From IMG/VR virus record IMGVR_UViG_3300037502_002960, positions 19,360-83,359 of that record: a stretch of DNA of 64,000 nucleotides; one strand, given 5' to 3'. Made by a program: the position numbers and the translations under genes. This DNA is from a virus. The first letter of the stretch is position 1. Each line of letters begins with the position of its first letter. The notes below the pieces were generated by a model. That model was given only the letters and a program-made list of their open reading frames with translations, had not been told where the DNA came from and made no database searches. Positions 1 to 64,000 of the stretch are shown piece after piece.

Positions 1-75
1 ATTGTCTACTTTCATTAATGAACCCTTTAAAAGAGACATTTTTAAATCTATAACCTTCATTTCTTTAAAATCCAT
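1..75 (-). CDS. N-terminal fragment of an unknown gene, cut by the window edge
   Basis: An ATG at 73-75 (minus strand) opens a frame that stays open for 25 codons to the window edge. It begins MDFKEMKVIDLKM and lies two bases beyond the stop of the neighbouring gene, as expected for the next gene of the late operon. By position it would be another neck or tail protein. Nothing in the visible part identifies it. Confidence 0.5.
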   Translation of the reverse strand, partial: MDFKEMKVIDLKMSLLKGSLMKVDN

Positions 76-77
76 GA

Positions 78-665
78 TTAAAACAGCCTTTTAGACTTTT
101 CAACCTCAATATCGGTTGGTGTCGTCTCTGGTGAGAAATAATCAGAAAATAGTCTTATGGCATCAAACTTGGAATTTACTGAAAGATGCTGGAAACCGTT
201 AAACGGCATAGTTATAATTGGATTGCCAGAACGTCTACCAATTGTATTTACTATTTCTTCCATAATCTCATAAGGTCTAATAAACTCTTTTTTATAACTT
301 TCATCCCAAGCCAGCCACAAATTTTTCGACACAATTATATCAATTACAAATGAAGATTCTCTAATTCTTTCACCGTCTAATTCTCCAGTAGAATAATAAG
401 CTCTAATCATACTCTTATCTTCTATTGTTGCTTCTGGGTCGAAAGGTGTAGGAGAAATTCTACAGAAAGAATCGGATTGTTTGATAATTTGAATATTTTT
501 TTTCTCCATATTATCTTGAAAGCTATTAAAACCATCTGGTCTACTAGCAATGTCAAAGTTGCTAGAGTCTTTGTCTATGATTAGTAGACTTACCAGCCTG
601 TCATTATATCTAAGCTGATTCATAACCTTTACAACTTCATTTGACATATTACTTATTTTAGCCAT
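78..665 (-). CDS. putative neck/tail-completion protein, 195 aa
   Basis: I do not recognise the family. I chose the ATG at 665 rather than the GTG at 671 because AGGAGG (675-680) is 9 nt from the ATG but only 3 nt from the GTG. The protein is a soluble alpha/beta-looking polypeptide without membrane segments or signal peptide. It overlaps the stop of the upstream gene by one base, so translation is coupled. Lying downstream of portal and capsid genes in the same operon, it is probably a head-tail joining or tail-completion protein; this is inferred from position only. Confidence 0.7.
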   Translation of the reverse strand: MAKISNMSNEVVKVMNQLRYNDRLVSLLIIDKDSSNFDIASRPDGFNSFQDNMEKKNIQIIKQSDSFCRISPTPFDPEATIEDKSMIRAYYSTGELDGERIRESSFVIDIIVSKNLWLAWDESYKKEFIRPYEIMEEIVNTIGRRSGNPIITMPFNGFQHLSVNSKFDAIRLFSDYFSPETTPTDIEVEKSKRLF

Positions 666-1414
666 TACCACAATCCTCCTTCTGTCTCTGTAATGATATC
701 TGTATCATCTGTATCGTAATTATTATGTGCGTAACCATTGACGAAATCATCTTGAGTATTTTCTGTAGTTATTTTTAATGTACATTGAATAAGACCGTTG
801 CTATTTGAATCAATGTTGGTTATATCATCTATACCAACAATCTCATACACTTTACTATTAAAAATGAATCTAAAATTTAAATTAAAGTTTCTTGTCAAGT
901 CATTACTTTCAAAAGTTAAAAACATCTGACCCATCGGCAACCTAACATCATATTTGTTCCACTCAATGTCATTCTTGCTTTGCTTAGACTTAGAGCCTAA
1001 GTCAGTTGCAGAAACGATACATTTTATATCATGCTTTACGCCATCTTTGTCAACCCATCTTAATCTTTGATTTATTTTTAGCGCTAACATTTTTAAACTT
1101 GTTGATGCGTTACCACCATATTTATCTATTAACATATACCACTCATCGTCTATAAGAACATTCATACCTATTTCCAATGTCTCCATAGGTCTAAGTATTA
1201 CCTCTCTTAAAGTACCAAGTCTCTCAACTTCAACAACTCTAGCGTCAATTTCAGTAATTTCTATATGAGTTAAAGAGTCAACTTGTAGCCTCCTAAAAGT
1301 TGGAGATGAAGAAAAGTTCTCATTGATAAAGTTAATAGTATTTTCTTGATAAACGTCGCCAACATTATCTCCACTTCTACCTAGCCTTCTTGAATACTTG
1401 TCTAGATATGACAC
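665..1414 (-). CDS. putative head-tail connector protein, 249 aa
   Basis: Opens with a GTG (MSYLDKYSRRLGR) that overlaps the TAG region of the preceding gene; GAAGGTG lies just upstream as a weak ribosome site. The protein is rich in beta-strand-like stretches and has no recognised motif. Synteny (capsid, several small proteins, then this) suggests a neck or head-closure role. The family is not recognised. Confidence 0.7.
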   Translation of the reverse strand: MSYLDKYSRRLGRSGDNVGDVYQENTINFINENFSSSPTFRRLQVDSLTHIEITEIDARVVEVERLGTLREVILRPMETLEIGMNVLIDDEWYMLIDKYGGNASTSLKMLALKINQRLRWVDKDGVKHDIKCIVSATDLGSKSKQSKNDIEWNKYDVRLPMGQMFLTFESNDLTRNFNLNFRFIFNSKVYEIVGIDDITNIDSNSNGLIQCTLKITTENTQDDFVNGYAHNNYDTDDTDIITETEGGLW

Positions 1415-1416
1415 AT

Positions 1417-1731
1417 CTAAACACCTTCAATCTTATTTAGCATTGTTTTGATAATATTTATAGATTTAAAAACTTCTCTTTTAATTATTTTCTTCTCGCT
1501 ATTGGTTTTGGCAACCTCTTTCTTTATTGACTCTAATGTTGATAATAAAGAAATGTACTCAGATGAGCTTTCCATATTCACAACGTTTTCTAAACCATAT
1601 AGTTCAAATATGAGAGATTCTACGTATGTGTCAACACCTTCGTTGTTCTCTTCATATAATGGTAAAACTTTAAATACACTATTTATTAGGGTGTCAAGAT
1701 ACCCAACTAATCTTTCGTTGTTAGAAATCAT
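1417..1731 (-). CDS. small late-operon protein, 104 aa, unknown
   Basis: An ATG start preceded by GGAGATGGGGCA. The stop codon is TAG, which shows that TAG is used as a normal terminator in this phage. The sequence is predicted largely helical with Lys-rich C-terminal segments (KKEVAKTNSEKKIIKREVFK). It overlaps the upstream gene by 4 nt. Function not recognised; probably a morphogenesis factor. Confidence 0.65.
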   Translation of the reverse strand: MISNNERLVGYLDTLINSVFKVLPLYEENNEGVDTYVESLIFELYGLENVVNMESSSEYISLLSTLESIKKEVAKTNSEKKIIKREVFKSINIIKTMLNKIEGV

Positions 1732-2297
1732 TGCCCCATCTCCATATATGTGTATTCTGTTATAAGTTTTTTTGACTCTTTTTGCAAGAGCCTATATAGT
1801 AAGTTTAGTTCTCTTAGCTGATTTGCCTGAGAGTATATTTTAAAATCTTTATCACTCAATGATTGTTTTATTACTTCTGTTGATAGCACCTGAGGCTTCA
1901 TATATTCTACAAGCATTAAATGTGTTAAGATTGCCATTTCAAATTCTGTTAAACTATTAGGTATAATAGCGTTTTCTATAGTGTATAGACCATTTTGATA
2001 AGATATGTCAGATTCTAGAACATCGTATTTATTAATAAGCTCTGTTTTATTCTCTACAGTATCGCTATCATATTTTTCTTTTACGGTCTTTTTTACACCA
2101 AAATAGTGACCGATTTCATCTTCTAGTAAATCAAGGTTATTTTTACATTTATAAAATTTTGGTTTTGCCTTTTTATAATATGTCAGTAAATCCTCTTTTA
2201 CACCAGTTGGGTCGGTCTGTATACTTTGTAATAGTTTGTAATCAGATAAGCTAGACAGAAAATAGTCATACAATTCATCTAAATATGTTCTTTCCAT
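1728..2297 (-). CDS. putative helical neck/connector protein, 189 aa
   Basis: AGAGGTG at 2304-2310 places the ATG at 2297 at a better distance (7 nt) than the in-frame GTG at 2306, which lies inside the ribosome site. The protein is mostly helical with many Lys/Glu and Leu residues, the usual look of a portal-proximal connector. No catalytic motif is visible. Its assignment rests on its place between the major capsid and tail-side genes. Confidence 0.65.
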   Translation of the reverse strand: MERTYLDELYDYFLSSLSDYKLLQSIQTDPTGVKEDLLTYYKKAKPKFYKCKNNLDLLEDEIGHYFGVKKTVKEKYDSDTVENKTELINKYDVLESDISYQNGLYTIENAIIPNSLTEFEMAILTHLMLVEYMKPQVLSTEVIKQSLSDKDFKIYSQANQLRELNLLYRLLQKESKKLITEYTYMEMGQ

Positions 2298-2312
2298 CTT
2301 GGACACCTCTTA

Positions 2313-2996
2313 TCAGTCATTTTTAATTTTAATTACATCTTCTAAGGGTGCGTTATCCTCTAATGAAAAACCAAATAACTGCTGGATTGTGTTAATCTTT
2401 TTAACACTGTCTAATTTACCATTAGTATACATTTCCTTAGCTTTTTCAATAAACGCCTGTTTTGCACCTTTAGGCATATTTTTTACAAAAACTTCGATTT
2501 CTTCTGGAGATTTAGAAATGATTTCTTCTACATTTTGTGGTGTCACAATATTTTTATAAATTTCAGTCAACTCAAATTCATCTTGAATGTGTGGATTCAG
2601 AACAATTAACCAGCCGTCTTTAAAGACTTTTGGGCTTCTGTTTCTAATATTTAATAGTTCACCATATGGAATTTTAGTTGTTTGACCAAAATCTGTCATT
2701 CTCCAAACACGACCAGTCATATCTGACCTGTGGACTAATGTTCCGCTTAAACCGTTCATAACAACAATTAGGTCATCGTCTTTAAATTTAAAAGCTTTTG
2801 TCTCAACAACAACTGTCTTTTCAATTTCTTTTCTTTCTTCTGCTTCTTTTAAATCTTTATCTTCCTGCTCAACCATCTCTTCTAGTTTAGCATTTGTATA
2901 AATTTTTCCATTTTCGTCTTTTAAGTCTTCTTTGTCATAGCCATATTCTTCAATTAAAAGTTTTACTAATTCTTTTTTAGATAATTTTTTAACCAT
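2313..2996 (-). CDS. capsid-adjacent structural protein, 227 aa, with SAP-like N-terminus
   Basis: Preceded by AAAAGGGGTAG. Residues 1-35 (KKLSKKELVKLLIEEYGYDKEDL) resemble a small helix-extended-helix (SAP-like) DNA/protein-binding motif. A Lys/Glu-rich linker follows, then a folded domain from about residue 70. It lies directly after the major capsid gene with a hairpin between them. A head-completion or internal head protein is plausible; I cannot name a family. Confidence 0.6.
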   Translation of the reverse strand: MVKKLSKKELVKLLIEEYGYDKEDLKDENGKIYTNAKLEEMVEQEDKDLKEAEERKEIEKTVVVETKAFKFKDDDLIVVMNGLSGTLVHRSDMTGRVWRMTDFGQTTKIPYGELLNIRNRSPKVFKDGWLIVLNPHIQDEFELTEIYKNIVTPQNVEEIISKSPEEIEVFVKNMPKGAKQAFIEKAKEMYTNGKLDSVKKINTIQQLFGFSLEDNAPLEDVIKIKND

Positions 2997-3023
2997 TATT
3001 ACTACCCCTTTTTCTCATTTTTA

Positions 3024-3045
3024 AGGGGTTGATTTCTCAACCCCT
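3024..3045 (-). other. intercistronic hairpin after the capsid gene
   Basis: Minus-strand AGGGGTTGA/TCAACCCCT forms a 9-bp perfect stem with a TTTC-type loop between the capsid gene stop (3066) and the next start (2996). No U-run follows on the minus strand, so it is not a classical terminator. It is better read as an mRNA-stabilising or partial attenuation hairpin that would set capsid mRNA above distal genes. Confidence 0.6.
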
Positions 3046-3065
3046 ATTTGTTATAATATTATTTA

Positions 3066-4064
3066 TTAAGCACCAAATTTAACGAAACCGAATGCTTTAG
3101 AAGTTACAACGGCAATACCAAACTTGTTAGATACAAAGTATTCTTGCATCATGTCAGATGAAGTTCCACCTTGATTATCTTGGATAATTGCGTCACCTTC
3201 GTTAACAACTTTAACCATTTTGTCTGCATTTTGTGGTAATAATAATACAAAGTCATTACCAATTGAGAATTCGTCAGTACCATATTTATGGGTTTGAGCG
3301 ATTTCACGTAGTTCGATACTAGCAATTTTGCCATAGTATCCTAAGTCGTTCTTAGTATCAACCATAGCATCAGTTGTAGCGTCTGGAGCTAGCTTACGTA
3401 AAGCAAGTTTAGTACCGTGGATTGCCACTTTTTCACCAGTACGAGCCTCAATATGCATAGCCAATTCAATAATTTCTTCCTCTGTAGGAACAGTTGTTGC
3501 AGTAAAGTGATATGTACCATTGTACTCACCATATGATTGCATTACAGCAATAGCAATACGTTCGTTAAGGTCTTTCTTGAACGACTTTGCAATTCCTTCG
3601 ATGAAATCAGCCCAGTCAACACGACCTGCTAAGAAGCGGTGGAAATCTTCTCCAACTTTAATAGCATATGTATCAAGAGATACTGAGAACTCTTGTCCAT
3701 CACGTAAACGTTGTCTACGGATATTACTATTTCCATCAGAAACGAGAGCGACACGGAATAAGTTGTTTGCAGGAACTTTAAATAAGTTTTCATCGCCCCA
3801 TGCTAAGTTACGATATTCTGCGAAAGCCTCTAAATCGTTTGAAAGGTCTTCTTGAACAGTTTCGTTGATAATTTCTTCAAGAATTTCAAAGATTTCTACC
3901 TTATGTTTACGGAAAGTTTTACGGTCAATCTTACCGTTTCCTTCTAGTGAGAATTCCATTAATTCTGCGAAAGCCTTACGAAGTGCATCGTTAGCTTCAT
4001 TTGTTGAATAGTTTTGTACTCTGCCTTTTGCTAAATCGACAGCTAATTTAATCATTTCATTCAT
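3066..4064 (-). CDS. major capsid protein, 332 aa
   Basis: Strong ribosome site (GGGAGG) before the ATG. The protein has an acidic, helical N-terminal part (residues 1-80) and then a mixed alpha/beta body ending in SKAFGFVKFGA, like HK97-fold capsid proteins in which an exposed N-terminal arm is followed by P and A domains. It follows the decoration and protease/scaffold genes in the order portal - protease/scaffold - decoration - capsid, the usual phage head order. Its codon usage (ACG, CGT, TTACGT) is more host-like than its neighbours, as expected for a highly expressed virion gene. Fold assignment is inference from length and synteny. Confidence 0.85.
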   Translation of the reverse strand: MNEMIKLAVDLAKGRVQNYSTNEANDALRKAFAELMEFSLEGNGKIDRKTFRKHKVEIFEILEEIINETVQEDLSNDLEAFAEYRNLAWGDENLFKVPANNLFRVALVSDGNSNIRRQRLRDGQEFSVSLDTYAIKVGEDFHRFLAGRVDWADFIEGIAKSFKKDLNERIAIAVMQSYGEYNGTYHFTATTVPTEEEIIELAMHIEARTGEKVAIHGTKLALRKLAPDATTDAMVDTKNDLGYYGKIASIELREIAQTHKYGTDEFSIGNDFVLLLPQNADKMVKVVNEGDAIIQDNQGGTSSDMMQEYFVSNKFGIAVVTSKAFGFVKFGA

Positions 4065-4093
4065 TTCAAATTTTCCTCCCTATTTTTGGTTAA

Positions 4094-4600
4094 TTACCGT
4101 ACAACTTGTACAGCATATGAATCAGTATTTAAGTCTAGTTCTCTAGTCGCATCTTCGATTACTTTGAAAGCAATTTTTGCAGTATCTGCATCAGCTGGTA
4201 AAGTTGGCACACCTAGCTTACCAGCAGTTTTAACAGTTAAAAGATCACCTTTAGCTGGTACACCATCAAATAAATCAGCAGTTAAAGTAATGATATCACC
4301 ATCTGCTAAGCGATAAGCACGAGCAGTTTTACCAGCTTCAATTAGATAGTCTGCTAATTTATACTTTCTTTCATCAGCCATAACCTCTGGGTTGTGGACT
4401 AAAAGAACCTCTTCTGCCATATCTGCTTCAACAGCAAGAGTACCATATTTTACCTCTGCCTCACCTGCAACTAAATCACCAAGCTTTACAAATACACCAT
4501 TAGTAGTTTCTACAGCAGTGCTACCATCATTAGTGACAATAACTGATTCTAAATTACCGTTATAACCAGATAAAACTCTATCTTTACGTACAATAGCCAT
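4094..4600 (-). CDS. head decoration/stabilisation protein, 168 aa
   Basis: GGAGG precedes the ATG. A small Ala/Val/Thr/Asp-rich beta-type protein (for example GVFVKLGDLVAGEAEVKYGT) with very few aromatic or cysteine residues, encoded between the protease/scaffold and major capsid genes. This size, composition and position match the capsid decoration or cement proteins of many tailed phages. Codon usage is enriched in preferred codons, as in the capsid gene. Confidence 0.7.
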   Translation of the reverse strand: MAIVRKDRVLSGYNGNLESVIVTNDGSTAVETTNGVFVKLGDLVAGEAEVKYGTLAVEADMAEEVLLVHNPEVMADERKYKLADYLIEAGKTARAYRLADGDIITLTADLFDGVPAKGDLLTVKTAGKLGVPTLPADADTAKIAFKVIEDATRELDLNTDSYAVQVVR

Positions 4601-4627
4601 TTTTAAATTCCTCCATTTTTATAATTA

Positions 4628-6190
4628 TTATTTATTTCTATATTTTTCAACTAAACCACCATAAGGTGTTTCGTCTACTTTATCTTTGCTGAAACTTAAC
4701 TTAATAGTTTCTTTTTCTTTCTTTGTAAAATTCTTTTTGCTAGCAACTTTTTTACCTAAAATTGCATAACATTTTTCTTCAATTTCTTCTAAAGAAAATT
4801 CATGAACATTAATATCTTTTACATCTTCTTCGTTTAACTGGAATTTTTCAAAGATATCTTTCGAGTTAGATTCATGCTCATCTTTTAACTTATCAAGTTT
4901 AAACTCTTTTAACTCTTCATTTTCTTCTTTTAAAGATTCGTATGTAGAGCGCATTAAACTTAAAGCATCTTTTTCTTCTTTTGTTAAATACTCAGCGAAT
5001 ACCTCACCTAAGTTTTCTACAAGTTCTGCTTTTTCATTTACAATCTGATAAGCAATCTTATAATGCTTGTTTTCGCTATAGTTATAAGCAACAAAGGTTT
5101 TTTCAAACACTTCTGTTACATACATATCACCGTAGCCTAATTCTTCAATTAAACCATAAAGTGATGAACGAATATCTTCATGAGACATTTCAAAAAACAC
5201 TGTAAATACCTTGTCTTCTTTTTCTTCATCTTCTGTATTTTCGTCAATAACTTCTTCTAAAGTTTCTTCTGTTACTTCATCATGATTTTCTTCATCTTCG
5301 GTCTCAGTATCAACTTTATCTTCAGTTACGACTACAGTCTCTTCTTGAGATTCTTCTTGTTCAACTTGTTCAACTTTATCTTCTGCTAAAATTTCATCTT
5401 CTGAATCATCTTCAACATCGGTATCAAAAGCTTCTTTCACAGCAACTTCCAAATCTTCATCGTTTAATGATTCAAAGTCAATATTTTTTGCTGTTAAATC
5501 TTCTTTTGAAATAGAATATTTTTCTAACAATTCTTCAAGCAATTTACTATCCCCTTTCTCTTCTGATAAGGAAGTTTTTAACTCATAAATCATATGAGAA
5601 AACTCTTTCTTAAATTCATTTTTATTCAAAGAGTAACCAGTTATACTAGCATCTTCAAAGGCTGGCTCAACATTGTCGCCCAAAATACATAATGCTGAAA
5701 AATTGAAACCATCAATAATATAAGTGTCTTTTTCATCAGACCATTTTCCATCTGTGATTTCAATCTCCATTGACTGACCTTTGCCATTTTCAATAATGTC
5801 ATAAGCTTCTTCGTATCTACCAGTCCACAAGTAACACCCATGGATTGTCAAATACTCTCTTGTGACACCATCGTCACCTTTAACTTCTTCCCATTCATAT
5901 GTAGCTGATTCTGGAACAACACCGTATGGCTTTGTTGTATGAATATATTTGTATGTATCAATATCAATTTTGCCACCGTGACCTTTATAGTCTTCTGATT
6001 CAACAGAGTATTCTCCAACAATCGGAATATTTTTTAACGTGGGAAGAGCTTTTTCGACCGCATTTTTTGTAATGTAAGATGCGTTTCTATTCTGTCCAGT
6101 ATACATAACTCTTACTTTGCAGGTAGAGAAAAGTGGATTAATCGCTTTAACATCACTAATATTTGCTTTAAACTCTAAAATTTTATCCAT
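4628..6190 (-). CDS. prohead protease fused to an acidic scaffold region, 520 aa
   Basis: AAGGGGGTGGAG sits 8-10 nt before the ATG at 6190, so the longer in-frame start (6214) is unlikely. Residues 1-200 look like a phage XkdF-type prohead protease domain: a beta-rich fold with conserved HGGKID, IHGCYLWTGRY and SMEIEI stretches and a central FSALCILGDN. Residues about 205-340 are a very acidic linker (runs of E/D with QEE, EDEEN and VTEETLEE). The C-terminal third is coiled-coil-like and ends with a basic tail. A protease followed by a scaffold in one polypeptide is common in phages; the protease would remove the scaffold during head maturation. The catalytic residues cannot be assigned with certainty. 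Confidence 0.75.
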   Translation of the reverse strand: MDKILEFKANISDVKAINPLFSTCKVRVMYTGQNRNASYITKNAVEKALPTLKNIPIVGEYSVESEDYKGHGGKIDIDTYKYIHTTKPYGVVPESATYEWEEVKGDDGVTREYLTIHGCYLWTGRYEEAYDIIENGKGQSMEIEITDGKWSDEKDTYIIDGFNFSALCILGDNVEPAFEDASITGYSLNKNEFKKEFSHMIYELKTSLSEEKGDSKLLEELLEKYSISKEDLTAKNIDFESLNDEDLEVAVKEAFDTDVEDDSEDEILAEDKVEQVEQEESQEETVVVTEDKVDTETEDEENHDEVTEETLEEVIDENTEDEEKEDKVFTVFFEMSHEDIRSSLYGLIEELGYGDMYVTEVFEKTFVAYNYSENKHYKIAYQIVNEKAELVENLGEVFAEYLTKEEKDALSLMRSTYESLKEENEELKEFKLDKLKDEHESNSKDIFEKFQLNEEDVKDINVHEFSLEEIEEKCYAILGKKVASKKNFTKKEKETIKLSFSKDKVDETPYGGLVEKYRNK

Positions 6191-6226
6191 TTTTACTTCT
6201 CCACCCCCTTTCAAAATTTAGTTAAG

Positions 6227-7720
6227 CTATTTATCTCTAGCTCTAGCACCCTCATCGCCAATATCCTCAACCTCAGATTCTGGTCTACCTTCTGATTCTT
6301 CAATACCATCAGAACCCATGGTGTGACTACTAGCCAAAGGAATTAAATTATGATGCAATTCAAACACATCATTTTCAAGTGTAATTAAATTTGTAAGTTC
6401 AATAGGGCTTAAACCTAATACAGCACCGATATGGCTTTTAACTGGAATACCGTATTGAGCTGATTCAAGATACATCTTATGTTTCTCTTTTTCATTAAAT
6501 CTAGTAACATCTAAAATATCTACACTAAACATAAGATTTTTAAAATTAAACTTAAGGTATCTGTTTAACCATCTTTCAATCTGGTTTAATACATCAAAAA
6601 CAATATTTTCATCTGTCTTAATAGACATTTGTAAACCTTGTGATGTAGATTTATCTGCATTAAATAGTAATTGAGAAGTACCATTTCCAGACCAGAAGTC
6701 TCTTTCAGCTTTTGCGACACCATCACTGTCAGCCCTATCTTTGTCAAACTTAACTGTATCAATTGGCATAGGTGAAGTGATAACCCCAACATTATCTGGA
6801 ACCGTTTCTGATGCTAAATTGTGGAAATACATCATTGTATCCATATCAATCATAAAGTCGTTGTTATCTTCAGAATCTTTTCTCATAGGAAGTTCTTGAG
6901 TAATTAACATATAATTACTAATCTCTTCTTTATTTTTTCTTAATCTCTTGAATCCTTCCATATCAAAAATTGCATCAAAACTTCCAGCAAACGGTGGAAA
7001 TGTTTCTAACATAGACTCATTGATTTTAATACAAATAGTATTCTGAGAATCAAGTTCAACCCAACTACCTAATCTTCTATCATTTACTTTTCTGTTTTTC
7101 CATAAGATATATTTCTGTTGAACCTCTTCTGCCCAACTAGAAAGTTCATCTTCATTACCAGAAAAATGTTCCATATTTATACTAAAACTATAAACACCAT
7201 CTTCAACAGAAGTTATCTTTGCGATTGAGCTGTCAATTTTTTGTATATAAAAATCATTCTTTGTTTTATGTACATAGCCAAAAAACACATCTTCGACAAA
7301 AGCTACATTTAATAGCTTGGTAAATTCGTGTTTTATATTTAAAACTTTTAAGAATTCTGCAACTTGATTATATTGCTTTAAAATCTTAGTTTTATCTATA
7401 CCTGCCAAACTAACAGATGGTACTAATACATGCGCAAAGGTTGGCATTTCTGCAAAGTGCCTAACCAATCTTTGATATTGTGGGCTTTTTGCATATAATA
7501 ATTTTGATACATCAACTAGTTTTTTCTGATTTTTTTCTAGTTTAAATCCTTCTAAAAATGTCTGAATATCACTTTGCTTATATTTGGAAAGTAAAGATTT
7601 GCTGTTCAAATCCCTTGATAAATCATTAATAACTAACTTAGCAAAATCTTCTCTTTTAAAAGACATAGAATTTCTTCTGATATTATCAACATTCCTCACG
7701 TCTCTATCATTAGTCGTCAT
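6227..7720 (-). CDS. portal protein, 497 aa
   Basis: AGGGGTGATATGA precedes the ATG. The length, the acidic C-terminal tail and the position between the large terminase and the protease/scaffold gene fit a portal (head-tail connector, dodecameric DNA entry ring). Recognisable features are an N-terminal helical region, a central clip/wing-like beta region (residues about 140-260) and a long helical segment near residues 360-400 (IVFDVLNQIERWLNRYLKFNF), typical of the portal stem and crown. The start lies 16 bp from the terminase stop. Confidence 0.8.
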   Translation of the reverse strand: MTTNDRDVRNVDNIRRNSMSFKREDFAKLVINDLSRDLNSKSLLSKYKQSDIQTFLEGFKLEKNQKKLVDVSKLLYAKSPQYQRLVRHFAEMPTFAHVLVPSVSLAGIDKTKILKQYNQVAEFLKVLNIKHEFTKLLNVAFVEDVFFGYVHKTKNDFYIQKIDSSIAKITSVEDGVYSFSINMEHFSGNEDELSSWAEEVQQKYILWKNRKVNDRRLGSWVELDSQNTICIKINESMLETFPPFAGSFDAIFDMEGFKRLRKNKEEISNYMLITQELPMRKDSEDNNDFMIDMDTMMYFHNLASETVPDNVGVITSPMPIDTVKFDKDRADSDGVAKAERDFWSGNGTSQLLFNADKSTSQGLQMSIKTDENIVFDVLNQIERWLNRYLKFNFKNLMFSVDILDVTRFNEKEKHKMYLESAQYGIPVKSHIGAVLGLSPIELTNLITLENDVFELHHNLIPLASSHTMGSDGIEESEGRPESEVEDIGDEGARARDK

Positions 7721-7735
7721 TCATATCACCCCTAT

Positions 7736-8605
7736 CTATTCGAAAGTTCTATATTTTGGTTTTTTAACTGCAACATAACCTGTTGCATTAAACTTAGGTC
7801 TATTTTTCTTGCGCTGATTTTTCTTTTCTTCAAGGTATATATAGTAGAGTCCGTATGAAACTGCAGAATATCTATCCTTTTCCATTTGGCTTGATACACG
7901 CTTGACTCTAGTTTTATTGCCCTGTGCTTCGAATGTCAAGTTCATAACTTCATCAACGAATAATGATGTTTCCACGTGTGGAATCAATTGTTGTGCAAGT
8001 TTTTCAGAATCTTTTTCTTTACTCTCTTCTTTTATGACATTTTCACTAACAAGTAATTTTAGGTCATGGTTTGAAATGGTAGCCATAAAGTGGTTATGTA
8101 TATCTGATGCACTTGTCTCTTTTGTGTTAGACATGACATTAAATATAAGTGGTAGTGAATTTGGTTGTTTATATTTATCATAACTGCTATCATTAACAAC
8201 AGAATATGAAGGAAATCTGTCTTCTTTTACAAGATAGTCTATCAAACCTCTACCTAAACCATTACCATCGACTACAACCATAGATGCATTATATTTGCTA
8301 ACAAGTTCTTTAACGTAAATTGATTGTTTTTCAAAGTGCATATTGCCTTTATATGTATGTATATTAACTAGGTGTTTAATATAAGTCCCATTACCTCTTG
8401 CTGTAAGTTTAAATACAGCAATTGCTGTTGTTGCTGTCTTTTTCTTTTCTGAACGTGCAACGTCAACAGACAATACGTATTTTACATCAGATTTAACTTT
8501 TAAAGCTTCTAACTCTGATTTCACCAATACTCTTGATTTTTCCAAGTCTTTTAGTTGAACCAAGCTGTTCTCGCTTGAACCAGTCCACACACTCATATAT
8601 TCTCT
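7736..8605 (-). CDS. terL: large terminase, exon 2 (C-terminal nuclease domain, 289 aa)
   Basis: Encodes the RNase H-like nuclease of the packaging motor. It shows a first acidic site (VLSVDVARSEKK), a second (MVVVDGNGLGRG) and a C-terminal VDEVMNL-type segment, in the order expected of TerL. In the unspliced sequence this frame begins at a TTG (8606-8608), but the natural junction is splicing of exon 1 (ending at 8913) to AGAGAA at 8605. That restores SPLQYA-REYMSVWTG, a typical TerL linker between ATPase and nuclease. The frame stops with TAG. Confidence 0.85.
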   Translation of the reverse strand, partial: REYMSVWTGSSENSLVQLKDLEKSRVLVKSELEALKVKSDVKYVLSVDVARSEKKKTATTAIAVFKLTARGNGTYIKHLVNIHTYKGNMHFEKQSIYVKELVSKYNASMVVVDGNGLGRGLIDYLVKEDRFPSYSVVNDSSYDKYKQPNSLPLIFNVMSNTKETSASDIHNHFMATISNHDLKLLVSENVIKEESKEKDSEKLAQQLIPHVETSLFVDEVMNLTFEAQGNKTRVKRVSSQMEKDRYSAVSYGLYYIYLEEKKNQRKKNRPKFNATGYVAVKKPKYRTFE

Positions 8606-8912
8606 CAATTTGTTATCGTGAGGGCTTTTTATCTCTCACTTCTAGGAGTTTCCCCCATTATACCTTGTTAATTCAAGGCTAGTTCAGCATACATTTTCAC
8701 CTTCGTACGTTAGTATGTTAAGGTGTTGGACGCTCTTGGCAGAATTATATTCTAATTTAATAGTTTCATCTGCTATGCGTTACGATACTACATATTTTTT
8801 ATGATATATAGTTATCTCGGTATTACCATATCTAATTAATATTAAAGTTAGGTTTCACCGATATCGCCCAATAATAATTCTGAATATTTCTAATCAGAAC
8901 GCCAAAAAATTT
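8606..8912 (-). other. group I intron in the large terminase gene (307 nt)
   Basis: Splice sites are assigned from protein continuity and group I rules: exon 1 ends in U (ATGCU), the intron ends in G (CAAAUUG), and joining restores the terminase frame. The exon end AUGCU can pair with an internal guide (GGCGU) shortly downstream with a U-G pair at the splice site. The core shows a P7-type pairing, GCATA (in AACGCATAGCAG) with TATGC (in AATGTATGCTG), and a CGG/CCG helix upstream resembling P4. No endonuclease is encoded inside. Boundaries match the style of the Sak4 intron (starts AAAT, ends AATTG). Confidence 0.8.
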
Positions 8913-9536
8913 AGCATATTGAAGTGGACTCATTGACGGGTCATTTTTTACCTCTTCTATGTAAGCTGGGTCTAGTTGCTCAAACATAACTGGTAAAGTC
9001 CAATCATTACCAATCACAAAAGCTGATTTGCCCATAGCCATTTCTGTCATAACGCTAAATAATTGTTCCCAAGCATACGACTGTTTTGAACTTGCCGTAG
9101 TAACGTAGCTCAATTGTTTATGGATATCATATTTTGAAACTTTACCATCTGCACCCTTACGGTTGTTTGCTAGTAATGGTAATAGTACCTCACCGATAAT
9201 TTCTCTGTGTTTTTCCATACTAACAATCTCTTCAAAACTAAGTCCGTGTCTTCTGAGACCACGTGAACCTTGACTCGCAACAACAATATCTAAGATACTG
9301 CCGTTCCAAAACGTAAGCCTTGTAAAGTCTTTTGCAAAAGTATGTTTTTTAACTTCGCCTTTTAACAAGGGAATAAAATTCCAAATAGCCTCTATATTAG
9401 CTTGACTGATTTGGGCGGCTTGGTCTTTTTGTGGCGCAACCAAAGATAATTTAATTCCTGGATAAAATATACATTTAAGATACATACTTAAAATATTTAG
9501 GAAAGATTTACTCGTTCCCCTAGTAGATGTGATGTA
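8913..9536 (-). CDS. terL: large terminase, middle part of exon 1 (ATPase motor)
   Basis: Reading in the same frame as the N-terminal segment, past an in-frame TAG, this stretch encodes the terminase ATPase. A Walker A-like TRGTSKS lies nine residues after the stop, an acidic Walker B-like segment (GLSFEEI) lies near residue 145 of exon 1, and a coupling TTASS motif follows. If the TAG is not read through, translation could restart only at a downstream ATG (9485), losing the Walker A motif. The exon ends at 8913 where the group I intron begins. Confidence 0.8.
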
Positions 9537-9761
9537 CTAATAAACCTTCTTGTATCTCGCCATAATTCTTAAAAATAATCTCTGAAAAGGGTAAAGTTCA
9601 AAAGAACCGTCTTTAGGCTTTATATAGTCTATAAATAAATCTGGGTAGTATTGAAAAAACGCTAACATATTTGCAAATATTGGTAGCATATCTTCAACGT
9701 TTTTAACATTAGTTCCTTGAACATTCTCTAATTCAGACCATGGTTTCCACTTAGAAGTCAT
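9537..9761 (-). CDS. terL: large terminase, N-terminal segment ending at an in-frame TAG (74 aa)
   Basis: A near-perfect ribosome site (GGAGGTGATG) precedes the ATG. The segment MTSKWKPWSELENV...FLRIMARYKKVY matches the usual adenine-binding N-terminal region of large terminases. The frame is closed by TAG at 9537-9539, but without any shift the next codons read YITSTRGTSKSF, the missing P-loop. Either the stop is suppressed, or a mutation/intron scar split the gene, or the terminase ATPase is made as two chains. Confidence 0.8.
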   Translation of the reverse strand: MTSKWKPWSELENVQGTNVKNVEDMLPIFANMLAFFQYYPDLFIDYIKPKDGSFELYPFQRLFLRIMARYKKVY

Positions 9762-9799
9762 TGTGCATCACCTCCGTTTCAAGGAAAGCGGTTTTTGAA

Positions 9800-10792
9800 T
9801 TAATCATCTAAATCACCGTCTTCACCAGAATCGTTCAATCCAAGCTCATCTTCATAATCTTCATCAATTTCAACTGGTGTTAAATCTTCTTTATAAAACT
9901 CTTCCAACTCATCTTTCATCTCTTCTGGAATGTCTCTAAGAATCTCTTTACCAACCAATCTATGATAATAATTAGACAACGCAATCATCATGCCATCAAC
10001 AATATCTCTTTCAAACTCTACTGGCGGTGGTTGTCTCCAACCTCTTTTTTCAACTTCCTCCCATATCTGAGAAAAGCTTCTTATACCAGTAGCATCATCA
10101 ATGCCTTTTCTATCAACAGGTCTAAAGCCTGCTGACTTCATCATATCTTCATATGTTTTACTAATTTTACTATAGTCTGTCCACTCTTTACCTCTTCTTA
10201 GCCTGTCTCTATCGACAGACAGATAAGCTAACTGCATTAACATATCAATGTGTGTAGGTGTGTGTATTTCATGAGTAGACCTCATATCTTGATAGAATTT
10301 CTCTAATTGCAAGTATTCTTTTTGATTATAACCTGTACCCCATTTATCAACCATTTCATCTGAGTATTCTATAATCTTTCCTGTAGTAGTTTCTATTGTA
10401 TTCGGTGGATTTACCGACGATAAATCAACATTGCCACTATCTTGTATTCCATCGCTATTCATAAAAGTTTTACCTTTATATTGATGAAGTGAACCAACCA
10501 TACTAAGGTAACTACCAATAGGATTCCTTTTTTCCTTATTTTTCATTACTTTATCCCATTCTTCTTGATAGAATGGTTTATCTATTTGTCTTAAAAATCC
10601 GATTACCTCTTCCAAGTTTTCATAATCTATGCTCTCTCTGACGCAATCTCGACAAATATCAAGTCTACCGTCTGGGAATAGAGGGCTATCAACTTTATAA
10701 AAAGTGCTTTCTGGTTTTTCTTTGCCACACTTTCCTTTGCAAAGTTTTTTTGGAACAGGACTGGATTTCTTTTCTATCTTCCTAGGTTTCAA
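9800..10792 (-). CDS. zinc-finger protein next to terminase; candidate small terminase (330 aa)
   Basis: TTG start with AGGAGG eight bases upstream. Residues 17-50 hold a treble-clef-like pattern (CKGKCGKEKPE... CRDCVRE), followed by a helical region and a very acidic C-terminus (DYEDELGLNDSGEDGDLDD). Its place directly before the large terminase and its DNA-binding finger suggest the DNA-recognition subunit (TerS). HNH-adjacent packaging proteins with similar fingers exist, but no HNH active site is visible here. Confidence 0.55.
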   Translation of the reverse strand: MKPRKIEKKSSPVPKKLCKGKCGKEKPESTFYKVDSPLFPDGRLDICRDCVRESIDYENLEEVIGFLRQIDKPFYQEEWDKVMKNKEKRNPIGSYLSMVGSLHQYKGKTFMNSDGIQDSGNVDLSSVNPPNTIETTTGKIIEYSDEMVDKWGTGYNQKEYLQLEKFYQDMRSTHEIHTPTHIDMLMQLAYLSVDRDRLRRGKEWTDYSKISKTYEDMMKSAGFRPVDRKGIDDATGIRSFSQIWEEVEKRGWRQPPPVEFERDIVDGMMIALSNYYHRLVGKEILRDIPEEMKDELEEFYKEDLTPVEIDEDYEDELGLNDSGEDGDLDD

Positions 10793-10920
10793 AAATAAAA
10801 CCTCCTGTCTAATACTAATGTTAATAAAAGAAAATTACTCCCTCATATAATAGTGCTTTACTGAGGTGTTTTTTCACCCTCTTTTATTAACTTTTTTTAT
10901 TTATAGGTATTTTTACCTAT

Positions 10921-10958
10921 AAAAATAAACTTTAACAAGCACAACCTGTTAAAGTTCA
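10921..10958 (-). terminator. rho-independent terminator after the phosphoesterase gene
   Basis: On the minus strand AACTTTAACA pairs with TGTTAAAGTT (10-bp stem, nine-base loop), followed by TATTTTTAT. The left arm contains the stop codon of the phosphoesterase gene. A second small palindrome (TATAGGTA/TACCTATA, 10906-10924 region) follows but lacks a U-run. It would limit read-through into the terminase genes. Confidence 0.7.
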
Positions 10959-12166
10959 ATTCTTATAGGGAGTATTCTGTCTTCTTCAAAAACAACAATT
11001 GATTGTGATGGTTTAGTATCATATCCAAGTTGAATACTGTAGTCTGTTGAACCTTGTAAACAACCACACCCTAATGTCATTCTACCGTGATTCTCTTCGT
11101 TGAAGCTCATATGATGAAAATGACCATAAATCAATAAATCATAAAATTCATTATCTGACGAAATAAATTTATTAATTTTTTCTTTTGAAGTCTTTTTTAA
11201 TAAATCACCGTGAACAGTTTTTACTTTTCTACCATTTACATCAAAAGACATATCAAAATTACTATTCTTTTTATCAATAATTTTAATGTTTGGATTGCCG
11301 ATTAAACTAATAAATGACTTGACGCTTGCATCAATAATATTTTCTGCACTATCACCAGAAATTGTTACAGCCTTATCATACATTCTTGAATGGTTACCAA
11401 GAACACTTCCAAGATATTCAACATCTAGCTCTTCTGCTAAAGTAAGGAGAAAAGAATTAACTATTTCTGTAGCCTTAACAATCTGTTCACTAAATGTAAA
11501 TTCAATATCGTATGATTGTGTTGGTCTCATGTATCCACCCTCAACTAAATCGCCAACACCAATTACTTTAACTTTATTCACGTTAAATAATTTACAGTAA
11601 TGAAACACCTCATTAGCATATTTCTCTACTCTTTTTTTTGCAATCTCATAATCATAACTATCTGTTTTTAATCCAATGTGCCAATCTGTCATAGGTACAA
11701 CAATTTCATTTTCTGTAGTAACAAAATTATGTTTCTTGAATTTTTCAAACTTTACATCTTTAAAATTATCAACCACCTCTTCAATAAAAAGAGTTTTGTC
11801 TATTACGTTTCTTTTAACTTTATTTAGCTCTCTGAATTGATTTTGTGCGTTTCTTTTTGCGTAACTAAGTTCACCAACTAATTCTTTTATCGACTCTAGC
11901 TTGTTGTCGGAAACCATATCTACATACTTTGCCACTTCTGGTAATTCGCCAATAGATTTTTGATACCTTTTAATCAATTGTCTATATGTTTCACATCTAT
12001 CAGAATTATCATAACCTTCTTTTTCCATCATCTTTTTATGTAAAGACCAATTACATTTACCACTTGGTGAAGCTTTTTGTAATTCTTTTTTGATTTTTAC
12101 AGCAACATTTAAATGCTCTTCTGTTACAGTAATCTCTTCACCTTTTTTATTTATATAACTTCTCAA
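10949..12166 (-). CDS. calcineurin-like metallophosphoesterase, 405 aa
   Basis: The C-terminal two thirds carries the metal-binding signature of the binuclear phosphoesterase superfamily in order: TDWHIGL (residues about 160), GVGDLVEGG (about 205), GNHSRM (about 260), VHGDLL (about 323) and GHFHH (about 350). The N-terminal 130 residues are basic and helical, probably nucleic-acid binding. Similar phage proteins hydrolyse phosphodiester or phosphomonoester bonds in nucleic acids or nucleotides; the substrate here is unknown. ATG start after a weak GAGGTGATA. Confidence 0.85.
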   Translation of the reverse strand: MRSYINKKGEEITVTEEHLNVAVKIKKELQKASPSGKCNWSLHKKMMEKEGYDNSDRCETYRQLIKRYQKSIGELPEVAKYVDMVSDNKLESIKELVGELSYAKRNAQNQFRELNKVKRNVIDKTLFIEEVVDNFKDVKFEKFKKHNFVTTENEIVVPMTDWHIGLKTDSYDYEIAKKRVEKYANEVFHYCKLFNVNKVKVIGVGDLVEGGYMRPTQSYDIEFTFSEQIVKATEIVNSFLLTLAEELDVEYLGSVLGNHSRMYDKAVTISGDSAENIIDASVKSFISLIGNPNIKIIDKKNSNFDMSFDVNGRKVKTVHGDLLKKTSKEKINKFISSDNEFYDLLIYGHFHHMSFNEENHGRMTLGCGCLQGSTDYSIQLGYDTKPSQSIVVFEEDRILPIRIEL

Positions 12167-12183
12167 AAACTATCACCTCAAAT

Positions 12184-12206
12184 GTTCAGAATATTCAGAA
12201 TATTTT
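12184..12206. repeat. TTCAGAATA tandem motif, possible operator
   Basis: Two tandem copies of TTCAGAATA lie just upstream of the phosphoesterase start. The same word recurs in the divergent promoter region (17214-17232, TTCAAATATTCTGAATATT) and in great number in the 33.37-33.94 kb repeat array, suggesting a shared DNA-binding protein. Confidence 0.4.
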
Positions 12207-12218
12207 AATTAAAAAAAA

Positions 12219-12440
12219 TTAATCTGAATCAGTTTCCAACTCTTCTTCTTCAACTTCTTTTTCAATCTCTTGAGTAATCTTAATATCTAATTTAATCTCT
12301 TTGTATTCAAATCTTTTAAGAAATTCAAGAATATCTACAGCTACAGTTTCTGCACTATCCTTATCAATCTTTTCATGAATGAGAAGTTGTTCAGCATCTA
12401 ATAATCCCTGTGTATTTAATGTGCTACTAATTTTAGCCAT
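12219..12440 (-). CDS. small acidic protein, 73 aa, unknown
   Basis: AAAAAGGAG precedes the ATG. The protein begins MAKISSTLNTQG and ends in a strongly acidic tail (EVEEEELETDSD). No family recognised. It is the first gene after the RNA island and lies upstream of the phosphoesterase; the 50-bp gap between the two holds tandem TTCAGAATA repeats. Confidence 0.6.
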   Translation of the reverse strand: MAKISSTLNTQGLLDAEQLLIHEKIDKDSAETVAVDILEFLKRFEYKEIKLDIKITQEIEKEVEEEELETDSD

Positions 12441-12471
12441 AATAAAACTCCTTTTTTAATATTTTAACACC

Positions 12472-12964
12472 AAAAAGAATTTAGCGAGGGATTGCACCCT
12501 CGTTTTAAATTATAAACGCTTGTTTCGGTCACATTGGAATATAATATTCTTGGTAGGTAGCTATCCTATCCTCCATATCATACTTTTTGCCCAAAAGTAG
12601 GGGTTTCACCTACAACACTCACATGGTTGCTAGAATTAAAATATCAGCTCTCTACTGTATGTAATATAGTTAAAGCAGATTTATGCAAGTGTACTCAGTG
12701 CCGTCTTATAGTCTGTCACCAGACGTCAACTGCTTAAGTCTTTTAAGTTGTGGCGTGGAATTACTATTATTAACCACTCTTTGTCCTCCACTATCAACCC
12801 GACATCACTGATACCATAAGCTTACTTTATAATTTAAAAATATCTTATCTCATCGCTTTCTAGCTGTGACCATTGCTTAACCTTTTCAGATTTAATTTTT
12901 CAATGGTTGAGACAGATTACCTTATCGACTACCAATCGATTACTCAGTCAGCTAAATTCTTTTT
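12472..12964 (-). ncRNA. large structured non-coding RNA, about 493 nt
   Basis: No ORF of note. The ends pair as a 13-bp stem (AAAAAGAATTTAG with CTAAATTCTTTTT). Inside are many clean hairpins: ATCGA/TCGAT, ACCATTG/CAATGGT, TATCA/TTGATA, GTCTG-GTGA-CAGAC (a GNRA tetraloop), GTAGG/CCTAC, GAATA/TATTC and CGAGGG/CCCTCG. The last resembles a tRNA T-arm. It lies in a phage tRNA cluster, the typical setting of giant ornate RNAs (GOLLD, ROOL). I could not find a convincing group I P7, so an intron is less likely. The family assignment is inference. Confidence 0.6.
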
Positions 12965-12993
12965 AGTGTTAAAAATAAAATTTAGGTAATTTG

Positions 12994-13034
12994 TGCAGGG
13001 AGCTGGATTTGAACCAGACTTTATGTTCCCTGCA
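12994..13034 (-). ncRNA. miniature tRNA-like element (acceptor plus T-arm only)
   Basis: Minus strand: TGCAGGGA pairs perfectly with TCCCTGCA (8 bp), enclosing a T-arm CTGG-TTCAAAT-CCAG with the canonical T-loop. The D and anticodon arms are absent; only nine bases stand in their place. It is either a tRNA that lost its middle or a functional tRNA-like domain of the neighbouring structured RNA. No CCA is encoded. Confidence 0.55.
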
Positions 13035-13043
13035 TAATACAAG

Positions 13044-13352
13044 CGCCCCATAGATGATTCGAACATCTGACCCACGCTTTAGCTTACCAACTACAGTTTT
13101 CACTGCCACGTAGTGTTTGTGGTCTGGACTATAACTTCATCATTTCAGATGCGACACGTTTAGTCTCTACGGAATCTCAACCAATAGTTTTACCTGCATA
13201 AGCCATTCAAACTATCTTGTTTCCTCGGTATTGCCATCAGCATTATCTGTTAAGGTTTCACCGATACGGTGTCGTGCATTTCATAAGTTATTTTTCCCTA
13301 TGAAAGCTCCTATAACTGAAGAGCGTTGCTCTATCCACTGAGCTAATGGGGC
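13044..13352 (-). tRNA. tRNA-Arg(UCU), interrupted by a group I intron
   Basis: Exons 13319-13352 and 13044-13082 form a normal 73-nt cloverleaf: acceptor GCCCCAT/ATGGGGC, D-stem GCTC/GAGC, anticodon stem ACGCT/AGCGT with loop CTTCTAA (anticodon TCT), T-stem AGATG/CATCT with loop TTCGAAT, discriminator G. CCA is not encoded. The intron sits between U34 and C35 of the anticodon. AGA is a very common Arg codon in this AT-rich phage, so the tRNA would support phage translation. Confidence 0.9.
13083..13318 (-). other. group I intron in tRNA-Arg anticodon loop (236 nt)
   Basis: Clear group I core on the minus strand: AGAGACTAAACG pairs through GACTA with TAGTC in AAGTTATAGTCCAGACC (P7). Intron-start GGAGC can pair with exon GCTCT as P1, and the intron ends in G (GGTAAG). 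Insertion inside the anticodon (between positions 34 and 35) is the same place as in cyanobacterial tRNA-Leu(UAA) introns. No endonuclease is encoded within it. Confidence 0.85.
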
Positions 13353-13374
13353 TTGATAAATTAATGCTATCTCG

Positions 13375-13675
13375 ACTCAAAAAGCTACTTATGCCCCTTA
13401 TCAAAGTTAAGTCAAGTATAGCCCTCTGCCTACTTAACTAGTATTTCAGCAGAAGTTTTTTGTGGCATCTTGTTTTAGCGACGCATCGCTTGATAAACTT
13501 GTGGTCAACAGTTTTAATCTTTAAAAATTACCCTACAGAATAAACTGTAGTCCTAATCAGTAAAAACAAAACCTACACAAGAGCTTATGACCTATCTTGG
13601 TACGCTACTTATTGTAAGCGTGACAGGTACTATTTGAGCCAGACCTCTTATTAGTCGCATATCTGGTGGCGACAA
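13375..13675 (-). ncRNA. second structured RNA block with an H-type pseudoknot
   Basis: Upstream of tRNA-Arg on the same strand. Stem 1 GTCGC (13669-13673) with GCGAC (13654-13658) interlocks with stem 2 CCAGA (13662-13666) with TCTGG (13639-13643), an H-type pseudoknot. Further arms are ACCTGTC/GATAGGT enclosing ACGCTTAC/GTAGCGT, CTACAG/CTGTAG, AGCGA/TCGCT and AGTTAAGT/ACTTAACT. There is no coding potential. Together with the 12472-12964 block it may be the 5-prime half of one giant RNA with the tRNA lying between the halves. Confidence 0.5.
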
Positions 13676-13718
13676 ATATTTGATATATATATTAACATAA
13701 GTTAATTTATATAAAAAA

Positions 13719-13907
13719 TCAAGATTCTTTTGGGTTTCTGTCTAAACTTAAAACCATATAGTTTGAATTCCAAAAATTATATCTTTTTGAATTTAAACTA
13801 TCTTCTTCTAGCCCTGTATCATAACTGTATGAACCTTTATAAGTTACACAGTCATTATAGAATGGTGTTTTTGCAGAGCCTTCTGTATCTTTTCTTAAAT
13901 TGATTCT
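13719..13907 (-). pseudogene. open frame without a start, downstream of the GIY-YIG gene
   Basis: A frame of about 62 codons (INLRKDTEGSAKTPFYND... ending LSLDRNPKES, TGA) overlaps the end of the GIY-YIG gene in another frame and has no start codon. It is followed by AT-rich DNA and then the structured RNA. It may be the displaced C-terminus of a frameshifted gene or a remnant of a protein that the endonuclease invaded. Confidence 0.3.
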
Positions 13908-14107
13908 TCATATTCACCCAAGGATTCATATTCAAAATTGTCTTCTCCATATTTTCTAATTGCGGAGTAAAGTGGTCGATTTTCACATCTCTTTTTTCTA
14001 CTGTCAATCAAATGTTGTTTAAATCTTTTTTCTACAGTTGAGAATGTTTTTCCTACATATTCTTTGCCATTAATCAAGTTTTTTATAACATAGATTGTTC
14101 CTTTCAA
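13895..14107 (-). CDS. GIY-YIG homing endonuclease fragment, 70 aa
   Basis: GGAGGAATTTTTTTG precedes the ATG. The sequence holds the GIY-YIG core: IYVIKNLINGKEYVGKT (IYxI...GxxYVGKT), then an Arg in FKQHL and an acidic region after YSAIRKYGEDNFEYE. It stops just after the first helices, so the usual catalytic Glu/Asn region and DNA-binding C-terminal domain (NUMOD-type) are missing; a frameshift is likely. It lies between tRNA genes and intron-bearing tRNA-Arg, the usual place for intron homing functions. Confidence 0.75.
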   Translation of the reverse strand: MKGTIYVIKNLINGKEYVGKTFSTVEKRFKQHLIDSRKKRCENRPLYSAIRKYGEDNFEYESLGEYEESI

Positions 14108-14179
14108 AAAAATTCCTCCGTTTTTAATTATATATGGATGGTTTTGAATACCAGAATCTCACCTTTAGATGATACTTTA

Positions 14180-14254
14180 TGGTGGACTTGGAGAATCCCG
14201 ACATCTCAACCTTTCCCTTATGAGGGGAATGCTCTTCCTTTGAGCTACAAGTCC
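14180..14254 (-). tRNA. tRNA-Met/Ile (CAU anticodon)
   Basis: 75-nt gene with acceptor GGACTTG/CAAGTCC, D-stem GCTC/GAGC, anticodon stem TTCCC/GGGAA with loop CTCATAA (CAT) and encoded ACCA 3-prime end. The T-arm is imperfect (GAGA/TCTC with an unusual TGTCGGGAT loop lacking the normal A58). It could be an elongator Met tRNA or an Ile2 tRNA needing lysidine; the sequence alone does not decide. Confidence 0.8.
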
Positions 14255-14344
14255 AGAATAGCCATGAGCAACATGGCATAATCTAACCGATAAGTCGGTC
14301 GTTTACTTTATTATTCCTTGTAGAATAACACGATTAATCGTCTG

Positions 14345-14429
14345 AGTGTGGTGCAATGGGTCGAACATTGCAACTCAACATCTATAGGCTAGCCATAATG
14401 TTGCGCTTTTCCAATTAAGCTAACCACAC
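14345..14429 (-). tRNA. tRNA-like gene with an 18-nt anticodon loop, identity unresolved
   Basis: Acceptor GTGTGGT/ACCACAC, D-stem GCTT/AAGC, anticodon stem CAACA/TGTTG, five-base variable loop and T-arm CAATG-TTCGACC-CATTG are all good. Between the anticodon stem arms, however, lie 18 bases (TTATGGCTAGCCTATAGA) instead of seven, containing the palindrome GGCTAGCC. It may be a disrupted tRNA, a tRNA with a tiny insertion, or a tRNA mimic. No CCA is encoded. Confidence 0.6.
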
Positions 14430-14440
14430 ATAATTATGAT

Positions 14441-14486
14441 GTCCGCCCACTTTAATCAACTTTTAAATAACAGAAAGTGGGGAGAC
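14441..14486 (-). other. long hairpin in the tRNA leader
   Basis: Minus-strand GTCTCCCCACTTT pairs with AAAGTGGGCGGAC across a 20-base loop (one mismatch). It lies between the tRNA promoter and the first tRNA-like gene and may be a processing signal or part of a structured leader. Confidence 0.5.
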
Positions 14487-14536
14487 ACCAAGAAATAAGT
14501 TAACTCATTCAATAGTGATTTCTCACTATAAATAAC

Positions 14537-14565
14537 ATTATATCATAATATTTTATTTTTGTCAA
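14537..14565 (-). promoter_or_regulatory. sigma-A promoter for the RNA island
   Basis: Minus-strand TTGACA (14560-14565), 17-bp spacer, TATAAT (14537-14542). A perfect consensus directed into the tRNA and structured-RNA cluster, separate from the late promoter, so the RNAs can be made early. Confidence 0.85.
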
Positions 14566-14584
14566 GCATTTTGAAACATTATTT

Positions 14585-15772
14585 TTAAATATCCCCAAAA
14601 ATTCTACTTGCTTCACTTCTAACGTCAATATCCAGTACTACAATGCCAACATTCTTATTACCTTTAAGAGATTCTACGGCATGTTTTAATCCATTGTCTT
14701 TAGTGTACTTATACTCTGACTGATTAATATCACCACTAAAAGCAATAACAGAATTTTTTGCAATTCTTGTACCAACAAGTTTAATTTGTTTGATATCTAA
14801 ATCTTCTGCCTCATCAACAAACATAAATGTGTCTTCAAAGCTCATGCCTTTAATATAAAAAGGAATCTCTTTATCCAAAACACCTCTCTGTTCTAGGTAA
14901 AAAGCTTCTTGTTCACCGCCATCAAGGTGCTGAACAATTGGTTTAAAGAAACCGTTTGTTTTTTCTCCTTTATCACCAGATAAGAACCCAATTTCCTCTC
15001 CACTGCCAATAGGATTTCTGATTACCATAATTTTAGACTGTTCACCTTTATCTAAAACAGAATGTAGTGCAACTTTTGTTGTTAAGAATGTTTTACCACT
15101 TCCATATGTACCTAGAATAAATTTAATTGGAATATCTTTGTTATTTAATAAGTCTAATGCGCACTCCTGTAAATCATTCTCTGGATTGATATGTTTAGAT
15201 TTGTCATCCCATCTAGGTAATTTTAGTTTTACATGTTCTTCACCATTCCATCTGTACTTGTCAACAGTTTCTTTATTTAAATTCCTAACAATCAAATACT
15301 GATTTACTAGTAGTTCATATTTATTATGATTTAAGTTTGAATAAAATTCTGCCATTTCTTTGTCATCCATATCAACAAACTTGTAACCGCCATAAATATC
15401 ATATAAAGATTCGTTTTCAACAAAAGCCATTTCAACACCATATTGCTTACACTTTTGTCTCAACAGTCTATCATTTGTAATCATCCCATAGCCTTTTTCG
15501 ATTGCAATATTTAAAATAATATTATCAACATAATCTCCGTCAAGACCATCTTTTTCTTCAAACTTATAATCATTAATATCTTCAAACTCATACTCGTTTT
15601 CGTCTAATATACGTTTTAGATTTCTGATATTCCATTGTAGCGTACTATCAGATTTTCTTGTTCTCTCAAGATGTTCAATCTCTCTGTTAATATCAGATGG
15701 AATAACACAATCGTATTCTTTAATTACCTCTGGGTTTTTTAACAAAACATTAGTATCAATAATATATTTCAT
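14585..15772 (-). CDS. PIN-domain/PhoH ATPase fusion, 395 aa
   Basis: AGGAGA lies seven bases before the ATG at 15772, so the in-frame start seven codons earlier is not used. Residues 1-130 form a PIN nuclease domain (KYIIDTNVLLKNP with the first Asp, then acidic residues around DGDYVDNIILN). Residues about 190-395 form a PhoH/YlaK-type P-loop ATPase with GTYGSGKTFLTTK (Walker A), FMFVDEAEDLD (Walker B) and FSGDINQSE. Bacterial PhoH2 fusions unwind and cut RNA; phages often carry PhoH genes of unclear role. Here it follows an HU-like gene in the late operon. Confidence 0.85.
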   Translation of the reverse strand: MKYIIDTNVLLKNPEVIKEYDCVIPSDINREIEHLERTRKSDSTLQWNIRNLKRILDENEYEFEDINDYKFEEKDGLDGDYVDNIILNIAIEKGYGMITNDRLLRQKCKQYGVEMAFVENESLYDIYGGYKFVDMDDKEMAEFYSNLNHNKYELLVNQYLIVRNLNKETVDKYRWNGEEHVKLKLPRWDDKSKHINPENDLQECALDLLNNKDIPIKFILGTYGSGKTFLTTKVALHSVLDKGEQSKIMVIRNPIGSGEEIGFLSGDKGEKTNGFFKPIVQHLDGGEQEAFYLEQRGVLDKEIPFYIKGMSFEDTFMFVDEAEDLDIKQIKLVGTRIAKNSVIAFSGDINQSEYKYTKDNGLKHAVESLKGNKNVGIVVLDIDVRSEASRIFGDI

Positions 15773-15782
15773 AAACAGTCTC

Positions 15783-16091
15783 CTATTCGTCAAACTCTCT
15801 TATATTTTTAAGACCTTCTTTAAGTTTCTTAGATGGTTCAACAGACAACTTGTAATATTCATCTGTTTTCATATGCTCTTTTGTTATTGGGTTCATTATT
15901 TTTCTACTTTTAACTTTTTTAGTTGATAGAGAGAAAAGTTTAGTGTATTTGACTTTCTCACCAATCATAAGAGCTGTAATTATTTTTTCAGCTAAGACCT
16001 CAAGGATTAGGGCAACTTCTCCTTTTCTTATTCTAAGTTCACGAACCCTGTCGTCACTCCAAACTTCGTGAACAAGTTCAGATAATTTCAA
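15783..16091 (-). CDS. HU/IHF-like DNA-binding protein, about 102 aa
   Basis: The pattern TKKVKSRKIMNPITKEHMK followed by a YYKLSVEPSKKLKEGL tail resembles the HU arm and C-terminus (R-NPxT-E... V-x-P-S-K-x-L-K). The start is either GTG at 16100 or, more likely, TTG at 16091, which has GGTGATTAAA upstream as in several other genes of this phage. HU-like proteins bend DNA and help head packaging, transcription or replication. The similarity is by eye. Confidence 0.6.
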   Translation of the reverse strand: MKLSELVHEVWSDDRVRELRIRKGEVALILEVLAEKIITALMIGEKVKYTKLFSLSTKKVKSRKIMNPITKEHMKTDEYYKLSVEPSKKLKEGLKNIREFDE

Positions 16092-16100
16092 TTTAATCAC

Positions 16101-16370
16101 CTACTTTTCTAACACATGAATTAATTCTGAATTTATCTGTTCTAAATCTTCATCATAAAATTCTAATTGATATTTGTCGTTTACAACAACGAAAATCTTG
16201 TCCATTAAACTTTCGTTTGTAAAGTCTTTTGTTTCTGTAGATTTTCTAAAAACCTTATACTTAGACAGTGATTCATTTATTTTAAAAACTTTGTCCATAA
16301 AAGTAAATTCATTATCAATATTAACTACACACCATGTTTTAGCATTTTTATTAAAATTATTCTTCATCAT
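16101..16370 (-). CDS. unknown protein, 89 aa
   Basis: Begins with ATG-ATG and overlaps the upstream gene by 14 nt, so it is translationally coupled. A Lys/Asn/Phe-rich mixed alpha/beta protein (FNKNAKTWCVVNIDNEFTF) without recognised motif. Second to third gene of the late operon. Confidence 0.55.
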   Translation of the reverse strand: MMKNNFNKNAKTWCVVNIDNEFTFMDKVFKINESLSKYKVFRKSTETKDFTNESLMDKIFVVVNDKYQLEFYDEDLEQINSELIHVLEK

Positions 16371-16695
16371 AGCTTACCTCACCGAAAATCATTGTGGTTT
16401 GAGTTTTACTTAAATTTGAAAACGGTATTTCTTTTGAACCATTTTTTAACCTATTAAGCTTGTTTCTACTCATAATATCTTTATCTTCAATCGTTTCACT
16501 AACATCTTCTTCCCTATGCCAAACTAAAAAATTAGCCATTCCCTCTAGCATATATCTTACCGAGTTGCCATCCCAATTATTATGTATTTCATCTTTCCAA
16601 ATTTCAAGTATCTTTTCTACTAATTCAACTTTTTCAGACAACTCAAGATTTTTATCTAAAAAAATCTTATTGCCATCTGGTAATTTAAGATTCAT
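16357..16695 (-). CDS. unknown protein, 112 aa
   Basis: Starts inside the last codons of the regulator gene (11-nt overlap). Helical, acidic protein (KVELVEKILEIWKDEI... LEGMANFLVWHREED). No family recognised; tight coupling to the regulator suggests a shared role. Confidence 0.6.
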   Translation of the reverse strand: MNLKLPDGNKIFLDKNLELSEKVELVEKILEIWKDEIHNNWDGNSVRYMLEGMANFLVWHREEDVSETIEDKDIMSRNKLNRLKNGSKEIPFSNLSKTQTTMIFGEVSYDEE

Positions 16696-17134
16696 CTTTG
16701 TCCACCCCGTGTTTTATGTAACCGCATTTATACATGGATTCTTTCCACATTTCATTATTTTTTGAAACTATTTTTTCAACTATCTTATCAAAATATTTAT
16801 ATATCCCTTGTTTACTAATCTTTTTTGTAATATTATATATATCCGACAACGTGTGACCCTCGAACATCATATTTATAATCATGCGTTCGTTGTCATTAAA
16901 TTTGCATCTTTTTATCGTATCCTCAAGAGAAACATAAAGCGCTATAACCTCTTGGTTTAGTTCTGAAATAGAACCTGCCTCATCAATACTAATCGCTATA
17001 TTATCTATTCTTGGGTATGTTTTGTCAATACTTTCTCTATGTTTTATCAAATATTTTACTACATTGTGGTCGGATAATGTAAGAAGGTAATAATCTCTTT
17101 CTTTAGCTTTAATATCTATTGAGACAGAACCCAT
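16685..17134 (-). CDS. small HTH regulator, first gene of the late operon, 149 aa
   Basis: AAGGGCGGTG precedes the ATG. Residues about 80-125 (NDNERMIINMMFEGHTLSDI... ISKQGIYKYFDKIVEKI) match a sigma-70 region 4-like helix-turn-helix as in ArpU/RinA late regulators of Gram-positive phages. The N-terminal half is helical. Being the first gene after the late promoter, it may activate late transcription or regulate itself. HTH call is by pattern. Confidence 0.6.
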   Translation of the reverse strand: MGSVSIDIKAKERDYYLLTLSDHNVVKYLIKHRESIDKTYPRIDNIAISIDEAGSISELNQEVIALYVSLEDTIKRCKFNDNERMIINMMFEGHTLSDIYNITKKISKQGIYKYFDKIVEKIVSKNNEMWKESMYKCGYIKHGVDKDES

Positions 17135-17164
17135 TTAAACACCGCCCTTAATTATTATATATTA

Positions 17165-17193
17165 AGTATATCATTATTTTTTACTTTTGTCAA
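17165..17193 (-). promoter_or_regulatory. late-operon promoter
   Basis: Minus-strand TTGACA (17188-17193), 17-bp spacer, TATACT (17165-17170). It reads into the regulator gene and is arranged back to back with the plus promoter at 17239. The palindrome AATATTCTGAATATT at 17217-17231 lies between the two and may be a shared operator. Confidence 0.85.
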
Positions 17194-17238
17194 GTAAAAA
17201 ATATACAATATTTCAAATATTCTGAATATTTTTTACCT

Positions 17239-17267
17239 TTGACATAAATAAAAAATGATGTTATAAT
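17239..17267 (+). promoter_or_regulatory. sigma-A promoter of the initiator-like gene
   Basis: TTGACA, 17 bp, TATAAT. Just after the -10 box, AGCAGGTAGTTAAA (17271-17284) repeats the arm of the long palindromes at 18.1, 18.4 and 42.3 kb, so the gene's own leader carries a half-site. Confidence 0.85.
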
Positions 17268-17306
17268 CTTAGCAGGTAGTTAAAAAATAGACTTGGTGGT
17301 GAAATA

Positions 17307-18125
17307 TTGATTGAAATTTTGCATGAGATAAAGAGAATGTATGGCGAGGCTTACATACAAGTACCAAATAAGATTTTCAAAAATATATCTTCTGTTACAA
17401 ATGATTCTAGACAAAACTCATTTTGCTTTTCATATATAACTTTGTTAGGATTTCTGTATAAATATACTGCTTACGTAAATCCAAATTTAAATACATATGT
17501 ACAGGCAAAAGATATAAAGACTTTATTGGGCTACAGTGAAAAAACAAAGACAATCAACAGGTTAATAAAGGAAAACGGTATTCTAGAGGACAAAGGTTTT
17601 ATAAAAACAACAAAAAAGATACCTGTATACGTAAGTTATAGTGATGATGAAATAAACGGTTATAAAATTATAGAGTTTACAACATTAGATAATATAAAAA
17701 ACAGAGAAGAATACGATATGTTTAAAAAAATTATAAAAAACAGAAACTACAAAATTCAAGAACCGATATATCTTTTTAATGTTGACGGGAAACACGGTAC
17801 TCTCTATGACTACTCTAACACATTTAAAATAAATATATCTGAGTTTATTAAATTTATCGAAAACAAAGAAATGGGTAACATGGACATTATGTTTTATTAT
17901 TATATTAAAAGTCAAACACAGAACAAAAACCATAGAGTTGCCCCAATATCAATATCATTACTAGAAAAGAATATTGGTTTTTCTAATTCTTCAATCTACA
18001 AAACAATAACAAAACTAGAAAAGCTAAATTTAATTTCGGTTACAAAGAAAGGTTGGCAAAACATAAAAGATGGTAATAACCCAGAGCCAAATGATTTTTT
18101 CTTGAGTTACTTTTTAAGCAGGTAG
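17307..18125 (+). CDS. putative replication initiator/winged-helix protein, 272 aa
   Basis: TTG start with GGTGGTGAAATA upstream. Two winged-helix-like parts can be seen: residues 20-100 (SYITLLGFLYKYTAY... AKDIKTLLGYSEKTKTINRL) and residues 200-270 (ISLLEKNIGFSNSSIYKTITKLEKLNLISVTKKG). Phage and plasmid initiators and DnaD/RepA-like proteins share such a double wHTH layout, but transcription regulators do too. Its 3-prime end forms the left arm of a long palindrome, and a half-site of it lies in its leader. This favours a protein that binds those palindromes, as initiator or autoregulator. Function is inferred. Confidence 0.55.
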   Translation: MIEILHEIKRMYGEAYIQVPNKIFKNISSVTNDSRQNSFCFSYITLLGFLYKYTAYVNPNLNTYVQAKDIKTLLGYSEKTKTINRLIKENGILEDKGFIKTTKKIPVYVSYSDDEINGYKIIEFTTLDNIKNREEYDMFKKIIKNRNYKIQEPIYLFNVDGKHGTLYDYSNTFKINISEFIKFIENKEMGNMDIMFYYYIKSQTQNKNHRVAPISISLLEKNIGFSNSSIYKTITKLEKLNLISVTKKGWQNIKDGNNPEPNDFFLSYFLSR

Positions 18126-18251
18126 CTAAAGTAGAGAAATATAATATATTATCTATTAACTAATATATATTTAATTTAGATATATATAATATTAAGATAT
18201 ATATTAAGTGTATTATATTTCTCTGTTTAAGCTACCTCCTAAAAAAGTAAC
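18106..18251. repeat. long inverted repeat, copy 1
   Basis: Left arm GTTACTTTTTAAGCAGGTAG and onward to 18150 pairs with the right arm ending CTACCTCCTAAAAAAGTAAC (18206-18251), about 45 bp per arm with few mismatches, around an extremely AT-rich centre. The left arm overlaps the final codons of the initiator-like gene. Related copies lie at 18431-18570 and 42315-42452. Confidence 0.85.
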
Positions 18252-18430
18252 TCTTATTTTTTATTATTTACCACATAAGCAATACTATATGTTAGTGCTG
18301 GTTTTGTTTTATTCTTATAACGTATATGAGGACAAAAATAAGGCTATTCTAGGCTGTTTAAAACGTTGTTTAATGTATTTTATCGTTGGATATTTAAAAA
18401 CGCCTTAAACGGCTTTATTTTAATTCTCAC
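18252..18430. other. spacer between the first two long palindromes
   Basis: About 180 bp with no credible gene. Its end (AAACGGCTTTATTTTAATTCTCACAAGCA) recurs after copy 2 (GGCTTTATTTTAGCTCTCAAGCA, about 18645-18667), so palindrome plus spacer form a tandem duplication of roughly 300 bp. This is a candidate replication or recombination site. Confidence 0.5.
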
Positions 18431-18570
18431 AAGCAGGTAGCTAAAGTAGAGAAATATAATATATTTAATATATATATAACACTATATTAAATATATATCT
18501 AAATGTATTATATTAATATATATATAGTATATTATATTTCTCTACTTTAGCTACCTCCTTAGAAAGTAAC
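18431..18570. repeat. long inverted repeat, copy 2
   Basis: AAGCAGGTAGCTAAAGTAGA to 18463 pairs with the complementary arm ending CTACTTTAGCTACCTCC (18522-18558), followed by TTAGAAAGTAAC as in copy 1. The centre is almost pure AT (TATATA runs) and would melt or extrude easily. Confidence 0.85.
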
Positions 18571-18715
18571 TTAAAATCCTTTTAAAACTGTTTTTAATTA
18601 ATCTTGATAAATCATACTAAGAAGATATTAAAACGTCACTACAGGCTTTATTTTAGCTCTCAAGCACATTTAAATGTCTCAGACAATGTAAAAATAAATA
18701 TTTGTATTATTTTTC

Positions 18716-18744
18716 TTGACAAAAACAGAAAAGTATAATATAAT
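18716..18744 (+). promoter_or_regulatory. sigma-A promoter of the recombinase gene
   Basis: TTGACA (18716-18721), 17-bp spacer, TATAAT (18739-18744), with an overlapping second TATAAT at 18734. Confidence 0.8.
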
Positions 18745-18774
18745 AAAGTTATAATAACTTAGGAGATGATATCT

Positions 18775-19785
18775 GTGGAAGAAAAAGTTGTCCAGTTTAA
18801 TTCAGATAACGATAAAAATGTTTTTGGTTGTATAGAAACTTTTTTAAAGAGGGTTTCGCAAAATAGTGAAAATACAAGAGTGTCATATGAAAGAGCCATT
18901 AGAGAATTTTTCAAAACAATGAGAAATAAAAGTATTGAGGATTTAGTAGAAAAAGATTTAATTTTTACAAAACCTCAAATTGAAAGATACCAAACAAATC
19001 TAAGAGATAAGGTTAAATCTACAACTGTAAACAATAAAATATCTGCTATTAAAAAATGTTATACAAAACTCGAAGACTATGGATTTGATGTAAAGGCAAG
19101 CTGGTTTAATGTTGAAAGGTATAATGAGTTTGATAAAGAATCTTATGATGCACTGACTCATCAAGAAGTTGTAGACATTATTAATTATATTTCTACAACG
19201 AGAAAAGGTATAGAAAAATCCCTTTTAATTAGAATGGCGTATGCAACAGCATTTAGAAAGCAATCCCTACTAGATTTAAAATGGTCAGACCTAGAAAATA
19301 TCGATGGTCAATGGTTTATAAAAACTTTGGGTAAAGGTAATAAATGGGATTATAAAAAAATATCTGATGAGCTGTATAAAGATTTGATTGAAATGAAAGA
19401 TAATATGAAAAAAGATAGAGAGAATATTTTTGAGATAACAGTGAAAACACTAAACAGAATGATGAATCAAGTTAGAGATAATTTTGATTTTGGTTCAAGG
19501 AATATTGTTTTTCACTCATTCAAAAAATCTAGCATTAAAGAGGTTGCTCTATTAACAAATTATGATTTAAAAGCTATGCAAAGACAAGGTAATCATTCAA
19601 ATATTTCAACGACATTAAATGACTATATGTCTGAAAAATCTATGGATGAACTTGTAGTGGTTGACACTAATTCAAAAATAGACCTATCTGTTTTTGACAG
19701 TATGTCTAAAGAGGATTTGTTAAATATGATTAAATCTTCTGATAGAACAACTCAAATAAAACTTTTAAATACTATGAAATCTTAG
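18775..19785 (+). CDS. tyrosine recombinase (integrase/Xer-like), 336 aa
   Basis: I prefer the GTG at 18775, nine bases after AGGAG, to the ATG at 18766 which abuts it. An N-terminal SAM-like core-binding domain (residues 15-110, helical) is followed by a catalytic domain: AYATAFRKQSLLDLKW (Arg I), LGKGNKW (Lys), HSFKKSS (box II His with Lys in place of the usual Arg), QGNHSNISTTLNDYM (His/Asn region and Tyr). It could resolve genome multimers, integrate the phage or act on the nearby palindromes. The Arg-to-Lys change may weaken catalysis. Confidence 0.8.
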   Translation: MEEKVVQFNSDNDKNVFGCIETFLKRVSQNSENTRVSYERAIREFFKTMRNKSIEDLVEKDLIFTKPQIERYQTNLRDKVKSTTVNNKISAIKKCYTKLEDYGFDVKASWFNVERYNEFDKESYDALTHQEVVDIINYISTTRKGIEKSLLIRMAYATAFRKQSLLDLKWSDLENIDGQWFIKTLGKGNKWDYKKISDELYKDLIEMKDNMKKDRENIFEITVKTLNRMMNQVRDNFDFGSRNIVFHSFKKSSIKEVALLTNYDLKAMQRQGNHSNISTTLNDYMSEKSMDELVVVDTNSKIDLSVFDSMSKEDLLNMIKSSDRTTQIKLLNTMKS

Positions 19786-19794
19786 AATTTTTTG

Positions 19795-19823
19795 TTGACA
19801 GGCAAAAATAATAATGATATAAT
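19795..19823 (+). promoter_or_regulatory. sigma-A promoter of the RecD2-type gene
   Basis: TTGACA, 17 bp, TATAAT, then GGGGCGGTGAAAG ribosome site 50 bp downstream. Confidence 0.85.
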
Positions 19824-19854
19824 AGTATTAAAATAAAAGGGGCGGTGAAAGTTA

Positions 19855-22077
19855 TTGGATAAACATGAAATTAAAGTAAAACCAACCAGACAACTATTTT
19901 TTAATGATGATTCAATGTTTGGCATATTTGCCTGTAATGTTATAGGTGGAGATGAAAACATAGAACTGAATGATTACTATAATATCAGTGTGAAAGGCAA
20001 TATGCCTAAATTAGAAATCAATAATGAATATACTATGGTTGTTGAAAAAGACAGTAGAAGTAATTACAAAGGTAGCTACGCTCTAATTGAACTAAAGAAG
20101 GATAAACCAATTGAAATATCTGAGCAAAAAAGCTTTTTAGAGGCTCTATTGACAGAAAAGCAGGTTGAGAATATTTACAGCTTCTATAAAGAGACTGATG
20201 ATGTTATTGGTATGATTGAAAAAGACACTTTTGATTATGACCAAGTTAAAGGAATTGGTGAAAAAACAGTAGAAAAAATCAAAGAAAAAATTAAGTCAAA
20301 TATGGGTCTAAGTGACCTGTTAATCTTTGCAACGAAATATGGCATATCTAACAAGATGATAGCAAACCTTATAAGAAACAATGACCCATATTATGTTATG
20401 GAACAAATCAAAAAGAATGTTTATTTCCTAACAAAGTTTGATGGATTTGGGTTTTTGAAAGCCGATGAAATAGCAAAAAATATTGGTTTTGATATGTCAT
20501 CAATTGAGCGTATTAATGCTTGTGTTGAATATGTTATTTCAGAGGAAGTTTCAAGTGGTAATTCTTGGATTCAAGACAAAGATTTAATTAATAAAGTTGT
20601 TGATTTAACAGACTTGTCAAGAGATTGGATTATAAAAAATCTTGATGAAATAAAGGTTAAAAACGAATATATTGTGCTTGATAAAGATAGATATGCAAAA
20701 AAATCAGTCTATGAGGCAGAAAAATACGTAGCTGAAAGATTAAAAGGTATCTGTCAGAAACAAGAAGAGAAAATTGTTAGAAACAATATTTTCACAGATG
20801 ATGAGATAAAAAATTACCTTGATGAATACTGTAAAGAAAATAATGTAAAACTTGACCAAAAACAAATTGAATTCTTTTATGAATTCAATAATAATAATGT
20901 TATGGCTCTTATTGGTAACGCAGGTATGGGTAAATCATTCTTGATTGGAATTTTAATTAATTTGATTGAGAAGAAAGAAGGAATTAGTTATTCTCTTATG
21001 ACCCCAACAGGTAAGAGCGCAAAAGTTTTGAGCGGATACACAAAAAGAGAAGCAAAAACAATACACAGAGAAATAGGTTATGGTCACGGGAGTGAAAATT
21101 CAGAATATAAAAACCCTGTAAACAATGACATTATAGTTGTTGACGAGGTTTCAATGTGTGATGTGTTTTTAATGAAAAACCTATTAAGTGCTATCACAAA
21201 AAACGATGCAAAAATTCTTTTTGTTGGTGACGATGAACAGTTACCGTCAGTTTCTGTTGGTAGATTTATGTATGATATGATTGAGAGTGGTGTTGTGCCT
21301 GTCTTAAGATTAAGAAAAGTGTTTAGACAAAGTGAAGGCGGAATGCTTGATATTGCCACTAAGACAAGACAAGGAATTTCTTTCTTAGGAAATTATGATA
21401 GTGGGAGAAAGGTCTTTGGTAAAGATTGTGTGTTTTGGTTGGTAGACCAAGAGCACATGAAGAGTGGCTTGATATACAATTATAAAAATGTTATCAAAAA
21501 ATTTGACCCCAAAGATGTATTGATTCTAACACCAACAAACAAGGGTAATCTAGGCACTGTTGAATTAAACAAAGAAATTCAGTCTATAGTTAATCCTCCT
21601 GCACAAAATAAAAAAGAGTTTAAGGTTGGTAAAAAAGAAGACCCTAAAATCTATCGTGTTGGTGATATGGTGATGAACTTATCAAATAAATATGACATTG
21701 AAACTGAAAGTGGTATCGCAGATATATTCAACGGTGACACTGGTGAAATATTAGATATTAATCTAGAAGAAAAAGTTATGATTATATTAATAGACGGAAT
21801 GAAAGTTTTATTTCCTTTGTCAGATGTTTATAATGATTTATCTCATGCTTGGGCAACAACCATACATAAATCACAAGGTAGTGGATATGATGTTGTTATT
21901 TCTGTAATTGATAAGTCATCTACATTCCAGTTAAATAAAAATTTACTTTATACTGGTTTGACTCGTGCTAAAAAATACAAACTAGTATTAACACAACCAT
22001 ATACCTTCAATAGTGCGTTGAAAAAATCCTCAAGCCTAGATAGAAAAAGTTTTTTAAAAGAGTTTTTAACAAATTAG
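19855..22077 (+). CDS. RecD2-type SF1 helicase, 740 aa
   Basis: TTG start after GGGGCGGTGAAAG. Residues 1-75 look like a small OB-like N-terminal domain. Residues 120-180 carry helix-hairpin-helix motifs (VKGIGEKTVEKIKEKI; later FDGFGFLKADEIA), a mark of RecD2. The motor shows ALIGNAGMGKSFL (motif I), TPTGKSAKVL (Ia), IVVDEVSMCD (II), VGDDEQLPSV (III), RKVFRQ (IV), LTPTNKGN and TTIHKSQGSGYDVV (V), and LLYTGLTRAKK (VI). It should be a 5-to-3-prime DNA helicase for replication or recombination. Confidence 0.9.
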   Translation: MDKHEIKVKPTRQLFFNDDSMFGIFACNVIGGDENIELNDYYNISVKGNMPKLEINNEYTMVVEKDSRSNYKGSYALIELKKDKPIEISEQKSFLEALLTEKQVENIYSFYKETDDVIGMIEKDTFDYDQVKGIGEKTVEKIKEKIKSNMGLSDLLIFATKYGISNKMIANLIRNNDPYYVMEQIKKNVYFLTKFDGFGFLKADEIAKNIGFDMSSIERINACVEYVISEEVSSGNSWIQDKDLINKVVDLTDLSRDWIIKNLDEIKVKNEYIVLDKDRYAKKSVYEAEKYVAERLKGICQKQEEKIVRNNIFTDDEIKNYLDEYCKENNVKLDQKQIEFFYEFNNNNVMALIGNAGMGKSFLIGILINLIEKKEGISYSLMTPTGKSAKVLSGYTKREAKTIHREIGYGHGSENSEYKNPVNNDIIVVDEVSMCDVFLMKNLLSAITKNDAKILFVGDDEQLPSVSVGRFMYDMIESGVVPVLRLRKVFRQSEGGMLDIATKTRQGISFLGNYDSGRKVFGKDCVFWLVDQEHMKSGLIYNYKNVIKKFDPKDVLILTPTNKGNLGTVELNKEIQSIVNPPAQNKKEFKVGKKEDPKIYRVGDMVMNLSNKYDIETESGIADIFNGDTGEILDINLEEKVMIILIDGMKVLFPLSDVYNDLSHAWATTIHKSQGSGYDVVISVIDKSSTFQLNKNLLYTGLTRAKKYKLVLTQPYTFNSALKKSSSLDRKSFLKEFLTN

Positions 22078-22087
22078 TTAAAAGCTC

Positions 22088-22116
22088 TTGACAAAAACAA
22101 AAAATAATGATATAAT
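22088..22116 (+). promoter_or_regulatory. sigma-A promoter
   Basis: TTGACA, 17 bp, TATAAT ahead of a TAGGAGG ribosome site and the 310-aa gene. Confidence 0.85.
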
Positions 22117-22143
22117 ATATTTATATAAATTAGGAGGTATTCT

Positions 22144-23076
22144 ATGGTAAAACCAATTGTATATGATATTAAAAATGATAATGCTGGTATTTTTGACAGC
22201 ATTGTATTCAAAGATGGTGAGTTTTATGTTTTAGCCAATTTTCAAGGTGGCTTAAACTATGTAAAAGAATCTGAGACAAATATTATTGAACCAATTTTTA
22301 TAGACCATCCAAAAGTAGGAAACGTTTATAATGGTGATATTTTCAAAGATGATGAAGAAAACCCAGTATTCTCTATTGAGTTTAGCGAATTAGATGATAC
22401 AAAATTAAAGTTAGTGGAATATCTTAATAATGGTGGAAAAGATGAAACAGACATTGATAAAGATACTGCTGTAGAAATTATTAGTGGAGGTAAATTACTA
22501 GGAAACATTTATTTAAAAGACAATCCAGAAAGTTACTTGAAAGAGATTAACAGTGTTTATACACCTAATTTTAAAATTAAAGTTGTTAAGCACGGGAAAG
22601 AGATTATGTATGCTTGCAATAATGTACGAGACGAAGTAATTGATTTAATTTCTGTTTCATTTATTGGTTTTGACATGGTTGATGAACAATACGTCCGTAT
22701 TACATACGACCACAATGAATATCAACAGTTAGTTGAAAAGGATTTTATTAAAGATTTAACAGATGCTGAAGCTTTTGGGGAATTGGAGAAAATTCTTTAC
22801 GGAGATACAAGCAAAGGGTGTGATTCTGAAGAAGATTTATGCTCTGATATTTATATTGATGATAGTAATGGGGTAAAAGGTTTTGACTCTTTTACTGGCA
22901 AATTTGAGATTGATGGAGAAGATGTAGCAACTTTTGATTTTTCAAATATGTCAATCGATGCTGATAAAATTACAATCACTTCTGATGAAGTCTTAACAGT
23001 TGGAAACAGTAAGCCTAAAAAATGTGAAAAATGTCTCAGAGAATATAAAAATTGCATGTGTGATTTATGGGACTAA
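22144..23076 (+). CDS. unknown acidic protein with C-terminal cysteine cluster, 310 aa
   Basis: ATG start after TAGGAGGTATTCT. The body is acidic and beta-rich with no recognised motif. The last 20 residues hold a possible metal site (KKCEKCLREYKNCMCDLWD: CxxC...CxC). It heads a group of small coupled genes up to 24.1 kb. Function unknown. Confidence 0.7.
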   Translation: MVKPIVYDIKNDNAGIFDSIVFKDGEFYVLANFQGGLNYVKESETNIIEPIFIDHPKVGNVYNGDIFKDDEENPVFSIEFSELDDTKLKLVEYLNNGGKDETDIDKDTAVEIISGGKLLGNIYLKDNPESYLKEINSVYTPNFKIKVVKHGKEIMYACNNVRDEVIDLISVSFIGFDMVDEQYVRITYDHNEYQQLVEKDFIKDLTDAEAFGELEKILYGDTSKGCDSEEDLCSDIYIDDSNGVKGFDSFTGKFEIDGEDVATFDFSNMSIDADKITITSDEVLTVGNSKPKKCEKCLREYKNCMCDLWD

Positions 23077-23087
23077 AGGAGGATAAT

Positions 23088-23333
23088 ATGAATAATACAC
23101 AAGAGTTTTTTGATGCGGTACAGTCATTTACAGAATCTTACGATGGTACAGAATTAGTTGTTAGAGTTAAAAATGGTGAGCCAATTAGTTTGTTTTTATC
23201 TATTGACCACTTTGGAACGATGAAAGTAGAGCCAACATTAGAGGGTCTATCTGAAATCAATGATAAAATGGTGCATATTGAAAAAGATGTTAACAAAATT
23301 AAAAAAGCAATGAAAGATGCTAAAAATTTATAA
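23088..23333 (+). CDS. small unknown protein, 81 aa
   Basis: AAAGGAGGATAAT directly precedes the ATG at 23088 (an earlier in-frame start lacks a ribosome site). Acidic protein with a C-terminal coiled-coil-like stretch (KDVNKIKKAMKDAKNL). No family recognised. Confidence 0.65.
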   Translation: MNNTQEFFDAVQSFTESYDGTELVVRVKNGEPISLFLSIDHFGTMKVEPTLEGLSEINDKMVHIEKDVNKIKKAMKDAKNL

Positions 23334-23342
23334 ACAGTAAAA

Positions 23343-23367
23343 TTAGCCTACTAATATAGTAGGCTAA
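23343..23367. terminator. perfect 11-bp hairpin, possible weak terminator
   Basis: TTAGCCTACTA/TAGTAGGCTAA with a three-base loop, in the 58-bp gap between two genes. On the plus strand no U-run follows; on the minus strand TTTTAC follows, so any termination would be partial or directed against antisense transcripts. Confidence 0.4.
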
Positions 23368-23391
23368 AAGTCTTACAAAAGAGGTGGTATT

Positions 23392-23796
23392 TTGTCAGAA
23401 TTAAAAGTTGGAAGTTATGTTGTTGTTAATAACCCTAGTTGTTTGAATTATGGTTTAAAAGGTTTTGTTACAGAAGTATTTGAAGATTATGTGTATCCTG
23501 TGAATATAGAGTTTGATGATGAGTCAAAAGAAGATAACAAGTATAGAGAAAGCGAGAATTTATACCTATTATCTGAAGTAAAAGTTTTGCAAGATGCAGA
23601 TTCTGCAGATTCTGAAGAGTCGGAACAAGGCAAAAAAGCGCCTAATATTTATGAAAGAATTGACTATATTATAAAAGAGATAGCAAACCTTGATACAAAA
23701 ATCGAGAATAAAGCATATGCAGTTAAAAACCTAAAAAGTGCTCAGAATTGGCTTTACAGAGAAGAGTTTTTTAAGGATGTAGAAGATGAACAATAA
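23392..23796 (+). CDS. unknown protein with KOW/SH3-like start, 134 aa
   Basis: TTG start after AAGAGGTGGTATT. Residues 5-60 (VGSYVVVNNPSCLNYGLKGFVTEVFE) look like a small SH3-type barrel as in KOW domains. A Ser/Glu linker and a C-terminal coiled coil (IKEIANLDTKIENKAYAVKNL) follow. Role unknown. Confidence 0.6.
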   Translation: MSELKVGSYVVVNNPSCLNYGLKGFVTEVFEDYVYPVNIEFDDESKEDNKYRESENLYLLSEVKVLQDADSADSEESEQGKKAPNIYERIDYIIKEIANLDTKIENKAYAVKNLKSAQNWLYREEFFKDVEDEQ

Positions 23797-24139
23797 AGAA
23801 GATAAAAAGTTTAAAAAGTCTATAAAAAAAATATCAAAAAATCCAACAATTAACTATAAAGTATGGGAAATGTTTGTGGACATAGGTTTTTATAAATATG
23901 TTATGTCATTAACAGATAGCTCAGAAGACCTAGATACAGTTATATCTTTTATTGAAAGAGTTTTTGACACAGTAGATGTAAATAAAACTATTGAACTAGC
24001 TAAAAAAATAGAAGATATGAATGAAGATGAGATTGTAAGTGAGTCTTTCAAACATGTTCCAGACAAAGATTTGTCTAGATACATTATGTTATTAGAGTAT
24101 ATGTCTATGAAAATAGGTGAAAGAAATGAAAACAGCTAA
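23786..24139 (+). CDS. unknown helical protein, 117 aa
   Basis: Starts within the last codons of the preceding gene (11-bp overlap) after GGATG. Basic N-terminus (KEDKKFKKSIKKISKN), then helical acidic body. No family recognised. A possible 19-codon frame (24127-24186) overlaps its end but has little support. Confidence 0.6.
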   Translation: MNNKEDKKFKKSIKKISKNPTINYKVWEMFVDIGFYKYVMSLTDSSEDLDTVISFIERVFDTVDVNKTIELAKKIEDMNEDEIVSESFKHVPDKDLSRYIMLLEYMSMKIGERNENS

Positions 24140-24185
24140 AACATTATATAGAAGAATAGTGATATTTTTATCTAAATTCATTTAA

Positions 24186-24214
24186 GGCAGATTAGTTAAT
24201 TAATCTGTCTTTTT
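24186..24214 (+). terminator. rho-independent terminator
   Basis: GGCAGATTA/TAATCTGTC (9 bp, one G-U) with loop GTTAAT, then TTTTTC. A promoter follows four bases later, so transcription units are separated here. Confidence 0.8.
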
Positions 24215-24217
24215 CTA

Positions 24218-24246
24218 TTGACAAAAATAAAAAATAATGCTATAAT
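24218..24246 (+). promoter_or_regulatory. sigma-A promoter of the exonuclease operon
   Basis: TTGACA, 17 bp, TATAAT, immediately after a terminator and 20 bp before the first start codon. Confidence 0.85.
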
Positions 24247-24254
24247 ATAAATAG

Positions 24255-24796
<542 letters not shown>

Positions 24797-24797
<1 letters not shown>

Positions 24798-25093
24798 TGA
24801 CTGTTACCTTAGAGACTAAAGATAGAAAAACTTTAATATTAAAAGAAAATAGATGCTATTCTACGTATGAAGAAAAAGATAATGGTGAGATAGTTAATAT
24901 TTTGAATTTATCTTTATACTTTTCTACCTATCAGATGGCAAGTATTATAAGAAAAGGTGTCAGTCTAAAAGATTTTTGCAGAGAAACAAAGGTTGTTCAC
25001 CTAAAGGTAGGAGAAAAGGTTAAATCTTTTATTGTTGGGGATTTAATTGATATTGATTATAAAGAAAATACGGTTAGGTGGGAGATAGAATAA
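24797..25093 (+). CDS. unknown protein, 98 aa
   Basis: ATG overlaps the stop of the exonuclease gene; GGTGAG lies six bases upstream. Beta-rich small protein (VTLETKDRKTLILKENRCY) that overlaps the start of the phosphoesterase by one base. No family recognised; coupling suggests a related task. Confidence 0.6.
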
Positions 25094-25659
25094 TGGAATA
25101 TATTACTTCTGATTTACATTTTGGTCATAAAAATATTTGTGGCGAGAACGGTTTTTGTACAACAAGAAAACATTTTAAAGATGTTGATGAGATGAATGAA
25201 GCAATTATTGAAAACTGGAATAAAAAGGTTAATAAAAATGATAAGGTTTATGTATTAGGTGATTTATGTATGAACATGAAACCAAATGACCTCTTTGAAA
25301 CTATGAATCAGTTAAAAGGTGAGATTTGGTTGGTTAAAGGAAACCATGATAATAATAGAATCTTTAAAGCATTAGTTAATGGAAATCCAGAAAAGTTTAA
25401 ACTAATTCCTATGGGGGATATTGTAAAAAGAAATGGAATTCAATATTATTTGACACACTATCCGCAAGGTTTAGGTGAAAAAAGACGTAAAATTAGAAAC
25501 TTATGCGGACACATTCACGAAGAAATTGCTAGAGACCCTAATGTTATGAACGTTGGTATTGATTCACCAGAGATTGATACAAAGAACTTTGGTGAACCAG
25601 TTGAGTTACAACATGCAATGGATTTATTGGATGAAAAGTTTAAAAAATCTATTGAATAA
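25093..25659 (+). CDS. calcineurin-like phosphoesterase (YfcE/MJ0936-like), 188 aa
   Basis: I chose the ATG at 25093, after GGGAGATAGAATA. Metal-site motifs appear in order: TSDLHFGHKN (DxH), VLGDLCMN (GD), VKGNHDNN (GNHD), LTHYPQG (H) and LCGHIHEE (GHxH). Compact phage enzymes of this type act as small phosphodiesterases or phosphatases. With the adjacent exonuclease it may process nucleotides or DNA ends. Confidence 0.88.
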   Translation: MEYITSDLHFGHKNICGENGFCTTRKHFKDVDEMNEAIIENWNKKVNKNDKVYVLGDLCMNMKPNDLFETMNQLKGEIWLVKGNHDNNRIFKALVNGNPEKFKLIPMGDIVKRNGIQYYLTHYPQGLGEKRRKIRNLCGHIHEEIARDPNVMNVGIDSPEIDTKNFGEPVELQHAMDLLDEKFKKSIE

Positions 25660-25676
25660 ACAAGGAGTGTAAAGTT

Positions 25677-25841
25677 TTGGAAAATTTTAAAATTAAATAT
25701 TATAGATTACTAGAAGATTGGGCAGATTTAAAGTCTGATTATAAAGATACAGTCGAGGCTCTAAAGGAAACTGAACAAATCTTAAATGATTATGAAGAAG
25801 CTTTTTATTTTAATGAATTTTCAGAAAAAGATAATGAGTAG
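25677..25841 (+). CDS. small protein, 54 aa, unknown
   Basis: TTG start after AAGGAGTGTAAAGT. Acidic helical peptide beginning MENFKIKYYRLLEDWADLKS. No family recognised; good ribosome site supports it. Confidence 0.55.
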   Translation: MENFKIKYYRLLEDWADLKSDYKDTVEALKETEQILNDYEEAFYFNEFSEKDNE

Positions 25842-25844
25842 ATT

Positions 25845-26024
25845 ATGATTATTATTGATGGAAAAGAGTATAAAAAGTTTAATGAAATAGTTGATTTTTT
25901 CGAGAAAAAGTATGATTTTTCGTGTATTTATTGGAAAAATGCAGTAAAAACAGGTGACTTTCATACAATTTTTGATTTTTTAGTTAAAAATGGAGTAAAA
26001 GAGAATATTGAATTAAAATATTGA
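25845..26024 (+). CDS. small protein, 59 aa, unknown
   Basis: ATG three bases after the previous stop, with only a weak upstream AAAAAGATAATGAG. Begins MIIIDGKEYKKFNEIVDFF and looks like a small helical DNA-binding fold, possibly a wHTH-like or MerR-like piece (YDFSCIYWKNAVKTGDFHTI). Function unknown. Confidence 0.5.
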   Translation: MIIIDGKEYKKFNEIVDFFEKKYDFSCIYWKNAVKTGDFHTIFDFLVKNGVKENIELKY

Positions 26025-26063
26025 GTTAAAATAGGGTTAAAAATAAATTAATAGGAGAATAAT

Positions 26064-26483
26064 ATGAAATATAAAGAATTTAAAAATATTTTACCAAACT
26101 ATGTGTTTAAGTTAGAATATTTGGCAAATCAAAATATCATTGTTGTTTCTGACGCTACTAATACGGGTTTAACTTATGGTGTAGTAGGGACAAATAATAT
26201 GTATGACGTTAGAACCTATAATTTACACAGGTTGTATAAAGATTATGCAGAAATTCTTTACTCAGCATTGGTTAAACTTGCAGAGACACCTGTTGGTGAG
26301 CGTGGCAATTGGGAAACACTATACTATATTAAATATCCTTTTGTCAATTCGGATGAAGTTGTGTACGCTGGTAAAGGCGATGACCTAGTTTATAAAAAAG
26401 AGTATGCAAGTAAATTCACATATGATGAAGTTAAAAATAAAAGAAGCGAGTTATTACCGTTTTTAGTTGAAGCTTTAGGTTAA
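26064..26483 (+). CDS. unknown protein, 139 aa
   Basis: ATG after AATAGGAGAATAAT. Mixed alpha/beta, no motif recognised (contains GVVGTNNMYDVRTYNLHRL). Part of the small-gene operon that ends at the terminator at 27.2 kb. Confidence 0.6.
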   Translation: MKYKEFKNILPNYVFKLEYLANQNIIVVSDATNTGLTYGVVGTNNMYDVRTYNLHRLYKDYAEILYSALVKLAETPVGERGNWETLYYIKYPFVNSDEVVYAGKGDDLVYKKEYASKFTYDEVKNKRSELLPFLVEALG

Positions 26484-26509
26484 TCTTTATAAAAAGGTTG
26501 GTGAAATTA

Positions 26510-27013
26510 TTGGGAAAAATTGATAAAGAGGCAAGATTGAAGAATTTAGATAATGAAATTGTTGATTTATTAAATAGTGTTGGTGAGGTTGACATATATC
26601 AAAGCGGTTATAAAAAGGGAATTTATGATACACTAGATATTGTAAGAATATATATTAATAAAGAGTTAGAATTAATTAAAGACACCCAAAGAAATTTTGG
26701 TGTAGGTCAAACTGTTTGGGTACAAAATATCAAGTTTAATGGAGAAGATAGTGATGGATTGGCTCTTTTAGATGCTTTAGAGTGTGTTGTTGTTGAAAGT
26801 GACGATGAAACAGCTAAAATCCAGAGAGTAGAGAATAGTAATATGGAATTTGATGTTTATCAAAAGACAGGCTATTTAGTTAATATGCCTGGTATCAAGG
26901 TGTGGTCAGACATTAATGATTTTAGAAAATTTAAAGAATACTATAAAGAATACTTTAAGGCACAAAAACTTTTAAAAGAAGCAAAGGACTCCATAGATAA
27001 ATTAATAAAATAA
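26510..27013 (+). CDS. unknown protein, 167 aa
   Basis: TTG start after AAGGTTGGTGAAATTA, the same spacing used by other TTG genes here. The middle third (VGQTVWVQNIKFNGED) is beta-rich; both ends are helical and Lys/Glu-rich. No family recognised. Confidence 0.6.
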   Translation: MGKIDKEARLKNLDNEIVDLLNSVGEVDIYQSGYKKGIYDTLDIVRIYINKELELIKDTQRNFGVGQTVWVQNIKFNGEDSDGLALLDALECVVVESDDETAKIQRVENSNMEFDVYQKTGYLVNMPGIKVWSDINDFRKFKEYYKEYFKAQKLLKEAKDSIDKLIK

Positions 27014-27030
27014 TAATCGAGGTGAAAATA

Positions 27031-27201
27031 TTGTCAAAAGGTAACGGGTTTATAAGTAGAATTTTATGTAAACATAAGAGAATAAAGGTTGAAAAGGTCA
27101 AGTCAATGTTTAAAAATACTTATATGGAGCATTATGTATGCGAAAAGTGTGGCAAACACATTAAAACAGTATATAAGGATAAGAAGAAAGAAACAGATTA
27201 A
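27031..27201 (+). CDS. small zinc-ribbon-like protein, 56 aa
   Basis: TTG start after CGAGGTGAAAATA. Basic peptide containing CKHKR and HYVCEKCGKHIK, so a single CxxC knuckle with possible second pair of ligands upstream. The stop codon lies in the left arm of a terminator. Probably a nucleic-acid binding accessory protein. Confidence 0.6.
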   Translation: MSKGNGFISRILCKHKRIKVEKVKSMFKNTYMEHYVCEKCGKHIKTVYKDKKKETD

Positions 27202-27227
27202 GGATAACCATATTGGTTATCCTTTTT
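27201..27227 (+). terminator. rho-independent terminator
   Basis: AGGATAACCA/TGGTTATCCT, ten-bp perfect stem with three-base loop, followed by TTTTA. A promoter begins four bases later. Confidence 0.85.
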
Positions 27228-27230
27228 ATA

Positions 27231-27259
27231 TTGACTTTTGTATGTTTTTGTGGTATAAT
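27231..27259 (+). promoter_or_regulatory. sigma-A promoter
   Basis: TTGACT, 17 bp, TATAAT with an extended TG (TGGTATAAT). Reads into the 27.3-28.8 kb unit. Confidence 0.8.
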
Positions 27260-27300
27260 TGAGTTAGGTAAAATATATAAAAACTAAGGAGATGTTTAAG

Positions 27301-27516
27301 ATGGAAGAAAAAGAAAATGCTGTTGTTTATAAAACTGATGAAGGAAAAGGTTTATTTGTGCCAGAGGGTAAGAGTGGTTTGATTTTGGACGATATTGATA
27401 AAAAATTGGATAAAGTTGATGAGGATATACTTGAAATGCGTAAAACATTAGAGAAAATGCTATTAAAAACAGACAATCTTTTATCAAAATTAGAGTATAA
27501 AGCTGGTGATGAGTAA
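27301..27516 (+). CDS. unknown protein with coiled coil, 71 aa
   Basis: The ATG at 27301 is nine bases after AAGGAG (an earlier ATG at 27292 abuts that site). Short beta-like start (ENAVVYKTDEGKGLFVPEGK) and then a coiled-coil (LDKVDEDILEMRKTLEKML). Function unknown. Confidence 0.6.
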   Translation: MEEKENAVVYKTDEGKGLFVPEGKSGLILDDIDKKLDKVDEDILEMRKTLEKMLLKTDNLLSKLEYKAGDE

Positions 27517-27517
27517 T

Positions 27518-28258
27518 ATGTGTAATGGTTATAATTGTATAGATAAGAATGGTGTCAGACAAGAAACAGTTGATTTGAATTTAAATGTTAAAATTAAGAA
27601 AGATTTAAAGGATACAGAGGTAGTTTGCAGTGAGTGTAAAGGGCTTGGTATTGTAATTTCTGATAATAATTATACTGTCATTGATGATTTTAATAATTTA
27701 TCTAACTACAAAAACCCTAGCTTAATCTTCTGTACAAGCTGTTATAACGGTGTCCAAAATAAGTGTGAACACTGTGGTAAGGTAAACGGAAGAAGTAAGA
27801 TGTGTAGCTGTGATGGCTATAAGAAAGAGTTGTCAGAAAAGATAGAAAAACGTGAACAGGATAAATGGGACAAGGCTGAAAAATTTAATGTTGTTGATTT
27901 GAGAGATAGTGGTTATGACAACATGGTTTATTTAAATGATTATGATGATTATTTTGATGACATTGATAGTTTAATTGATTACTTACATGATGAGATTGAG
28001 GATGGGCAAACTAGTAAAGAAGATGTAACAGATATGAAAGTTTATTTTACAAAAAAGATTGGTGTAAATCTTGATGCTCATAGTATTATGGAATATGCTT
28101 GTGAAGAATTGCATGAGGATGCATTTGAAAGAATTGATAAGTTAGATTTATTACAGGATGAATTAGATATTTTTGTTGAAAAATATTGTAGTGGTGCTAC
28201 TACATACATACCAGATTATAGCAAGGCTGTTGTTTTAAAATATTATGATTTAATTTAA
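27518..28258 (+). CDS. cysteine-rich DnaJ-type zinc-finger protein, 246 aa
   Basis: Overlaps or abuts the previous stop; the ATG at 27518 is the most likely start (27506 GTG and 27509 ATG are alternatives). Residues 35-95 hold CSECKGLGIV, CTSCYNGVQNKCEHCGK and CSCDGYKK, resembling the CxxCxGxG zinc centre of DnaJ. The C-terminal half is acidic and helical. The minus-strand gene at 30.1 kb carries a similar CxxCxGxG pair. Function unknown. Confidence 0.6.
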   Translation: MCNGYNCIDKNGVRQETVDLNLNVKIKKDLKDTEVVCSECKGLGIVISDNNYTVIDDFNNLSNYKNPSLIFCTSCYNGVQNKCEHCGKVNGRSKMCSCDGYKKELSEKIEKREQDKWDKAEKFNVVDLRDSGYDNMVYLNDYDDYFDDIDSLIDYLHDEIEDGQTSKEDVTDMKVYFTKKIGVNLDAHSIMEYACEELHEDAFERIDKLDLLQDELDIFVEKYCSGATTYIPDYSKAVVLKYYDLI

Positions 28259-28295
28259 AAATGAAAACACGAGGTGAAAATATGGAGGTAAAAAT

Positions 28296-28760
28296 ATGAA
28301 AGAAAACGTTAAAAACGATACAAGTAGGATAGGATTCAAAGAGCTTAGTGAATTACTTGGTGAAAGTAAGGATAAGATTATGGATTCTGAATACTTAGAT
28401 AGGTTAAGGGATGTCTTACATGATGAGGTTGTGGGTAAAGAAGAAGAAAGTATTAGGATTTATAAACTTATTGAGAAAGCAAAAGACGATTTGACTAATA
28501 GGGGTTTAGAATATTCTTATATTTGGTATAACTTATTTTTCTATGGTGCTGGAATTCATGGAAAAATGGGTATTGGTGAAAAAAGAGAAACTTTTAGACA
28601 AGATAGTGAGATGTCTAGGTTAATGTGGATGCAGTGGTTAGCTAGTGGGTATGTTAGTATATATGAAAAAGGTGAGATGCATATGCTTAATGCATGGGTT
28701 AATGTTGCTGACGAACAGTTAAAAGAGTTTGGGAAATTGTATAGATATATGCTTGAGTAG
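28296..28760 (+). CDS. unknown protein, 154 aa
   Basis: ATG after ATATGGAGGTAAAAAT. Helical protein with aromatic-rich middle (YSYIWYNLFFYGAGIHGKMGIG). It ends the rightward unit before the composition-switch region. No family recognised. Confidence 0.6.
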   Translation: MKENVKNDTSRIGFKELSELLGESKDKIMDSEYLDRLRDVLHDEVVGKEEESIRIYKLIEKAKDDLTNRGLEYSYIWYNLFFYGAGIHGKMGIGEKRETFRQDSEMSRLMWMQWLASGYVSIYEKGEMHMLNAWVNVADEQLKEFGKLYRYMLE

Positions 28761-28769
28761 TTAATGTGA

Positions 28770-28801
28770 GTCTCAGTTTTTATACTGAGGCTTATTTTTT
28801 T
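28770..28801 (+). terminator. rho-independent terminator
   Basis: CTCAGT/ACTGAG stem with loop TTTTTAT followed by GCTTATTTTTTT. Ends the rightward operon at the border of the gene-free region. Confidence 0.75.
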
Positions 28802-28804
28802 GGT

Positions 28805-30076
28805 CAATTTTAATATAGGTATGGTGGTTTGGGTAGTGATTTATTTGAAAAGTAAAAAATATACCCCCTCCCATGCGTGAATCTGGGTATATGTAAATTT
28901 TGTGGCACTATATGTAGATTGAGTATTTTTTAATGACCGTACATATTGAGGATATTTAGTAATTTTTGGGTGACATTATAGTGTTTAAAAGGGCTAGAAA
29001 CGTTGGTGTTAAAGGATTTTTGGTAGTTGGTGGTGGTGATATTATGGTCAAGTTATGGTTTGGGTGAAAATTTTCAATCGTATGGAAGAGATTTTAGGGG
29101 TGGGAAATTATATAATATGGAAGATTAGGTTGGGTTAAGGTTGGATTGGGGTGAGAGGTTGTGAAAGGCTGATGTAGATAGGGTTTGAGGGTGTTTTAGG
29201 TGTGGATAAACAGGTGGATTTAGGGTTTTTTTATGTAGATTTAGGGTGGATTTAAGGTTAATGTGGAGTGATTTTGAGGTTGTATTTTTGCGTGGACGAG
29301 GTTTGATTATGGGTGATTGGGTGTGTTATGGAGGTGATTTAGGGTGATGGATGTTGACAAGAGATTGAGATAATAGGGTTAATAGAGGGGATTTTAGACG
29401 ATGTTGAAAAAAGAGTGGGAAATGGGTTTTACGGATGGAAAAGGGTGTAAATGGGTGAGATTGGGGTGGGATATGGAGAAAATGGGATAGAGGTGAAAAT
29501 GAACACGGAGTGTGGGAGTTGGAGTGCTATACACATTTTGAGAACTGGATTGGAAGAAAATGGTAAAAAACTACCCCTATAAGGTACGTTATAGGGACTC
29601 CCACCTGGTAGAATATGGCAGGGATAAATGGAAAATTGTGGTAACCTTGATTGGAAGATTACGGTATTTTACTGTAAGATTATACCAAAGTTTATATCTG
29701 TAAAATATGGTAAACCTTCCCACAATCGCCACCTATTGTTAACACGGCTTGTTTGGTCTTAGACTTCCAACTACCCTTAGTAACCTCCCTTCCCTCTCTC
29801 ACTAAATAACTTATAGTAACCTACTTACTTTTTGTAACCAACCTGAACCAACCCCACAACCTCCAACCCTAAAAAAAGGACCAATTCACCACCTACCAAT
29901 TTTACCAAAAATTCCCAAACTAAAAAATCCTGATCCCCTGATCCCTACTCTCTCAGACCCTCACCAAGTGAAACGAACAATACAACTATACATCTTTTAA
30001 TGTTTCATTCTCTCTAATCGCCTTCTAGCAACATCACCAGGACAACCAACCAACCAGCCTATATAACTAAGCATAT
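28805..30076. other. gene-free region with strand-composition switch
   Basis: No gene is evident across about 1.27 kb. From about 28950 to 29560 the plus strand is G-rich and nearly free of C; whole 60-base lines hold zero to three C. From about 29700 to 30060 it is C-rich and nearly free of G. The turning zone (29570-29740) contains hairpins such as CCCTATAA/TTATAGGG (29576-29597) and inverted GGTATTTTAC/GTAAAATA elements. Rightward genes end before it and leftward genes end after it. G-runs near 29127-29151 could form a two-tier quadruplex. Confidence 0.8.
29201..29209 (-). promoter_or_regulatory. perfect DnaA box
   Basis: TGTGGATAA on the plus strand is the complement of TTATCCACA, the consensus DnaA site. 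It lies within the G-rich arm of the composition switch. A single 9-mer may be chance. Confidence 0.4.
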
Positions 30077-30109
30077 AAAAAAACCTAGCGACCATAGTCA
30101 CCAGGTTTT
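30077..30109 (-). terminator. rho-independent terminator of the leftward unit
   Basis: Minus strand AAAACCT-GTGAC/GTCGC-AGGTTTT, a two-part stem followed by TTTTATAT, eight bases after the stop of the 401-aa gene. Confidence 0.8.
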
Positions 30110-30116
30110 CATCTTA

Positions 30117-31322
30117 TTAGTGGTTATGCGCTTCACATGTTAACCCTAATACCTTGTTTAATAGCTTAGTGTTCAATCTAATTCTTACAACGTTGTGATA
30201 TTCATCTATATCATATTCTTCATTATAAGCTGTTACTCTGCTTTCAAACTCTATCTTCTCTTCTACGTCCTCTTCATATTCAATATAAACATAATACGAA
30301 CCCGAACCATCGCACATTGGACAGGACACGTCCCGATAATCGTATTCCTCAGTTATGGGGTTCTCAAAATCTAACTCAATCTCTCCGTCCCCCTCGCACA
30401 ACGGGCAATCTATTTCCACGTCATCGCTAAATGTTACATAGCTTGTAACATAATCAGTATATGAAGTATAATAACCACCGTCGAAATCATTTGTTATAAC
30501 TTCACTCTCACTTAAGCGACCGCTTACCTCTTTCCCAAATACTCTTTTATTTAATTCCTGGATTAATTCTAACCCTCTCTCTAATGTTTGAGTGTTTTCA
30601 TTCTTTCCATAGAGCTTTGTGGGTACTAATATATTAAATCCTTCATAGTTAACCTCTTTCATAATAACCCTTGCCATAAAACTATCACTTATATTGTCAA
30701 TGCTTTTCACGTCTTCCAGGTTCTCATGTAAGAAAGCCACGTATAAAGAAGTATCATAGACCGAACCGATTAAGCGCTGATTGTATCTATCTCCTCCATG
30801 ATATGTTTTTTGACATGATGACCAGCTCCCGTCATTATAGTTAGTCATTCCAGCGACTACGTGAGGCATAGCAGATATAGTTATATATGCATCGCCTTCA
30901 ATCTTTTCAATTGAACTGTACCAATCTAAAACCGTCTGATTAATACCCATTTTATTTAACTTCTTGGATAACTTCGTCCCGTTTTCTAATCGATTATTTA
31001 TAAAGTTATCATAAGTTAAAGAGTTTAAAAACTCTTTAACTTCTTTCACTTTATCGAACTTTTTCTTTTTCTCGTCTTCACTATCGTATAATCTAGCATA
31101 ATCTAAGACCCCGATTATTAATTCTTTAAAGGTGTTAAACTCTTTTAATAACTGAGTTTTAACTTTATAAGTGCCTTCACCAATATGAACCCGTTCCCGA
31201 TATTCAAAATCGAACATATCACCAGCTTCTAACATAGAGACCATCTCATCATATGAATCATTGAAAGAGATACACTCTTTCATAATATCACCTAAAAACT
31301 CAACTTTTTTACTGTTTGTCAT
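30117..31322 (-). CDS. unknown protein with DnaJ-type CxxCxGxG pair, 401 aa
   Basis: AAGGGAG precedes the ATG. The long helical N-terminal part and central SWSSCQKTYHGGDRYNQR-type motif are unfamiliar. Near the C-terminus CPLCEGDGEIE and CPMCDGSGSYY form a DnaJ-like zinc centre. Base composition is visibly less AT-biased than the plus-strand genes nearby (many CCC, GTC and CGT codons), which may reflect the strand-composition effect of this region or a different origin. Function not recognised. Confidence 0.7.
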   Translation of the reverse strand: MTNSKKVEFLGDIMKECISFNDSYDEMVSMLEAGDMFDFEYRERVHIGEGTYKVKTQLLKEFNTFKELIIGVLDYARLYDSEDEKKKKFDKVKEVKEFLNSLTYDNFINNRLENGTKLSKKLNKMGINQTVLDWYSSIEKIEGDAYITISAMPHVVAGMTNYNDGSWSSCQKTYHGGDRYNQRLIGSVYDTSLYVAFLHENLEDVKSIDNISDSFMARVIMKEVNYEGFNILVPTKLYGKNENTQTLERGLELIQELNKRVFGKEVSGRLSESEVITNDFDGGYYTSYTDYVTSYVTFSDDVEIDCPLCEGDGEIELDFENPITEEYDYRDVSCPMCDGSGSYYVYIEYEEDVEEKIEFESRVTAYNEEYDIDEYHNVVRIRLNTKLLNKVLGLTCEAHNH

Positions 31323-31401
31323 TTTAAAAACTCCCTTTCGTTTTTTCCATTTTTTTGGTAAATTTTTTTAACCGCTTTTTCTAATCCCCAAACTTAAAAT
31401 T

Positions 31402-31869
31402 TTATAGGTACCCTTTTTCCTTTAATGAAAGATAACTATTACTAGCAATGTCTCCTGGTACAATTAAAGAGTCTAATAATTGAATCCCTACCAACTCCCC
31501 AACTTGCTTGAGTCTTTCAGTTACCCTTATATCTTCTTGAGACGGTGCGCAATCCCCACTAGGATGATTATGAGCAACTATGAAACTAGTTGCATTTCCA
31601 ACAACCAAGGACTTAAACACTTCTCTTGGGTGGACTATTGAACTATTTACCGTTCCGATTGATACCGTTTCAATAAAATTCACTTTGTTCTTGGTATCAA
31701 GACCGAGAACGATAAATTGTTCCCTATCTGAACCCTCTAAATATTGATTAATTATTTTTGCGCATGATTCTGGACTCTTTACAATATTGTTCTCGTACCA
31801 TTCGATTGACTCTCTTACTAACTTCACTCTTACACTTTCGATTTTTTTCTTGCCTTTGTTAACGTTCAT
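31402..31869 (-). CDS. RadC/JAB-domain protein, 155 aa
   Basis: The ATG at 31869 follows AAAAGGACG; an in-frame GTG nine bases earlier sits in the ribosome site. The JAMM metal motif is complete: a Glu upstream (ETVSIGTVNSS), then HNHPSGDCAPSQED. RadC-like proteins are found on phages, plasmids and islands, often beside anti-restriction genes. Their biochemical role is unsettled. Part of the leftward three-gene unit. Confidence 0.88.
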   Translation of the reverse strand: MNVNKGKKKIESVRVKLVRESIEWYENNIVKSPESCAKIINQYLEGSDREQFIVLGLDTKNKVNFIETVSIGTVNSSIVHPREVFKSLVVGNATSFIVAHNHPSGDCAPSQEDIRVTERLKQVGELVGIQLLDSLIVPGDIASNSYLSLKEKGYL

Positions 31870-31916
31870 TTTAAGCACGTCCTTTTTTAGTATTTTAGAT
31901 AATTAATATTATAATA

Positions 31917-32222
31917 TTAATTGTTAACCCACTCACTGATAGCTTGAGCAGGATTTTTTTCAAGCTCTTCTTGTCTCTCCTTCCACTCTTTAACCTCTTC
32001 ATTTTTTACCATTGTTAACGTATATTGACCGTTGTCAATGGTTATTCTATGTTTAATATCTTTATGAATATTTAAATCGGTTACACGCTTTAAATACTCT
32101 ACTGTTTCATAGTATTCAATAGCTACAATGTAACGACTATATCCAATCGTTAAACCTGCTAAAATTGAAGCTATAAACCCGTATACCAAAACATGTTGAC
32201 CGAACTTTTTTAACTTTCCCAT
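31917..32222 (-). CDS. small membrane protein, 101 aa
   Basis: GAAAGGAATGG precedes the ATG. One N-terminal membrane segment (VLVYGFIASILAGLTIGYSRYIV, residues about 11-33; N-in with a basic flank) and then a soluble Lys/Glu-rich domain. It might change host envelope physiology or anchor a complex. Function unknown. Confidence 0.65.
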   Translation of the reverse strand: MGKLKKFGQHVLVYGFIASILAGLTIGYSRYIVAIEYYETVEYLKRVTDLNIHKDIKHRITIDNGQYTLTMVKNEEVKEWKERQEELEKNPAQAISEWVNN

Positions 32223-32409
32223 TTTCTACCATTCCTTTCAACTTCCATTTTTTGGAAAGAGTCTGTTTCTTTTGTTTCCCTCTTTCGTTACACTCATCAT
32301 AGCATTGTATAAGGACTCTTGTCAAACGACCAACCGCAAACCCTACAGCCCCAAGGGATACAGCTACTGTAAAAAATTTACATTGTATGAAATCGGTTGC
32401 ACTATACAT
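32137..32409 (-). CDS. possible small membrane protein overlapping its neighbour, 90 aa
   Basis: One hydrophobic segment (FFTVAVSLGAVGFAVG) but no clear ribosome site. The last 30 codons overlap the 101-aa gene in another frame, an unusually long overlap. The sequence encoding SLGAVGFAVG is the same CCCTACAGCCCCAAGGG word that recurs three times in the non-coding DNA to the right. It may be a truncated duplicate. Confidence 0.3.
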   Translation of the reverse strand: MYSATDFIQCKFFTVAVSLGAVGFAVGRLTRVLIQCYDECNERGKQKKQTLSKKWKLKGMVENGKVKKVRSTCFGIRVYSFNFSRFNDWI

Positions 32410-33142
32410 AGTTATTCACTGTTTATTCACTTTTTAGCACACCTGTCCCCACGAAAAACTGTATGCAAACGGTTGCGCACTAGGGGTATAAATTAAAAAA
32501 ACTTTTGTGTGAACGAAAATAAAATAAACCGCTTCAACCCTACAGCCCCAACGGCTCCAGGACTTGCGACCTTGTGAAATAAAAAATACTTTCATGAAAC
32601 ACTGTGCAACAATGATTTTTTTTATGTATATTGATGCATATTCATACTATAAGCGCTTTCAAGAAGGTATACCCCTCCAGGTACTGAAAACCCTACAGCG
32701 CCAAGGGATTGAAGCACTTTTACCATTTTATGTATAATGTATATCTGTGAATATTCATTGAATAACCATACGGGGTATTTTGATCCCTTTTCTTCTATAT
32801 AATAGTGAAAAATCGTAACGAAACCAAGCCGAAAAACGCTATATAATAGAAGAAACTCGGTAAGGACTTTTTACCCATAAAAACGCTGCCTTTATCGTGA
32901 CTATATTCCCACATGAAACGCTGCGTTTTCTAGTTCAATAGTCACGCGCGTTTTAAAGCCGTTTTAAACCCCTCTGAGACGTTTTAAGCCTTCAAGGTAC
33001 AAACACCTTAAGCAACCTTGTTTATACCCCTTTTCAAAAGTACCCCACGGGGTATATACCCTAACGGGGTATATGTATTTTACTTGTGAACTTGACAAAA
33101 TCGAAAAAGTGTGAACCCTTACTCTCCCAAGGGATACAGCCG
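32338..33142. repeat. four dispersed copies of CCCTACAGCCCCAAGGGAT
   Basis: AACCCTACAGCCCCAAGGGAT and close variants lie at 32338-32364, 32535-32553, 32689-32710 and 33114-33142. CCCT and AGGG make each a partial dyad. Spacings are irregular (about 150-420 bp). No gene larger than the flanking ones is visible; these may be protein-binding iterons or remnants of a repeated gene start. Confidence 0.6.
32410..33040. other. gene-poor stretch between divergent units
   Basis: No convincing gene. It holds repeats of AACCCTACAGCC, paired GCGTTTTCTA/TAGTCACG-type inverted elements near 32880-32960, and GGGGTATTTTGATCCC-type words. No consensus TTGACA/TATAAT pair faces the leftward genes, so they may use another promoter type. 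Confidence 0.45.
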
Positions 33143-33223
33143 TTTTTTAAAATAAAAAGTTTGTGAAAAATTTCGATACCCTAGGTGGTATATAAAAAAA
33201 TGTACCTATACCCCTAGGGGTAT
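33041..33223. promoter_or_regulatory. cluster of TACCCC/GGGGTA palindromes
   Basis: Perfect or near-perfect dyads: TACCCCACGGGGTA (33041-33054), ATACCCTAACGGGGTAT (33056-33072), ATACCCTAGGTGGTAT (33175-33190) and AT-ACCCCTAGGGGT-AT (33208-33223). Related half-sites occur at 28860-28894 and overlapping a promoter at 35520-35530 (TATACCCCGTTGACA). They look like operators for a dimeric phage regulator. Confidence 0.6.
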
Positions 33224-33369
33224 CATATGGTTAAAAAATGTAAAAAATGGTATATTTTTTTAAAATTGTAAAAAAATAACTATCCATATAAGTTTACATT
33301 ATTTTACTGTAAAAAAATAACTTATATATAAGTTTCCAATATTTACCAATTTTAAAAAAGTTATTTTTT

Positions 33370-33935
33370 ACCAAATGAATTTTCAGACAATTCAGATAAT
33401 TAAGAATATTCAAATAATTTTAAATTTTCAGAAAATTCATAATAGTCAGAAAATTCAAAAAAATAAGATAATTCTAAATATTTTAAATTGTTAGAATATT
33501 CAGATAATTCAAACAATTATGACTATTCTTAATATTCTAAATTTTCTGAAAATTCAAAAAATTCTGAAAATTCAAAAAATTCTGAAAATTAAGAATAGTC
33601 AGACAATTCTAAATTTTCAAACAATTATGAAAATTCAAACAATTCATAATATTCATATAATTAAAAATTTTCAGATAATTCTAAATAATCTAAATTTTCA
33701 GATAATCCAAACAATTCATAATATTCTAAATAATCAGATAATTCAAAAAATTCATAATTTTCTGATAATTCTAGCAGACCAAAAATGATCCATTTTTAAT
33801 TATCAGAAAATTCATAATATTCAAACAATTCAGAAAATTCAATTAATTAAATATTCAGAAAATTCAGATAATATAGCAAGTTTTCAGATAATTCATAATA
33901 TTCAGACAATTCAGAATTTTCAAAAAATTCAGCCC
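33370..33935. repeat. AT-rich array of TTC-phased short repeats
   Basis: Nearly 570 bp built from variants of AATTCAGAT and AATTCAAAC, with TTC recurring about every 9-11 bases. No gene is credible; open frames here are low-complexity. Helical phasing of A/T tracts should bend DNA, and the array resembles origin or partition iterons. The unit also occurs singly at 12184 and 17214. Confidence 0.75.
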
Positions 33936-34002
33936 TGCGAAGCTTATTTTTAAATAATAAAATAAATAATAAATAAAAAATTAAATATAGATTCTCACCC
34001 CC

Positions 34003-34125
34003 TTATTAACAGCGAGCCTAAAATATTACGGGTGATTTTTGAAAATCAAAAAAATTTTTTGAAATTTTTTAAAAATTTGCTTCTATTATTAACAGAAACC
34101 CTAAAAAATTACGGGCAATTTTTGA
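34003..34125 (+). repeat. two copies of an AACAGAAACC...ATTACGGG motif
   Basis: Copies at 34003-34042 and 34084-34125 (period 81 bp) share TATTAACAG-A-CC, four to six A/T-rich bases, then ATTACGGG and CAATTTTTGA-type tails. Two further copies lie at 44176-44214 and 48711-48752. They precede the promoter of the next gene. Confidence 0.6.
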
Positions 34126-34205
34126 AAGTTAAAAAATTTTTAAATTTTTCTTTCCTATATAATATAGAAGAAAAAAATATTTTTAAATTTTATACATATA
34201 ATCTG

Positions 34206-34234
34206 TTGACAAAAGACAAAGATAATGATATAAT
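34206..34234 (+). promoter_or_regulatory. sigma-A promoter
   Basis: TTGACA, 17 bp, TATAAT, starting the rightward small-gene region. Confidence 0.85.
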
Positions 34235-34267
34235 AGGTTTATAATAAAAAAACAAGGAGATGTTAAC

Positions 34268-34537
34268 ATGAAAAACATTGATGTAATTAAAGCTTTTGTA
34301 AATGGAGCAGGTAAAGGAAAAAATAAAAGACTTTCTATTAAAGGTAATAAACTGTTCGACTACAATACTATTATTTGTGAAAAAACTAATAAAGGGTACA
34401 ACTTAAATAAAACAAAATACAGTAAATCAACAAGTGCCGTTCAAAGTATGTTGTCAAAAGAAATTGACTCAAATAACATTAATGGAAAAGTTACCTTGTT
34501 TGATAATGTAGAAATCAATTCAAGCGATTTAAAATAA
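34268..34537 (+). CDS. small phage protein, 89 aa
   Basis: ATG after AAGGAGATGTTAAC. Begins MKNIDVIKAFVNGAGKGKNK and has a beta-rich pattern with NLNKTKYSKSTSAVQSML; similar short proteins are common in Gram-positive phages, but I cannot name the family with certainty. Probably early, given its promoter. Confidence 0.65.
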   Translation: MKNIDVIKAFVNGAGKGKNKRLSIKGNKLFDYNTIICEKTNKGYNLNKTKYSKSTSAVQSMLSKEIDSNNINGKVTLFDNVEINSSDLK

Positions 34538-34589
34538 CTAAGGATGAAATATAGTAAAACAAAAATCAAATAGATTGGTGGACGACAAT

Positions 34590-34898
34590 ATGGAATCAAA
34601 TAATTATATTATTGAAAGAAATATTAAATCAAGAGAAGACCTTTTAAATGGTATAAAATTATTACTTGAATCATATGTAAAAAGAACGAATGAATCTGGA
34701 GATGACAAATTAATCAATCACTTCTTAGAATTAATTCAACATAGATATGATAACTTCATTGTAAGACATGAATATGTGGACGGTAATGGGCAACATGAGC
34801 CTTTAAAGGTTACAAAAATATCATATCTTATTGACCATGTATTCACTATTAAAAAAGATATAGACACTGACAAGATTGTACTTGAATCATACATTTAA
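34590..34898 (+). CDS. unknown protein, 102 aa
   Basis: ATG after GGTGGACGACAAT (an in-frame TTG at 34575 has no ribosome site). Helical then beta (ESYVKRTNESGDDKLINHF). No motif recognised. Confidence 0.5.
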   Translation: MESNNYIIERNIKSREDLLNGIKLLLESYVKRTNESGDDKLINHFLELIQHRYDNFIVRHEYVDGNGQHEPLKVTKISYLIDHVFTIKKDIDTDKIVLESYI

Positions 34899-35530
34899 AA
34901 GTTGTAAAAGGTTTCAAGCTAATAAATAAATCAAAATTCTTTTATACCTTTTATATGCATATTATATTATAGTTTTTATGCACAAACAAATATATATAGT
35001 GCACTACAAACCTATATATGCACACATAATATGCATAATACTATATATGGTATGATAAAAACATATATACACTATATATAGATTAAATCCATGAATATAA
35101 ACCATTTTTACCCATATATAGACGAATTTTTACTACACATACTACATGTAGTGTCTACATATAGGTTATACATACTACATATGGACATTTTAGCCAATTT
35201 TTGCTTAATAAAATTAACCTTTTATAAAATATATAAATTTTAGGTAAAATATATCCTAAAATTTATATAAAAGTATATATACTAATTCGTCGCCAGAAAA
35301 CGGTTCGAGTTTCTACAGACTCTTATAAAACTGGTTATGTATACCCCTATATTACCTATATGTGTGCCCAAAACCGTTTCAATTTCTACGGGTCGCCCAA
35401 TTTTCTGATTGACCCCACCCCCTAAAAGGGTTTGAGTTTTTAAAACCGTTTCAAAATTATGAACCTATATGAAGCCAGAAAAGGGTTTGAAATTTTAAAA
35501 TCAATTTGGAAAATAAAAACGATATACCCC
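34899..35530. other. non-coding stretch with short palindromes and repeats
   Basis: No gene seen. The left part (34970-35190) is full of TATATA-centred words and palindromes such as ACTACATGTAGT. The right part (35285-35500) repeats a word five times: CCAGAAAACGGTTCGAGTTT, CCAAAACCGTTTCAATTT, AAAAGGGTTTGAGTTT, AAAACCGTTTCAAAAT and CCAGAAAAGGGTTTGAAATT. These could be binding sites for a phage regulator upstream of the 35532 promoter. Confidence 0.5.
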
Positions 35531-35531
35531 G

Positions 35532-35560
35532 TTGACAAAACTAAAGATAAATGGTATAAT
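35532..35560 (+). promoter_or_regulatory. sigma-A promoter with overlapping TACCCC half-site
   Basis: TTGACA, 17 bp, TATAAT. TATACCCC ends one base before the -35 box, so a regulator of the 33-kb palindromes could act here. Confidence 0.8.
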
Positions 35561-35593
35561 TAAATCAATAAATTAGAAAGGTTGTGAAAATAA

Positions 35594-35737
35594 ATGTGGA
35601 CATGGTTTTGGTTTGTATTATGTATGATTCAAATGCCTTTAACAATGCTATTATTACATAGTTTAATTCTTGTTAAAAAGAAATATAACTATGAACAAGA
35701 ATTTAAAAGAGCTATTGATAATCATATAAAAAAATAA
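35594..35737 (+). CDS. small membrane protein, 47 aa
   Basis: ATG after AGAAAGGTTGTGAAAATAA. One strongly hydrophobic segment (TWFWFVLCMIQMPLTMLLLHS, residues 3-23) followed by a basic, soluble tail (KKKYNYEQEFKRAIDNHIKK). It has its own promoter. Small phage membrane peptides may act in superinfection exclusion or lysis control; that is speculation. Confidence 0.65.
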   Translation: MWTWFWFVLCMIQMPLTMLLLHSLILVKKKYNYEQEFKRAIDNHIKK

Positions 35738-35764
35738 AAACAAAAATTTTTATTAAAGAGACTG

Positions 35765-35793
35765 TTGACAAACGATTAAAATAATGATATAAT
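35765..35793 (+). promoter_or_regulatory. sigma-A promoter
   Basis: TTGACA, 17 bp, TATAAT; reads into the 35.8-37.0 kb unit. Confidence 0.85.
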
Positions 35794-35825
35794 TATATTA
35801 TAGAAAAGGAAAGGGAGTTATTAAA

Positions 35826-36149
35826 ATGAACGAATTAAAAGTGTATAAAAACTTAAGTCAAAATGTAAAGAATGAAATTGAAGAGAATTTAGAATTCATT
35901 TTTGAAAAATATGAATCAGTAGAATCATTAATTGAGCAAGGTGAAATTAGATTATTTAATAGAAGTCAATTAATTGAATTTCTATTCTTTGACGATAGCA
36001 ATAGTGATAAAGAGGCATTGCTAGAATTGTTAAACACAACAGATACACAAATTCAAGGATACAATGATGGATTAGATTATATCGTTCACAATAATTACGA
36101 CAACGTTTTTGAATTATCAAATGGCATGTATTTGTTTGTATGGCACTAA
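35826..36149 (+). CDS. unknown acidic protein, 107 aa
   Basis: ATG after AAAGGGAGTTATTAAA. Glu/Asp-rich helical protein (NVKNEIEENLEFIFEKYESV). No family recognised. Proteins this acidic can be DNA mimics, but there is no direct support. Confidence 0.6.
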   Translation: MNELKVYKNLSQNVKNEIEENLEFIFEKYESVESLIEQGEIRLFNRSQLIEFLFFDDSNSDKEALLELLNTTDTQIQGYNDGLDYIVHNNYDNVFELSNGMYLFVWH

Positions 36150-36262
36150 GATTGAATTCTACAAGTGCAGGCGATTCAATTATCGCTTGTACAAAGGACT
36201 ATTCAATTCAATTAAAGAAAATGATTTGATTATGAAGACAGTCTAAAAAGGAGATGAACAGA

Positions 36263-36466
36263 ATGGAAAAATTATACGCAGTTCATTTAGTAGATTTAAA
36301 AGATAATGGTCAAACGGGTTTTGATTTCTTTGAGTATGAAGAGGATGCAGATAAGCAATTAGAAAAAATCAATAGTGACATCAAAAAATATAATAAAGAA
36401 TCTGAGTTTAAAGCTGTCAAAAGACTGGTTGACTATGACTCAAAAAGAAACGCAGTAAATATTTAA
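36263..36466 (+). CDS. unknown protein, 67 aa
   Basis: The ATG at 36263 lies nine bases after AAAGGAG; an earlier ATG (36254) abuts it. Starts MEKLYAVHLVDLKDNGQT and ends with a helical region. Function unknown. Confidence 0.55.
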   Translation: MEKLYAVHLVDLKDNGQTGFDFFEYEEDADKQLEKINSDIKKYNKESEFKAVKRLVDYDSKRNAVNI

Positions 36467-36480
36467 AGGAGGTTGAAAAA

Positions 36481-36651
36481 ATGAAAGAGATTAAAACAAT
36501 TTTAAAAGGAATTGAAAAAGATTTATTAGGTAGTAAGAGACAACTTGAGAAAACTGAATATGGTTCAAAAGAATATTATTTCATTAAAGGAAGAATCTCT
36601 CAAGCAGAAAATACGATTGCTAAAATTGAAATGGTTTTGGAAGGAGAATAA
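36481..36651 (+). CDS. small coiled-coil protein, 56 aa
   Basis: ATG after AAAGGAGGTTGAAAAA, an excellent ribosome site. Entirely helical (MKEIKTILKGIEKDLLGSKR...). Function unknown; coupled between two small genes. Confidence 0.6.
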   Translation: MKEIKTILKGIEKDLLGSKRQLEKTEYGSKEYYFIKGRISQAENTIAKIEMVLEGE

Positions 36652-36654
36652 AAT

Positions 36655-37044
36655 ATGGGTGTATACAAGTTCGAAAATACAGACGTATCAAAAATGCAGG
36701 AACGAGCTACAGAATTACTAAGTCAAAACGAATTAATCTCTTTATCAGTAAGTTATCTGGTAAAACATTCCTACAAACACTTAGAGGGGAAAGATTTAAA
36801 AAATGGTAATTTGCAGTCAGAAAACACTTTAAGAGAATGGAAAACAAAAAATAAAAAGTATGACTACTATATAAAAAGAGTTATTTTGAATGATGTTATT
36901 GTTAATGCTAGAAAAGATTTTGAAAATATGAATCAAAGAGAATGTTTGGGGTACAGTGAATTTGACATTGAATGTATTGTTACTGAAATATCGGTTAATG
37001 CAAAGATTTTTATTGACATACTTAATAATAGCGATAAAGTCTGA
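36655..37044 (+). CDS. unknown helical protein, 129 aa
   Basis: ATG after AAGGAGAATAAAAT, four bases from the previous stop. Helical protein without motif (NELISLSVSYLVKHSYKHLE). Its stop codon is in a hairpin (37033-37065). Confidence 0.6.
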   Translation: MGVYKFENTDVSKMQERATELLSQNELISLSVSYLVKHSYKHLEGKDLKNGNLQSENTLREWKTKNKKYDYYIKRVILNDVIVNARKDFENMNQRECLGYSEFDIECIVTEISVNAKIFIDILNNSDKV

Positions 37045-37065
37045 TAATAAAAATCAGACTTTATC
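37033..37065 (+). terminator. 13-bp hairpin at operon end
   Basis: GATAAAGTCTGAT/ATCAGACTTTATC, perfect, seven-base loop, followed by AAAAAG rather than a U-run. It sits 11 bp before the next promoter, the same hairpin-then-promoter layout seen elsewhere here. Confidence 0.55.
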
Positions 37066-37075
37066 AAAAAGTCCA

Positions 37076-37104
37076 TTGACAAAAGATTATATAAATGTTA
37101 TAAT
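37076..37104 (+). promoter_or_regulatory. sigma-A promoter
   Basis: TTGACA, 17 bp, TATAAT. Confidence 0.85.
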
Positions 37105-37137
37105 AAATATATAAAATTTTAGATTGGAGATATTAAT

Positions 37138-37404
37138 ATGGAAATTAAACAACATGAAAACTTTACTAAAAAAGGCGGAATGATTGCCGAGGGTATTGTA
37201 AAAGAAATTATAAGAAAAGGTATTCCAACACGTATCTCTACTACATGGAAAGATTATGGTCAAGGATTATCTTGGGACGCTATATTGGTTTATTCGCACT
37301 CACTAAAAAGTGATTATCAACTATTAACACCTAAAGAATTTGAAAAAATTAATGACGGCTCAATCACAGATGAAGAGATTGAAAATATTATTGATAAATG
37401 TTAA
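37138..37404 (+). CDS. unknown protein, 88 aa
   Basis: ATG after TTGGAGATATTAAT. Contains GIPTRISTTWKDYGQGLSWD and an acidic helical end. Small alpha/beta protein with no family I recognise. Confidence 0.6.
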   Translation: MEIKQHENFTKKGGMIAEGIVKEIIRKGIPTRISTTWKDYGQGLSWDAILVYSHSLKSDYQLLTPKEFEKINDGSITDEEIENIIDKC

Positions 37405-37427
37405 AAAATAAAAAGGAGAGATTGACT

Positions 37428-37757
37428 ATGGTTAGCTATGAAAGAAAATTAGAAATTTTAGAAGAGAATGGTCGTATTAATTATGAAACGTATACTTACT
37501 TGAAATACTTTGACACTAACACTTGTGGAGTTAACGGTATGAAAGAATTGATTAAAACGTGTAATGAAAATGGTATTGAAGTATATGCAAGTGGATATAT
37601 TGCGGTAAAACAAGATTACAACGAATTGACAAAACTATACAATGTAGATGAACGCAATGTAATTTGCTTAGGCACTTACTATGGTGAATCATTATTGGAC
37701 GATGATGGCGATGAATCAATCATTGAAGACGATAGAATTTATCTGATTGTAAAATAA
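37428..37757 (+). CDS. unknown protein, 109 aa
   Basis: The ATG at 37428 follows AAAAGGAGAGATTGACT; the longer in-frame start overlaps the upstream gene and lacks a ribosome site. Acidic alpha/beta protein (GIEVYASGYIAVKQDYNELT). Function unknown. Confidence 0.6.
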   Translation: MVSYERKLEILEENGRINYETYTYLKYFDTNTCGVNGMKELIKTCNENGIEVYASGYIAVKQDYNELTKLYNVDERNVICLGTYYGESLLDDDGDESIIEDDRIYLIVK

Positions 37758-37778
37758 AAACGCAAAGGAGAAGGTAAA

Positions 37779-37997
37779 ATGAGGGCTACAGGAAACTATT
37801 TTAACTTTAAACATATAAACAATGAAGACAGAGTTTATATTGCTACAGAATTGATTTCTGATGATAATGAAGTATGTTATCTTGTATCATGGGAGGCTAT
37901 ACGAGAGGGCGAATTTATTGATAGAGTTAATACAGTAAATTATTCAAAAGAGAGTGTCGAAGACTCTTTAAAATATGAAATGTGGATTAAGCTATGA
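37779..37997 (+). CDS. unknown protein, 72 aa
   Basis: ATG after CAAAGGAGAAGGTAAA. Contains VCYLVSWEAIREGEF, which resembles the NYLIMWVAGDAVCQES segment of the short frame at 38049, so the two may be diverged copies. Function unknown. Confidence 0.55.
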   Translation: MRATGNYFNFKHINNEDRVYIATELISDDNEVCYLVSWEAIREGEFIDRVNTVNYSKESVEDSLKYEMWIKL

Positions 37998-38048
37998 TGG
38001 ACAAAAATATAATGAACCCTATTTGCAAATTTAAATCAAAAATAAATA

Positions 38049-38201
38049 ATGTGGCAGAAGATATTACCTATGGTTTTATTTAAGAAAAATGAAAGTAATT
38101 ATCTCATTATGTGGGTTGCAGGAGATGCAGTTTGCCAAGAAAGTATACCTAAGAAAGAATTTTCAAAAAACATAAAAAGTGGTATGTTTAAAATATTATA
38201 A
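38049..38201 (+). CDS. possible short protein or decayed copy, 50 aa
   Basis: ATG at 38049 without a clear ribosome site. The frame gives LPMVLFKKNESNYLIMWVAG and stops at TAA. It may be the 3-prime part of a gene whose start was lost, since an overlapping short frame precedes it (37995-38084). Confidence 0.3.
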   Translation: MWQKILPMVLFKKNESNYLIMWVAGDAVCQESIPKKEFSKNIKSGMFKIL

Positions 38202-38219
38202 TTATTTTTATAAAATCTA

Positions 38220-38248
38220 TTGACAAAAGCCTATATGTCTGTTATAAT
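38220..38248 (+). promoter_or_regulatory. sigma-A promoter
   Basis: TTGACA, 17 bp, TATAAT; 34 bp before a small gene. Confidence 0.85.
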
Positions 38249-38281
38249 ATTGTTATAGCAAACATATAGGAGGTTTTATTA

Positions 38282-38461
38282 ATGGAAAAAACATTATTAA
38301 AAGCAGGACAAAAGGTTAAAGTTTTTACAAAGATTGATATTGTTTTTGAAGGTTCAGTTTTAAATAATTTGTATAGCTCAAGTGAAAAGCTATCAATAAC
38401 TAGTGACAATAGTGTTTATAGATTTTCAAAAAATCAAGTATCAAAAATTGAATTACTATAA
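38282..38461 (+). CDS. small beta-rich protein, 59 aa
   Basis: ATG after ATAGGAGGTTTTATTA. MEKTLLKAGQKVKVFTKID suggests an SH3-like or KOW-like barrel. It has its own promoter and probably its own short transcript. Function unknown. Confidence 0.6.
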   Translation: MEKTLLKAGQKVKVFTKIDIVFEGSVLNNLYSSSEKLSITSDNSVYRFSKNQVSKIELL

Positions 38462-38496
38462 AGTTATAAAAATAATATTTTTTATTCTACAATCGC

Positions 38497-38525
38497 TTGA
38501 CAAAAGACTTATTACATGATATAAT
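38497..38525 (+). promoter_or_regulatory. sigma-A promoter
   Basis: CGCTTGACA, 17 bp, TATAAT; nearly identical over 30 bp to the promoter at 40308. Confidence 0.85.
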
Positions 38526-38584
38526 AAGATTATAGAGTTAAGATAAACAATTTGTTCAAGAAAATATGAAAAGGGGTTGTTAAA

Positions 38585-39244
38585 ATGGAAGGAAAAATTT
38601 ACAAGCAGATTGAAAATGGTAACAAAAAAGAGGTTATTAAAGCAATGATTGAACCTAGTTATGATTTTGTAGGAAAGAAATATGAGTATAATTTTGATTT
38701 TGAGAATGGCATTTCAGTCATTCATCCAGATGAAGATTTTGCAATGCCAGTTATTAACATTGAAAGCTTCATGGATGAATTACTTGAGTTTGATGAATTT
38801 ACAGATGAGGTAAACAAATGGTTGTTTGAAATAAGAAATGAGTATCTAGAAGCAAAAACAATTGACATTGTTAAAAGAAAATTCGATGAAGTAAATACAA
38901 ATGGGTATTTAACAACAAGTGGCTATACGTACAATTTCGACAATGACTTGTCAAGAGATTTCTTATACGATATTTTTGAATATGATGGTGAATCATACGT
39001 GCTTATTAGTGTGCATTATGGTGCTGATGCAAGGGGTGGATTTGGCGACACAGTGTGTTTTAAAATTAGAGATATTGATTATTTCTATGATGTACAGATA
39101 ACATATTATGACACAGAAACAGATATGGACATGACCTATTCAGACTTTGAAGAGGTTGCGGTATACGATAAGGAAACTGATACATGGACTAATAAAGAAA
39201 ATGGTAATGAGATTAATTTATACAATGTAGCTTGTGGATTTTAA
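38585..39244 (+). CDS. unknown acidic protein, 219 aa
   Basis: ATG after AAAAGGGGTTGTTAAA. Acidic alpha/beta protein with ISVHYGADARGGFGDTVCFK, which looks like a ligand or metal loop. No family recognised. Single gene under its own promoter. Confidence 0.65.
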   Translation: MEGKIYKQIENGNKKEVIKAMIEPSYDFVGKKYEYNFDFENGISVIHPDEDFAMPVINIESFMDELLEFDEFTDEVNKWLFEIRNEYLEAKTIDIVKRKFDEVNTNGYLTTSGYTYNFDNDLSRDFLYDIFEYDGESYVLISVHYGADARGGFGDTVCFKIRDIDYFYDVQITYYDTETDMDMTYSDFEEVAVYDKETDTWTNKENGNEINLYNVACGF

Positions 39245-39276
39245 AAAAATAATTAATTATAGCATGGTATAGTCTA

Positions 39277-39305
39277 TTGACAAGAGATTTTAACTATGCT
39301 ATAAT
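39277..39305 (+). promoter_or_regulatory. sigma-A promoter
   Basis: TTGACA, 17 bp, TATAAT, ending 16 bp before the TTG start codon of the next gene. Confidence 0.8.
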
Positions 39306-39321
39306 TAAAGGGGTGAAAATA

Positions 39322-39630
39322 TTGATTGATTTCAAAACCAATGAATACTTAGAGGATTTCTCTCTAGCAAAAGATTTAAATGAATCTATATATATGGATT
39401 ATTATGGAAATATGATTTTTGGTGATTTTGATATGGGAATTAGAGGTTTAGACCATAACTGTTTGATTGATGATGACAAAGAGAATTCGTTAATATTCTT
39501 GCATAATAATGGTGTTGTTAGGGTTGTACCAGAAGCATATGTTGTGCTAGTTTCTACGAGTCAATCATTATCAAAAATTCAAAAAGAAATAATTGAAGAC
39601 AATGGATATAAAATTGAAGAATATATTTGA
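39322..39630 (+). CDS. unknown protein, 102 aa
   Basis: TTG start after AAAGGGGTGAAAATA; the earlier in-frame ATG (39277) overlaps the promoter and cannot be used from it. Acidic alpha/beta protein (MDYYGNMIFGDFDMGIRGLD). Function unknown. Confidence 0.6.
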   Translation: MIDFKTNEYLEDFSLAKDLNESIYMDYYGNMIFGDFDMGIRGLDHNCLIDDDKENSLIFLHNNGVVRVVPEAYVVLVSTSQSLSKIQKEIIEDNGYKIEEYI

Positions 39631-39652
39631 CAAAACAGAAGGAGAATATAAC

Positions 39653-39805
39653 ATGAAAAACGTAAAATTAAATATGAACAGAACTTGGGGAAGAATCGAA
39701 AAAGATTTTGCAAAAACATGGGAGTTAAAAAGTTATAATCAAGGTGTAAAATCTTTAAATTTTGGCGGAAAAATTGAGGTAGGTGTAAAAAAACGTGTCA
39801 AATAA
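39653..39805 (+). CDS. small basic protein, 50 aa
   Basis: ATG after AGAAGGAGAATATAAC. Basic peptide (MKNVKLNMNRTWGRIEKDF ... VGVKKRVK). Possibly nucleic-acid binding. Overlaps the next gene by 11 bp. Confidence 0.55.
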   Translation: MKNVKLNMNRTWGRIEKDFAKTWELKSYNQGVKSLNFGGKIEVGVKKRVK

Positions 39806-40256
39806 AACAAAGTTTAATAAATTCAAGAATGATATGAGAGTGAATATGATTGCTGATAAAATTTTTAAGTATGAGATTATTAAATATCTTAATTTTGAAA
39901 TTGAAGAGAATATTAATTTTGACTTAGAGACATATGGATTAAAAAACTTAAAATTTTCTATTGAATTTAACGAAAAAAATATGAATTATAAAGGAAAACT
40001 AATTGATAACGGTTATCAAGGAGGTTCAAGAAAGTATTGCTCACTTCTTAAAGATTACTATTATGATAACAACTTTATATCAATTGACCACGACCTATAC
40101 CTGGAGTTGTTACAAGGGGAAGGTGTTGTTAATCAGAAATCATATGATAGGGTCATCAGAAAGGCTCTAGCAGTGATTGAAGAGGGTTTATCGGTTATTG
40201 CATTCGACAGTAATAATATAGTTGAATACTATGAAGATTCGTTACGTCAATTTTAA
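39795..40256 (+). CDS. unknown protein, 153 aa
   Basis: GTG start with GGTGTAAAA upstream; an internal ATG at 39834 is possible. Mixed alpha/beta (NIMFDLETYGLKN-like region and DRVIRKALAVIEEGLSV). No family recognised. Confidence 0.55.
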   Translation: MSNKTKFNKFKNDMRVNMIADKIFKYEIIKYLNFEIEENINFDLETYGLKNLKFSIEFNEKNMNYKGKLIDNGYQGGSRKYCSLLKDYYYDNNFISIDHDLYLELLQGEGVVNQKSYDRVIRKALAVIEEGLSVIAFDSNNIVEYYEDSLRQF

Positions 40257-40260
40257 AAAA

Positions 40261-40288
40261 TACACCAACTATAAATTTAGTTGGTGTA
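40261..40288. terminator. hairpin between units
   Basis: TACACCAACTA/TAGTTGGTGTA, perfect 11-bp stem, followed by AAAATATTTTAT. Weak U-tract; probably a terminator paired with the promoter 20 bp on. Confidence 0.55.
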
Positions 40289-40307
40289 AAAATATTTTAT
40301 AAATCGC

Positions 40308-40336
40308 TTGACAAAAGACTTATTATGTGTTATAAT
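40308..40336 (+). promoter_or_regulatory. sigma-A promoter
   Basis: CGCTTGACA, 17 bp, TATAAT. Confidence 0.85.
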
Positions 40337-40365
40337 TAATATATAAAGTAAAGGAGGAGTTATTA

Positions 40366-40848
40366 ATGGAAAAGACATTAATCAAATTGGTAAATAATAA
40401 GGTTACAGACAACTTTATTAACGTTAGTTCGGATGGCACAAGTTTTTGTTATATGGAAAGAAAGAAATTCAGAAGTGTTGAAGACATTAAAAAAGATGTA
40501 AAAAGAATTAGAAAAGATTTGAAAGATAAAGGAATTAAATTAGGAAAAACAGACACCTTATCAATTTTAAATGATAAAGACTATAAGTTGCTTTATGAAA
40601 AATCTATAGAAAAGTATAACAAATTATTTGATGAACTTATTACTCTTTGGGAGCAAAAATTAGAAGAAGGTATATATTATGGTTGTTCAGATGATGAATT
40701 TTTGAATAGTAAAATACTCCCTTTACAGAATGAAATAAATTCAATGTTTAATAGAAATAAAGTTTTTTATAAATACCTAAATATAGAAAATAAAATTGTT
40801 GATTTAAAATACACAAATAAAGACTATTTATTAAAATTCTACATTTAA
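40366..40848 (+). CDS. unknown helical protein, 160 aa
   Basis: ATG after AAAGGAGGAGTTATTA. Lys-rich helical protein (SVEDIKKDVKRIRKDLKDKG) with an acidic middle. No family recognised. Confidence 0.6.
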   Translation: MEKTLIKLVNNKVTDNFINVSSDGTSFCYMERKKFRSVEDIKKDVKRIRKDLKDKGIKLGKTDTLSILNDKDYKLLYEKSIEKYNKLFDELITLWEQKLEEGIYYGCSDDEFLNSKILPLQNEINSMFNRNKVFYKYLNIENKIVDLKYTNKDYLLKFYI

Positions 40849-40873
40849 ATGATATATTGGTTGATATGACTAT

Positions 40874-40905
40874 AAGCGACTATTGAATAATTTCAATAGT
40901 CGCTT
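40874..40905. terminator. 14-bp hairpin overlapping the next promoter
   Basis: AAGCGACTATTGAA/TTCAATAGTCGCTT with loop TAAT. Its right arm runs into the TTGACA of the promoter at 40904, so the hairpin DNA could also be a regulatory dyad. Confidence 0.6.
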
Positions 40906-40932
40906 GACAAAAGACTTAAATTATGTTATAAT
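40904..40932 (+). promoter_or_regulatory. sigma-A promoter of the peptidase gene
   Basis: TTGACA, 17 bp, TATAAT. Confidence 0.85.
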
Positions 40933-40984
40933 ATAAATATAGAGAGGTGATACTATTATAAAAACACAAAAAGGAGATGGGAAA

Positions 40985-42010
40985 ATGTTAAAACAGATAG
41001 ATAAAGATGTAAAATATATGGAAAAAAGATTTTTTGAACTATTAGATATTCATGGGGTTAGTGGTGACGAGGGTAGAGTAAGAGATTACCTTATCAAAGA
41101 ACTTGCTCAAACAGTTGATAAAATTAAAGTTGATAATTACGGAAACCTACTTGCAGAAAAGAAATTTAATGGTGGTAAAGGTTCGGTAGTAATGTTATCT
41201 TCACACATGGATACAGTTAGAGGCGTTTTAAATGATAGAAAAGTAATCAAAGATAATAAGGGTAATATTCATTCTAACAAAGGTGCTTTGGGTGCAGATG
41301 ATAGAGCAGGTATCGCAATCATTTTAGCAACTTATAAAAAGTTATTAAAAGAAAATGATTTTACTGGTACGGTTAAGTTTGCATTTAGCAGAGAAGAAGA
41401 AATTGGTTGTGTTGGTTCAAGTAAGATTGATAAAAATTTCTACAAAGACGTTGATTTAGCCATTGTGGTAGATAGACGTGGGAATAGTGATATTGTAGGT
41501 GGTTGTTACAGTGCATTCTGTAGTAATGCTGTAGGAGATTTTATGGAGCATGTAGCTAAGTGTAATAATTTAGATTTTAGAATGGTAGAGGGCGGTATTT
41601 CTGATGCAGTGACGTTTTCAGAAAACGGAATCAATTCTGTAAACATTAGCGCAGGATACTATAATGAACACACAGATAAAGAATATGCAAGTATTTATGA
41701 TATGGAGAAAAGTTTAGACCTTTTGATGGGAACTTTTGACATGGTTAACACCTATAAAGAAGCTTTTGGTAGTGTACCAAAAGATGGAAATGATTGGGTT
41801 GGAAAAAAATATAGTTCAGCCTACTTTGAAGATGATTATTATAATTACTACGATGATATGTGGTATGAAGAGTCAGACCCTAACGGTGAAGTATTCGCTT
41901 ATGGTGACGGTAATAACATTTATATCGAGCAAGGAGACCAACTAATAACATTAAACAAAAGCACGTTAGATTCTATTGTAACACAAATTTATATAGGGGC
42001 TGATAAATAA
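40985..42010 (+). CDS. M42/M20-type zinc peptidase, 341 aa
   Basis: ATG after AAAAAGGAGATGGGAAA. Co-catalytic zinc motifs are present in order: LSSHMDTV (His-x-Asp, residues about 75), GALGADDRAG (bridging Asp), SREEEIGCVGS (Glu pair), VVDRRG (Asp), NEHTDKEYASI (final His). Residues 1-60 resemble the start of M42/M20 aminopeptidases (SGDEGRVRDYL). The last 60 residues are acidic and phage-specific. Such a peptidase is rare in phages; it may recycle peptides, cut a host factor or act on cell-wall peptides. Confidence 0.85.
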   Translation: MLKQIDKDVKYMEKRFFELLDIHGVSGDEGRVRDYLIKELAQTVDKIKVDNYGNLLAEKKFNGGKGSVVMLSSHMDTVRGVLNDRKVIKDNKGNIHSNKGALGADDRAGIAIILATYKKLLKENDFTGTVKFAFSREEEIGCVGSSKIDKNFYKDVDLAIVVDRRGNSDIVGGCYSAFCSNAVGDFMEHVAKCNNLDFRMVEGGISDAVTFSENGINSVNISAGYYNEHTDKEYASIYDMEKSLDLLMGTFDMVNTYKEAFGSVPKDGNDWVGKKYSSAYFEDDYYNYYDDMWYEESDPNGEVFAYGDGNNIYIEQGDQLITLNKSTLDSIVTQIYIGADK

Positions 42011-42306
42011 TGAAAACAAAAAAGACGTTAAAAAGAACAAAAATGGTAAAAATTAAAGACTTTAACTTATATTATTTTGGAGAAATGATAAAAACAAAAA
42101 ACGATGATTACATGATTTATTTGAGAGGTGTAAAGCCTTGTATCGGAGGATTCACAGGGTTTTATCTAGGCGACTTTAACCACGACTTTATCAAAAGGAT
42201 TGACTTTATGTTAAGAGAGATTAGTCACAGTGATATCGCTAAACTAGATAGAAACACACTTGTATATATCGATAGTAAAAACAAAAAAATCTATGCTTTA
42301 AAATAA
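42010..42306 (+). CDS. unknown protein, 98 aa
   Basis: ATG overlaps the stop of the peptidase gene by one base. Basic N-terminus (KTKKTLKRTKMVKIKDF), then beta-rich. Coupled to the peptidase but not recognised. Confidence 0.6.
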   Translation: MKTKKTLKRTKMVKIKDFNLYYFGEMIKTKNDDYMIYLRGVKPCIGGFTGFYLGDFNHDFIKRIDFMLREISHSDIAKLDRNTLVYIDSKNKKIYALK

Positions 42307-42314
42307 AGGGTTAA

Positions 42315-42452
42315 TTTTACTTTCTGAGCAGGTAGCTTAAACAGAGAAATATAATATACTTAATAATAATATATAAATTAAATAAATAATATATTAAGAC
42401 ATATATAGTATATTATATTTCTCTACTTTGACTACCTTCTAAAAAAGTAAAA
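42315..42452. repeat. long inverted repeat, copy 3
   Basis: TTTTACTTTCTGAGCAGGTA to 42358 pairs with the right arm ending TTCTAAAAAAGTAAAA (42409-42452), with an AT-only centre. Arms match the copies at 18.1 and 18.4 kb (GCAGGTAGCT, AGAGAAATATAATATA). It lies 8 bp after a stop and 18 bp before a promoter, 24 kb from its relatives. Confidence 0.85.
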
Positions 42453-42469
42453 ATAATTATCATAATCTA

Positions 42470-42498
42470 TTGACAAAAGTATAAAATAATGATATACT
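42470..42498 (+). promoter_or_regulatory. sigma-A promoter of the SprT-like gene
   Basis: TTGACA, 17 bp, TATACT. Confidence 0.8.
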
Positions 42499-42527
42499 AT
42501 ATATATAATAACATAAGAGGTGATAAC

Positions 42528-43004
42528 ATGGATTTTGAAACAATTAACCGTGAAGCTAGAAACTTTTTGATTGAAGAGTATAACTTGTATTTACCGTTCG
42601 ACGTAGAAATTAATGGAAGGCTAACAAGAACTTTTGGTAGGTTTGTTCACAGAGAAAGAGAGGCTCTAAAAGTTGAACTATCTAGACATTTTGTTGAAAA
42701 TAACAAAAGAGAAGCAGTTTTAGATGTTTTAAAGCATGAACTTATTCATTTTGCAATGTTTGTAAAAGGAAAACAGCACGAAGATGGAAGTAGAGATTTT
42801 GAAAGAGAATTAGAAAGACTTGGAGTAGTTAGCCAGAAAAATGTTCACAAATACGATTTTAAAGTTAAACCAAAAAACTATAATATTTACGGTTGTTCAA
42901 AGTGTAAAAAAACAATAAAAAGAATTAAAAAGTTAGATACAAATAAATGGATGTGCAGTTGTGGTGGTAATCTTATTCACAACGGAAAGACTAAGGAGGT
43001 TTAA
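42528..43004 (+). CDS. SprT-like zinc metallopeptidase-fold protein, 158 aa
   Basis: The ATG at 42528 follows AAGAGGTGATAAC; the longer frame overlaps the promoter. VLKHELIHFAMFVKGKQHEDGSRDF shows the HExxH-like site (HELIH) and a third His downstream, and the C-terminus has a zinc ribbon (GCSKCKKTIKR ... WMCSCGGNLIH). This is the SprT/Spartan layout. Host SprT-family proteins act on DNA-protein crosslinks; a phage form could clear blocks to replication. Confidence 0.85.
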   Translation: MDFETINREARNFLIEEYNLYLPFDVEINGRLTRTFGRFVHREREALKVELSRHFVENNKREAVLDVLKHELIHFAMFVKGKQHEDGSRDFERELERLGVVSQKNVHKYDFKVKPKNYNIYGCSKCKKTIKRIKKLDTNKWMCSCGGNLIHNGKTKEV

Positions 43005-43009
43005 TAGAA

Positions 43010-43453
43010 ATGATTAAGACAAAGTATTGGGAAATGAGACAAAAGGACTTGGGAAGATTTTGTGGTAACAGAAAACATTACTCACAAATGAGTGACTTTG
43101 AAACAAAAAAGATTGATAGAAAGTTGAAAAGGTTTGAGGATTGGGAAATCCTCAAACATGCCAAAGACAGATTAAAAGAAAAAAATATTGGGTGTAAATA
43201 TGACGATATTGTATCAACTATTTATAATTGTGATATAATTGAGTATAAGATTGACTATAATAAGTTTAAAGAGTGTTATGAAGAAAGAGTTGTTGTTAGG
43301 GGTCGTTCGTTGGTAAATGGTTCTTATAACCTAAACGTGGTGTTTAATATCACAACAGGAAGTGTAGTTACAGTTTGGGTGAATCATGTAAAAGATAATC
43401 ATAAGACATTAGATTTCAGCATCTACAATAAAAGAATGAGAGTTTTTGCATAA
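43010..43453 (+). CDS. unknown protein with BrnT/DUF4258-like pattern, 147 aa
   Basis: ATG after AAGGAGGTTTAATAGAA. The order HAKDRLKEKNI... CDIIEYK... RVVVRGRS... NVVFNITTGSVVTVWVN resembles small RNase-fold proteins of the BrnT/DUF4258 type. No partner antitoxin is obvious. By-eye similarity only. Confidence 0.5.
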   Translation: MIKTKYWEMRQKDLGRFCGNRKHYSQMSDFETKKIDRKLKRFEDWEILKHAKDRLKEKNIGCKYDDIVSTIYNCDIIEYKIDYNKFKECYEERVVVRGRSLVNGSYNLNVVFNITTGSVVTVWVNHVKDNHKTLDFSIYNKRMRVFA

Positions 43454-43471
43454 CTAAAAGGGGGATTTAAA

Positions 43472-44140
43472 TTGTTAGGTTTAAATGAGGTAGAGGCTTT
43501 ATTAGGAAAGATTGAAGGTCATATTGAGTCGATTAGTACAGATAAGTATTATCACACAAAGAATTTTAAGAGTGACACAGGGGATGAATATAATGTGGTA
43601 GTGTTTCATAATATTGATGCCTACACGGACTTTTTAGATGTGATAGAAGGTATCGTTGGTAACGATTTTGATTCACTGTTTGAGTATTTTGGTGAACACG
43701 TTTATGATTTAGACCTTGGTAATAAGAAAGAAGAGATGCAAGATTTGTTGTATGATATATTTGGTAATGCATATATCAAAGAAGATTTAATCGAGTGCGA
43801 TTCATGCGGTTCTGTATACTCACCATTCGGTGCAGGTATTAAAATCAATGATAAGAGCCTATGCCTATCTTGTGTAGCCCCAGAGGACAAAAAAGAGCTA
43901 CTAGAAACATTCGTTAATAACTATAAAAATGTTAATACCTATTTCACAGATGAAGAGTTGGTTGAGCTTGGTTTTGTAAAGGTTAGTAACGTAGATTTTG
44001 TTTATCGTGGTGTTGATTTTGACGTAGACCCAGAAGAGGTTTTAAAGGTTATTAATCAAAAATATGACAAGGTTATTTTTTCATTAGAATACTATGAAGA
44101 AGGTCATGTTGAGTATAGTGTGTGGGCGAAAGTGGATTAA
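43472..44140 (+). CDS. unknown protein with zinc knuckle, 222 aa
   Basis: TTG start after AAGGGGGATTTAAA. Acidic protein with ECDSCGSVYSPFGAGIKIND and CLSCVAPED in the middle, a CxxC...CxxC zinc site. No family recognised. Last gene before the motif copy at 44.18 kb. Confidence 0.6.
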   Translation: MLGLNEVEALLGKIEGHIESISTDKYYHTKNFKSDTGDEYNVVVFHNIDAYTDFLDVIEGIVGNDFDSLFEYFGEHVYDLDLGNKKEEMQDLLYDIFGNAYIKEDLIECDSCGSVYSPFGAGIKINDKSLCLSCVAPEDKKELLETFVNNYKNVNTYFTDEELVELGFVKVSNVDFVYRGVDFDVDPEEVLKVINQKYDKVIFSLEYYEEGHVEYSVWAKVD

Positions 44141-44175
44141 ACAAAAATAGTCTATACTGTATTTGGTTTTCATAT

Positions 44176-44214
44176 ACTGTATAACAGAAACGGTCAAATA
44201 TTACGGGCAAAAAT
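44176..44214 (+). repeat. AACAGAAACG...ATTACGGG motif, copy 3
   Basis: ACTGTATAACAGAAACGG, then CAAATATTACGGGC. Lies in the leader of the next gene, 65 bp before its start; matches copies near 34.0, 34.1 and 48.7 kb. Confidence 0.6.
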
Positions 44215-44279
44215 AGGAAAAATTTTAAAAATTTTTAAGAAAAATATTTATAAAAGTGAAAAACAAGGGGGAAAACGCA

Positions 44280-45008
44280 GTGAAAACACGAAAAAAGCGT
44301 GATAAAAACAGACTTTTAACAACATTGGCGGTCTTGTTTTTTAGTGGTCTAGTTATTTCGATAATTGGATATGCAGTTGTTAACAATTTAGATTCATATA
44401 AAACTGAAAGTTATATTGAAAAAAGGTTTGAACAGTTAGAATTGGCATACAAAGACTCTAAAAAAGATGATTTATCAAAAGAGGTTTTTGAAGATGATTA
44501 TAAGCAAACAGTAGACGAGGTATTAGATGAAAACTTGGATGATGGCGTTGTACAGGTTGAAAATGTTCAAGTAATCAACAACGAGCTTTTTAGATATGAT
44601 TTATCAGATAAAGAAGTTGAGTTTATCAAAGTGTATCAAAACTTTAACAAAAAATTTGTAGACAATTATATTGATATATCAGACGGGGTACAAAGTTTAT
44701 ATAAAGATACAACTTTATTGAAATCTCAAGATTGGAAAGATGATATTGAAGATTCTTTAGATGATGTTGAGATACTTATAGAATTATTGCAAGAGACTGT
44801 AGATGGAAAAAAGTTTCCAGAGAAGTTTGAAAAAAATTTAATAGACCTGCACACAGTTTATGCAAAAACATTGAGTGACACAAAGTCCATGGTTGACAAC
44901 TATCTTAATGGTGAATCAGAAGCTGGCATGAACTTTGCCCAAAAGATTGAAGATGATATAGAGGTGTTTAGGTACATTGAAAAAGAAGGTGTAAAGTTAT
45001 ATAAATAG
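44280..45008 (+). CDS. membrane-anchored unknown protein, 242 aa
   Basis: The GTG at 44280 follows AAGGGGGAAAACGCA. Basic N-terminus, one membrane segment (LLTTLAVLFFSGLVISIIGY, residues about 11-31), then an acidic, helical domain that would lie outside the cell. Helical outside domain and anchor suggest a superinfection-exclusion or envelope protein; no direct motif. No consensus promoter precedes it. Confidence 0.65.
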   Translation: MKTRKKRDKNRLLTTLAVLFFSGLVISIIGYAVVNNLDSYKTESYIEKRFEQLELAYKDSKKDDLSKEVFEDDYKQTVDEVLDENLDDGVVQVENVQVINNELFRYDLSDKEVEFIKVYQNFNKKFVDNYIDISDGVQSLYKDTTLLKSQDWKDDIEDSLDDVEILIELLQETVDGKKFPEKFEKNLIDLHTVYAKTLSDTKSMVDNYLNGESEAGMNFAQKIEDDIEVFRYIEKEGVKLYK

Positions 45009-45336
45009 CATAAAAAATTGCTATATTCAATAGTTTTATTAAAAAAACATTAAAAAGTAAACAAAAATGTTTACAGAATGTACACAAAGCATTATAATAA
45101 AAATAAGTTATCTTGTATATGAGATAAGAAAGGTATGTATTCTTATGATAAATAAGATTTATAAGAAGATTGAACACACTTAATTATAAGGGTTTAACTA
45201 TAATATTAAAATCATATAAAAAACCCCCCTTATTATTAAGTTTTATATAAAAATAAAAAATAAAAAGATAAAACACGAATATTATTATTGATAAATGGAT
45301 ATAATAATAGTAAGAAAACATTAAGGGGAGATAAAC
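45009..45336. other. intergenic region before the repressor-like gene
   Basis: No gene. It holds an AAGGGTTT/AAACCCCCCTT imperfect inverted repeat (45189-45238) and a TATAAT at 45300-45305 without a good -35 box, unlike nearly all other promoters here. The following gene may therefore be expressed under special control. Confidence 0.45.
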
Positions 45337-46350
45337 ATGATTAAACTAAAAGGGATGCAAATGTATAACCATTCTGTAAAAGAAGAGTTTTTGTCTAACA
45401 TTAAAGAAGACACCAGACCTTCATATGAAAGAATTTTTAAAATGACAGCAGGAACAGAGGAAGTTTTAGGCAAAGACGTAAGCGAATTTAATTTAAATGA
45501 AATCGAAAAATTATTAGTAAGCTTCAAATCAAAATCGAAAAATACTATTGAAGCATATGGTAGAATCATTTCGAGTTATTTAAACTGGTCTGAAAAAACA
45601 AAACGGATTCAAAAAAACGTTATGGAAGAATTAAAAACAAATGACTTTGAAAAATTCGTTGTAAAAAGCTTTAACTATTACACAGAAAGAGAAATAAGAC
45701 TTGTTGAAGATTTTTGTAACAATTATCAAGACGCAGTTATAATCAGATTATTGTTTCTTGGTGTAGGTGGTAAAAAGCTTAGTGAAATTAGAAACTTAAA
45801 AATTGATGATGTTGATTTTAAAAACAAAAGAGCTTTAGTTAAGAATTCGTTAAAAGAAGATGAAAATGGGAATCCATTAAAGTTTACTGAAAGAATGGTT
45901 GAACTAGACGATAGAGCATTAGATTTTATTGAAAAGGCTAATCAAGAAAAAATTTACCTAAAGAAAAACGGGGATATGGATTTTCACAACAATATTAGAC
46001 CGTATACGGATTTAATTAAAAATGGATATGTGCTAAAACAATCTCTAACTAGAAACAAAGATACTAAATCGGTCGTGGACAAGTTTGTTTTGTATAGAAG
46101 ATTATCAACAGTTGCTGAGCTTTTTGGCATTAAAGATTTTAGCTCAAAAAAGATACAGCAAAGTGGTATGTTAAATTTTGCCAAAGATGTTGTTGGTGAT
46201 GAGGTCACTGTAATAGATTTGAAAATAATCGGGGATAAATTTAATATTAATTCTTATCATAATCTAAAAGGGTTTATTACAAAAGAAAACATTGAAAGAT
46301 ATAAAAACAAAAATAGAGGTGAGAAAAATGAGAACAGTTTCTTTACATGA
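45337..46350 (+). CDS. tyrosine-recombinase-fold protein without catalytic residues; possible master repressor, 337 aa
   Basis: ATG after AAGGGGAGATAAAC. An N-terminal SAM-like domain (residues 15-85) and a C-terminal domain with the recombinase layout, GVGGKKLSEIRNLKIDDVDF, where the catalytic Arg is Lys. The box II HxxR is replaced by FSSKKIQQ, and no Tyr nucleophile is in place. Such degenerate recombinases act as DNA-binding repressors in SPbeta-like phages (MrpR/YopR). A small HTH gene overlaps its end. Repressor role is inference. Confidence 0.65.
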   Translation: MIKLKGMQMYNHSVKEEFLSNIKEDTRPSYERIFKMTAGTEEVLGKDVSEFNLNEIEKLLVSFKSKSKNTIEAYGRIISSYLNWSEKTKRIQKNVMEELKTNDFEKFVVKSFNYYTEREIRLVEDFCNNYQDAVIIRLLFLGVGGKKLSEIRNLKIDDVDFKNKRALVKNSLKEDENGNPLKFTERMVELDDRALDFIEKANQEKIYLKKNGDMDFHNNIRPYTDLIKNGYVLKQSLTRNKDTKSVVDKFVLYRRLSTVAELFGIKDFSSKKIQQSGMLNFAKDVVGDEVTVIDLKIIGDKFNINSYHNLKGFITKENIERYKNKNRGEKNENSFFT

Positions 46351-46642
46351 AACAGATATTATTTTAGATAGAAAGAAGCTAAATAAAATACTGGAATATA
46401 AAGGCATGACAAACAAGGATTTGTATTTTAAAGTTACTGATAAATTTGGTCTAGACCTAACTTACAAAGGGTTCATGAGCCTTATCAACAACAAGTCATC
46501 TTGGCGACTCCTTTATGCCTACGCAATTGTAAAGTCATTAGACAAAAATTTTGATGATATTTATACCATTATTAAAGTTGACCTTGATAAAAAGATTGAA
46601 GAAAAAAGAGAGTGGAGACAAAAATACGAAAAGCAAAAATAA
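46328..46642 (+). CDS. small HTH (Xre-like) protein, 104 aa
   Basis: The ATG at 46328 follows AGAGGTGAGAAAA and overlaps the previous gene by 23 bp. Residues 20-75 (LNKILEYKGMTNKDLYFKVTDKFGLDLTYKGFMSLINNK) show an Xre/Cro-like HTH with degenerate spacing. Coupling to the recombinase-fold gene suggests a joint regulatory switch. Confidence 0.6.
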   Translation: MRTVSLHETDIILDRKKLNKILEYKGMTNKDLYFKVTDKFGLDLTYKGFMSLINNKSSWRLLYAYAIVKSLDKNFDDIYTIIKVDLDKKIEEKREWRQKYEKQK

Positions 46643-46661
46643 AAACTTTTTGCTTTTCGTA
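46625..46661. terminator. 15-bp hairpin over the gene end
   Basis: TACGAAAAGCAAAAA/TTTTTGCTTTTCGTA with a seven-base loop; it contains the stop codon of the HTH gene, and its end touches the next TTGACA. T-rich arms make it a plausible bidirectional terminator. Confidence 0.65.
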
Positions 46662-46690
46662 TTGACAACATCTGTTTATCATGGTATAAT
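46662..46690 (+). promoter_or_regulatory. sigma-A promoter
   Basis: TTGACA, 17 bp, TATAAT. Confidence 0.85.
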
Positions 46691-46719
46691 TTAATTATAA
46701 CTTAAGAAAGGGTGTTTGC

Positions 46720-47106
46720 ATGTACATTGAGGATTTGTTTGAGTCAGAGAAAATGATAAACATGTGCAAAATGGTTTTATCCGATTCAGAATCTATTAAA
46801 CTATTTTACAACGATTACTACTCACCAGAAAATGGTAACCCAGCTTTTGACCTATTAAGATACAGAGAAGACTTATTAAAAGAAAAACACAACAACCTAG
46901 AGGCAGAGGAGTTTTACATAGCTGAAACAAAGCTTGGTTTAAAATGTGCCACAGAATTATTATTCTCTTATCCTTTCTCTAATTCTGAACAAGCTTTGTT
47001 TAATATTTGTTTGAAAAAGGGTTTAAATTCAGAATTCATTTTTAATTCTTTTATTGAAGATTTTAAATGTAACATTATCAAAAAAATAGTTCTAAGTTTT
47101 ACTTGA
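46720..47106 (+). CDS. unknown helical protein, 128 aa
   Basis: ATG after AAGAAAGGGTGTTTGC. All-helical acidic protein (MYIEDLFESEKMINMCKMVL). No motif recognised. Its stop overlaps the next promoter. Confidence 0.6.
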   Translation: MYIEDLFESEKMINMCKMVLSDSESIKLFYNDYYSPENGNPAFDLLRYREDLLKEKHNNLEAEEFYIAETKLGLKCATELLFSYPFSNSEQALFNICLKKGLNSEFIFNSFIEDFKCNIIKKIVLSFT

Positions 47107-47131
47107 CAAAAGCATTATTATATGATATAAT
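47103..47131 (+). promoter_or_regulatory. sigma-A promoter of the SSB/Sak4 unit
   Basis: TTGACA, 17 bp, TATAAT. The 88-nt leader that follows can fold a hairpin (AAAGGA-AAGAAA with TTTCTT-TCCTTT). Confidence 0.85.
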
Positions 47132-47218
47132 TAATCTTGTTGCTAAAAGGAGAAGAAAAATCTTTCTTATCCTTTACCTATAAAAAGCAAAAATAATAAC
47201 ATTAGGAGGTTTTGCTGA

Positions 47219-48340
47219 ATGGCAGAATTGAAAGAAACAAAAGGTAAATTTAAGGTTGTAGGTAAAGTGTCACGTATTGACCGTGACGGAGCATTTAAAG
47301 AAAGTATTATGGATAATCAGAATAACAAAAATCACGGTAGAACTTATCGTGCCTTACGTTTTGGAGTTAAGACGTCAGATACAAATGAAATTTTTGTTGG
47401 ATGTTTTGACTATGAACCAGAGGAAGTTTTTATGTGGAATAGTGAGATGAAAAAAGCTGACCCTTCATACAAAGGGACACGGGTTCCACTTGGTGATTGG
47501 GAAATGAACAAAAGCAAGTACAAAGAAGACGGATACGCTGTTTTACAATCACGTATTGGTCTAGATTGGAAAGACGATGGAAAGCTTGATACAGAAGGTT
47601 TACCACGCTATATCACAAGCAAGTTGTTATATGATAATCTTAACAATGGTGACCCAGTTGCTGTAGAAGGTACTGTACGATACAGTGAATACCAGAATCA
47701 ACAAGGTCAAACAGTGAAAAGGAAAGATTATACAATTGAGAAAGTATTCCGATTAAAGAAATTAGATTTTGATTCAGAAGACTTCAATGAAGTATCTTAC
47801 TTTGAGCAAGAAGTTGTTTATGTTGATGTAGACATTGATAAGAAAGAGAAGAAAGCTTACTTAACAGGTCGTGTCATTGACTACTTTAAAAACTTTGTTG
47901 ATATGGATTTTGTGGTCAACTTTGGTACAGAAGATGGTGGTAATGACCCAGATATGGTTAAACTAGCTGAAGCGTTAGCCAAAAAAGTTAAATTTGGTGA
48001 TGTAATTAATGTTTACGGTAATGCTGTTAATAAGATGATTGTTACTGAAGAAGAAGATGATGAAGTTGATGAAGCAGATGAACTAATCAAAAGCCTTGGT
48101 GGTAAGTCTAAGCCTAAACATGCCCAAGGATATGTTGCCAGAACTTATATCACAGAGATGGAAATTGAAGGTATTGACGCTTGGGATGAAAAAGTTTATT
48201 CAGAAGATGATTTCATTAAAAAAGAAACTATTGAAAATTCTAAGTCTGGATTAGGCGGTAAAAAGAAAGCTGACCCATTCGCTAACTTAGATGATGATGA
48301 TGGAATTGAAGACGTTAGTGATGACGAGTTGCCATTCTGA
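47219..48340 (+). CDS. single-stranded DNA-binding protein, 373 aa
   Basis: ATG after TTAGGAGGTTTTGCTGA. A beta-rich N-terminal half (FKVVGKVSRI ... VAVEGTVRY ... KVFRLKKLDF) looks like an OB fold. The C-terminus is a classical SSB tip: acidic residues ending DDELPF. It lies before the Sak4 gene, and SSB tips recruit such recombinases. Length is about twice a bacterial SSB, suggesting two OB-like parts. Confidence 0.75.
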   Translation: MAELKETKGKFKVVGKVSRIDRDGAFKESIMDNQNNKNHGRTYRALRFGVKTSDTNEIFVGCFDYEPEEVFMWNSEMKKADPSYKGTRVPLGDWEMNKSKYKEDGYAVLQSRIGLDWKDDGKLDTEGLPRYITSKLLYDNLNNGDPVAVEGTVRYSEYQNQQGQTVKRKDYTIEKVFRLKKLDFDSEDFNEVSYFEQEVVYVDVDIDKKEKKAYLTGRVIDYFKNFVDMDFVVNFGTEDGGNDPDMVKLAEALAKKVKFGDVINVYGNAVNKMIVTEEEDDEVDEADELIKSLGGKSKPKHAQGYVARTYITEMEIEGIDAWDEKVYSEDDFIKKETIENSKSGLGGKKKADPFANLDDDDGIEDVSDDELPF

Positions 48341-48421
48341 TGCAGTACATAATTAAATAAGATATTTTTAACACCATAAAAACAGTAAAAACATAGGTGT
48401 AAAATAAAATTAGGAAAACAC

Positions 48422-48439
48422 CCCTTTTGAATAAAAGGG
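48422..48439 (+). promoter_or_regulatory. hairpin covering the Sak4 ribosome site
   Basis: CCCTTTT/AAAAGGG with loop GAAT hides AAAAGGGAG, the ribosome site of the gene starting at 48451. Translation may be limited until the stem melts or SSB translation changes the fold. Confidence 0.5.
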
Positions 48440-48450
48440 AGAAATTAAAT

Positions 48451-48525
48451 ATGGGATTATTAGACAAAATTAAGCCACACAAAGTAGTAGCAGATGCATT
48501 TAATTACAAGTACGTTATCGCTGGT
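48451..48525 (+). CDS. Sak4-type ATPase, exon 1 (25 aa)
   Basis: ATG after GGGAGAAATTAAAT. Encodes MGLLDKIKPHKVVADAF and ends IAG at the U before the intron. In the unspliced message the frame reads one more codon and stops at TAG, so no working ATPase is made without splicing. Confidence 0.8.
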
Positions 48526-48913
48526 AAATAGTTTGCCACATTATGTAGCGATGCATAATTGCAAACCCCTCTATAAAACGGGAAACCCTAAGTCTTAAAG
48601 ATATGGCGACCCGAACCGAAGTTGTAATTTAAAAGTTACAACAGGTGCAACGAGTAGAAATTGAAACTAAATCTATCATTTAACCTATAAACAAAAAGAG
48701 TTTTCTATATTCTGTATAACAGAAACCACTAATTATTACGGGTGATTTTAGGATTAGAATAAAATATTTCCAAGAGAGAGGGGCATCTCACTGAGATGAA
48801 AAGGTACTCTGAACTAAAACAGAATCGACTGTTTGTATCTTATATTCCCGGTATAAGAGATGAGGGAAACCTCTAGAATTATCGGATAAAGAGCCGATGA
48901 GGTAACAAAATTG
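48526..48913 (+). other. group I intron in the Sak4 gene (388 nt)
   Basis: Splicing GGT^AAATAG to ATTG^AGACCA restores GRPKAGKTS, a canonical Walker A, with U before and G at the end of the intron. Core: GAGTA (in CAACGAGTAGAAA) pairs with TACTC (in AAAGGTACTCTGAAC) as P7; ACGGGAAACCC lies upstream as P4-like. GCCA can pair with exon TGGT as a short P1. A 42-bp ATTACGGG motif is inserted in a peripheral loop. No endonuclease frame inside. Confidence 0.85.
48711..48752 (+). repeat. AACAGAAACC...ATTACGGG motif, copy 4 (inside the intron)
   Basis: TTCTGTATAACAGAAACC, then ACTAATTATTACGGGTGATT. TTCTGT/ACAGAA makes a small hairpin. It is the most complete of the four copies. Confidence 0.65.
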
Positions 48914-49873
48914 AGACCAAAAGCGGGAAAAACAAGTTTAGTATATGGTATTGTAAAAGAAAAATATGACGAAGATTTATCTAAGTTACTCCTTATCGCC
49001 TTCGAGAAAGGTTACAACGCTCTTGATGGAATCTATGCGAATGACATTGATGAATGGAGAGACTTCCAAGAGTTAGTTGATGAGCTTGTAGAAAGTAAAG
49101 ACGATGTTCCATTCAAAGCTTTAGCCCTAGATACAGTTGATGTTATGGGTAAAATGGCTACAGATTACATTCTAAAGACTCAATCACGAAAAGACGGCAA
49201 GCGTTATACAGCAATTAATGATTTGGCTTATGGTAAAGGTTATGAGTTGCTTGAGCGTGAAATGTCTGAACAGATTACAAAGCTAGATAAAGCAGGATAT
49301 TCTTTATTCTTCCTTACGCATGATAAAGACCGACAGTTTGAAACACGTGAGGGATTAAAATATGATAAAACAACACTATCGCTTGGTGGTCGTGTACGTG
49401 ATTTAGTCCTTAATATGGTAGACTTTATTGTGTTTATTGAGTTAAGCAAAGAACTTGTTAAAGGTGTTGCTGAAGACCGACGCTATATTTATTTCCGTGG
49501 TGATAGTGGTCTAGAGGCTGGTAGTCGATTTAAGCATGTGCCCAATCGAATCGAATACTCTTACAAAGGTTTTGTTGATACAGTAGAAGAAGCCATTCTT
49601 GCAGAGTATGGCGGAGACAAAAAAGCTGTAGAAAAAGCTAAGAAAGAACAAAACAAGGAAAAAGAAGAGAAGGCAAAAGAGTTTGTTGAAACCACTAAGA
49701 TTACTGCCGAAGAATTACAAACAAGTATTATTGATTTGGTAAAAGGTTTTGAAGCAGATAAGCGTAAAGATGCAATTGCTATGCTAAAATCTGAGCTTGG
49801 TAGCGCAGACCCACGAGAATCAGAAGATACTGACGCTTTAGGCAAAGTTTTAGAAGATTTGAAAAAAATGTAA
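48914..49873 (+). CDS. Sak4-type ATPase, exon 2 (319 aa)
   Basis: Continues PKAGKTSLVYGIVKEKY after splicing. A RecA-like core follows: ALALDTVDVMGK (Walker B-like), FLTHDKDRQFE (sensor-type loop) and IVFIELSKELV. The C-terminal 100 residues are Lys/Glu-rich and helical. Sak4 proteins are single-strand annealing/RecA-like recombinases usually beside SSB genes, as here. Total spliced length is 344 residues. Confidence 0.85.
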   Translation, partial: RPKAGKTSLVYGIVKEKYDEDLSKLLLIAFEKGYNALDGIYANDIDEWRDFQELVDELVESKDDVPFKALALDTVDVMGKMATDYILKTQSRKDGKRYTAINDLAYGKGYELLEREMSEQITKLDKAGYSLFFLTHDKDRQFETREGLKYDKTTLSLGGRVRDLVLNMVDFIVFIELSKELVKGVAEDRRYIYFRGDSGLEAGSRFKHVPNRIEYSYKGFVDTVEEAILAEYGGDKKAVEKAKKEQNKEKEEKAKEFVETTKITAEELQTSIIDLVKGFEADKRKDAIAMLKSELGSADPRESEDTDALGKVLEDLKKM

Positions 49874-49895
49874 TAAAATAAGGATTTTATCGAGT

Positions 49896-49935
49896 AAAAA
49901 GTACCCCCATAACTATGCTTATGGGGACACTTTTT
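49896..49935 (+). terminator. rho-independent terminator
   Basis: CCCCATAA/TTATGGGG with loop CTATGC, flanked by AAAAGTA and CACTTTTT, giving a strong stem and U-run after the Sak4 gene. Confidence 0.85.
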
Positions 49936-49966
49936 CTCTAAAAATCCACTAAATTGGAGTGATTTT

Positions 49967-50629
49967 TTGAGTTATAATAAAAAAGACAAATTATTGCTTA
50001 TTACTATGGCGATAATCTTTGTTCTTTCACTTTCCTTCACTTTTTATAGAATTAACCAATCGACAGAAAAGGTTTTGGAATTTGAAAACGAAAACGAAAT
50101 CCTAAAAGAGAATGCGATTCTAAAAGAGGTTGAAATTTCTAATTTGATTTCAGAAAATGAATCGTTAAAAGAATCTGTAAAACAAAAAGATGATGAAATT
50201 TTTGAATTGAACCAGAGCCTAGAAAAATCTCAATCGGAAATCGACACACTCAAAAAAGAGGTAAAAAATTTAAAAAAGATTAAATCCTCAACGGTAAAAT
50301 CAAGCTCTAGCGCAAAGGGAAAAGAGATTAAGGTTTCAGCAACAGCCTATACAGCGACATGTGATGGTTGTAGCGGTATTACATACACTGGTCATGATGT
50401 GAGAAATACAATTTATAAAAACGGTAACAGAATCATTGCCGTTGACCCTAGTGTAATTCCGCTTGGGAGTAAAGTAAAAGTTGAAACAGATAATGGATTG
50501 AGTTTTGTGGCTACTGCCCAAGACATTGGTGGTGCTATAAAGGGTAGAAAAATTGATATCTTAGTTGCAACTAAATCTAGAGCGTATGAAATCGGTAGGG
50601 TTGGGGCTACTGTTAAAATATTAGAATAA
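49967..50629 (+). CDS. membrane-anchored 3D-domain (cell-wall lytic) protein, 220 aa
   Basis: TTG start after TTGGAGTGATTTT. One membrane segment (LLLITMAIIFVLSLSFTFY, residues 8-27), a coiled coil (residues 35-105, ESLKESVKQKDDEIFELNQS), then a 3D domain: ATAYTATCDGCSG, IIAVDPSVIPLGSKV and AQDIGGAIKGRKIDILV with the three Asp residues. 3D domains belong to the MltA/RlpA barrel group and occur in autolysins such as YocH. It could act at the cell wall, in lysis or entry. Confidence 0.85.
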   Translation: MSYNKKDKLLLITMAIIFVLSLSFTFYRINQSTEKVLEFENENEILKENAILKEVEISNLISENESLKESVKQKDDEIFELNQSLEKSQSEIDTLKKEVKNLKKIKSSTVKSSSSAKGKEIKVSATAYTATCDGCSGITYTGHDVRNTIYKNGNRIIAVDPSVIPLGSKVKVETDNGLSFVATAQDIGGAIKGRKIDILVATKSRAYEIGRVGATVKILE

Positions 50630-50639
50630 GGGGTGTCAG

Positions 50640-51149
50640 ATGGCTATCATTATTTTAGAAGGTTGTGACGGTGTAGGTAAAGATACTGTAGCTGAAAGTA
50701 TTTCAAAAGATTTAGGTATGCGAATTTTACGTGGCTCATCTTTTGAAATTTCAGAACTTGGTAAAGACGGAATGTTTGATTACATGATGAAATTATTAGA
50801 TAGCGATAACGTTATTTTAAATAGATTTTTTTATTCAAATATTGTTTACGGCAAAATCTTTAATTACCCCATGATGGATTCAGAGCAATATTCAAAGCTC
50901 TTAGAAAAAGTCAATGACAAGGGTGTTCTTGTTGTGAATCTAGTCTCAAGTGAAGATATAATTAAAGACAGGTTGGACAAACGTGGTGATGATAAAGTTA
51001 AATCTGAGCATGTTTCTGACATTATTAACTCTTACAGTGATGAGATGAAAGGGTTTTTCAAACCAGAAAAGCTTTTAATAGTTTCTAATGAAAAAGAGTC
51101 TGACATACATTTTATTAAAAATATGGTAAAAAATCTTGTAAAAGAGTGA
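50640..51149 (+). CDS. deoxynucleoside monophosphate (thymidylate-type) kinase, 169 aa
   Basis: ATG after AAGGGGTGTCAG. Walker A EGCDGVGKDT at residues 7-16, a DR-type motif replaced by NRFFYSNIVYG, and a lid-like LDKRGDD. The form fits short phage dNMP kinases of the Tmk superfamily, which feed DNA synthesis. Coupled to the 3D gene by a 10-bp gap. Confidence 0.8.
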   Translation: MAIIILEGCDGVGKDTVAESISKDLGMRILRGSSFEISELGKDGMFDYMMKLLDSDNVILNRFFYSNIVYGKIFNYPMMDSEQYSKLLEKVNDKGVLVVNLVSSEDIIKDRLDKRGDDKVKSEHVSDIINSYSDEMKGFFKPEKLLIVSNEKESDIHFIKNMVKNLVKE

Positions 51150-51169
51150 TATTGTATCACTCTTTTTTT
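51143..51169 (+). terminator. rho-independent terminator
   Basis: AGAGTGATA/TATCACTCT, nine-bp perfect stem, loop TTG, then TTTTTT; overlaps the kinase stop. Confidence 0.85.
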
Positions 51170-51188
51170 ATTTTGTTTATAAAATCTG

Positions 51189-51217
51189 TTGACAATAGTT
51201 AATAATAATGATATAAT
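51189..51217 (+). promoter_or_regulatory. sigma-A promoter of the endonuclease gene
   Basis: TTGACA, 17 bp, TATAAT. Confidence 0.85.
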
Positions 51218-51264
51218 GTATTTAAGTTAAAAAGTAAAAATAAAGAAAGTGAGGTTAAACGCAA

Positions 51265-52656
51265 TTGGGAAAAAAGAAAGTAAAAATAGATTTTAATCAG
51301 AGAGTTTTTTCTATGTACGGAGAGAACCCTCCATTCTATGACAATACAGAATTTAAAGGTGTAAATGAATACATGTCTGTAAAATGTTCAAAGTGTCACA
51401 GAGAAATAAAAAACAAAGCAAGAATGTTTATTAGACCAGACAAACCTTTTAAATGCGGGTACTGTTCTGGAAAATGGAAAAATACTGAAATATTTAAAAA
51501 AGAAATTTATAATTTAGTTGGAAACAAATATACACTGATGTCTGAATATAAAGGGGCGCACGAGGTTGTTTTTATTGTTCATAATCTTTGTGGCAAAGAC
51601 TTTGAGACTACACCAAATAAATTCATAACTAAAAACAAAAGGTGCACAAGCTGTAGCGTTTCCAACGGAGAACAATTAGTAAAAGATTATTTAAATAAAA
51701 TGGAAGTTGGATACGTATATGATAGAAAATTTATAGGTAATAAAACGTGTTTATCTGAAAATGGTAGAAGTCTTAGATTTGATTTTCAAATTATAAATAA
51801 TAATGGTAATGTTTGTGGAGTCATAGAGTTTGACGGAGAACAACATAGTTCTGCAAACCATTATTTTCATGATAACGAATATAGAAATACTGATGATATA
51901 AAAAATAATTTTTGTAATAAAAATAATATTCCCATACTAAGAATAACTATATGTGAAATTTTAAAATCAAAAAATACTTTATCAACGACAGATAATATAT
52001 CTATAATTAAACTGAATGAAAAGATAGAGGGATTTATAGATGGTCTAAATGAGGACTTAGATTTAGGAAAAACTATTTTAAGCGAAAGAATAAATAGAAA
52101 AAATGAAAAAATTATAAACAAGGGGAATGATATCCTTGAAATATTAAAAGGTGAGAACTTAAACTGGAAATGGATAAAAAATTATGACAGATTATACAAA
52201 ATAAGCGACAAGGGTGATATTATTAAATTCAATTCAAAAGGAAGCCCAATTAAAAAGATGAGTAGTTTTAAAAATGGTAAATATCTTTCAGTTAATTTAA
52301 CATACAATAAAAAAACAAGTAACTATAACCTTTCAAAGTTAATATATTCTACTTTTAAAGACATTGAATATGAAAATTTGAAAGACATGTATATACAATA
52401 TAAAGACGGGAACGAAACCAACACCTCTATTGATAATCTTATATTAATATCTAGAGACGAGTGGAGTAGAAAAACTTTTAATATGAACAAAAAGGGTTGT
52501 TTCAAAATAGACCCAAAGACAAAAAACAGAACCTATTATCACCCGATATCTTCTGCCTCAAATGATGGGTATGACCCTAGTGCCATTGTAAAGTGTTGTA
52601 AAGGAAAGAATAATATGTACAAAGGATTTTACTGGGAATATGATAATTTTTACTAA
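51265..52656 (+). CDS. EDxHD/Vsr-type homing endonuclease with NUMOD4-like domain, 463 aa
   Basis: TTG start after GTGAGGTTAAACGCAA. N-terminal treble-clef fingers (CSKCHREIKNK ... CGYCSGK; CGKDFETT ... CTSCS). Residues about 130-230 form an EDxHD/Vsr-type nuclease: EQLVKDYLNKM, RFDFQIIN, GVIEFDGEQHS, DDIKNNFCNKNNIPILRI, as in I-Bth0305I. The C-terminal part holds NWKWIKNYDRLYKISDKGDI, a NUMOD4-like unit, and a further recognition repeat ending KGFYWEYDNFY. Free-standing, with its own promoter; may move itself or one of the group I introns. Confidence 0.85.
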   Translation: MGKKKVKIDFNQRVFSMYGENPPFYDNTEFKGVNEYMSVKCSKCHREIKNKARMFIRPDKPFKCGYCSGKWKNTEIFKKEIYNLVGNKYTLMSEYKGAHEVVFIVHNLCGKDFETTPNKFITKNKRCTSCSVSNGEQLVKDYLNKMEVGYVYDRKFIGNKTCLSENGRSLRFDFQIINNNGNVCGVIEFDGEQHSSANHYFHDNEYRNTDDIKNNFCNKNNIPILRITICEILKSKNTLSTTDNISIIKLNEKIEGFIDGLNEDLDLGKTILSERINRKNEKIINKGNDILEILKGENLNWKWIKNYDRLYKISDKGDIIKFNSKGSPIKKMSSFKNGKYLSVNLTYNKKTSNYNLSKLIYSTFKDIEYENLKDMYIQYKDGNETNTSIDNLILISRDEWSRKTFNMNKKGCFKIDPKTKNRTYYHPISSASNDGYDPSAIVKCCKGKNNMYKGFYWEYDNFY

Positions 52657-52725
52657 ACTCAATTTATGGGTATGTGTTATGGAGTCAAAAAGCAAAAGAA
52701 AATATTTAAAAGTTTTAAAAAACTA

Positions 52726-52754
52726 TTGACGAATATAAATAATAATGATATAAT
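52726..52754 (+). promoter_or_regulatory. sigma-A-like promoter
   Basis: TTGACG, 17 bp, TATAAT. Confidence 0.8.
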
Positions 52755-52774
52755 ATATTTATAAGTTAAAGGAG

Positions 52775-53005
52775 ATGATAAAAATAAGTACAGAAAACTT
52801 GGATAGAGTAATATTATTTAACACATTTATTGAAATATCTGAAAAAGTAAAAAGGTTAAGCTCTATAGTACAAAATGAACTTGACTTTGAAAATGAAGAC
52901 CTAGATGAATATTTTGAAGTATTTGATTATGTAATTATGGATTTAAAAGAACAAAAGAAAGAGATTCAACTATTTATTGAATCTCAAACAAATAGCAAGA
53001 AGTAA
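52775..53005 (+). CDS. small helical protein before the CRISPR locus, 76 aa
   Basis: The ATG abuts AAAGGAG, so a non-ATG start some codons later is possible (ATA at 52784). All-helical, acidic protein (SEKVKRLSSIVQNELDFENE). It is the nearest gene to the tracrRNA and could be unrelated or an accessory (for example an inhibitor or regulator). No family recognised. Confidence 0.55.
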   Translation: MIKISTENLDRVILFNTFIEISEKVKRLSSIVQNELDFENEDLDEYFEVFDYVIMDLKEQKKEIQLFIESQTNSKK

Positions 53006-53023
53006 GAAGACAGGATAAGGTGC

Positions 53024-53032
53024 TGTTATAAT
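53024..53032 (+). promoter_or_regulatory. extended -10 promoter of the tracrRNA
   Basis: TGTTATAAT is a perfect extended -10 element; no -35 box stands at the usual place. It also forms the right side and loop of a hairpin (GGTGCTGT/ACAGCACC, 53019-53040). Transcription would start at about 53039. Confidence 0.5.
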
Positions 53033-53038
53033 ACAGCA

Positions 53039-53210
53039 CCGTAACTACTCTGCGCATACTTTGGTGCGCTAAACCTAGAAGTGCCAGATAGAAACAAAAT
53101 ACATATAGTCTTTTGTTTTACGAATATAATAAATCTGGTAACACTCGGTAAGTTCCACTTTGGTTGGAACGGCTGTGTTATGAAAATAGAATATAGCAGA
53201 ATGTGCAAAA
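53039..53210 (+). ncRNA. candidate tracrRNA with anti-repeat
   Basis: Hairpins GCGCAT/GTGCGC (53052-53069) and a nested arm TAACAC/GTGTTA (53139-53144 with 53175-53180) enclosing GTTCCA/TGGAAC (53152-53170). Then comes an anti-repeat: CTGTG (53173-53177), AAATAGAAT (53184-53192) and TAGCAGAAT (53194-53202). These pair with the CRISPR repeat's CACAG, ATTCTATTT and GTTTTGCTA, about 23 bp in register with one small bulge. This is the expected architecture of Cas12f-type tracrRNA. 3-prime end not certain. Confidence 0.8.
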
Positions 53211-53352
53211 TTACTAAATTATCTTTTGAATCATAAAAATAAGTGAAATCAAAATAGCCTCTATAGAGAGGAAAAAACGACACTGGTTTACTTGTTAAAA
53301 TGATAATTTTAAGAGATTTGATGGTAGGTGTTGAAAGAATACTACTTGCGAG
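53211..53352. other. spacer between tracrRNA and array
   Basis: About 140 bp with no gene. Contains a small CCTCT/AGAGG hairpin (53262-53275) and, near 53322, GATGGTAGG complementary to the repeat's CTACCAT; a possible leader of the array. No good promoter pair seen. Confidence 0.4.
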
Positions 53353-53586
53353 GTTTTGCCACCATTATATTTAGCACAGTAACAAAGGGAAACGGAAGTT
53401 CATGAAAGCTGGAAAACGGTTTTGCTACCATTCTATTTAGCACAGTAACAAAGGTTTGATTAATACACCAATATTCATTTTCACGTTTTGCTACCACTCT
53501 ATTTAGCACGGTAGCAAAGGGCGTTGACAGAGTTGTTTAAGAATATGTTTGTTTTGCCACCATTCTATTTAACACAAGTGGTAAAA
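53353..53586 (+). CRISPR. minimal CRISPR array, four repeats and three spacers
   Basis: Repeats start at 53353, 53419, 53485 and 53551, exactly 66 bp apart: 36-nt repeats and three 30-nt spacers. The repeat consensus begins GTTTTGCTACCATTCTATTT and continues AGCACAGTAACAAAGG. Positions vary slightly (GCC/GCT, ATT/ACT, ACAG/ACGG) and the fourth repeat is degenerate at its 3-prime end (AACACAAGTGGTAAAA), as in terminal repeats. The effector start follows 59 bp on. Spacer targets were not found by reading this window, but the search was not exhaustive. Confidence 0.92.
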
Positions 53587-53644
53587 AACAAATAAAATAG
53601 CGAGTATATTAACATTAACAAAATAAAAGAGTAGAGGTATTAAC

Positions 53645-55078
53645 ATGACAACAAAAACACTTAAAATAAAGATTGTAAAACCGCTAGATACAGACTGGAA
53701 AGAATTTGGTGAAATTTTAAAAGATATTCAATATGACTCTTGGAAATTATCTAATAAAATGATTCAAGGGCTATGGGAGTTTAATAATGAAAATTTTAAA
53801 TACAAAGAAAGAACTGGTAATTACATTGACCTAAAAAAAGATAGGTTATTATTTAAAGACCTAGGCAATAGTAAAAAATATTATACAAATGTCTTGTCCG
53901 ATATAAAAAACCTCTTAAAGAAAGAAGCATACAAACTAAGTAGCAGAGGGTATCAAGCTTTAGGAAAGATGGTTAATGACTCTTGGAATATTCACTACCA
54001 AGATATCGTTAATGGAAGGGAATCAATTATCAACTTTAAAAAAAACTTACCAATTGAACTTCACAACTTACAAATGATGAACAATATAACAAAAGAGCTG
54101 ACACTTAAAAAACAAGACATTAAAGGTAAAGACTGGTACGAAATCTCGTTTAATCTAATTTCAAAAACCTATTCGAAAGAACTTGGCTACAAAAATGGAT
54201 GGTTTAGAGTTGCTCTTGATGTACGAGATAATTATCAGAAAGCTATTGTTGATAGAGTTATTAGTAAAGAGTATAAATTATCTATGAGCAAGTTAACACA
54301 AGATAAAAAAGGTAATTGGTATTTCATGATGGCTTATACGTTTGAACCAAAAAAGAAAGAATTGAATAAAGAAAGAATTATGGGAATTGATTTAGGTGTA
54401 AACATTCCTGCTGTTATTGCAATTAATGATGATAATTACTATAAGCAAAATGTTGGTAGCAGAAAAGAGATTCAAGATTTTGAAAAACAAGTCATTGCAC
54501 GTAAGAAAAGTTTACAAAATCAACGTAAACATTGTGGAGATGGCAGTATTGGTCGTGGGATTAAAACAAGGTTAAAGCCTTTAGATAAGATTGGTAATAA
54601 AATTTCAAACTTTAAAAACACTAAAAATCATTGTTGGAGTCGATATATCGTTGATGAGGCTGTTAAAAATGAGTGTGGTGTAATTCAAATGGAAGATTTA
54701 AGCGGTATCTCAGACAACAATAAGTTTTTAAAGACTTGGACGTATTATGATTTACAACAAAAAATCGCTTATAAAGCTAAAGAAGTTGGTATTGATATTA
54801 AAATGATTAAACCATCGCACACATCAGCACGTTGTAGCAAGTGTGGTCACATCCATAAAAAAGAAGACAAACCTTTATGGAGACCAACGCAAGAACAGTT
54901 TAAATGTATGAATTGTGATTATGGTCATAGACGTTTTGTTAATGCGGATTTTAACGCATCTAAAAATATAGCAACAAAAGACATTGAAAAGATTATTGAA
55001 AAGCAGTTAAAAGAACAGAAAAAGAAAGAAAACATTAATTTGAAAAAGAATTATGATTTAGTAGAAGAAAATATGTAG
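53645..55078 (+). CDS. miniature Cas12f/TnpB-like RNA-guided nuclease, 477 aa
   Basis: ATG after GTAGAGGTATTAAC. A helical and beta N-terminal half (recognition and wedge-like) is followed by a split RuvC: GIDLGVN (D249), IQMEDLSG (E350) and NADFNASKN (D435). A target-nucleic-acid-binding zinc finger sits between II and III with C397, C400, C421 and C424 (CSKC ... CMNC). All catalytic and zinc residues are present. Size and layout match Cas12f/V-U effectors and their TnpB ancestors. An adjacent regular array and anti-repeat RNA make a CRISPR effector more likely than an IS605 TnpB. It would cut DNA guided by crRNA-tracrRNA, defending against rival phages or plasmids. Confidence 0.9.
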   Translation: MTTKTLKIKIVKPLDTDWKEFGEILKDIQYDSWKLSNKMIQGLWEFNNENFKYKERTGNYIDLKKDRLLFKDLGNSKKYYTNVLSDIKNLLKKEAYKLSSRGYQALGKMVNDSWNIHYQDIVNGRESIINFKKNLPIELHNLQMMNNITKELTLKKQDIKGKDWYEISFNLISKTYSKELGYKNGWFRVALDVRDNYQKAIVDRVISKEYKLSMSKLTQDKKGNWYFMMAYTFEPKKKELNKERIMGIDLGVNIPAVIAINDDNYYKQNVGSRKEIQDFEKQVIARKKSLQNQRKHCGDGSIGRGIKTRLKPLDKIGNKISNFKNTKNHCWSRYIVDEAVKNECGVIQMEDLSGISDNNKFLKTWTYYDLQQKIAYKAKEVGIDIKMIKPSHTSARCSKCGHIHKKEDKPLWRPTQEQFKCMNCDYGHRRFVNADFNASKNIATKDIEKIIEKQLKEQKKKENINLKKNYDLVEENM

Positions 55079-55102
55079 TTAAAAATTAGGAGGAGTTTTT
55101 TT

Positions 55103-55423
55103 ATGGGAAAAGTAGTAGTTAGTATTTATCACACATATGGCAAAGGTGACGGAGAAGAGTTGTCTGACAGATATATTATTAATAATACAAAAGAAGAGCG
55201 TGAAGGTATTTTTGAAACTTTTGGTTATGATGAAGCTGTAGACAATAAAAAAGATTTCATTAATGGTAAAATTGACCAATTCAGTTTTGATAAGTTTGGT
55301 GGGGATTGGGATGAACCAACAGGTGGATATATTTTAATTGATACAAAAGAAGAACTTGTTTCTCAAGCAGAGAATAACTATAAAAAAGAATTAGCTAAAA
55401 TTGATGAGTTATTTTCTCGTTAA
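55103..55423 (+). CDS. unknown protein, 106 aa
   Basis: ATG after TTAGGAGGAGTTTTTTT, 24 bp from the effector stop, so probably co-transcribed. Alpha/beta protein (GKVVVSIYHTYGKGDGEELS). No family recognised. Its closeness to the nuclease makes an accessory role possible but not shown. Confidence 0.6.
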   Translation: MGKVVVSIYHTYGKGDGEELSDRYIINNTKEEREGIFETFGYDEAVDNKKDFINGKIDQFSFDKFGGDWDEPTGGYILIDTKEELVSQAENNYKKELAKIDELFSR

Positions 55424-55443
55424 ATTTAGACAGGAGGGAAAGT

Positions 55444-55899
55444 ATGTTAAAATTTTGTGTGGAACAATGGGATAAAAACAAGAATTTATTAAGAGATGAT
55501 ATTGAGTTTGACAAAGAATTTTACAAATATTGTTATTATAAAGACCTTGTTTCTAAAATTGTTGAAATTATTTTTAATACAGATAATGAAAAAAAGTGTG
55601 ACATTGAAAATATCACATGTGTTGATAACGGTGACTATCAAGGTGTTCAACTGTTTTTAATACCAAGGGATTGTTATCAACCGACCGAAACAGAATATTT
55701 AATGACATATGTTAATTATGGTTCATGTAGTGGATGTGACACTCTATTGTATGCTCAAAGCAGTGATGATACACTTGTTAATGATATTATGACACTATCA
55801 TTACATATTGTACAAAACACAACGAAACCATATAAGGGCGGATGGGGATATTATAATTTTGAAAATGTGGAGGTTGATAAAGATTATGGGAAAAACTAA
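55444..55899 (+). CDS. unknown protein, 151 aa
   Basis: ATG after CAGGAGGGAAAGT. Contains IPRDCYQPTETEYLMTYVNY and GSCSGCDTLLYAQSSDDT, a pattern seen in other hypothetical phage proteins but which I cannot name. Overlaps the next gene. Confidence 0.6.
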   Translation: MLKFCVEQWDKNKNLLRDDIEFDKEFYKYCYYKDLVSKIVEIIFNTDNEKKCDIENITCVDNGDYQGVQLFLIPRDCYQPTETEYLMTYVNYGSCSGCDTLLYAQSSDDTLVNDIMTLSLHIVQNTTKPYKGGWGYYNFENVEVDKDYGKN

Positions 55900-56374
55900 G
55901 GTTGTTATCAAAGAAGTTGGGTTTAAATTTTCACCCAGTGTTTATGATAAAGCTAATGTAGGTTTAAGCGCAGGCTATAATGTAAAATTGACTGAATCTA
56001 TGTACGTCTACGATGCTGTTTTTATGAATATTGATGCAGATACTGTTTCTGTTGGAAGTAAAATTAATTACGGTGAAAAATATTATATTGTTGAAAGTGT
56101 AGAAACTTTACATATAGTTGGAGATGAATTAGAGCAAGATGTAAAAAAAGTAATTAATGTAAGACCAGAAAAAGATAATCTAGAAAATAAGGAAACAACT
56201 ATCTCTTATAGCAGTTTGATTGAATTTGAAAAAGAGCTGAAAAAACAACTTGAAGACAAACAATATGAATATTTAATTGCAAAAGAAAAAATTCGTGAAC
56301 TAGACTGTAAACTAGGAGCATATAAAAATAAACACAAAAAACTTAAAAAACTACTGTTTTTCTGGAAAAGGTAA
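55886..56374 (+). CDS. unknown protein with C-terminal coiled coil, 162 aa
   Basis: The ATG at 55886 follows TGGAGGTTGATAAAGATT and overlaps the preceding stop by 14 bp. A beta-rich N-terminal half, then a coiled coil (residues 110-155, FEKELKKQLEDKQYEYLIAK) and basic tail. Function unknown. Confidence 0.55.
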   Translation: MGKTKVVIKEVGFKFSPSVYDKANVGLSAGYNVKLTESMYVYDAVFMNIDADTVSVGSKINYGEKYYIVESVETLHIVGDELEQDVKKVINVRPEKDNLENKETTISYSSLIEFEKELKKQLEDKQYEYLIAKEKIRELDCKLGAYKNKHKKLKKLLFFWKR

Positions 56375-56393
56375 AAATAAAGGAGGGTCGATA

Positions 56394-56705
56394 ATGGACG
56401 TAATTAAAAGAATAGATATCAAAGAGTTTCGAGAAAAAGGGTATCTACAAGAAATTAATAGACAATTTTTACACCCCTTGGGATTAGCTTTAGAGATTAT
56501 TTTTGATGAAGATGGTGTAGAGCATTTGGGTGGTATATGGGATTATCGTGAAGACCCAGAAGGCATTTATTTTTCTGAAGAAATTGTTAAATTAGATAGA
56601 TTTAGTGATTCCATAGAGTTTATCGAAAACGAAAAGAAAAAGAGGGAAAATGAGAGAATTAAAAAATTTGGCAGTGTAATACAAACCCCTGGTAAAAAAG
56701 ACTGA
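56394..56705 (+). CDS. unknown protein, 103 aa
   Basis: ATG after AAAGGAGGGTCGATA. Contains PLGLALEIIFDEDGVEHLGG, a short segment common in hypothetical proteins of Gram-positive phages. Basic C-terminus. Function unknown. Confidence 0.6.
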   Translation: MDVIKRIDIKEFREKGYLQEINRQFLHPLGLALEIIFDEDGVEHLGGIWDYREDPEGIYFSEEIVKLDRFSDSIEFIENEKKKRENERIKKFGSVIQTPGKKD

Positions 56706-56760
56706 TTTTTATAGTTTTAAGAATCCCCTCTATAGAGCATAAAAAAGGGTACTAAAAAAC

Positions 56761-56831
56761 TTGATAAAAGAATAGTTTTATCAACAACAAATCTAAAAAT
56801 AAGGTATATATAAAAATATGCCTTATTTTTC
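56761..56831 (+). terminator. two hairpins, the second a rho-independent terminator
   Basis: TTGATAAAA/TTTTATCAA (56761-56784), then AATAAGG-ATAT/ATAT-CCTTATT (about 56798-56826) followed by TTTTTCT. A promoter lies 20 bp on. Confidence 0.75.
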
Positions 56832-56850
56832 TATTTAGGCATATTTACCC

Positions 56851-56879
56851 TTGACAAAAATCAATAATAATAGTATAAT
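56851..56879 (+). promoter_or_regulatory. sigma-A promoter of the replication unit
   Basis: TTGACA, 17 bp, TATAAT. Confidence 0.85.
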
Positions 56880-56909
56880 TATATTATGATACAAAAAGGA
56901 GGAGAAAAA

Positions 56910-57503
56910 ATGGGCAGAGTAGTTAAATGTCAATATTGTGGCGAAAAAGATACAGAAACTCAAGATATGGAGTTTGAGGTTGTAGGTGTTTCTAAGCCAC
57001 AAAAAAAGTATTATCACAAACAATGTTACCCTAATTATCTAGAAGAAAAAGAATTCAAAGAGAAAGAGCGCAAAGAAAAGGATGAATTAGTAGAGGTAAT
57101 TAAAGATATTTACGGTGTTAAAGACTTACCATATCAAGTATTCCCTTTACTTGAAAGCTTAAGAAACGGTGAGCAAGTTTTTGGGGGAAGAAAAGAAAAC
57201 AAGCGATATAAACAAGGTTATACCTACCCCATTATTATGGAAACATATAAATATTGCCAAGATACCATTGAGTATTGGAATAGTGTTAAGAATTTTGACG
57301 GGTTTATTGGTGCATTTAAATATGGGTTATCGATTGTTTTAGACAAGTTATACATAGTAGAATCAAGAGAAAAAGAAAAAGAGCAAAAAGAAAAAATTAT
57401 GGATTCGTTTATGGATAATAATGCAGGATTCCATGACGAGTTTACTACAAATTATAAAAAGAAAAACAATAAGAATGATGACATTTTAGATTTTCTTGAT
57501 TGA
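56910..57503 (+). CDS. zinc-finger protein before the helicase, 197 aa
   Basis: The ATG at 56910 follows AAAAAGGAGGAGAAAAA. N-terminal finger (VVKCQYCGEKDTET ... YYHKQCYPNYL), a Lys/Glu-rich linker, then a helical domain and basic tail. Its place just ahead of a DnaB-type helicase suggests a helicase loader or replication accessory; this is positional inference. Confidence 0.55.
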   Translation: MGRVVKCQYCGEKDTETQDMEFEVVGVSKPQKKYYHKQCYPNYLEEKEFKEKERKEKDELVEVIKDIYGVKDLPYQVFPLLESLRNGEQVFGGRKENKRYKQGYTYPIIMETYKYCQDTIEYWNSVKNFDGFIGAFKYGLSIVLDKLYIVESREKEKEQKEKIMDSFMDNNAGFHDEFTTNYKKKNNKNDDILDFLD

Positions 57504-57516
57504 GAGGTAGATTTTA

Positions 57517-59049
57517 TTGGCAAAAGATAAAACAGATGAGCTTATTAAGAAACAGGTAGAAGAAATTAACAAAACTGCCGAGGTAAACGAATCATATTTG
57601 ATTGGCTTATTGTGGTCAGACCCATTTGAAAACTATACAGAATATAGTGAAGTCCTAAACCAAGATGAATTTATCCATGATGTATGGGGATTCTTTTTTG
57701 AATTTGGTCGAAGAATGTTTAAAGATGGTGTTAATAAATTTGATGAAATTACTGTAAAAATGAAGTTAAAAGAGTATAATATTGAAGAAGAATTTAATAG
57801 CTATAACGGTTTCAGCACAATTCATGATGTAGTAGATATTGTACAGCACTATAAAGATAATATTGAATACTATTATGAAACAGTAAAAAAGAATTATGTT
57901 GTTAGACAGCTTTTTCTTCTCTTTGGAAAAAAGGTTTTACTTGCATCTGGTAAGTATGACTGGAAAAAGATGAATCGTGAACAGTTGGTTAAATATTGGA
58001 ATGATAAACTTAATAACATATCTATGAACAATGTTTCTACATATGATATCGAAAACCTTTATATTGAGGCTGATGAGTTTATTGAAAGGCTAGAAAAAGA
58101 TGCGTCTGATATGCTACCATACTACAACAGTAAACTATTAAATACAATCTCTCAAGGTACACCACGTGGACACGTAACAATGATTGGCGGTTTTGGGGGT
58201 AGTGGTAAATCAAGTATCACGGCATCTAAATTTATTATGTCTTGTATAGAAAATAAAGAGAGAACAATTGTTGTCTTAAATGAGGAAGATGCGCAGGCTT
58301 TTAGACAGAAAATTGTTTTAACAATACTTTACTATGAGTTCTCTACTGGTATTGACAGAAAAAGAATGGTCAATGGTAGTTTAGACGAAAAAGATAAAGT
58401 AAAAATCAGACATGCATTTAAACGCATGAAAGAGCTTATGGATGGTGAAGATGCCTTAATCAAGGTTTTATTTATGGAAAGATATGTAATGAAAGACCTT
58501 GAGAAAATTGTAAGATTTTGGGCTAATAGAGGTTATGATAATTTGCTTATCGATACGCACAAGCCATCAGATGATTCAGAGCATGATTCCAGATGGGAGA
58601 CATTTACGGAAGATATGAAAACAATTTATCGATGGACACGTAAGAATGCGGGAGGTATGAACCTTAGAACAGTGGTGACATTCCAGTTAGCTGATACCGC
58701 TGTCAGATACAGATATTTAGATTTTGAGGCTATTGGTGAGGGTAAAAAAGCTAAGAACGAGGCTTCAATCATGTATATGTTTAGAACAGCTTGGGCTGAT
58801 GAATATGAGGGTGGTAAAAGAGAGCTTGACTGTTATACTCTCAAAAAGATGCCTAATGGGGAATATGGTAAAGTACCTTTTAAGCTAGAAAGTGGTAAAA
58901 CATACTATCTTTGGTTTACACCTAAAAACAGGTTTGGGCAAGCAAATGATACAGGGTTACCAGTATTAATTGTAGAGCCAATGTTTAATGCTAACGTGTT
59001 TAAAGAAATAGGTTGGTGTTATGTAGCAAATGATAAATCTGGTAGATAA
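57517..59049 (+). CDS. DnaB-type replicative helicase, 510 aa
   Basis: TTG start after GAGAGGTAGATTTTA. N-terminal helical domain, linker, then a RecA-like motor (from residue about 200): TMIGGFGGSGKSSI (Walker A), TIVVLNEEDAQAF (H1a-like Glu), NLLIDTHKPSD (Walker B) and VTFQLADTA (motif III-like). It is the main fork helicase, flanked by the primase gene. Confidence 0.88.
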   Translation: MAKDKTDELIKKQVEEINKTAEVNESYLIGLLWSDPFENYTEYSEVLNQDEFIHDVWGFFFEFGRRMFKDGVNKFDEITVKMKLKEYNIEEEFNSYNGFSTIHDVVDIVQHYKDNIEYYYETVKKNYVVRQLFLLFGKKVLLASGKYDWKKMNREQLVKYWNDKLNNISMNNVSTYDIENLYIEADEFIERLEKDASDMLPYYNSKLLNTISQGTPRGHVTMIGGFGGSGKSSITASKFIMSCIENKERTIVVLNEEDAQAFRQKIVLTILYYEFSTGIDRKRMVNGSLDEKDKVKIRHAFKRMKELMDGEDALIKVLFMERYVMKDLEKIVRFWANRGYDNLLIDTHKPSDDSEHDSRWETFTEDMKTIYRWTRKNAGGMNLRTVVTFQLADTAVRYRYLDFEAIGEGKKAKNEASIMYMFRTAWADEYEGGKRELDCYTLKKMPNGEYGKVPFKLESGKTYYLWFTPKNRFGQANDTGLPVLIVEPMFNANVFKEIGWCYVANDKSGR

Positions 59050-59053
59050 TCTA

Positions 59054-59082
59054 TTGACTAATGTAAAAAATAATGGTATAAT
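59054..59082 (+). promoter_or_regulatory. sigma-A promoter of the primase gene
   Basis: TTGACT, 17 bp, TATAAT, extended by TGG. Confidence 0.8.
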
Positions 59083-59113
59083 GTATTTATCATGTTGTTG
59101 AGAAGGTGTGATA

Positions 59114-60199
59114 ATGTCCGATTTAAAATTAATTAAAAATAGACTTAGGGATTATGACAAGATTGAAAAATTATTAGAGAAGATGGGTTGTGAATATGTT
59201 AAAATGGAACAAGGTGGTGACTTGGTTACAGCCATGTTACCGCCCAAGTTCAACAGCAGTAATAAAAGAGCTTTACAAGTTAGAATGAACGACTCAATAT
59301 ATTGTCAAATAAGAAATCGTGGAGATTTTAATGGTGGTAGCATATTCGACTTAGTTTCATATATTCAATTTGATAAACGTGGAGAAAAAGAAATAAATAA
59401 AAATTTACCAAAATCAAAGGAATATATATGTAAAACTTTTGGTTGGGAAGAGTATTTAGGTAATAAAAACAATGTATTTGTGAAAGATTACACAGCTTCA
59501 TTGAAAGAGCTTATTGGTGGTAAAAGAAAACGAAACAATTTTGTTCCAAATGAGGTTATTAGTGAATCTATACTAAATCAGTTTTACATTGATAATCAAC
59601 CAGTGCCATATTATGAATGGGTAAAAGAGGGTATACCATCATATGTACAAAGGTTATATGGTATCGGCTTTGACTTACTTAGTAGACGTGTAACAATACC
59701 TTTAAGAAATACAAAAGGTCAATTAGTTGGAGTAAAGGGTCGTACAGTTGAAGAAAAAGATAAAGAAGATAGAAAATATTTGTACTTATATCGATGTAAT
59801 AATAGATATGAATGGTTTAATTTCTATATTGCTAAAGATTATATTATAAAAAGTAAAAAAGTTTTCATTTTTGAATCAGAAAAATCTGTTATGAAAGCAG
59901 TTTCATACGGGTATTTTAATTGTTTATCAATAGGTGCTACAGATATTTCTTCTGAGCAATCGAATCTTTTAAATAGCTTAGGTGAAGATATTGAAAAAGT
60001 TTTATGCTATGACAAGGACAAAACGATTGATGAAGTTACTGAACAGGTAAATAGATTGGGTTCAAATAATGTTTATGCGATGATTGACACCGATGATTTT
60101 CTTGAAGGCAAAGACGCTCCAGTAGACAAGGGTAAAGTTATCTGGGAAAATTTAGTAGACAATTATGTGTATGAACTTTCAACAGAGAAGCAAGAGTAA
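59114..60199 (+). CDS. TOPRIM primase (DnaG-like), 361 aa
   Basis: The ATG at 59114 follows GAGAAGGTGTGATA. The N-terminal 100 residues look like a CHC2-type fold (QVRMNDSIYCQIRNRGDFNGGSIFDLVSYIQ) but without the zinc cysteines. Residues 200-340 are the RNA polymerase domain with VTIPLRNTKGQLVGVKGRT, then TOPRIM: VFIFESEKS (Glu) and VLCYDKDKTID (DxD). It would make primers for the DnaB partner. Loss of zinc ligands is unusual but known in phages. Confidence 0.85.
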   Translation: MSDLKLIKNRLRDYDKIEKLLEKMGCEYVKMEQGGDLVTAMLPPKFNSSNKRALQVRMNDSIYCQIRNRGDFNGGSIFDLVSYIQFDKRGEKEINKNLPKSKEYICKTFGWEEYLGNKNNVFVKDYTASLKELIGGKRKRNNFVPNEVISESILNQFYIDNQPVPYYEWVKEGIPSYVQRLYGIGFDLLSRRVTIPLRNTKGQLVGVKGRTVEEKDKEDRKYLYLYRCNNRYEWFNFYIAKDYIIKSKKVFIFESEKSVMKAVSYGYFNCLSIGATDISSEQSNLLNSLGEDIEKVLCYDKDKTIDEVTEQVNRLGSNNVYAMIDTDDFLEGKDAPVDKGKVIWENLVDNYVYELSTEKQE

Positions 60200-60241
60200 A
60201 AAATAATGATATAAAAATAATGTTTATAAAGGGGTTTTTCT

Positions 60242-60385
60242 ATGAGTTACAGTTTAAAAGATATTGAAAATGGTTACGTAGAAATGGGCAAGATTAATTT
60301 AGAAATCAGCGAAAGTTGGTTTGTGGCAGAAAATGAATCAATGAAAAACCTTGAAAGTAATATTGGTGGTGTTGAAAATGAGTAA
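60242..60385 (+). CDS. small protein coupled to the RecJ gene, 47 aa
   Basis: ATG after AAAGGGGTTTTTCT. Acidic peptide (MSYSLKDIENGYVEMGKINL) overlapping the next start by 8 bp. Function unknown. Confidence 0.55.
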   Translation: MSYSLKDIENGYVEMGKINLEISESWFVAENESMKNLESNIGGVENE

Positions 60386-62126
60386 GATTCATTGGGTAGA
60401 ACGAAAAGCAAAAAAAGAAGTGTCAGATTTTGACAGCATTCAAGAAAAAATCTGTAAGATTAGGGGAATTGATGAGCCGAGTCGATTTTTCAGCCCAACA
60501 GAAAATGAACTCTTTGACCCAAATCTTTTAAAAAATGTGGATTTGGTAATTAAAAGAATTACAAAAGCTATCGAAAACAAAGATAAAGTTTGTATCAGTT
60601 TTGACTGTGATGTTGATGGTATTACAAGCGGTGTCATTACATATAGATATTTAAAAGAATATATTGGTGAAGAAAATTTATCATATATTTATAGTGAACG
60701 TGGTGACGGTCACGGAATTAATGAACAGATTGACTTAGACTTTGTTAAAAAGAAACATATTGATGAAGATGGAGAAATTATTGGGGAAGCAAGAAAAGAA
60801 AGATATGAATTAAATTCTGAAAATATTCAAAAAATTAAAGATTCAGACCTTTTAATTATTGTTGACTCCTCAACAAACGATGCAGACGGATGTAAGAAAA
60901 TTAAAGAAGAGTATAAAACAGATGTTTTAATCATTGACCACCACGAAGTAGAAAACGAAAATGAATATGCTGTTATCGTTAATCCTAAACAGAATGGTTG
61001 TAAATACCCTAACAAAGAATTATCTGGTGCAGGGGTTGTTTATAAGGTTTTAACAGTATTAGAAGAGTCGCTTGGTGAAGCAGGAAATGTTAATGTTGAA
61101 TACTTTTCAGATTTAGTGGCACTAGGTATGTATGCAGATGTCATGCCAGTAGACGTATACGAAAATAGATACCTAATCATGCATGGACTAAGAAATATTA
61201 AAAATGTTGGGGTAAAGCGTATTTTGAAAGGTGCTAAAGAAGATTTATTCAAATTAAACTCTGATTCAATTGGGTTTTCTATTGCACCTTTAATTAATGG
61301 TGTTGCAAGATTAAATCAGATTAAACTAGCGATTGATATTCTTTTAACAGATGATGACGATGTTGCAAAGAAAATTAGATTAAAAATGCACAAGCTAAAC
61401 GAGAAACGTAAGATTATGCAAAAAGAAATTATTGAACGATATGAAAGTATGTTAGATATTAATCATAAAATTATCTTAATCAGTGATGATGAGAGTAGTA
61501 AGGGATTTAATGGTCTTGTTGCTCAAAACTTAGCTAGTAAATACCAAAGACCAGTAATTGTTGGTCGTGACCATAGTGGTAATTTTAGTGGAAGCTTCAG
61601 AAGTATCAATAGTTTTAATTTAAAAGAGTTTTTGTCTAATTCTGGACTAACAGAAGAAGTTATGGGTCACAATCAAGCTGGTGGTTTCACTATTAAATCG
61701 GAAAAAATTGATGAACTAGTTGAATATATTGAAGAAAACATGCCAGACCTGTCAGAGACAGAACAATATTATACATACGATTTTGAATTATCTCCACAAG
61801 AAATTGATGATGATTTAATTAAAGTGATTGAATACGCAAACCTTGTCACTGGTAATAGATTTCCAAAGATTGTTGTTAGAGTTAATGACATTTTGATTGA
61901 ATCGGTAAACACAATTGGTAAAACCATGGAGACTAGAAAATTTAAAACACTAGGTAATCTTGAAATGATTAAGTTTAAAGTTAGTGAAAACTATGCAAGA
62001 GAAGTTAATGGTTTTGACTCTTTAGATGTCATTGGAGACTTATCTAATAACGAGTGGTACAATTTTAAGACAAAAGTAAAAACTATAACACCTCAGATTA
62101 AAATTTTAGACTATAAGAAACAATAA
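60378..62126 (+). CDS. RecJ-like DHH single-strand exonuclease, 582 aa
   Basis: The ATG at 60378 overlaps the small upstream gene and is preceded by GGTGGTGTTGAAA. DHH-family motifs: CISFDCDVDGITSG (motif I), LLIIVDSSTNDADG (II), VLIIDHHEVENE (DHH), and a later SDLVALGMYADVMP. DHHA1-type GGxxGH is seen as VMGHNQAGGF. It should degrade single-stranded DNA 5-to-3-prime in recombination and repair alongside the SSB, Sak4 and RecD2-type enzymes. Confidence 0.88.
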   Translation: MSKIHWVERKAKKEVSDFDSIQEKICKIRGIDEPSRFFSPTENELFDPNLLKNVDLVIKRITKAIENKDKVCISFDCDVDGITSGVITYRYLKEYIGEENLSYIYSERGDGHGINEQIDLDFVKKKHIDEDGEIIGEARKERYELNSENIQKIKDSDLLIIVDSSTNDADGCKKIKEEYKTDVLIIDHHEVENENEYAVIVNPKQNGCKYPNKELSGAGVVYKVLTVLEESLGEAGNVNVEYFSDLVALGMYADVMPVDVYENRYLIMHGLRNIKNVGVKRILKGAKEDLFKLNSDSIGFSIAPLINGVARLNQIKLAIDILLTDDDDVAKKIRLKMHKLNEKRKIMQKEIIERYESMLDINHKIILISDDESSKGFNGLVAQNLASKYQRPVIVGRDHSGNFSGSFRSINSFNLKEFLSNSGLTEEVMGHNQAGGFTIKSEKIDELVEYIEENMPDLSETEQYYTYDFELSPQEIDDDLIKVIEYANLVTGNRFPKIVVRVNDILIESVNTIGKTMETRKFKTLGNLEMIKFKVSENYAREVNGFDSLDVIGDLSNNEWYNFKTKVKTITPQIKILDYKKQ

Positions 62127-62130
62127 TCTA

Positions 62131-62166
62131 AAACAGACCTAATAAAAGTGAATTAGGTCTGTTTTT
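62131..62166 (+). terminator. rho-independent terminator
   Basis: ACAGACCTAA/TTAGGTCTGT, ten-bp perfect stem, then TTTTTC; ends the replication unit. Confidence 0.85.
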
Positions 62167-62169
62167 CTA

Positions 62170-62198
62170 TTGACAAAAGATAATTATAATGATATAAT
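62170..62198 (+). promoter_or_regulatory. sigma-A promoter
   Basis: TTGACA, 17 bp, TATAAT, four bases after the terminator. Confidence 0.85.
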
Positions 62199-62226
62199 AT
62201 AATTATAATGAAAAGGATGTGATAAC

Positions 62227-62443
62227 GTGGTATCAAGATTAATAGGATACATTAAAAAAGCATGGTTATTCAGTACAAATAACATCTGATTTTAACAGTG
62301 GTGAATATGAAGTTGCGTGTATTCATTTTAAGGATAGAACGCTTGAAAAAATGAGAGGAGATAATTTAGAAAAATTATTAAAAGAGATGCTTAATTATAT
62401 CTTAAGGTTAAGAAGTTGGAAAGATTCTAGAAATTTATTTTAA
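62227..62443 (+). pseudogene. small gene broken by a frameshift in an A6 run
   Basis: GTG start after AAAGGATGTGATAAC gives MVSRLIGYIKKAWLFS and soon stops. From the AAAAAAG run a different frame is open: KKHGYSVQITSDFNSGEYEV to a normal C-terminus (SWKDSRNLF, TAA). A one-base change in the run would restore about 71 residues. The cause may be mutation, sequence error or programmed slippage. Confidence 0.55.
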
Positions 62444-62483
62444 AGAATAACAGGTCAGAACCGAGAGATAAATGATTTAAAAA

Positions 62484-62527
62484 ATAGGGACAAAATAGGG
62501 ACAAAATAGGGACAGAAAGGGGACAAA
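62484..62527 (+). repeat. four 11-bp tandem repeats of ATAGGGACAAA
   Basis: Units at 62484, 62495, 62506 and 62517 with exactly 11-bp period; the last (AAGGGGACAAA) also serves as the ribosome site of the next gene. May be an iteron-like binding site or slippage-grown leader. Confidence 0.7.
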
Positions 62528-62529
62528 AC

Positions 62530-62748
62530 ATGCCTCACGCATTAATGCCGACACTTATATATAGGGGTAATTATTACGAATTTTGGCGGAAAAGTCCGAG
62601 CGATTATGAGTTAGAGATGATGTGGGTTAAAAATCCGTATGCGAAAATTAGAATGGAACAAAAATACGTTTTTTACAGCAGAGAAAACGGTAATACACTG
62701 TTTTTGAGTTATGAAGAAATGGTAAAAACAATCTTGGGAGATGAATAA
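62530..62748 (+). CDS. unknown protein, 72 aa
   Basis: ATG after AGAAAGGGGACAAAAC, part of the tandem repeat. Aromatic-rich small protein (YRGNYYEFWRKSPSDYELEM). No family recognised. Confidence 0.6.
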   Translation: MPHALMPTLIYRGNYYEFWRKSPSDYELEMMWVKNPYAKIRMEQKYVFYSRENGNTLFLSYEEMVKTILGDE

Positions 62749-62928
62749 ATGTTCATAAAACTAACGCTAAGAAGTGGTAAAAGCATGTGGTTTAACGTAT
62801 TTTTAATGGAATCAATTACAGACGAAGATTTATACTCTAACGTTTTATTTAGAGGCAATGAAAATCCTATCGAAGTTAAAGAAACACCGAAAGAAATAGT
62901 TAAGGTGATTGAGGAGATGAAGAAATGA
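62749..62928 (+). CDS. unknown protein, 59 aa
   Basis: ATG directly after the preceding stop, with GGGAGATGAATAA upstream. MFIKLTLRSGKSMWFNVFLM suggests a small beta-barrel. Overlaps the next gene by four bases (ATGA). Confidence 0.55.
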   Translation: MFIKLTLRSGKSMWFNVFLMESITDEDLYSNVLFRGNENPIEVKETPKEIVKVIEEMKK

Positions 62929-63404
62929 TTATAACCGATAAAAAAGCTATACGGTACGACTATAATAATGGTTGTCTGATAATCGATGATGAATATCTTG
63001 TTGAAGAAGATAGGTATTCTGTGTTAGATGTAAAAGAATCTTTAGGCATGAAAGCATTAGGCAGGATTTATTTTCATTCATATAGTAATCTTGATTACAC
63101 GACAGGAGAGCCAGTTGAAAAAGCAATTATTTCTGGTGGAGAACGAGGTGTTGAGGAAAGATATCTAAAGCCTGGAGTTAGAGTATACACCGAGGAACAG
63201 GTTAAAACAATTATTTTAAAAGGTTTATACGAAGATAATGAAGAATTAAATCCTAAATTGCCTAATGATGTTTGGGTATTATTAGAAGAATTGTCTAACA
63301 ACAAGGCTAAAAACAAATCAAAAAGAGCTAAAGATATTCTTGGGAAATATTCAAAAATAGACTTTAGAACGGGAGAGAAAAATAGTGAATCTAGAAGAGA
63401 TTAA
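62925..63404 (+). CDS. unknown protein, 159 aa
   Basis: ATGA overlap with the previous gene; GAGGAGATGAAGAA upstream. Alpha/beta protein (MIITDKKAIRYDYNNGCLII) with a Lys-rich end. No family recognised. Confidence 0.6.
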   Translation: MIITDKKAIRYDYNNGCLIIDDEYLVEEDRYSVLDVKESLGMKALGRIYFHSYSNLDYTTGEPVEKAIISGGERGVEERYLKPGVRVYTEEQVKTIILKGLYEDNEELNPKLPNDVWVLLEELSNNKAKNKSKRAKDILGKYSKIDFRTGEKNSESRRD

Positions 63405-63621
63405 AGACAGATATATGGATTATGAGTATGACTTTAATTTGAAGAAAGAACATGTGAATTGGCTTATTAAACAGTCAGAAAAGATTGAGCAAATCAAAAA
63501 GATTGTAATCGAGTCTACAGACACAGATAATTTGTATTTTAATGACGATGGGTCAATTAAATATTTGGGCGATAGAGAAACTTTAAATGAGATTGAAAAA
63601 TTATTAGTACCTGTAAATTGA
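63385..63621 (+). CDS. unknown protein, 78 aa
   Basis: GTG start inside the end of the upstream gene, after GGGAGAGAAAAATA. Acidic helical protein (MNLEEIKDRYMDYEYDFNLK). Function unknown. Confidence 0.55.
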   Translation: MNLEEIKDRYMDYEYDFNLKKEHVNWLIKQSEKIEQIKKIVIESTDTDNLYFNDDGSIKYLGDRETLNEIEKLLVPVN

Positions 63622-63649
63622 GCAAGTTATAAAGAAAGGATTTGACAGA

Positions 63650-64000
63650 ATGAAGTTAATTTTCAAAGGAAAGGTCGAATTAGGTGATGACTGCAGAACT
63701 GGATACAACAACTTGTCAGATGGTGCTGTAATTATTGGAGATATTGATGTGATTAAAGAAATCTACGAGACTTTTAACAGTGACCAAAAGGTGACGGTAG
63801 GAATCGCTAGTAAAGACTTTGATGGTGAATTATTTGTACAGTGTGGCTGGGGCTATAGCGAATATACACCAATGGAACAAGATGAACTACGAGTTGGAGA
63901 ACATAACATTATAGATATATTATCTGATTACGAAAATGAAGAAGTTACTTTGTTTATATCTGATAGTCCAATAAATTTACTTGAGGAGATGACAGAATGA
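63650..64000 (+). CDS. unknown protein, 116 aa
   Basis: ATG after AAAGAAAGGATTTGACAGA; stop TGA falls on the last base of the window, so the gene is complete. Acidic beta-rich protein (KGKVELGDDCRTGYNNLSDG). No family recognised. Confidence 0.6.
   Translation: MKLIFKGKVELGDDCRTGYNNLSDGAVIIGDIDVIKEIYETFNSDQKVTVGIASKDFDGELFVQCGWGYSEYTPMEQDELRVGEHNIIDILSDYENEEVTLFISDSPINLLEEMTE

What the first reader, a model, noticed from the sequence alone, without database searches (positions are those of the whole stretch)
53173..53202. Anti-repeat pairs with the CRISPR repeat over about 23 bp
CTGTG, AAATAGAAT and TAGCAGAAT line up in order with repeat segments CACAG, ATTCTATTT and GTTTTGCTA, leaving one small bulge and one unpaired stretch. 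Such a long in-register complement in a non-coding stretch just upstream of the array is unlikely by chance in this setting.
Basis: seen in the sequence. Interest (0 to 1): 0.85.

Follow-up and report, generated by a model that had tools for sequence, protein, structure and literature searches.

The report
Phage CRISPR-Cas12f1 tracrRNA anti-repeat
The stretch is the part of a helper RNA (tracrRNA) that pairs with the CRISPR repeats of a miniature CRISPR-Cas12f1 system carried by a Bacillus-type phage; the pairing is real and conserved across relatives, and the system is a new member of an already known kind.

Summary
Confirmed. Positions 53172-53202 pair with the CRISPR repeat over 26 bp (9+8+9; 22 Watson-Crick, 4 G-U). 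This is the strongest repeat-pairing site in the 64-kb window outside the array, and no shuffle reached its energy. In 21 homologous loci the anti-repeat fits its own repeat far better than swapped repeats (mean -19.6 vs -14.7 +/- 0.7 kcal/mol; 0 of 20,000 permutations), and this also holds without the window. A covariance model of the relatives' tracrRNA core, built without the window, finds the core directly upstream at 53047-53155.

The anti-repeat belongs to a compact CRISPR locus: tracrRNA, a four-repeat array (53353-53586) and a 477-aa effector (53645-55078). By profiles, sequence, predicted fold and tree the effector is Cas12f1 (type V-F1/V-U3, AsCas12f1-like), with an intact RuvC triad. 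No Cas1 or Y1 transposase is found in the 83-kb record. The locus lies in a ~5.7-kb insertion in a phage related to Bacillus phage vB_BcoS-136. Virus-borne V-F1/V-U3 systems are published, so this is a new member of a known kind.

Odd and unexplained: the repeat is 36-37 nt (29-33 in most relatives) and leaves 8-9 unpaired nt before the spacer (3-5 in relatives). No protospacer was found.

The parts
52726..52754 (+). sigma-70-like promoter (TTGACG-17-TATAAT, extended -10), likely drives a 76-aa ORF and the tracr region
   Evidence: consensus match 11/12; role inferred
52775..53005 (+). small ORF (about 76 aa) between promoter and tracr region; function unknown
   Evidence: read from sequence
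53020..53039 (+). 5' hairpin GTGCTGT/ACAGCAC at the likely start of the tracrRNA
   Evidence: fold; tracr start inferred
53047..53155 (+). conserved type V-F1 tracrRNA core (hairpin GCGCAU/GUGCGC, AGAAGUG...AACACUCGGUAAG stem)
   Evidence: model R1 built without the window: 21.9 bits, E=0.0017, next best 12.7 bits; covariation in relatives
53152..53170 (+). single tracr hairpin GUUCCA/UGGAAC between core and anti-repeat (many relatives have two hairpins here)
53172..53202 (+). anti-repeat: pairs with the CRISPR repeat over 26 bp
53353..53388 (+). CRISPR repeat 1
53389..53418 (+). spacer 1 (30 nt; 35 nt if the repeat ends at TAAC)
53419..53454 (+). CRISPR repeat 2
53455..53484 (+). spacer 2
53485..53520 (+). 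CRISPR repeat 3 (folds end to end on itself)
53521..53550 (+). spacer 3
53551..53586 (+). CRISPR repeat 4 (terminal, 3' end diverged; also folds end to end)
53645..55078 (+). Cas12f1 (type V-F1/V-U3) effector, 477 aa; RuvC D249/E350/D435, zinc-ribbon C397/C400/C421/C424

Best explanation
The stretch is the anti-repeat (3' part) of the tracrRNA of a phage-borne type V-F1 CRISPR-Cas12f1 locus. Shown by sequence: a conserved V-F1 tracr core, an anti-repeat complementary to the local repeats, a four-repeat array, and a Cas12f1 effector with intact catalytic residues, all on one strand in this order. Inferred from studied V-F1 members: tracrRNA and array are transcribed, the anti-repeat hybridises with each repeat, the duplex is loaded into a Cas12f1 dimer, and each of the three spacers guides PAM-dependent dsDNA cleavage. 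With no Cas1 in the 83-kb record and no match of the spacers in the host phage itself, the likeliest use is interference against competing phages or plasmids in the same Bacillaceae-type host, with a fixed or host-assisted spacer set. The target is not shown.
For: Anti-repeat pairing beats shuffles and co-varies with the repeat over 21 loci. Independent tracr model hit just upstream, with covarying helices in relatives. Effector: PADLOC Cas12u3 3.4e-119 and Cas12f 6.3e-118; AsCas12f1 4.7e-80 in PDB sequences; predicted fold pLDDT 87.7, best PDB matches all AsCas12f1, TM 0.86 by target length, TnpB far weaker. Catalytic D249 and E350 and the zinc-ribbon cysteines are invariant over 33 relatives, D435 nearly so. 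Nearest relatives are other viral contigs with the same tracr-array-effector order. V-U3 effectors interfere with plasmids in E. coli (PMC7229846), and AsCas12f1 needs both anti-repeat duplexes (PMC11246509).
Against: No expression data. No protospacer found for any spacer. The repeats have drifted from one another, and the repeat's spacer-proximal end is longer than in relatives, so some loss of activity is possible.
Confidence: 0.9

Rival explanations
1. The locus is a decayed CRISPR-Cas12f1 remnant: the tracr and repeats are recognisable but the array is no longer active because the repeats have drifted and the guide start is displaced.
For: Repeats differ from one another by 2 or more changes, the terminal one by more, and the repeat end is 5-6 nt longer than in relatives. 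No target found.
Against: The effector reading frame is intact with all catalytic and zinc residues. All four repeats still pair with the anti-repeat. The spacing is exactly 66 nt, and the pairing is one of the strongest in the family.
Confidence: 0.2
2. The effector is a transposon TnpB and the upstream RNA an omega-RNA, with the repeats unrelated to guiding.
For: NCBIfam TnpB subfamily model matches (8.5e-45); TnpB is the ancestor of Cas12f.
Against: No Y1 transposase in the record. Cas12f/Cas12u3 models score far higher than TnpB models, and the best fold matches are Cas12f1, with TnpB 27 orders of magnitude weaker in E-value. A separate array and a split tracr are present and conserved in relatives.
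Confidence: 0.02
3. The complementarity is a chance match in an A+T-rich intergenic stretch.
For: One unrelated place in the 64-kb window reaches -25.4 kcal/mol.
Against: 0/300 and 0/5000 shuffles. It occupies the homologous position directly 3' of an independently detected tracr core. The cognate-pair permutation test is 0/20,000.
Confidence: 0.01

Closest known systems
AsCas12f1 (Acidibacillus sulfuroxidans; type V-F1/V-U3)
   Same: Effector 36-37% identical over the full length, same fold, same catalytic and zinc-ribbon positions; tracr core CGAGAAGUG...CUCGGUAAGG; anti-repeat 3' of the core.
   Different: 477 vs 422 aa; repeat 36-37 vs 29 nt; one hairpin fewer between tracr core and anti-repeat; anti-repeat pairs over nearly the whole repeat; located in a phage.
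Virus-borne V-F1/V-U3 loci (IMG/VR L001, L006, L008; Alicyclobacillus phage MMB025, L004)
   Same: Phage genome, Cas12f1 effector (L001 55-57%, L006 53% identity), array and tracr upstream of the gene; grouped with the window in the tree, support 97/94.
   Different: Repeats of 29-32 nt in L001 and L006; unrelated repeat sequences and spacers.
OsCas12f1 / RhCas12f1 (PMC13186708, PMC10090079)
   Same: Short V-F1 guide scaffolds with four stem loops rather than the five of AsCas12f (PMC13186708), so hairpin number varies naturally.
   Different: Effector more distant (28% identity in the structural match to OsCas12f).
TnpB / IS200-IS605 OMEGA systems
   Same: Homologous RuvC and zinc-ribbon half.
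   Different: No TnpA in the record, a separate array, split tracrRNA and crRNA.

Membership tests
Type V-F1 (Cas12f1, V-U3) CRISPR-Cas | Cas12f1-like effector of 400-600 aa | tested here: met
   477 aa; PADLOC Cas12u3 3.4e-119; PDB AsCas12f1 4.7e-80; fold TM 0.86 by target length
Type V-F1 (Cas12f1, V-U3) CRISPR-Cas | RuvC D-E-D triad and C4 zinc ribbon | tested here: met
   D249, E350 and C397, C400, C421, C424 invariant over 33 sequences, D435 nearly invariant
Type V-F1 (Cas12f1, V-U3) CRISPR-Cas | Adjacent CRISPR array | tested here: met
   Four repeats, 66-nt unit, 60 nt upstream of the gene
Type V-F1 (Cas12f1, V-U3) CRISPR-Cas | tracrRNA with family core | tested here: met
   Model built without the window: E=0.0017 at 53047-53155
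Type V-F1 (Cas12f1, V-U3) CRISPR-Cas | Long repeat/anti-repeat duplex | tested here: met
   26 bp
Type V-F1 (Cas12f1, V-U3) CRISPR-Cas | Short repeat/anti-repeat duplex ending 3-5 nt before the spacer | tested here: inconclusive
   Relatives leave 3-5 nt; here 8-9 nt follow the last pair. The alternative loop pairing CUUUG:CAAAG has no family-level support
Type V-F1 (Cas12f1, V-U3) CRISPR-Cas | PAM-dependent dsDNA cleavage by a dimer | not testable with these tools
   Needs biochemistry; no protospacer found to infer a PAM
TnpB / OMEGA | Neighbouring Y1 transposase TnpA (autonomous elements) | tested here: not met
   No PF01797 match in the record
TnpB / OMEGA | Single omega-RNA with the guide at the element's right end | tested here: not met
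   The only tracr-core match is upstream, split from a repeat-spacer array

The most novel reading that the evidence does not exclude
This phage uses an altered Cas12f1 guide layout: either the repeat carries 5-6 extra nucleotides between the anti-repeat duplex and the guide, held by another RNA contact, or every guide starts with the same five letters (AAAGG), so that the seed is partly constant. Either would be a natural V-F1 guide-RNA variant not described for this family in the papers read here.
Probability: 0.15. Interest if true: 0.5.

Novelty: new member of a known kind. Interest (0 to 1): 0.33.

Why it matters
It adds a compact Cas12f1 locus in a vB_BcoS-136-like phage, 55-58% identical at best to the relatives found here, to the known virus-borne V-F1 set. 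It gives a natural tracrRNA with fewer hairpins and a very long anti-repeat, useful for asking what a Cas12f1 guide scaffold really needs. The cognate-pair test and the tracr model show how anti-repeats can be verified across loci without expression data.

Tried and rejected
Rfam: no family for this RNA, so a model was built instead. Single-sequence scan of genome contigs found nothing; an alignment query did. Protospacers: exact 21-mers of all three spacers in IMG/VR, blastn in phages, own record, five genomes of loci (chance-level hits only) and 194 genomes of one family around the Neobacillus locus L028: none. The Bacillus phage hits (E=6) run across the spacer-repeat border and were judged chance. 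The repeat pattern is in no other viral contig, so the repeat boundary could not be settled with a close relative. A short anti-repeat in the hairpin loop (CUUUG 53158-53162 with CAAAG at the repeat end) fits by eye, but loop-to-repeat-end pairing is no better for cognate than for swapped pairs across 14 loci (p about 0.36). End-to-end folding of repeats is strong in repeats 3 and 4 but not in 1 and 2, and only weakly a family trait, so it was not made part of the explanation. Targets of relatives' spacers: one weak hit (L001 spacer, E=0.01, Acinetobacter phages) and none; not used.

Full report
Observation. The stretch 53172-53202 reads GCTGTGTTATGAAAATAGAATATAGCAGAAT. It pairs with repeat copy 2 in three in-register helices of 9, 8 and 9 bp, with a 4-nt bulge on the tracr side and a 1 x 2 internal loop, 26 bp in all. 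The duplex energy is -26.7 kcal/mol, against -17.7 +/- 2.3 for shuffled repeats and -17.3 +/- 2.3 for shuffled intergenic DNA, 0 of 300 each. It is the best site in the 64-kb window on either strand outside the array, but the next chance site reaches -25.4, so energy alone would not settle it. Against the 130 nt just 3' of the tracr core, 0 of 5000 shuffled repeats match the observed value.

Surroundings. The window is part of an 83,359-bp IMG/VR virus record. The array has four repeats at 53353, 53419, 53485 and 53551 with an exact 66-nt period. Sixty nt downstream begins a 477-aa ORF. It matches PADLOC Cas12u3 (3.4e-119) and Cas12f (6.3e-118) far better than TnpB models, and AsCas12f1 among solved structures (4.7e-80). 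AlphaFold gives mean pLDDT 87.7, and Foldseek places all AsCas12f1 structures first (TM 0.86 by target length), TnpB far below. D249, E350 and four zinc-ribbon cysteines are invariant among 33 relatives and D435 nearly so. No Cas1 and no Y1 transposase are in the record.

Homologous loci. Loci with relatives of the effector came from IMG/VR and GTDB genomes, plus two phage records. Most have a CRISPR array next to the gene, with repeats mostly of 29-33 nt and units of 64-69 nt, and a clearly homologous tracr core: hairpin, UCGAGAAGUG, variable stem, AACACUCGAUAAGGUA, one or two hairpins, then the anti-repeat. The first hairpin and the CGAG/CUCG helix covary (97.6% of cells paired; 5 of 10 pairs with changes on both sides; covariation score 0.325 against 0.144 for shuffles, 0/500). 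A covariance model built from 21 relatives without the window finds 53047-53155 (+) with 21.9 bits, E=0.0017, the next hit in the window being 12.7 bits. The anti-repeat starts 17 nt 3' of that match, where relatives have theirs.

Coevolution test. Duplex energies were computed for every repeat against every tracr tail in 21 loci. Own pairs average -19.6, permuted pairs -14.7 +/- 0.68, and none of 20,000 permutations is as low. Without the window the result holds (-19.1 against -15.0 +/- 0.66, none). The window's own pair has the largest z score of all (-5.5). Loci are not phylogenetically independent, so this is not an exact probability, but the repeats differ so much in sequence that shared descent of a fixed sequence cannot explain it.

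What it does. In studied V-F systems the crRNA pairs with the tracrRNA through a long and a short repeat/anti-repeat stem, and scrambling either abolishes AsCas12f1 targeting (PMC11246509). V-U3 effectors cleave dsDNA next to a 5' T- or C-rich PAM, and several protect E. coli from plasmids (PMC7229846). By homology this RNA does the same. Expression, cleavage and target are inferred, not shown.

Genomic setting. The helicase 3 kb downstream is 70% identical to that of Bacillus phage vB_BcoS-136. There, and in Bacillus phage PJN02, the nucleotide-kinase gene and the gene before the helicase are about 80-105 nt apart. Here the same two genes (50% and 55% identity to vB_BcoS-136) are separated by about 5.7 kb holding an HNH/NUMOD4 endonuclease, a small ORF, the CRISPR locus and four small ORFs. 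The locus is therefore most likely an insertion in this phage lineage. In the effector tree the window groups with viral contigs L001, L006 and L008 (97/94 and 100/99), while viral and bacterial members are otherwise interleaved, consistent with repeated exchange.

What is unusual. Relatives whose pairing is clear leave 3-5 nt between the last repeat-anti-repeat pair and the spacer. Here the last 8-9 nt of the repeat, (T)AACAAAGG, are unpaired. If the repeat ended at TAAC, its length (31), spacer length (35) and end motif would all be family-like, but all three spacers would then start with AAAGG, which is not expected by chance (about 3e-6 from base composition). A pairing of CAAAG with a hairpin loop (CUUUG) is possible but has no support across the family. 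Repeats 3 and 4 fold end to end. One hairpin between core and anti-repeat is missing compared with AsCas12f1; published V-F scaffolds also differ in stem number (PMC13186708).

Known or new. Virus-borne effectors close to V-F1/V-U3, without adaptation genes, are published (PMC12607003), and an annotated Alicyclobacillus phage has one. This locus is a new member of a known kind with a small unexplained deviation in its guide RNA.

Noticed in passing
51150-56880: About 5.7-kb insertion between the nucleotide-kinase gene and the helicase-upstream gene, absent from Bacillus phages vB_BcoS-136 and PJN02; it carries the CRISPR locus, an HNH/NUMOD4 homing-type endonuclease (51265-52656) and several small ORFs.
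   Followed up: partly
53380-53388, 53446-53454, 53512-53520: The repeat ends share (T)AACAAAGG (TAGCAAAGG in copy 3) beyond the anti-repeat-paired part; whether AAAGG is repeat or constant guide start is unresolved.
   Followed up: partly
51175-51224, 52712-52761, 59040-59089: Three copies of a 50-nt promoter-like box (TTGAC...TATAAT) upstream of different genes, one of them upstream of the small ORF and tracr region.
   Followed up: no
L004 3280-3960: Alicyclobacillus phage MMB025 carries two tracr-like copies and a short degenerate array beside its Cas12f1 gene, annotated as transposase.
   Followed up: no
L028 3400-4000: Neobacillus locus with two different tracr-like and repeat blocks upstream of one Cas12f1 gene whose matched range holds an in-frame stop.
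   Followed up: no
L005 5240-5373: Fecal phage contig MT835745 has the tracr core downstream of its Cas12f1 gene and ends before any array.
   Followed up: no
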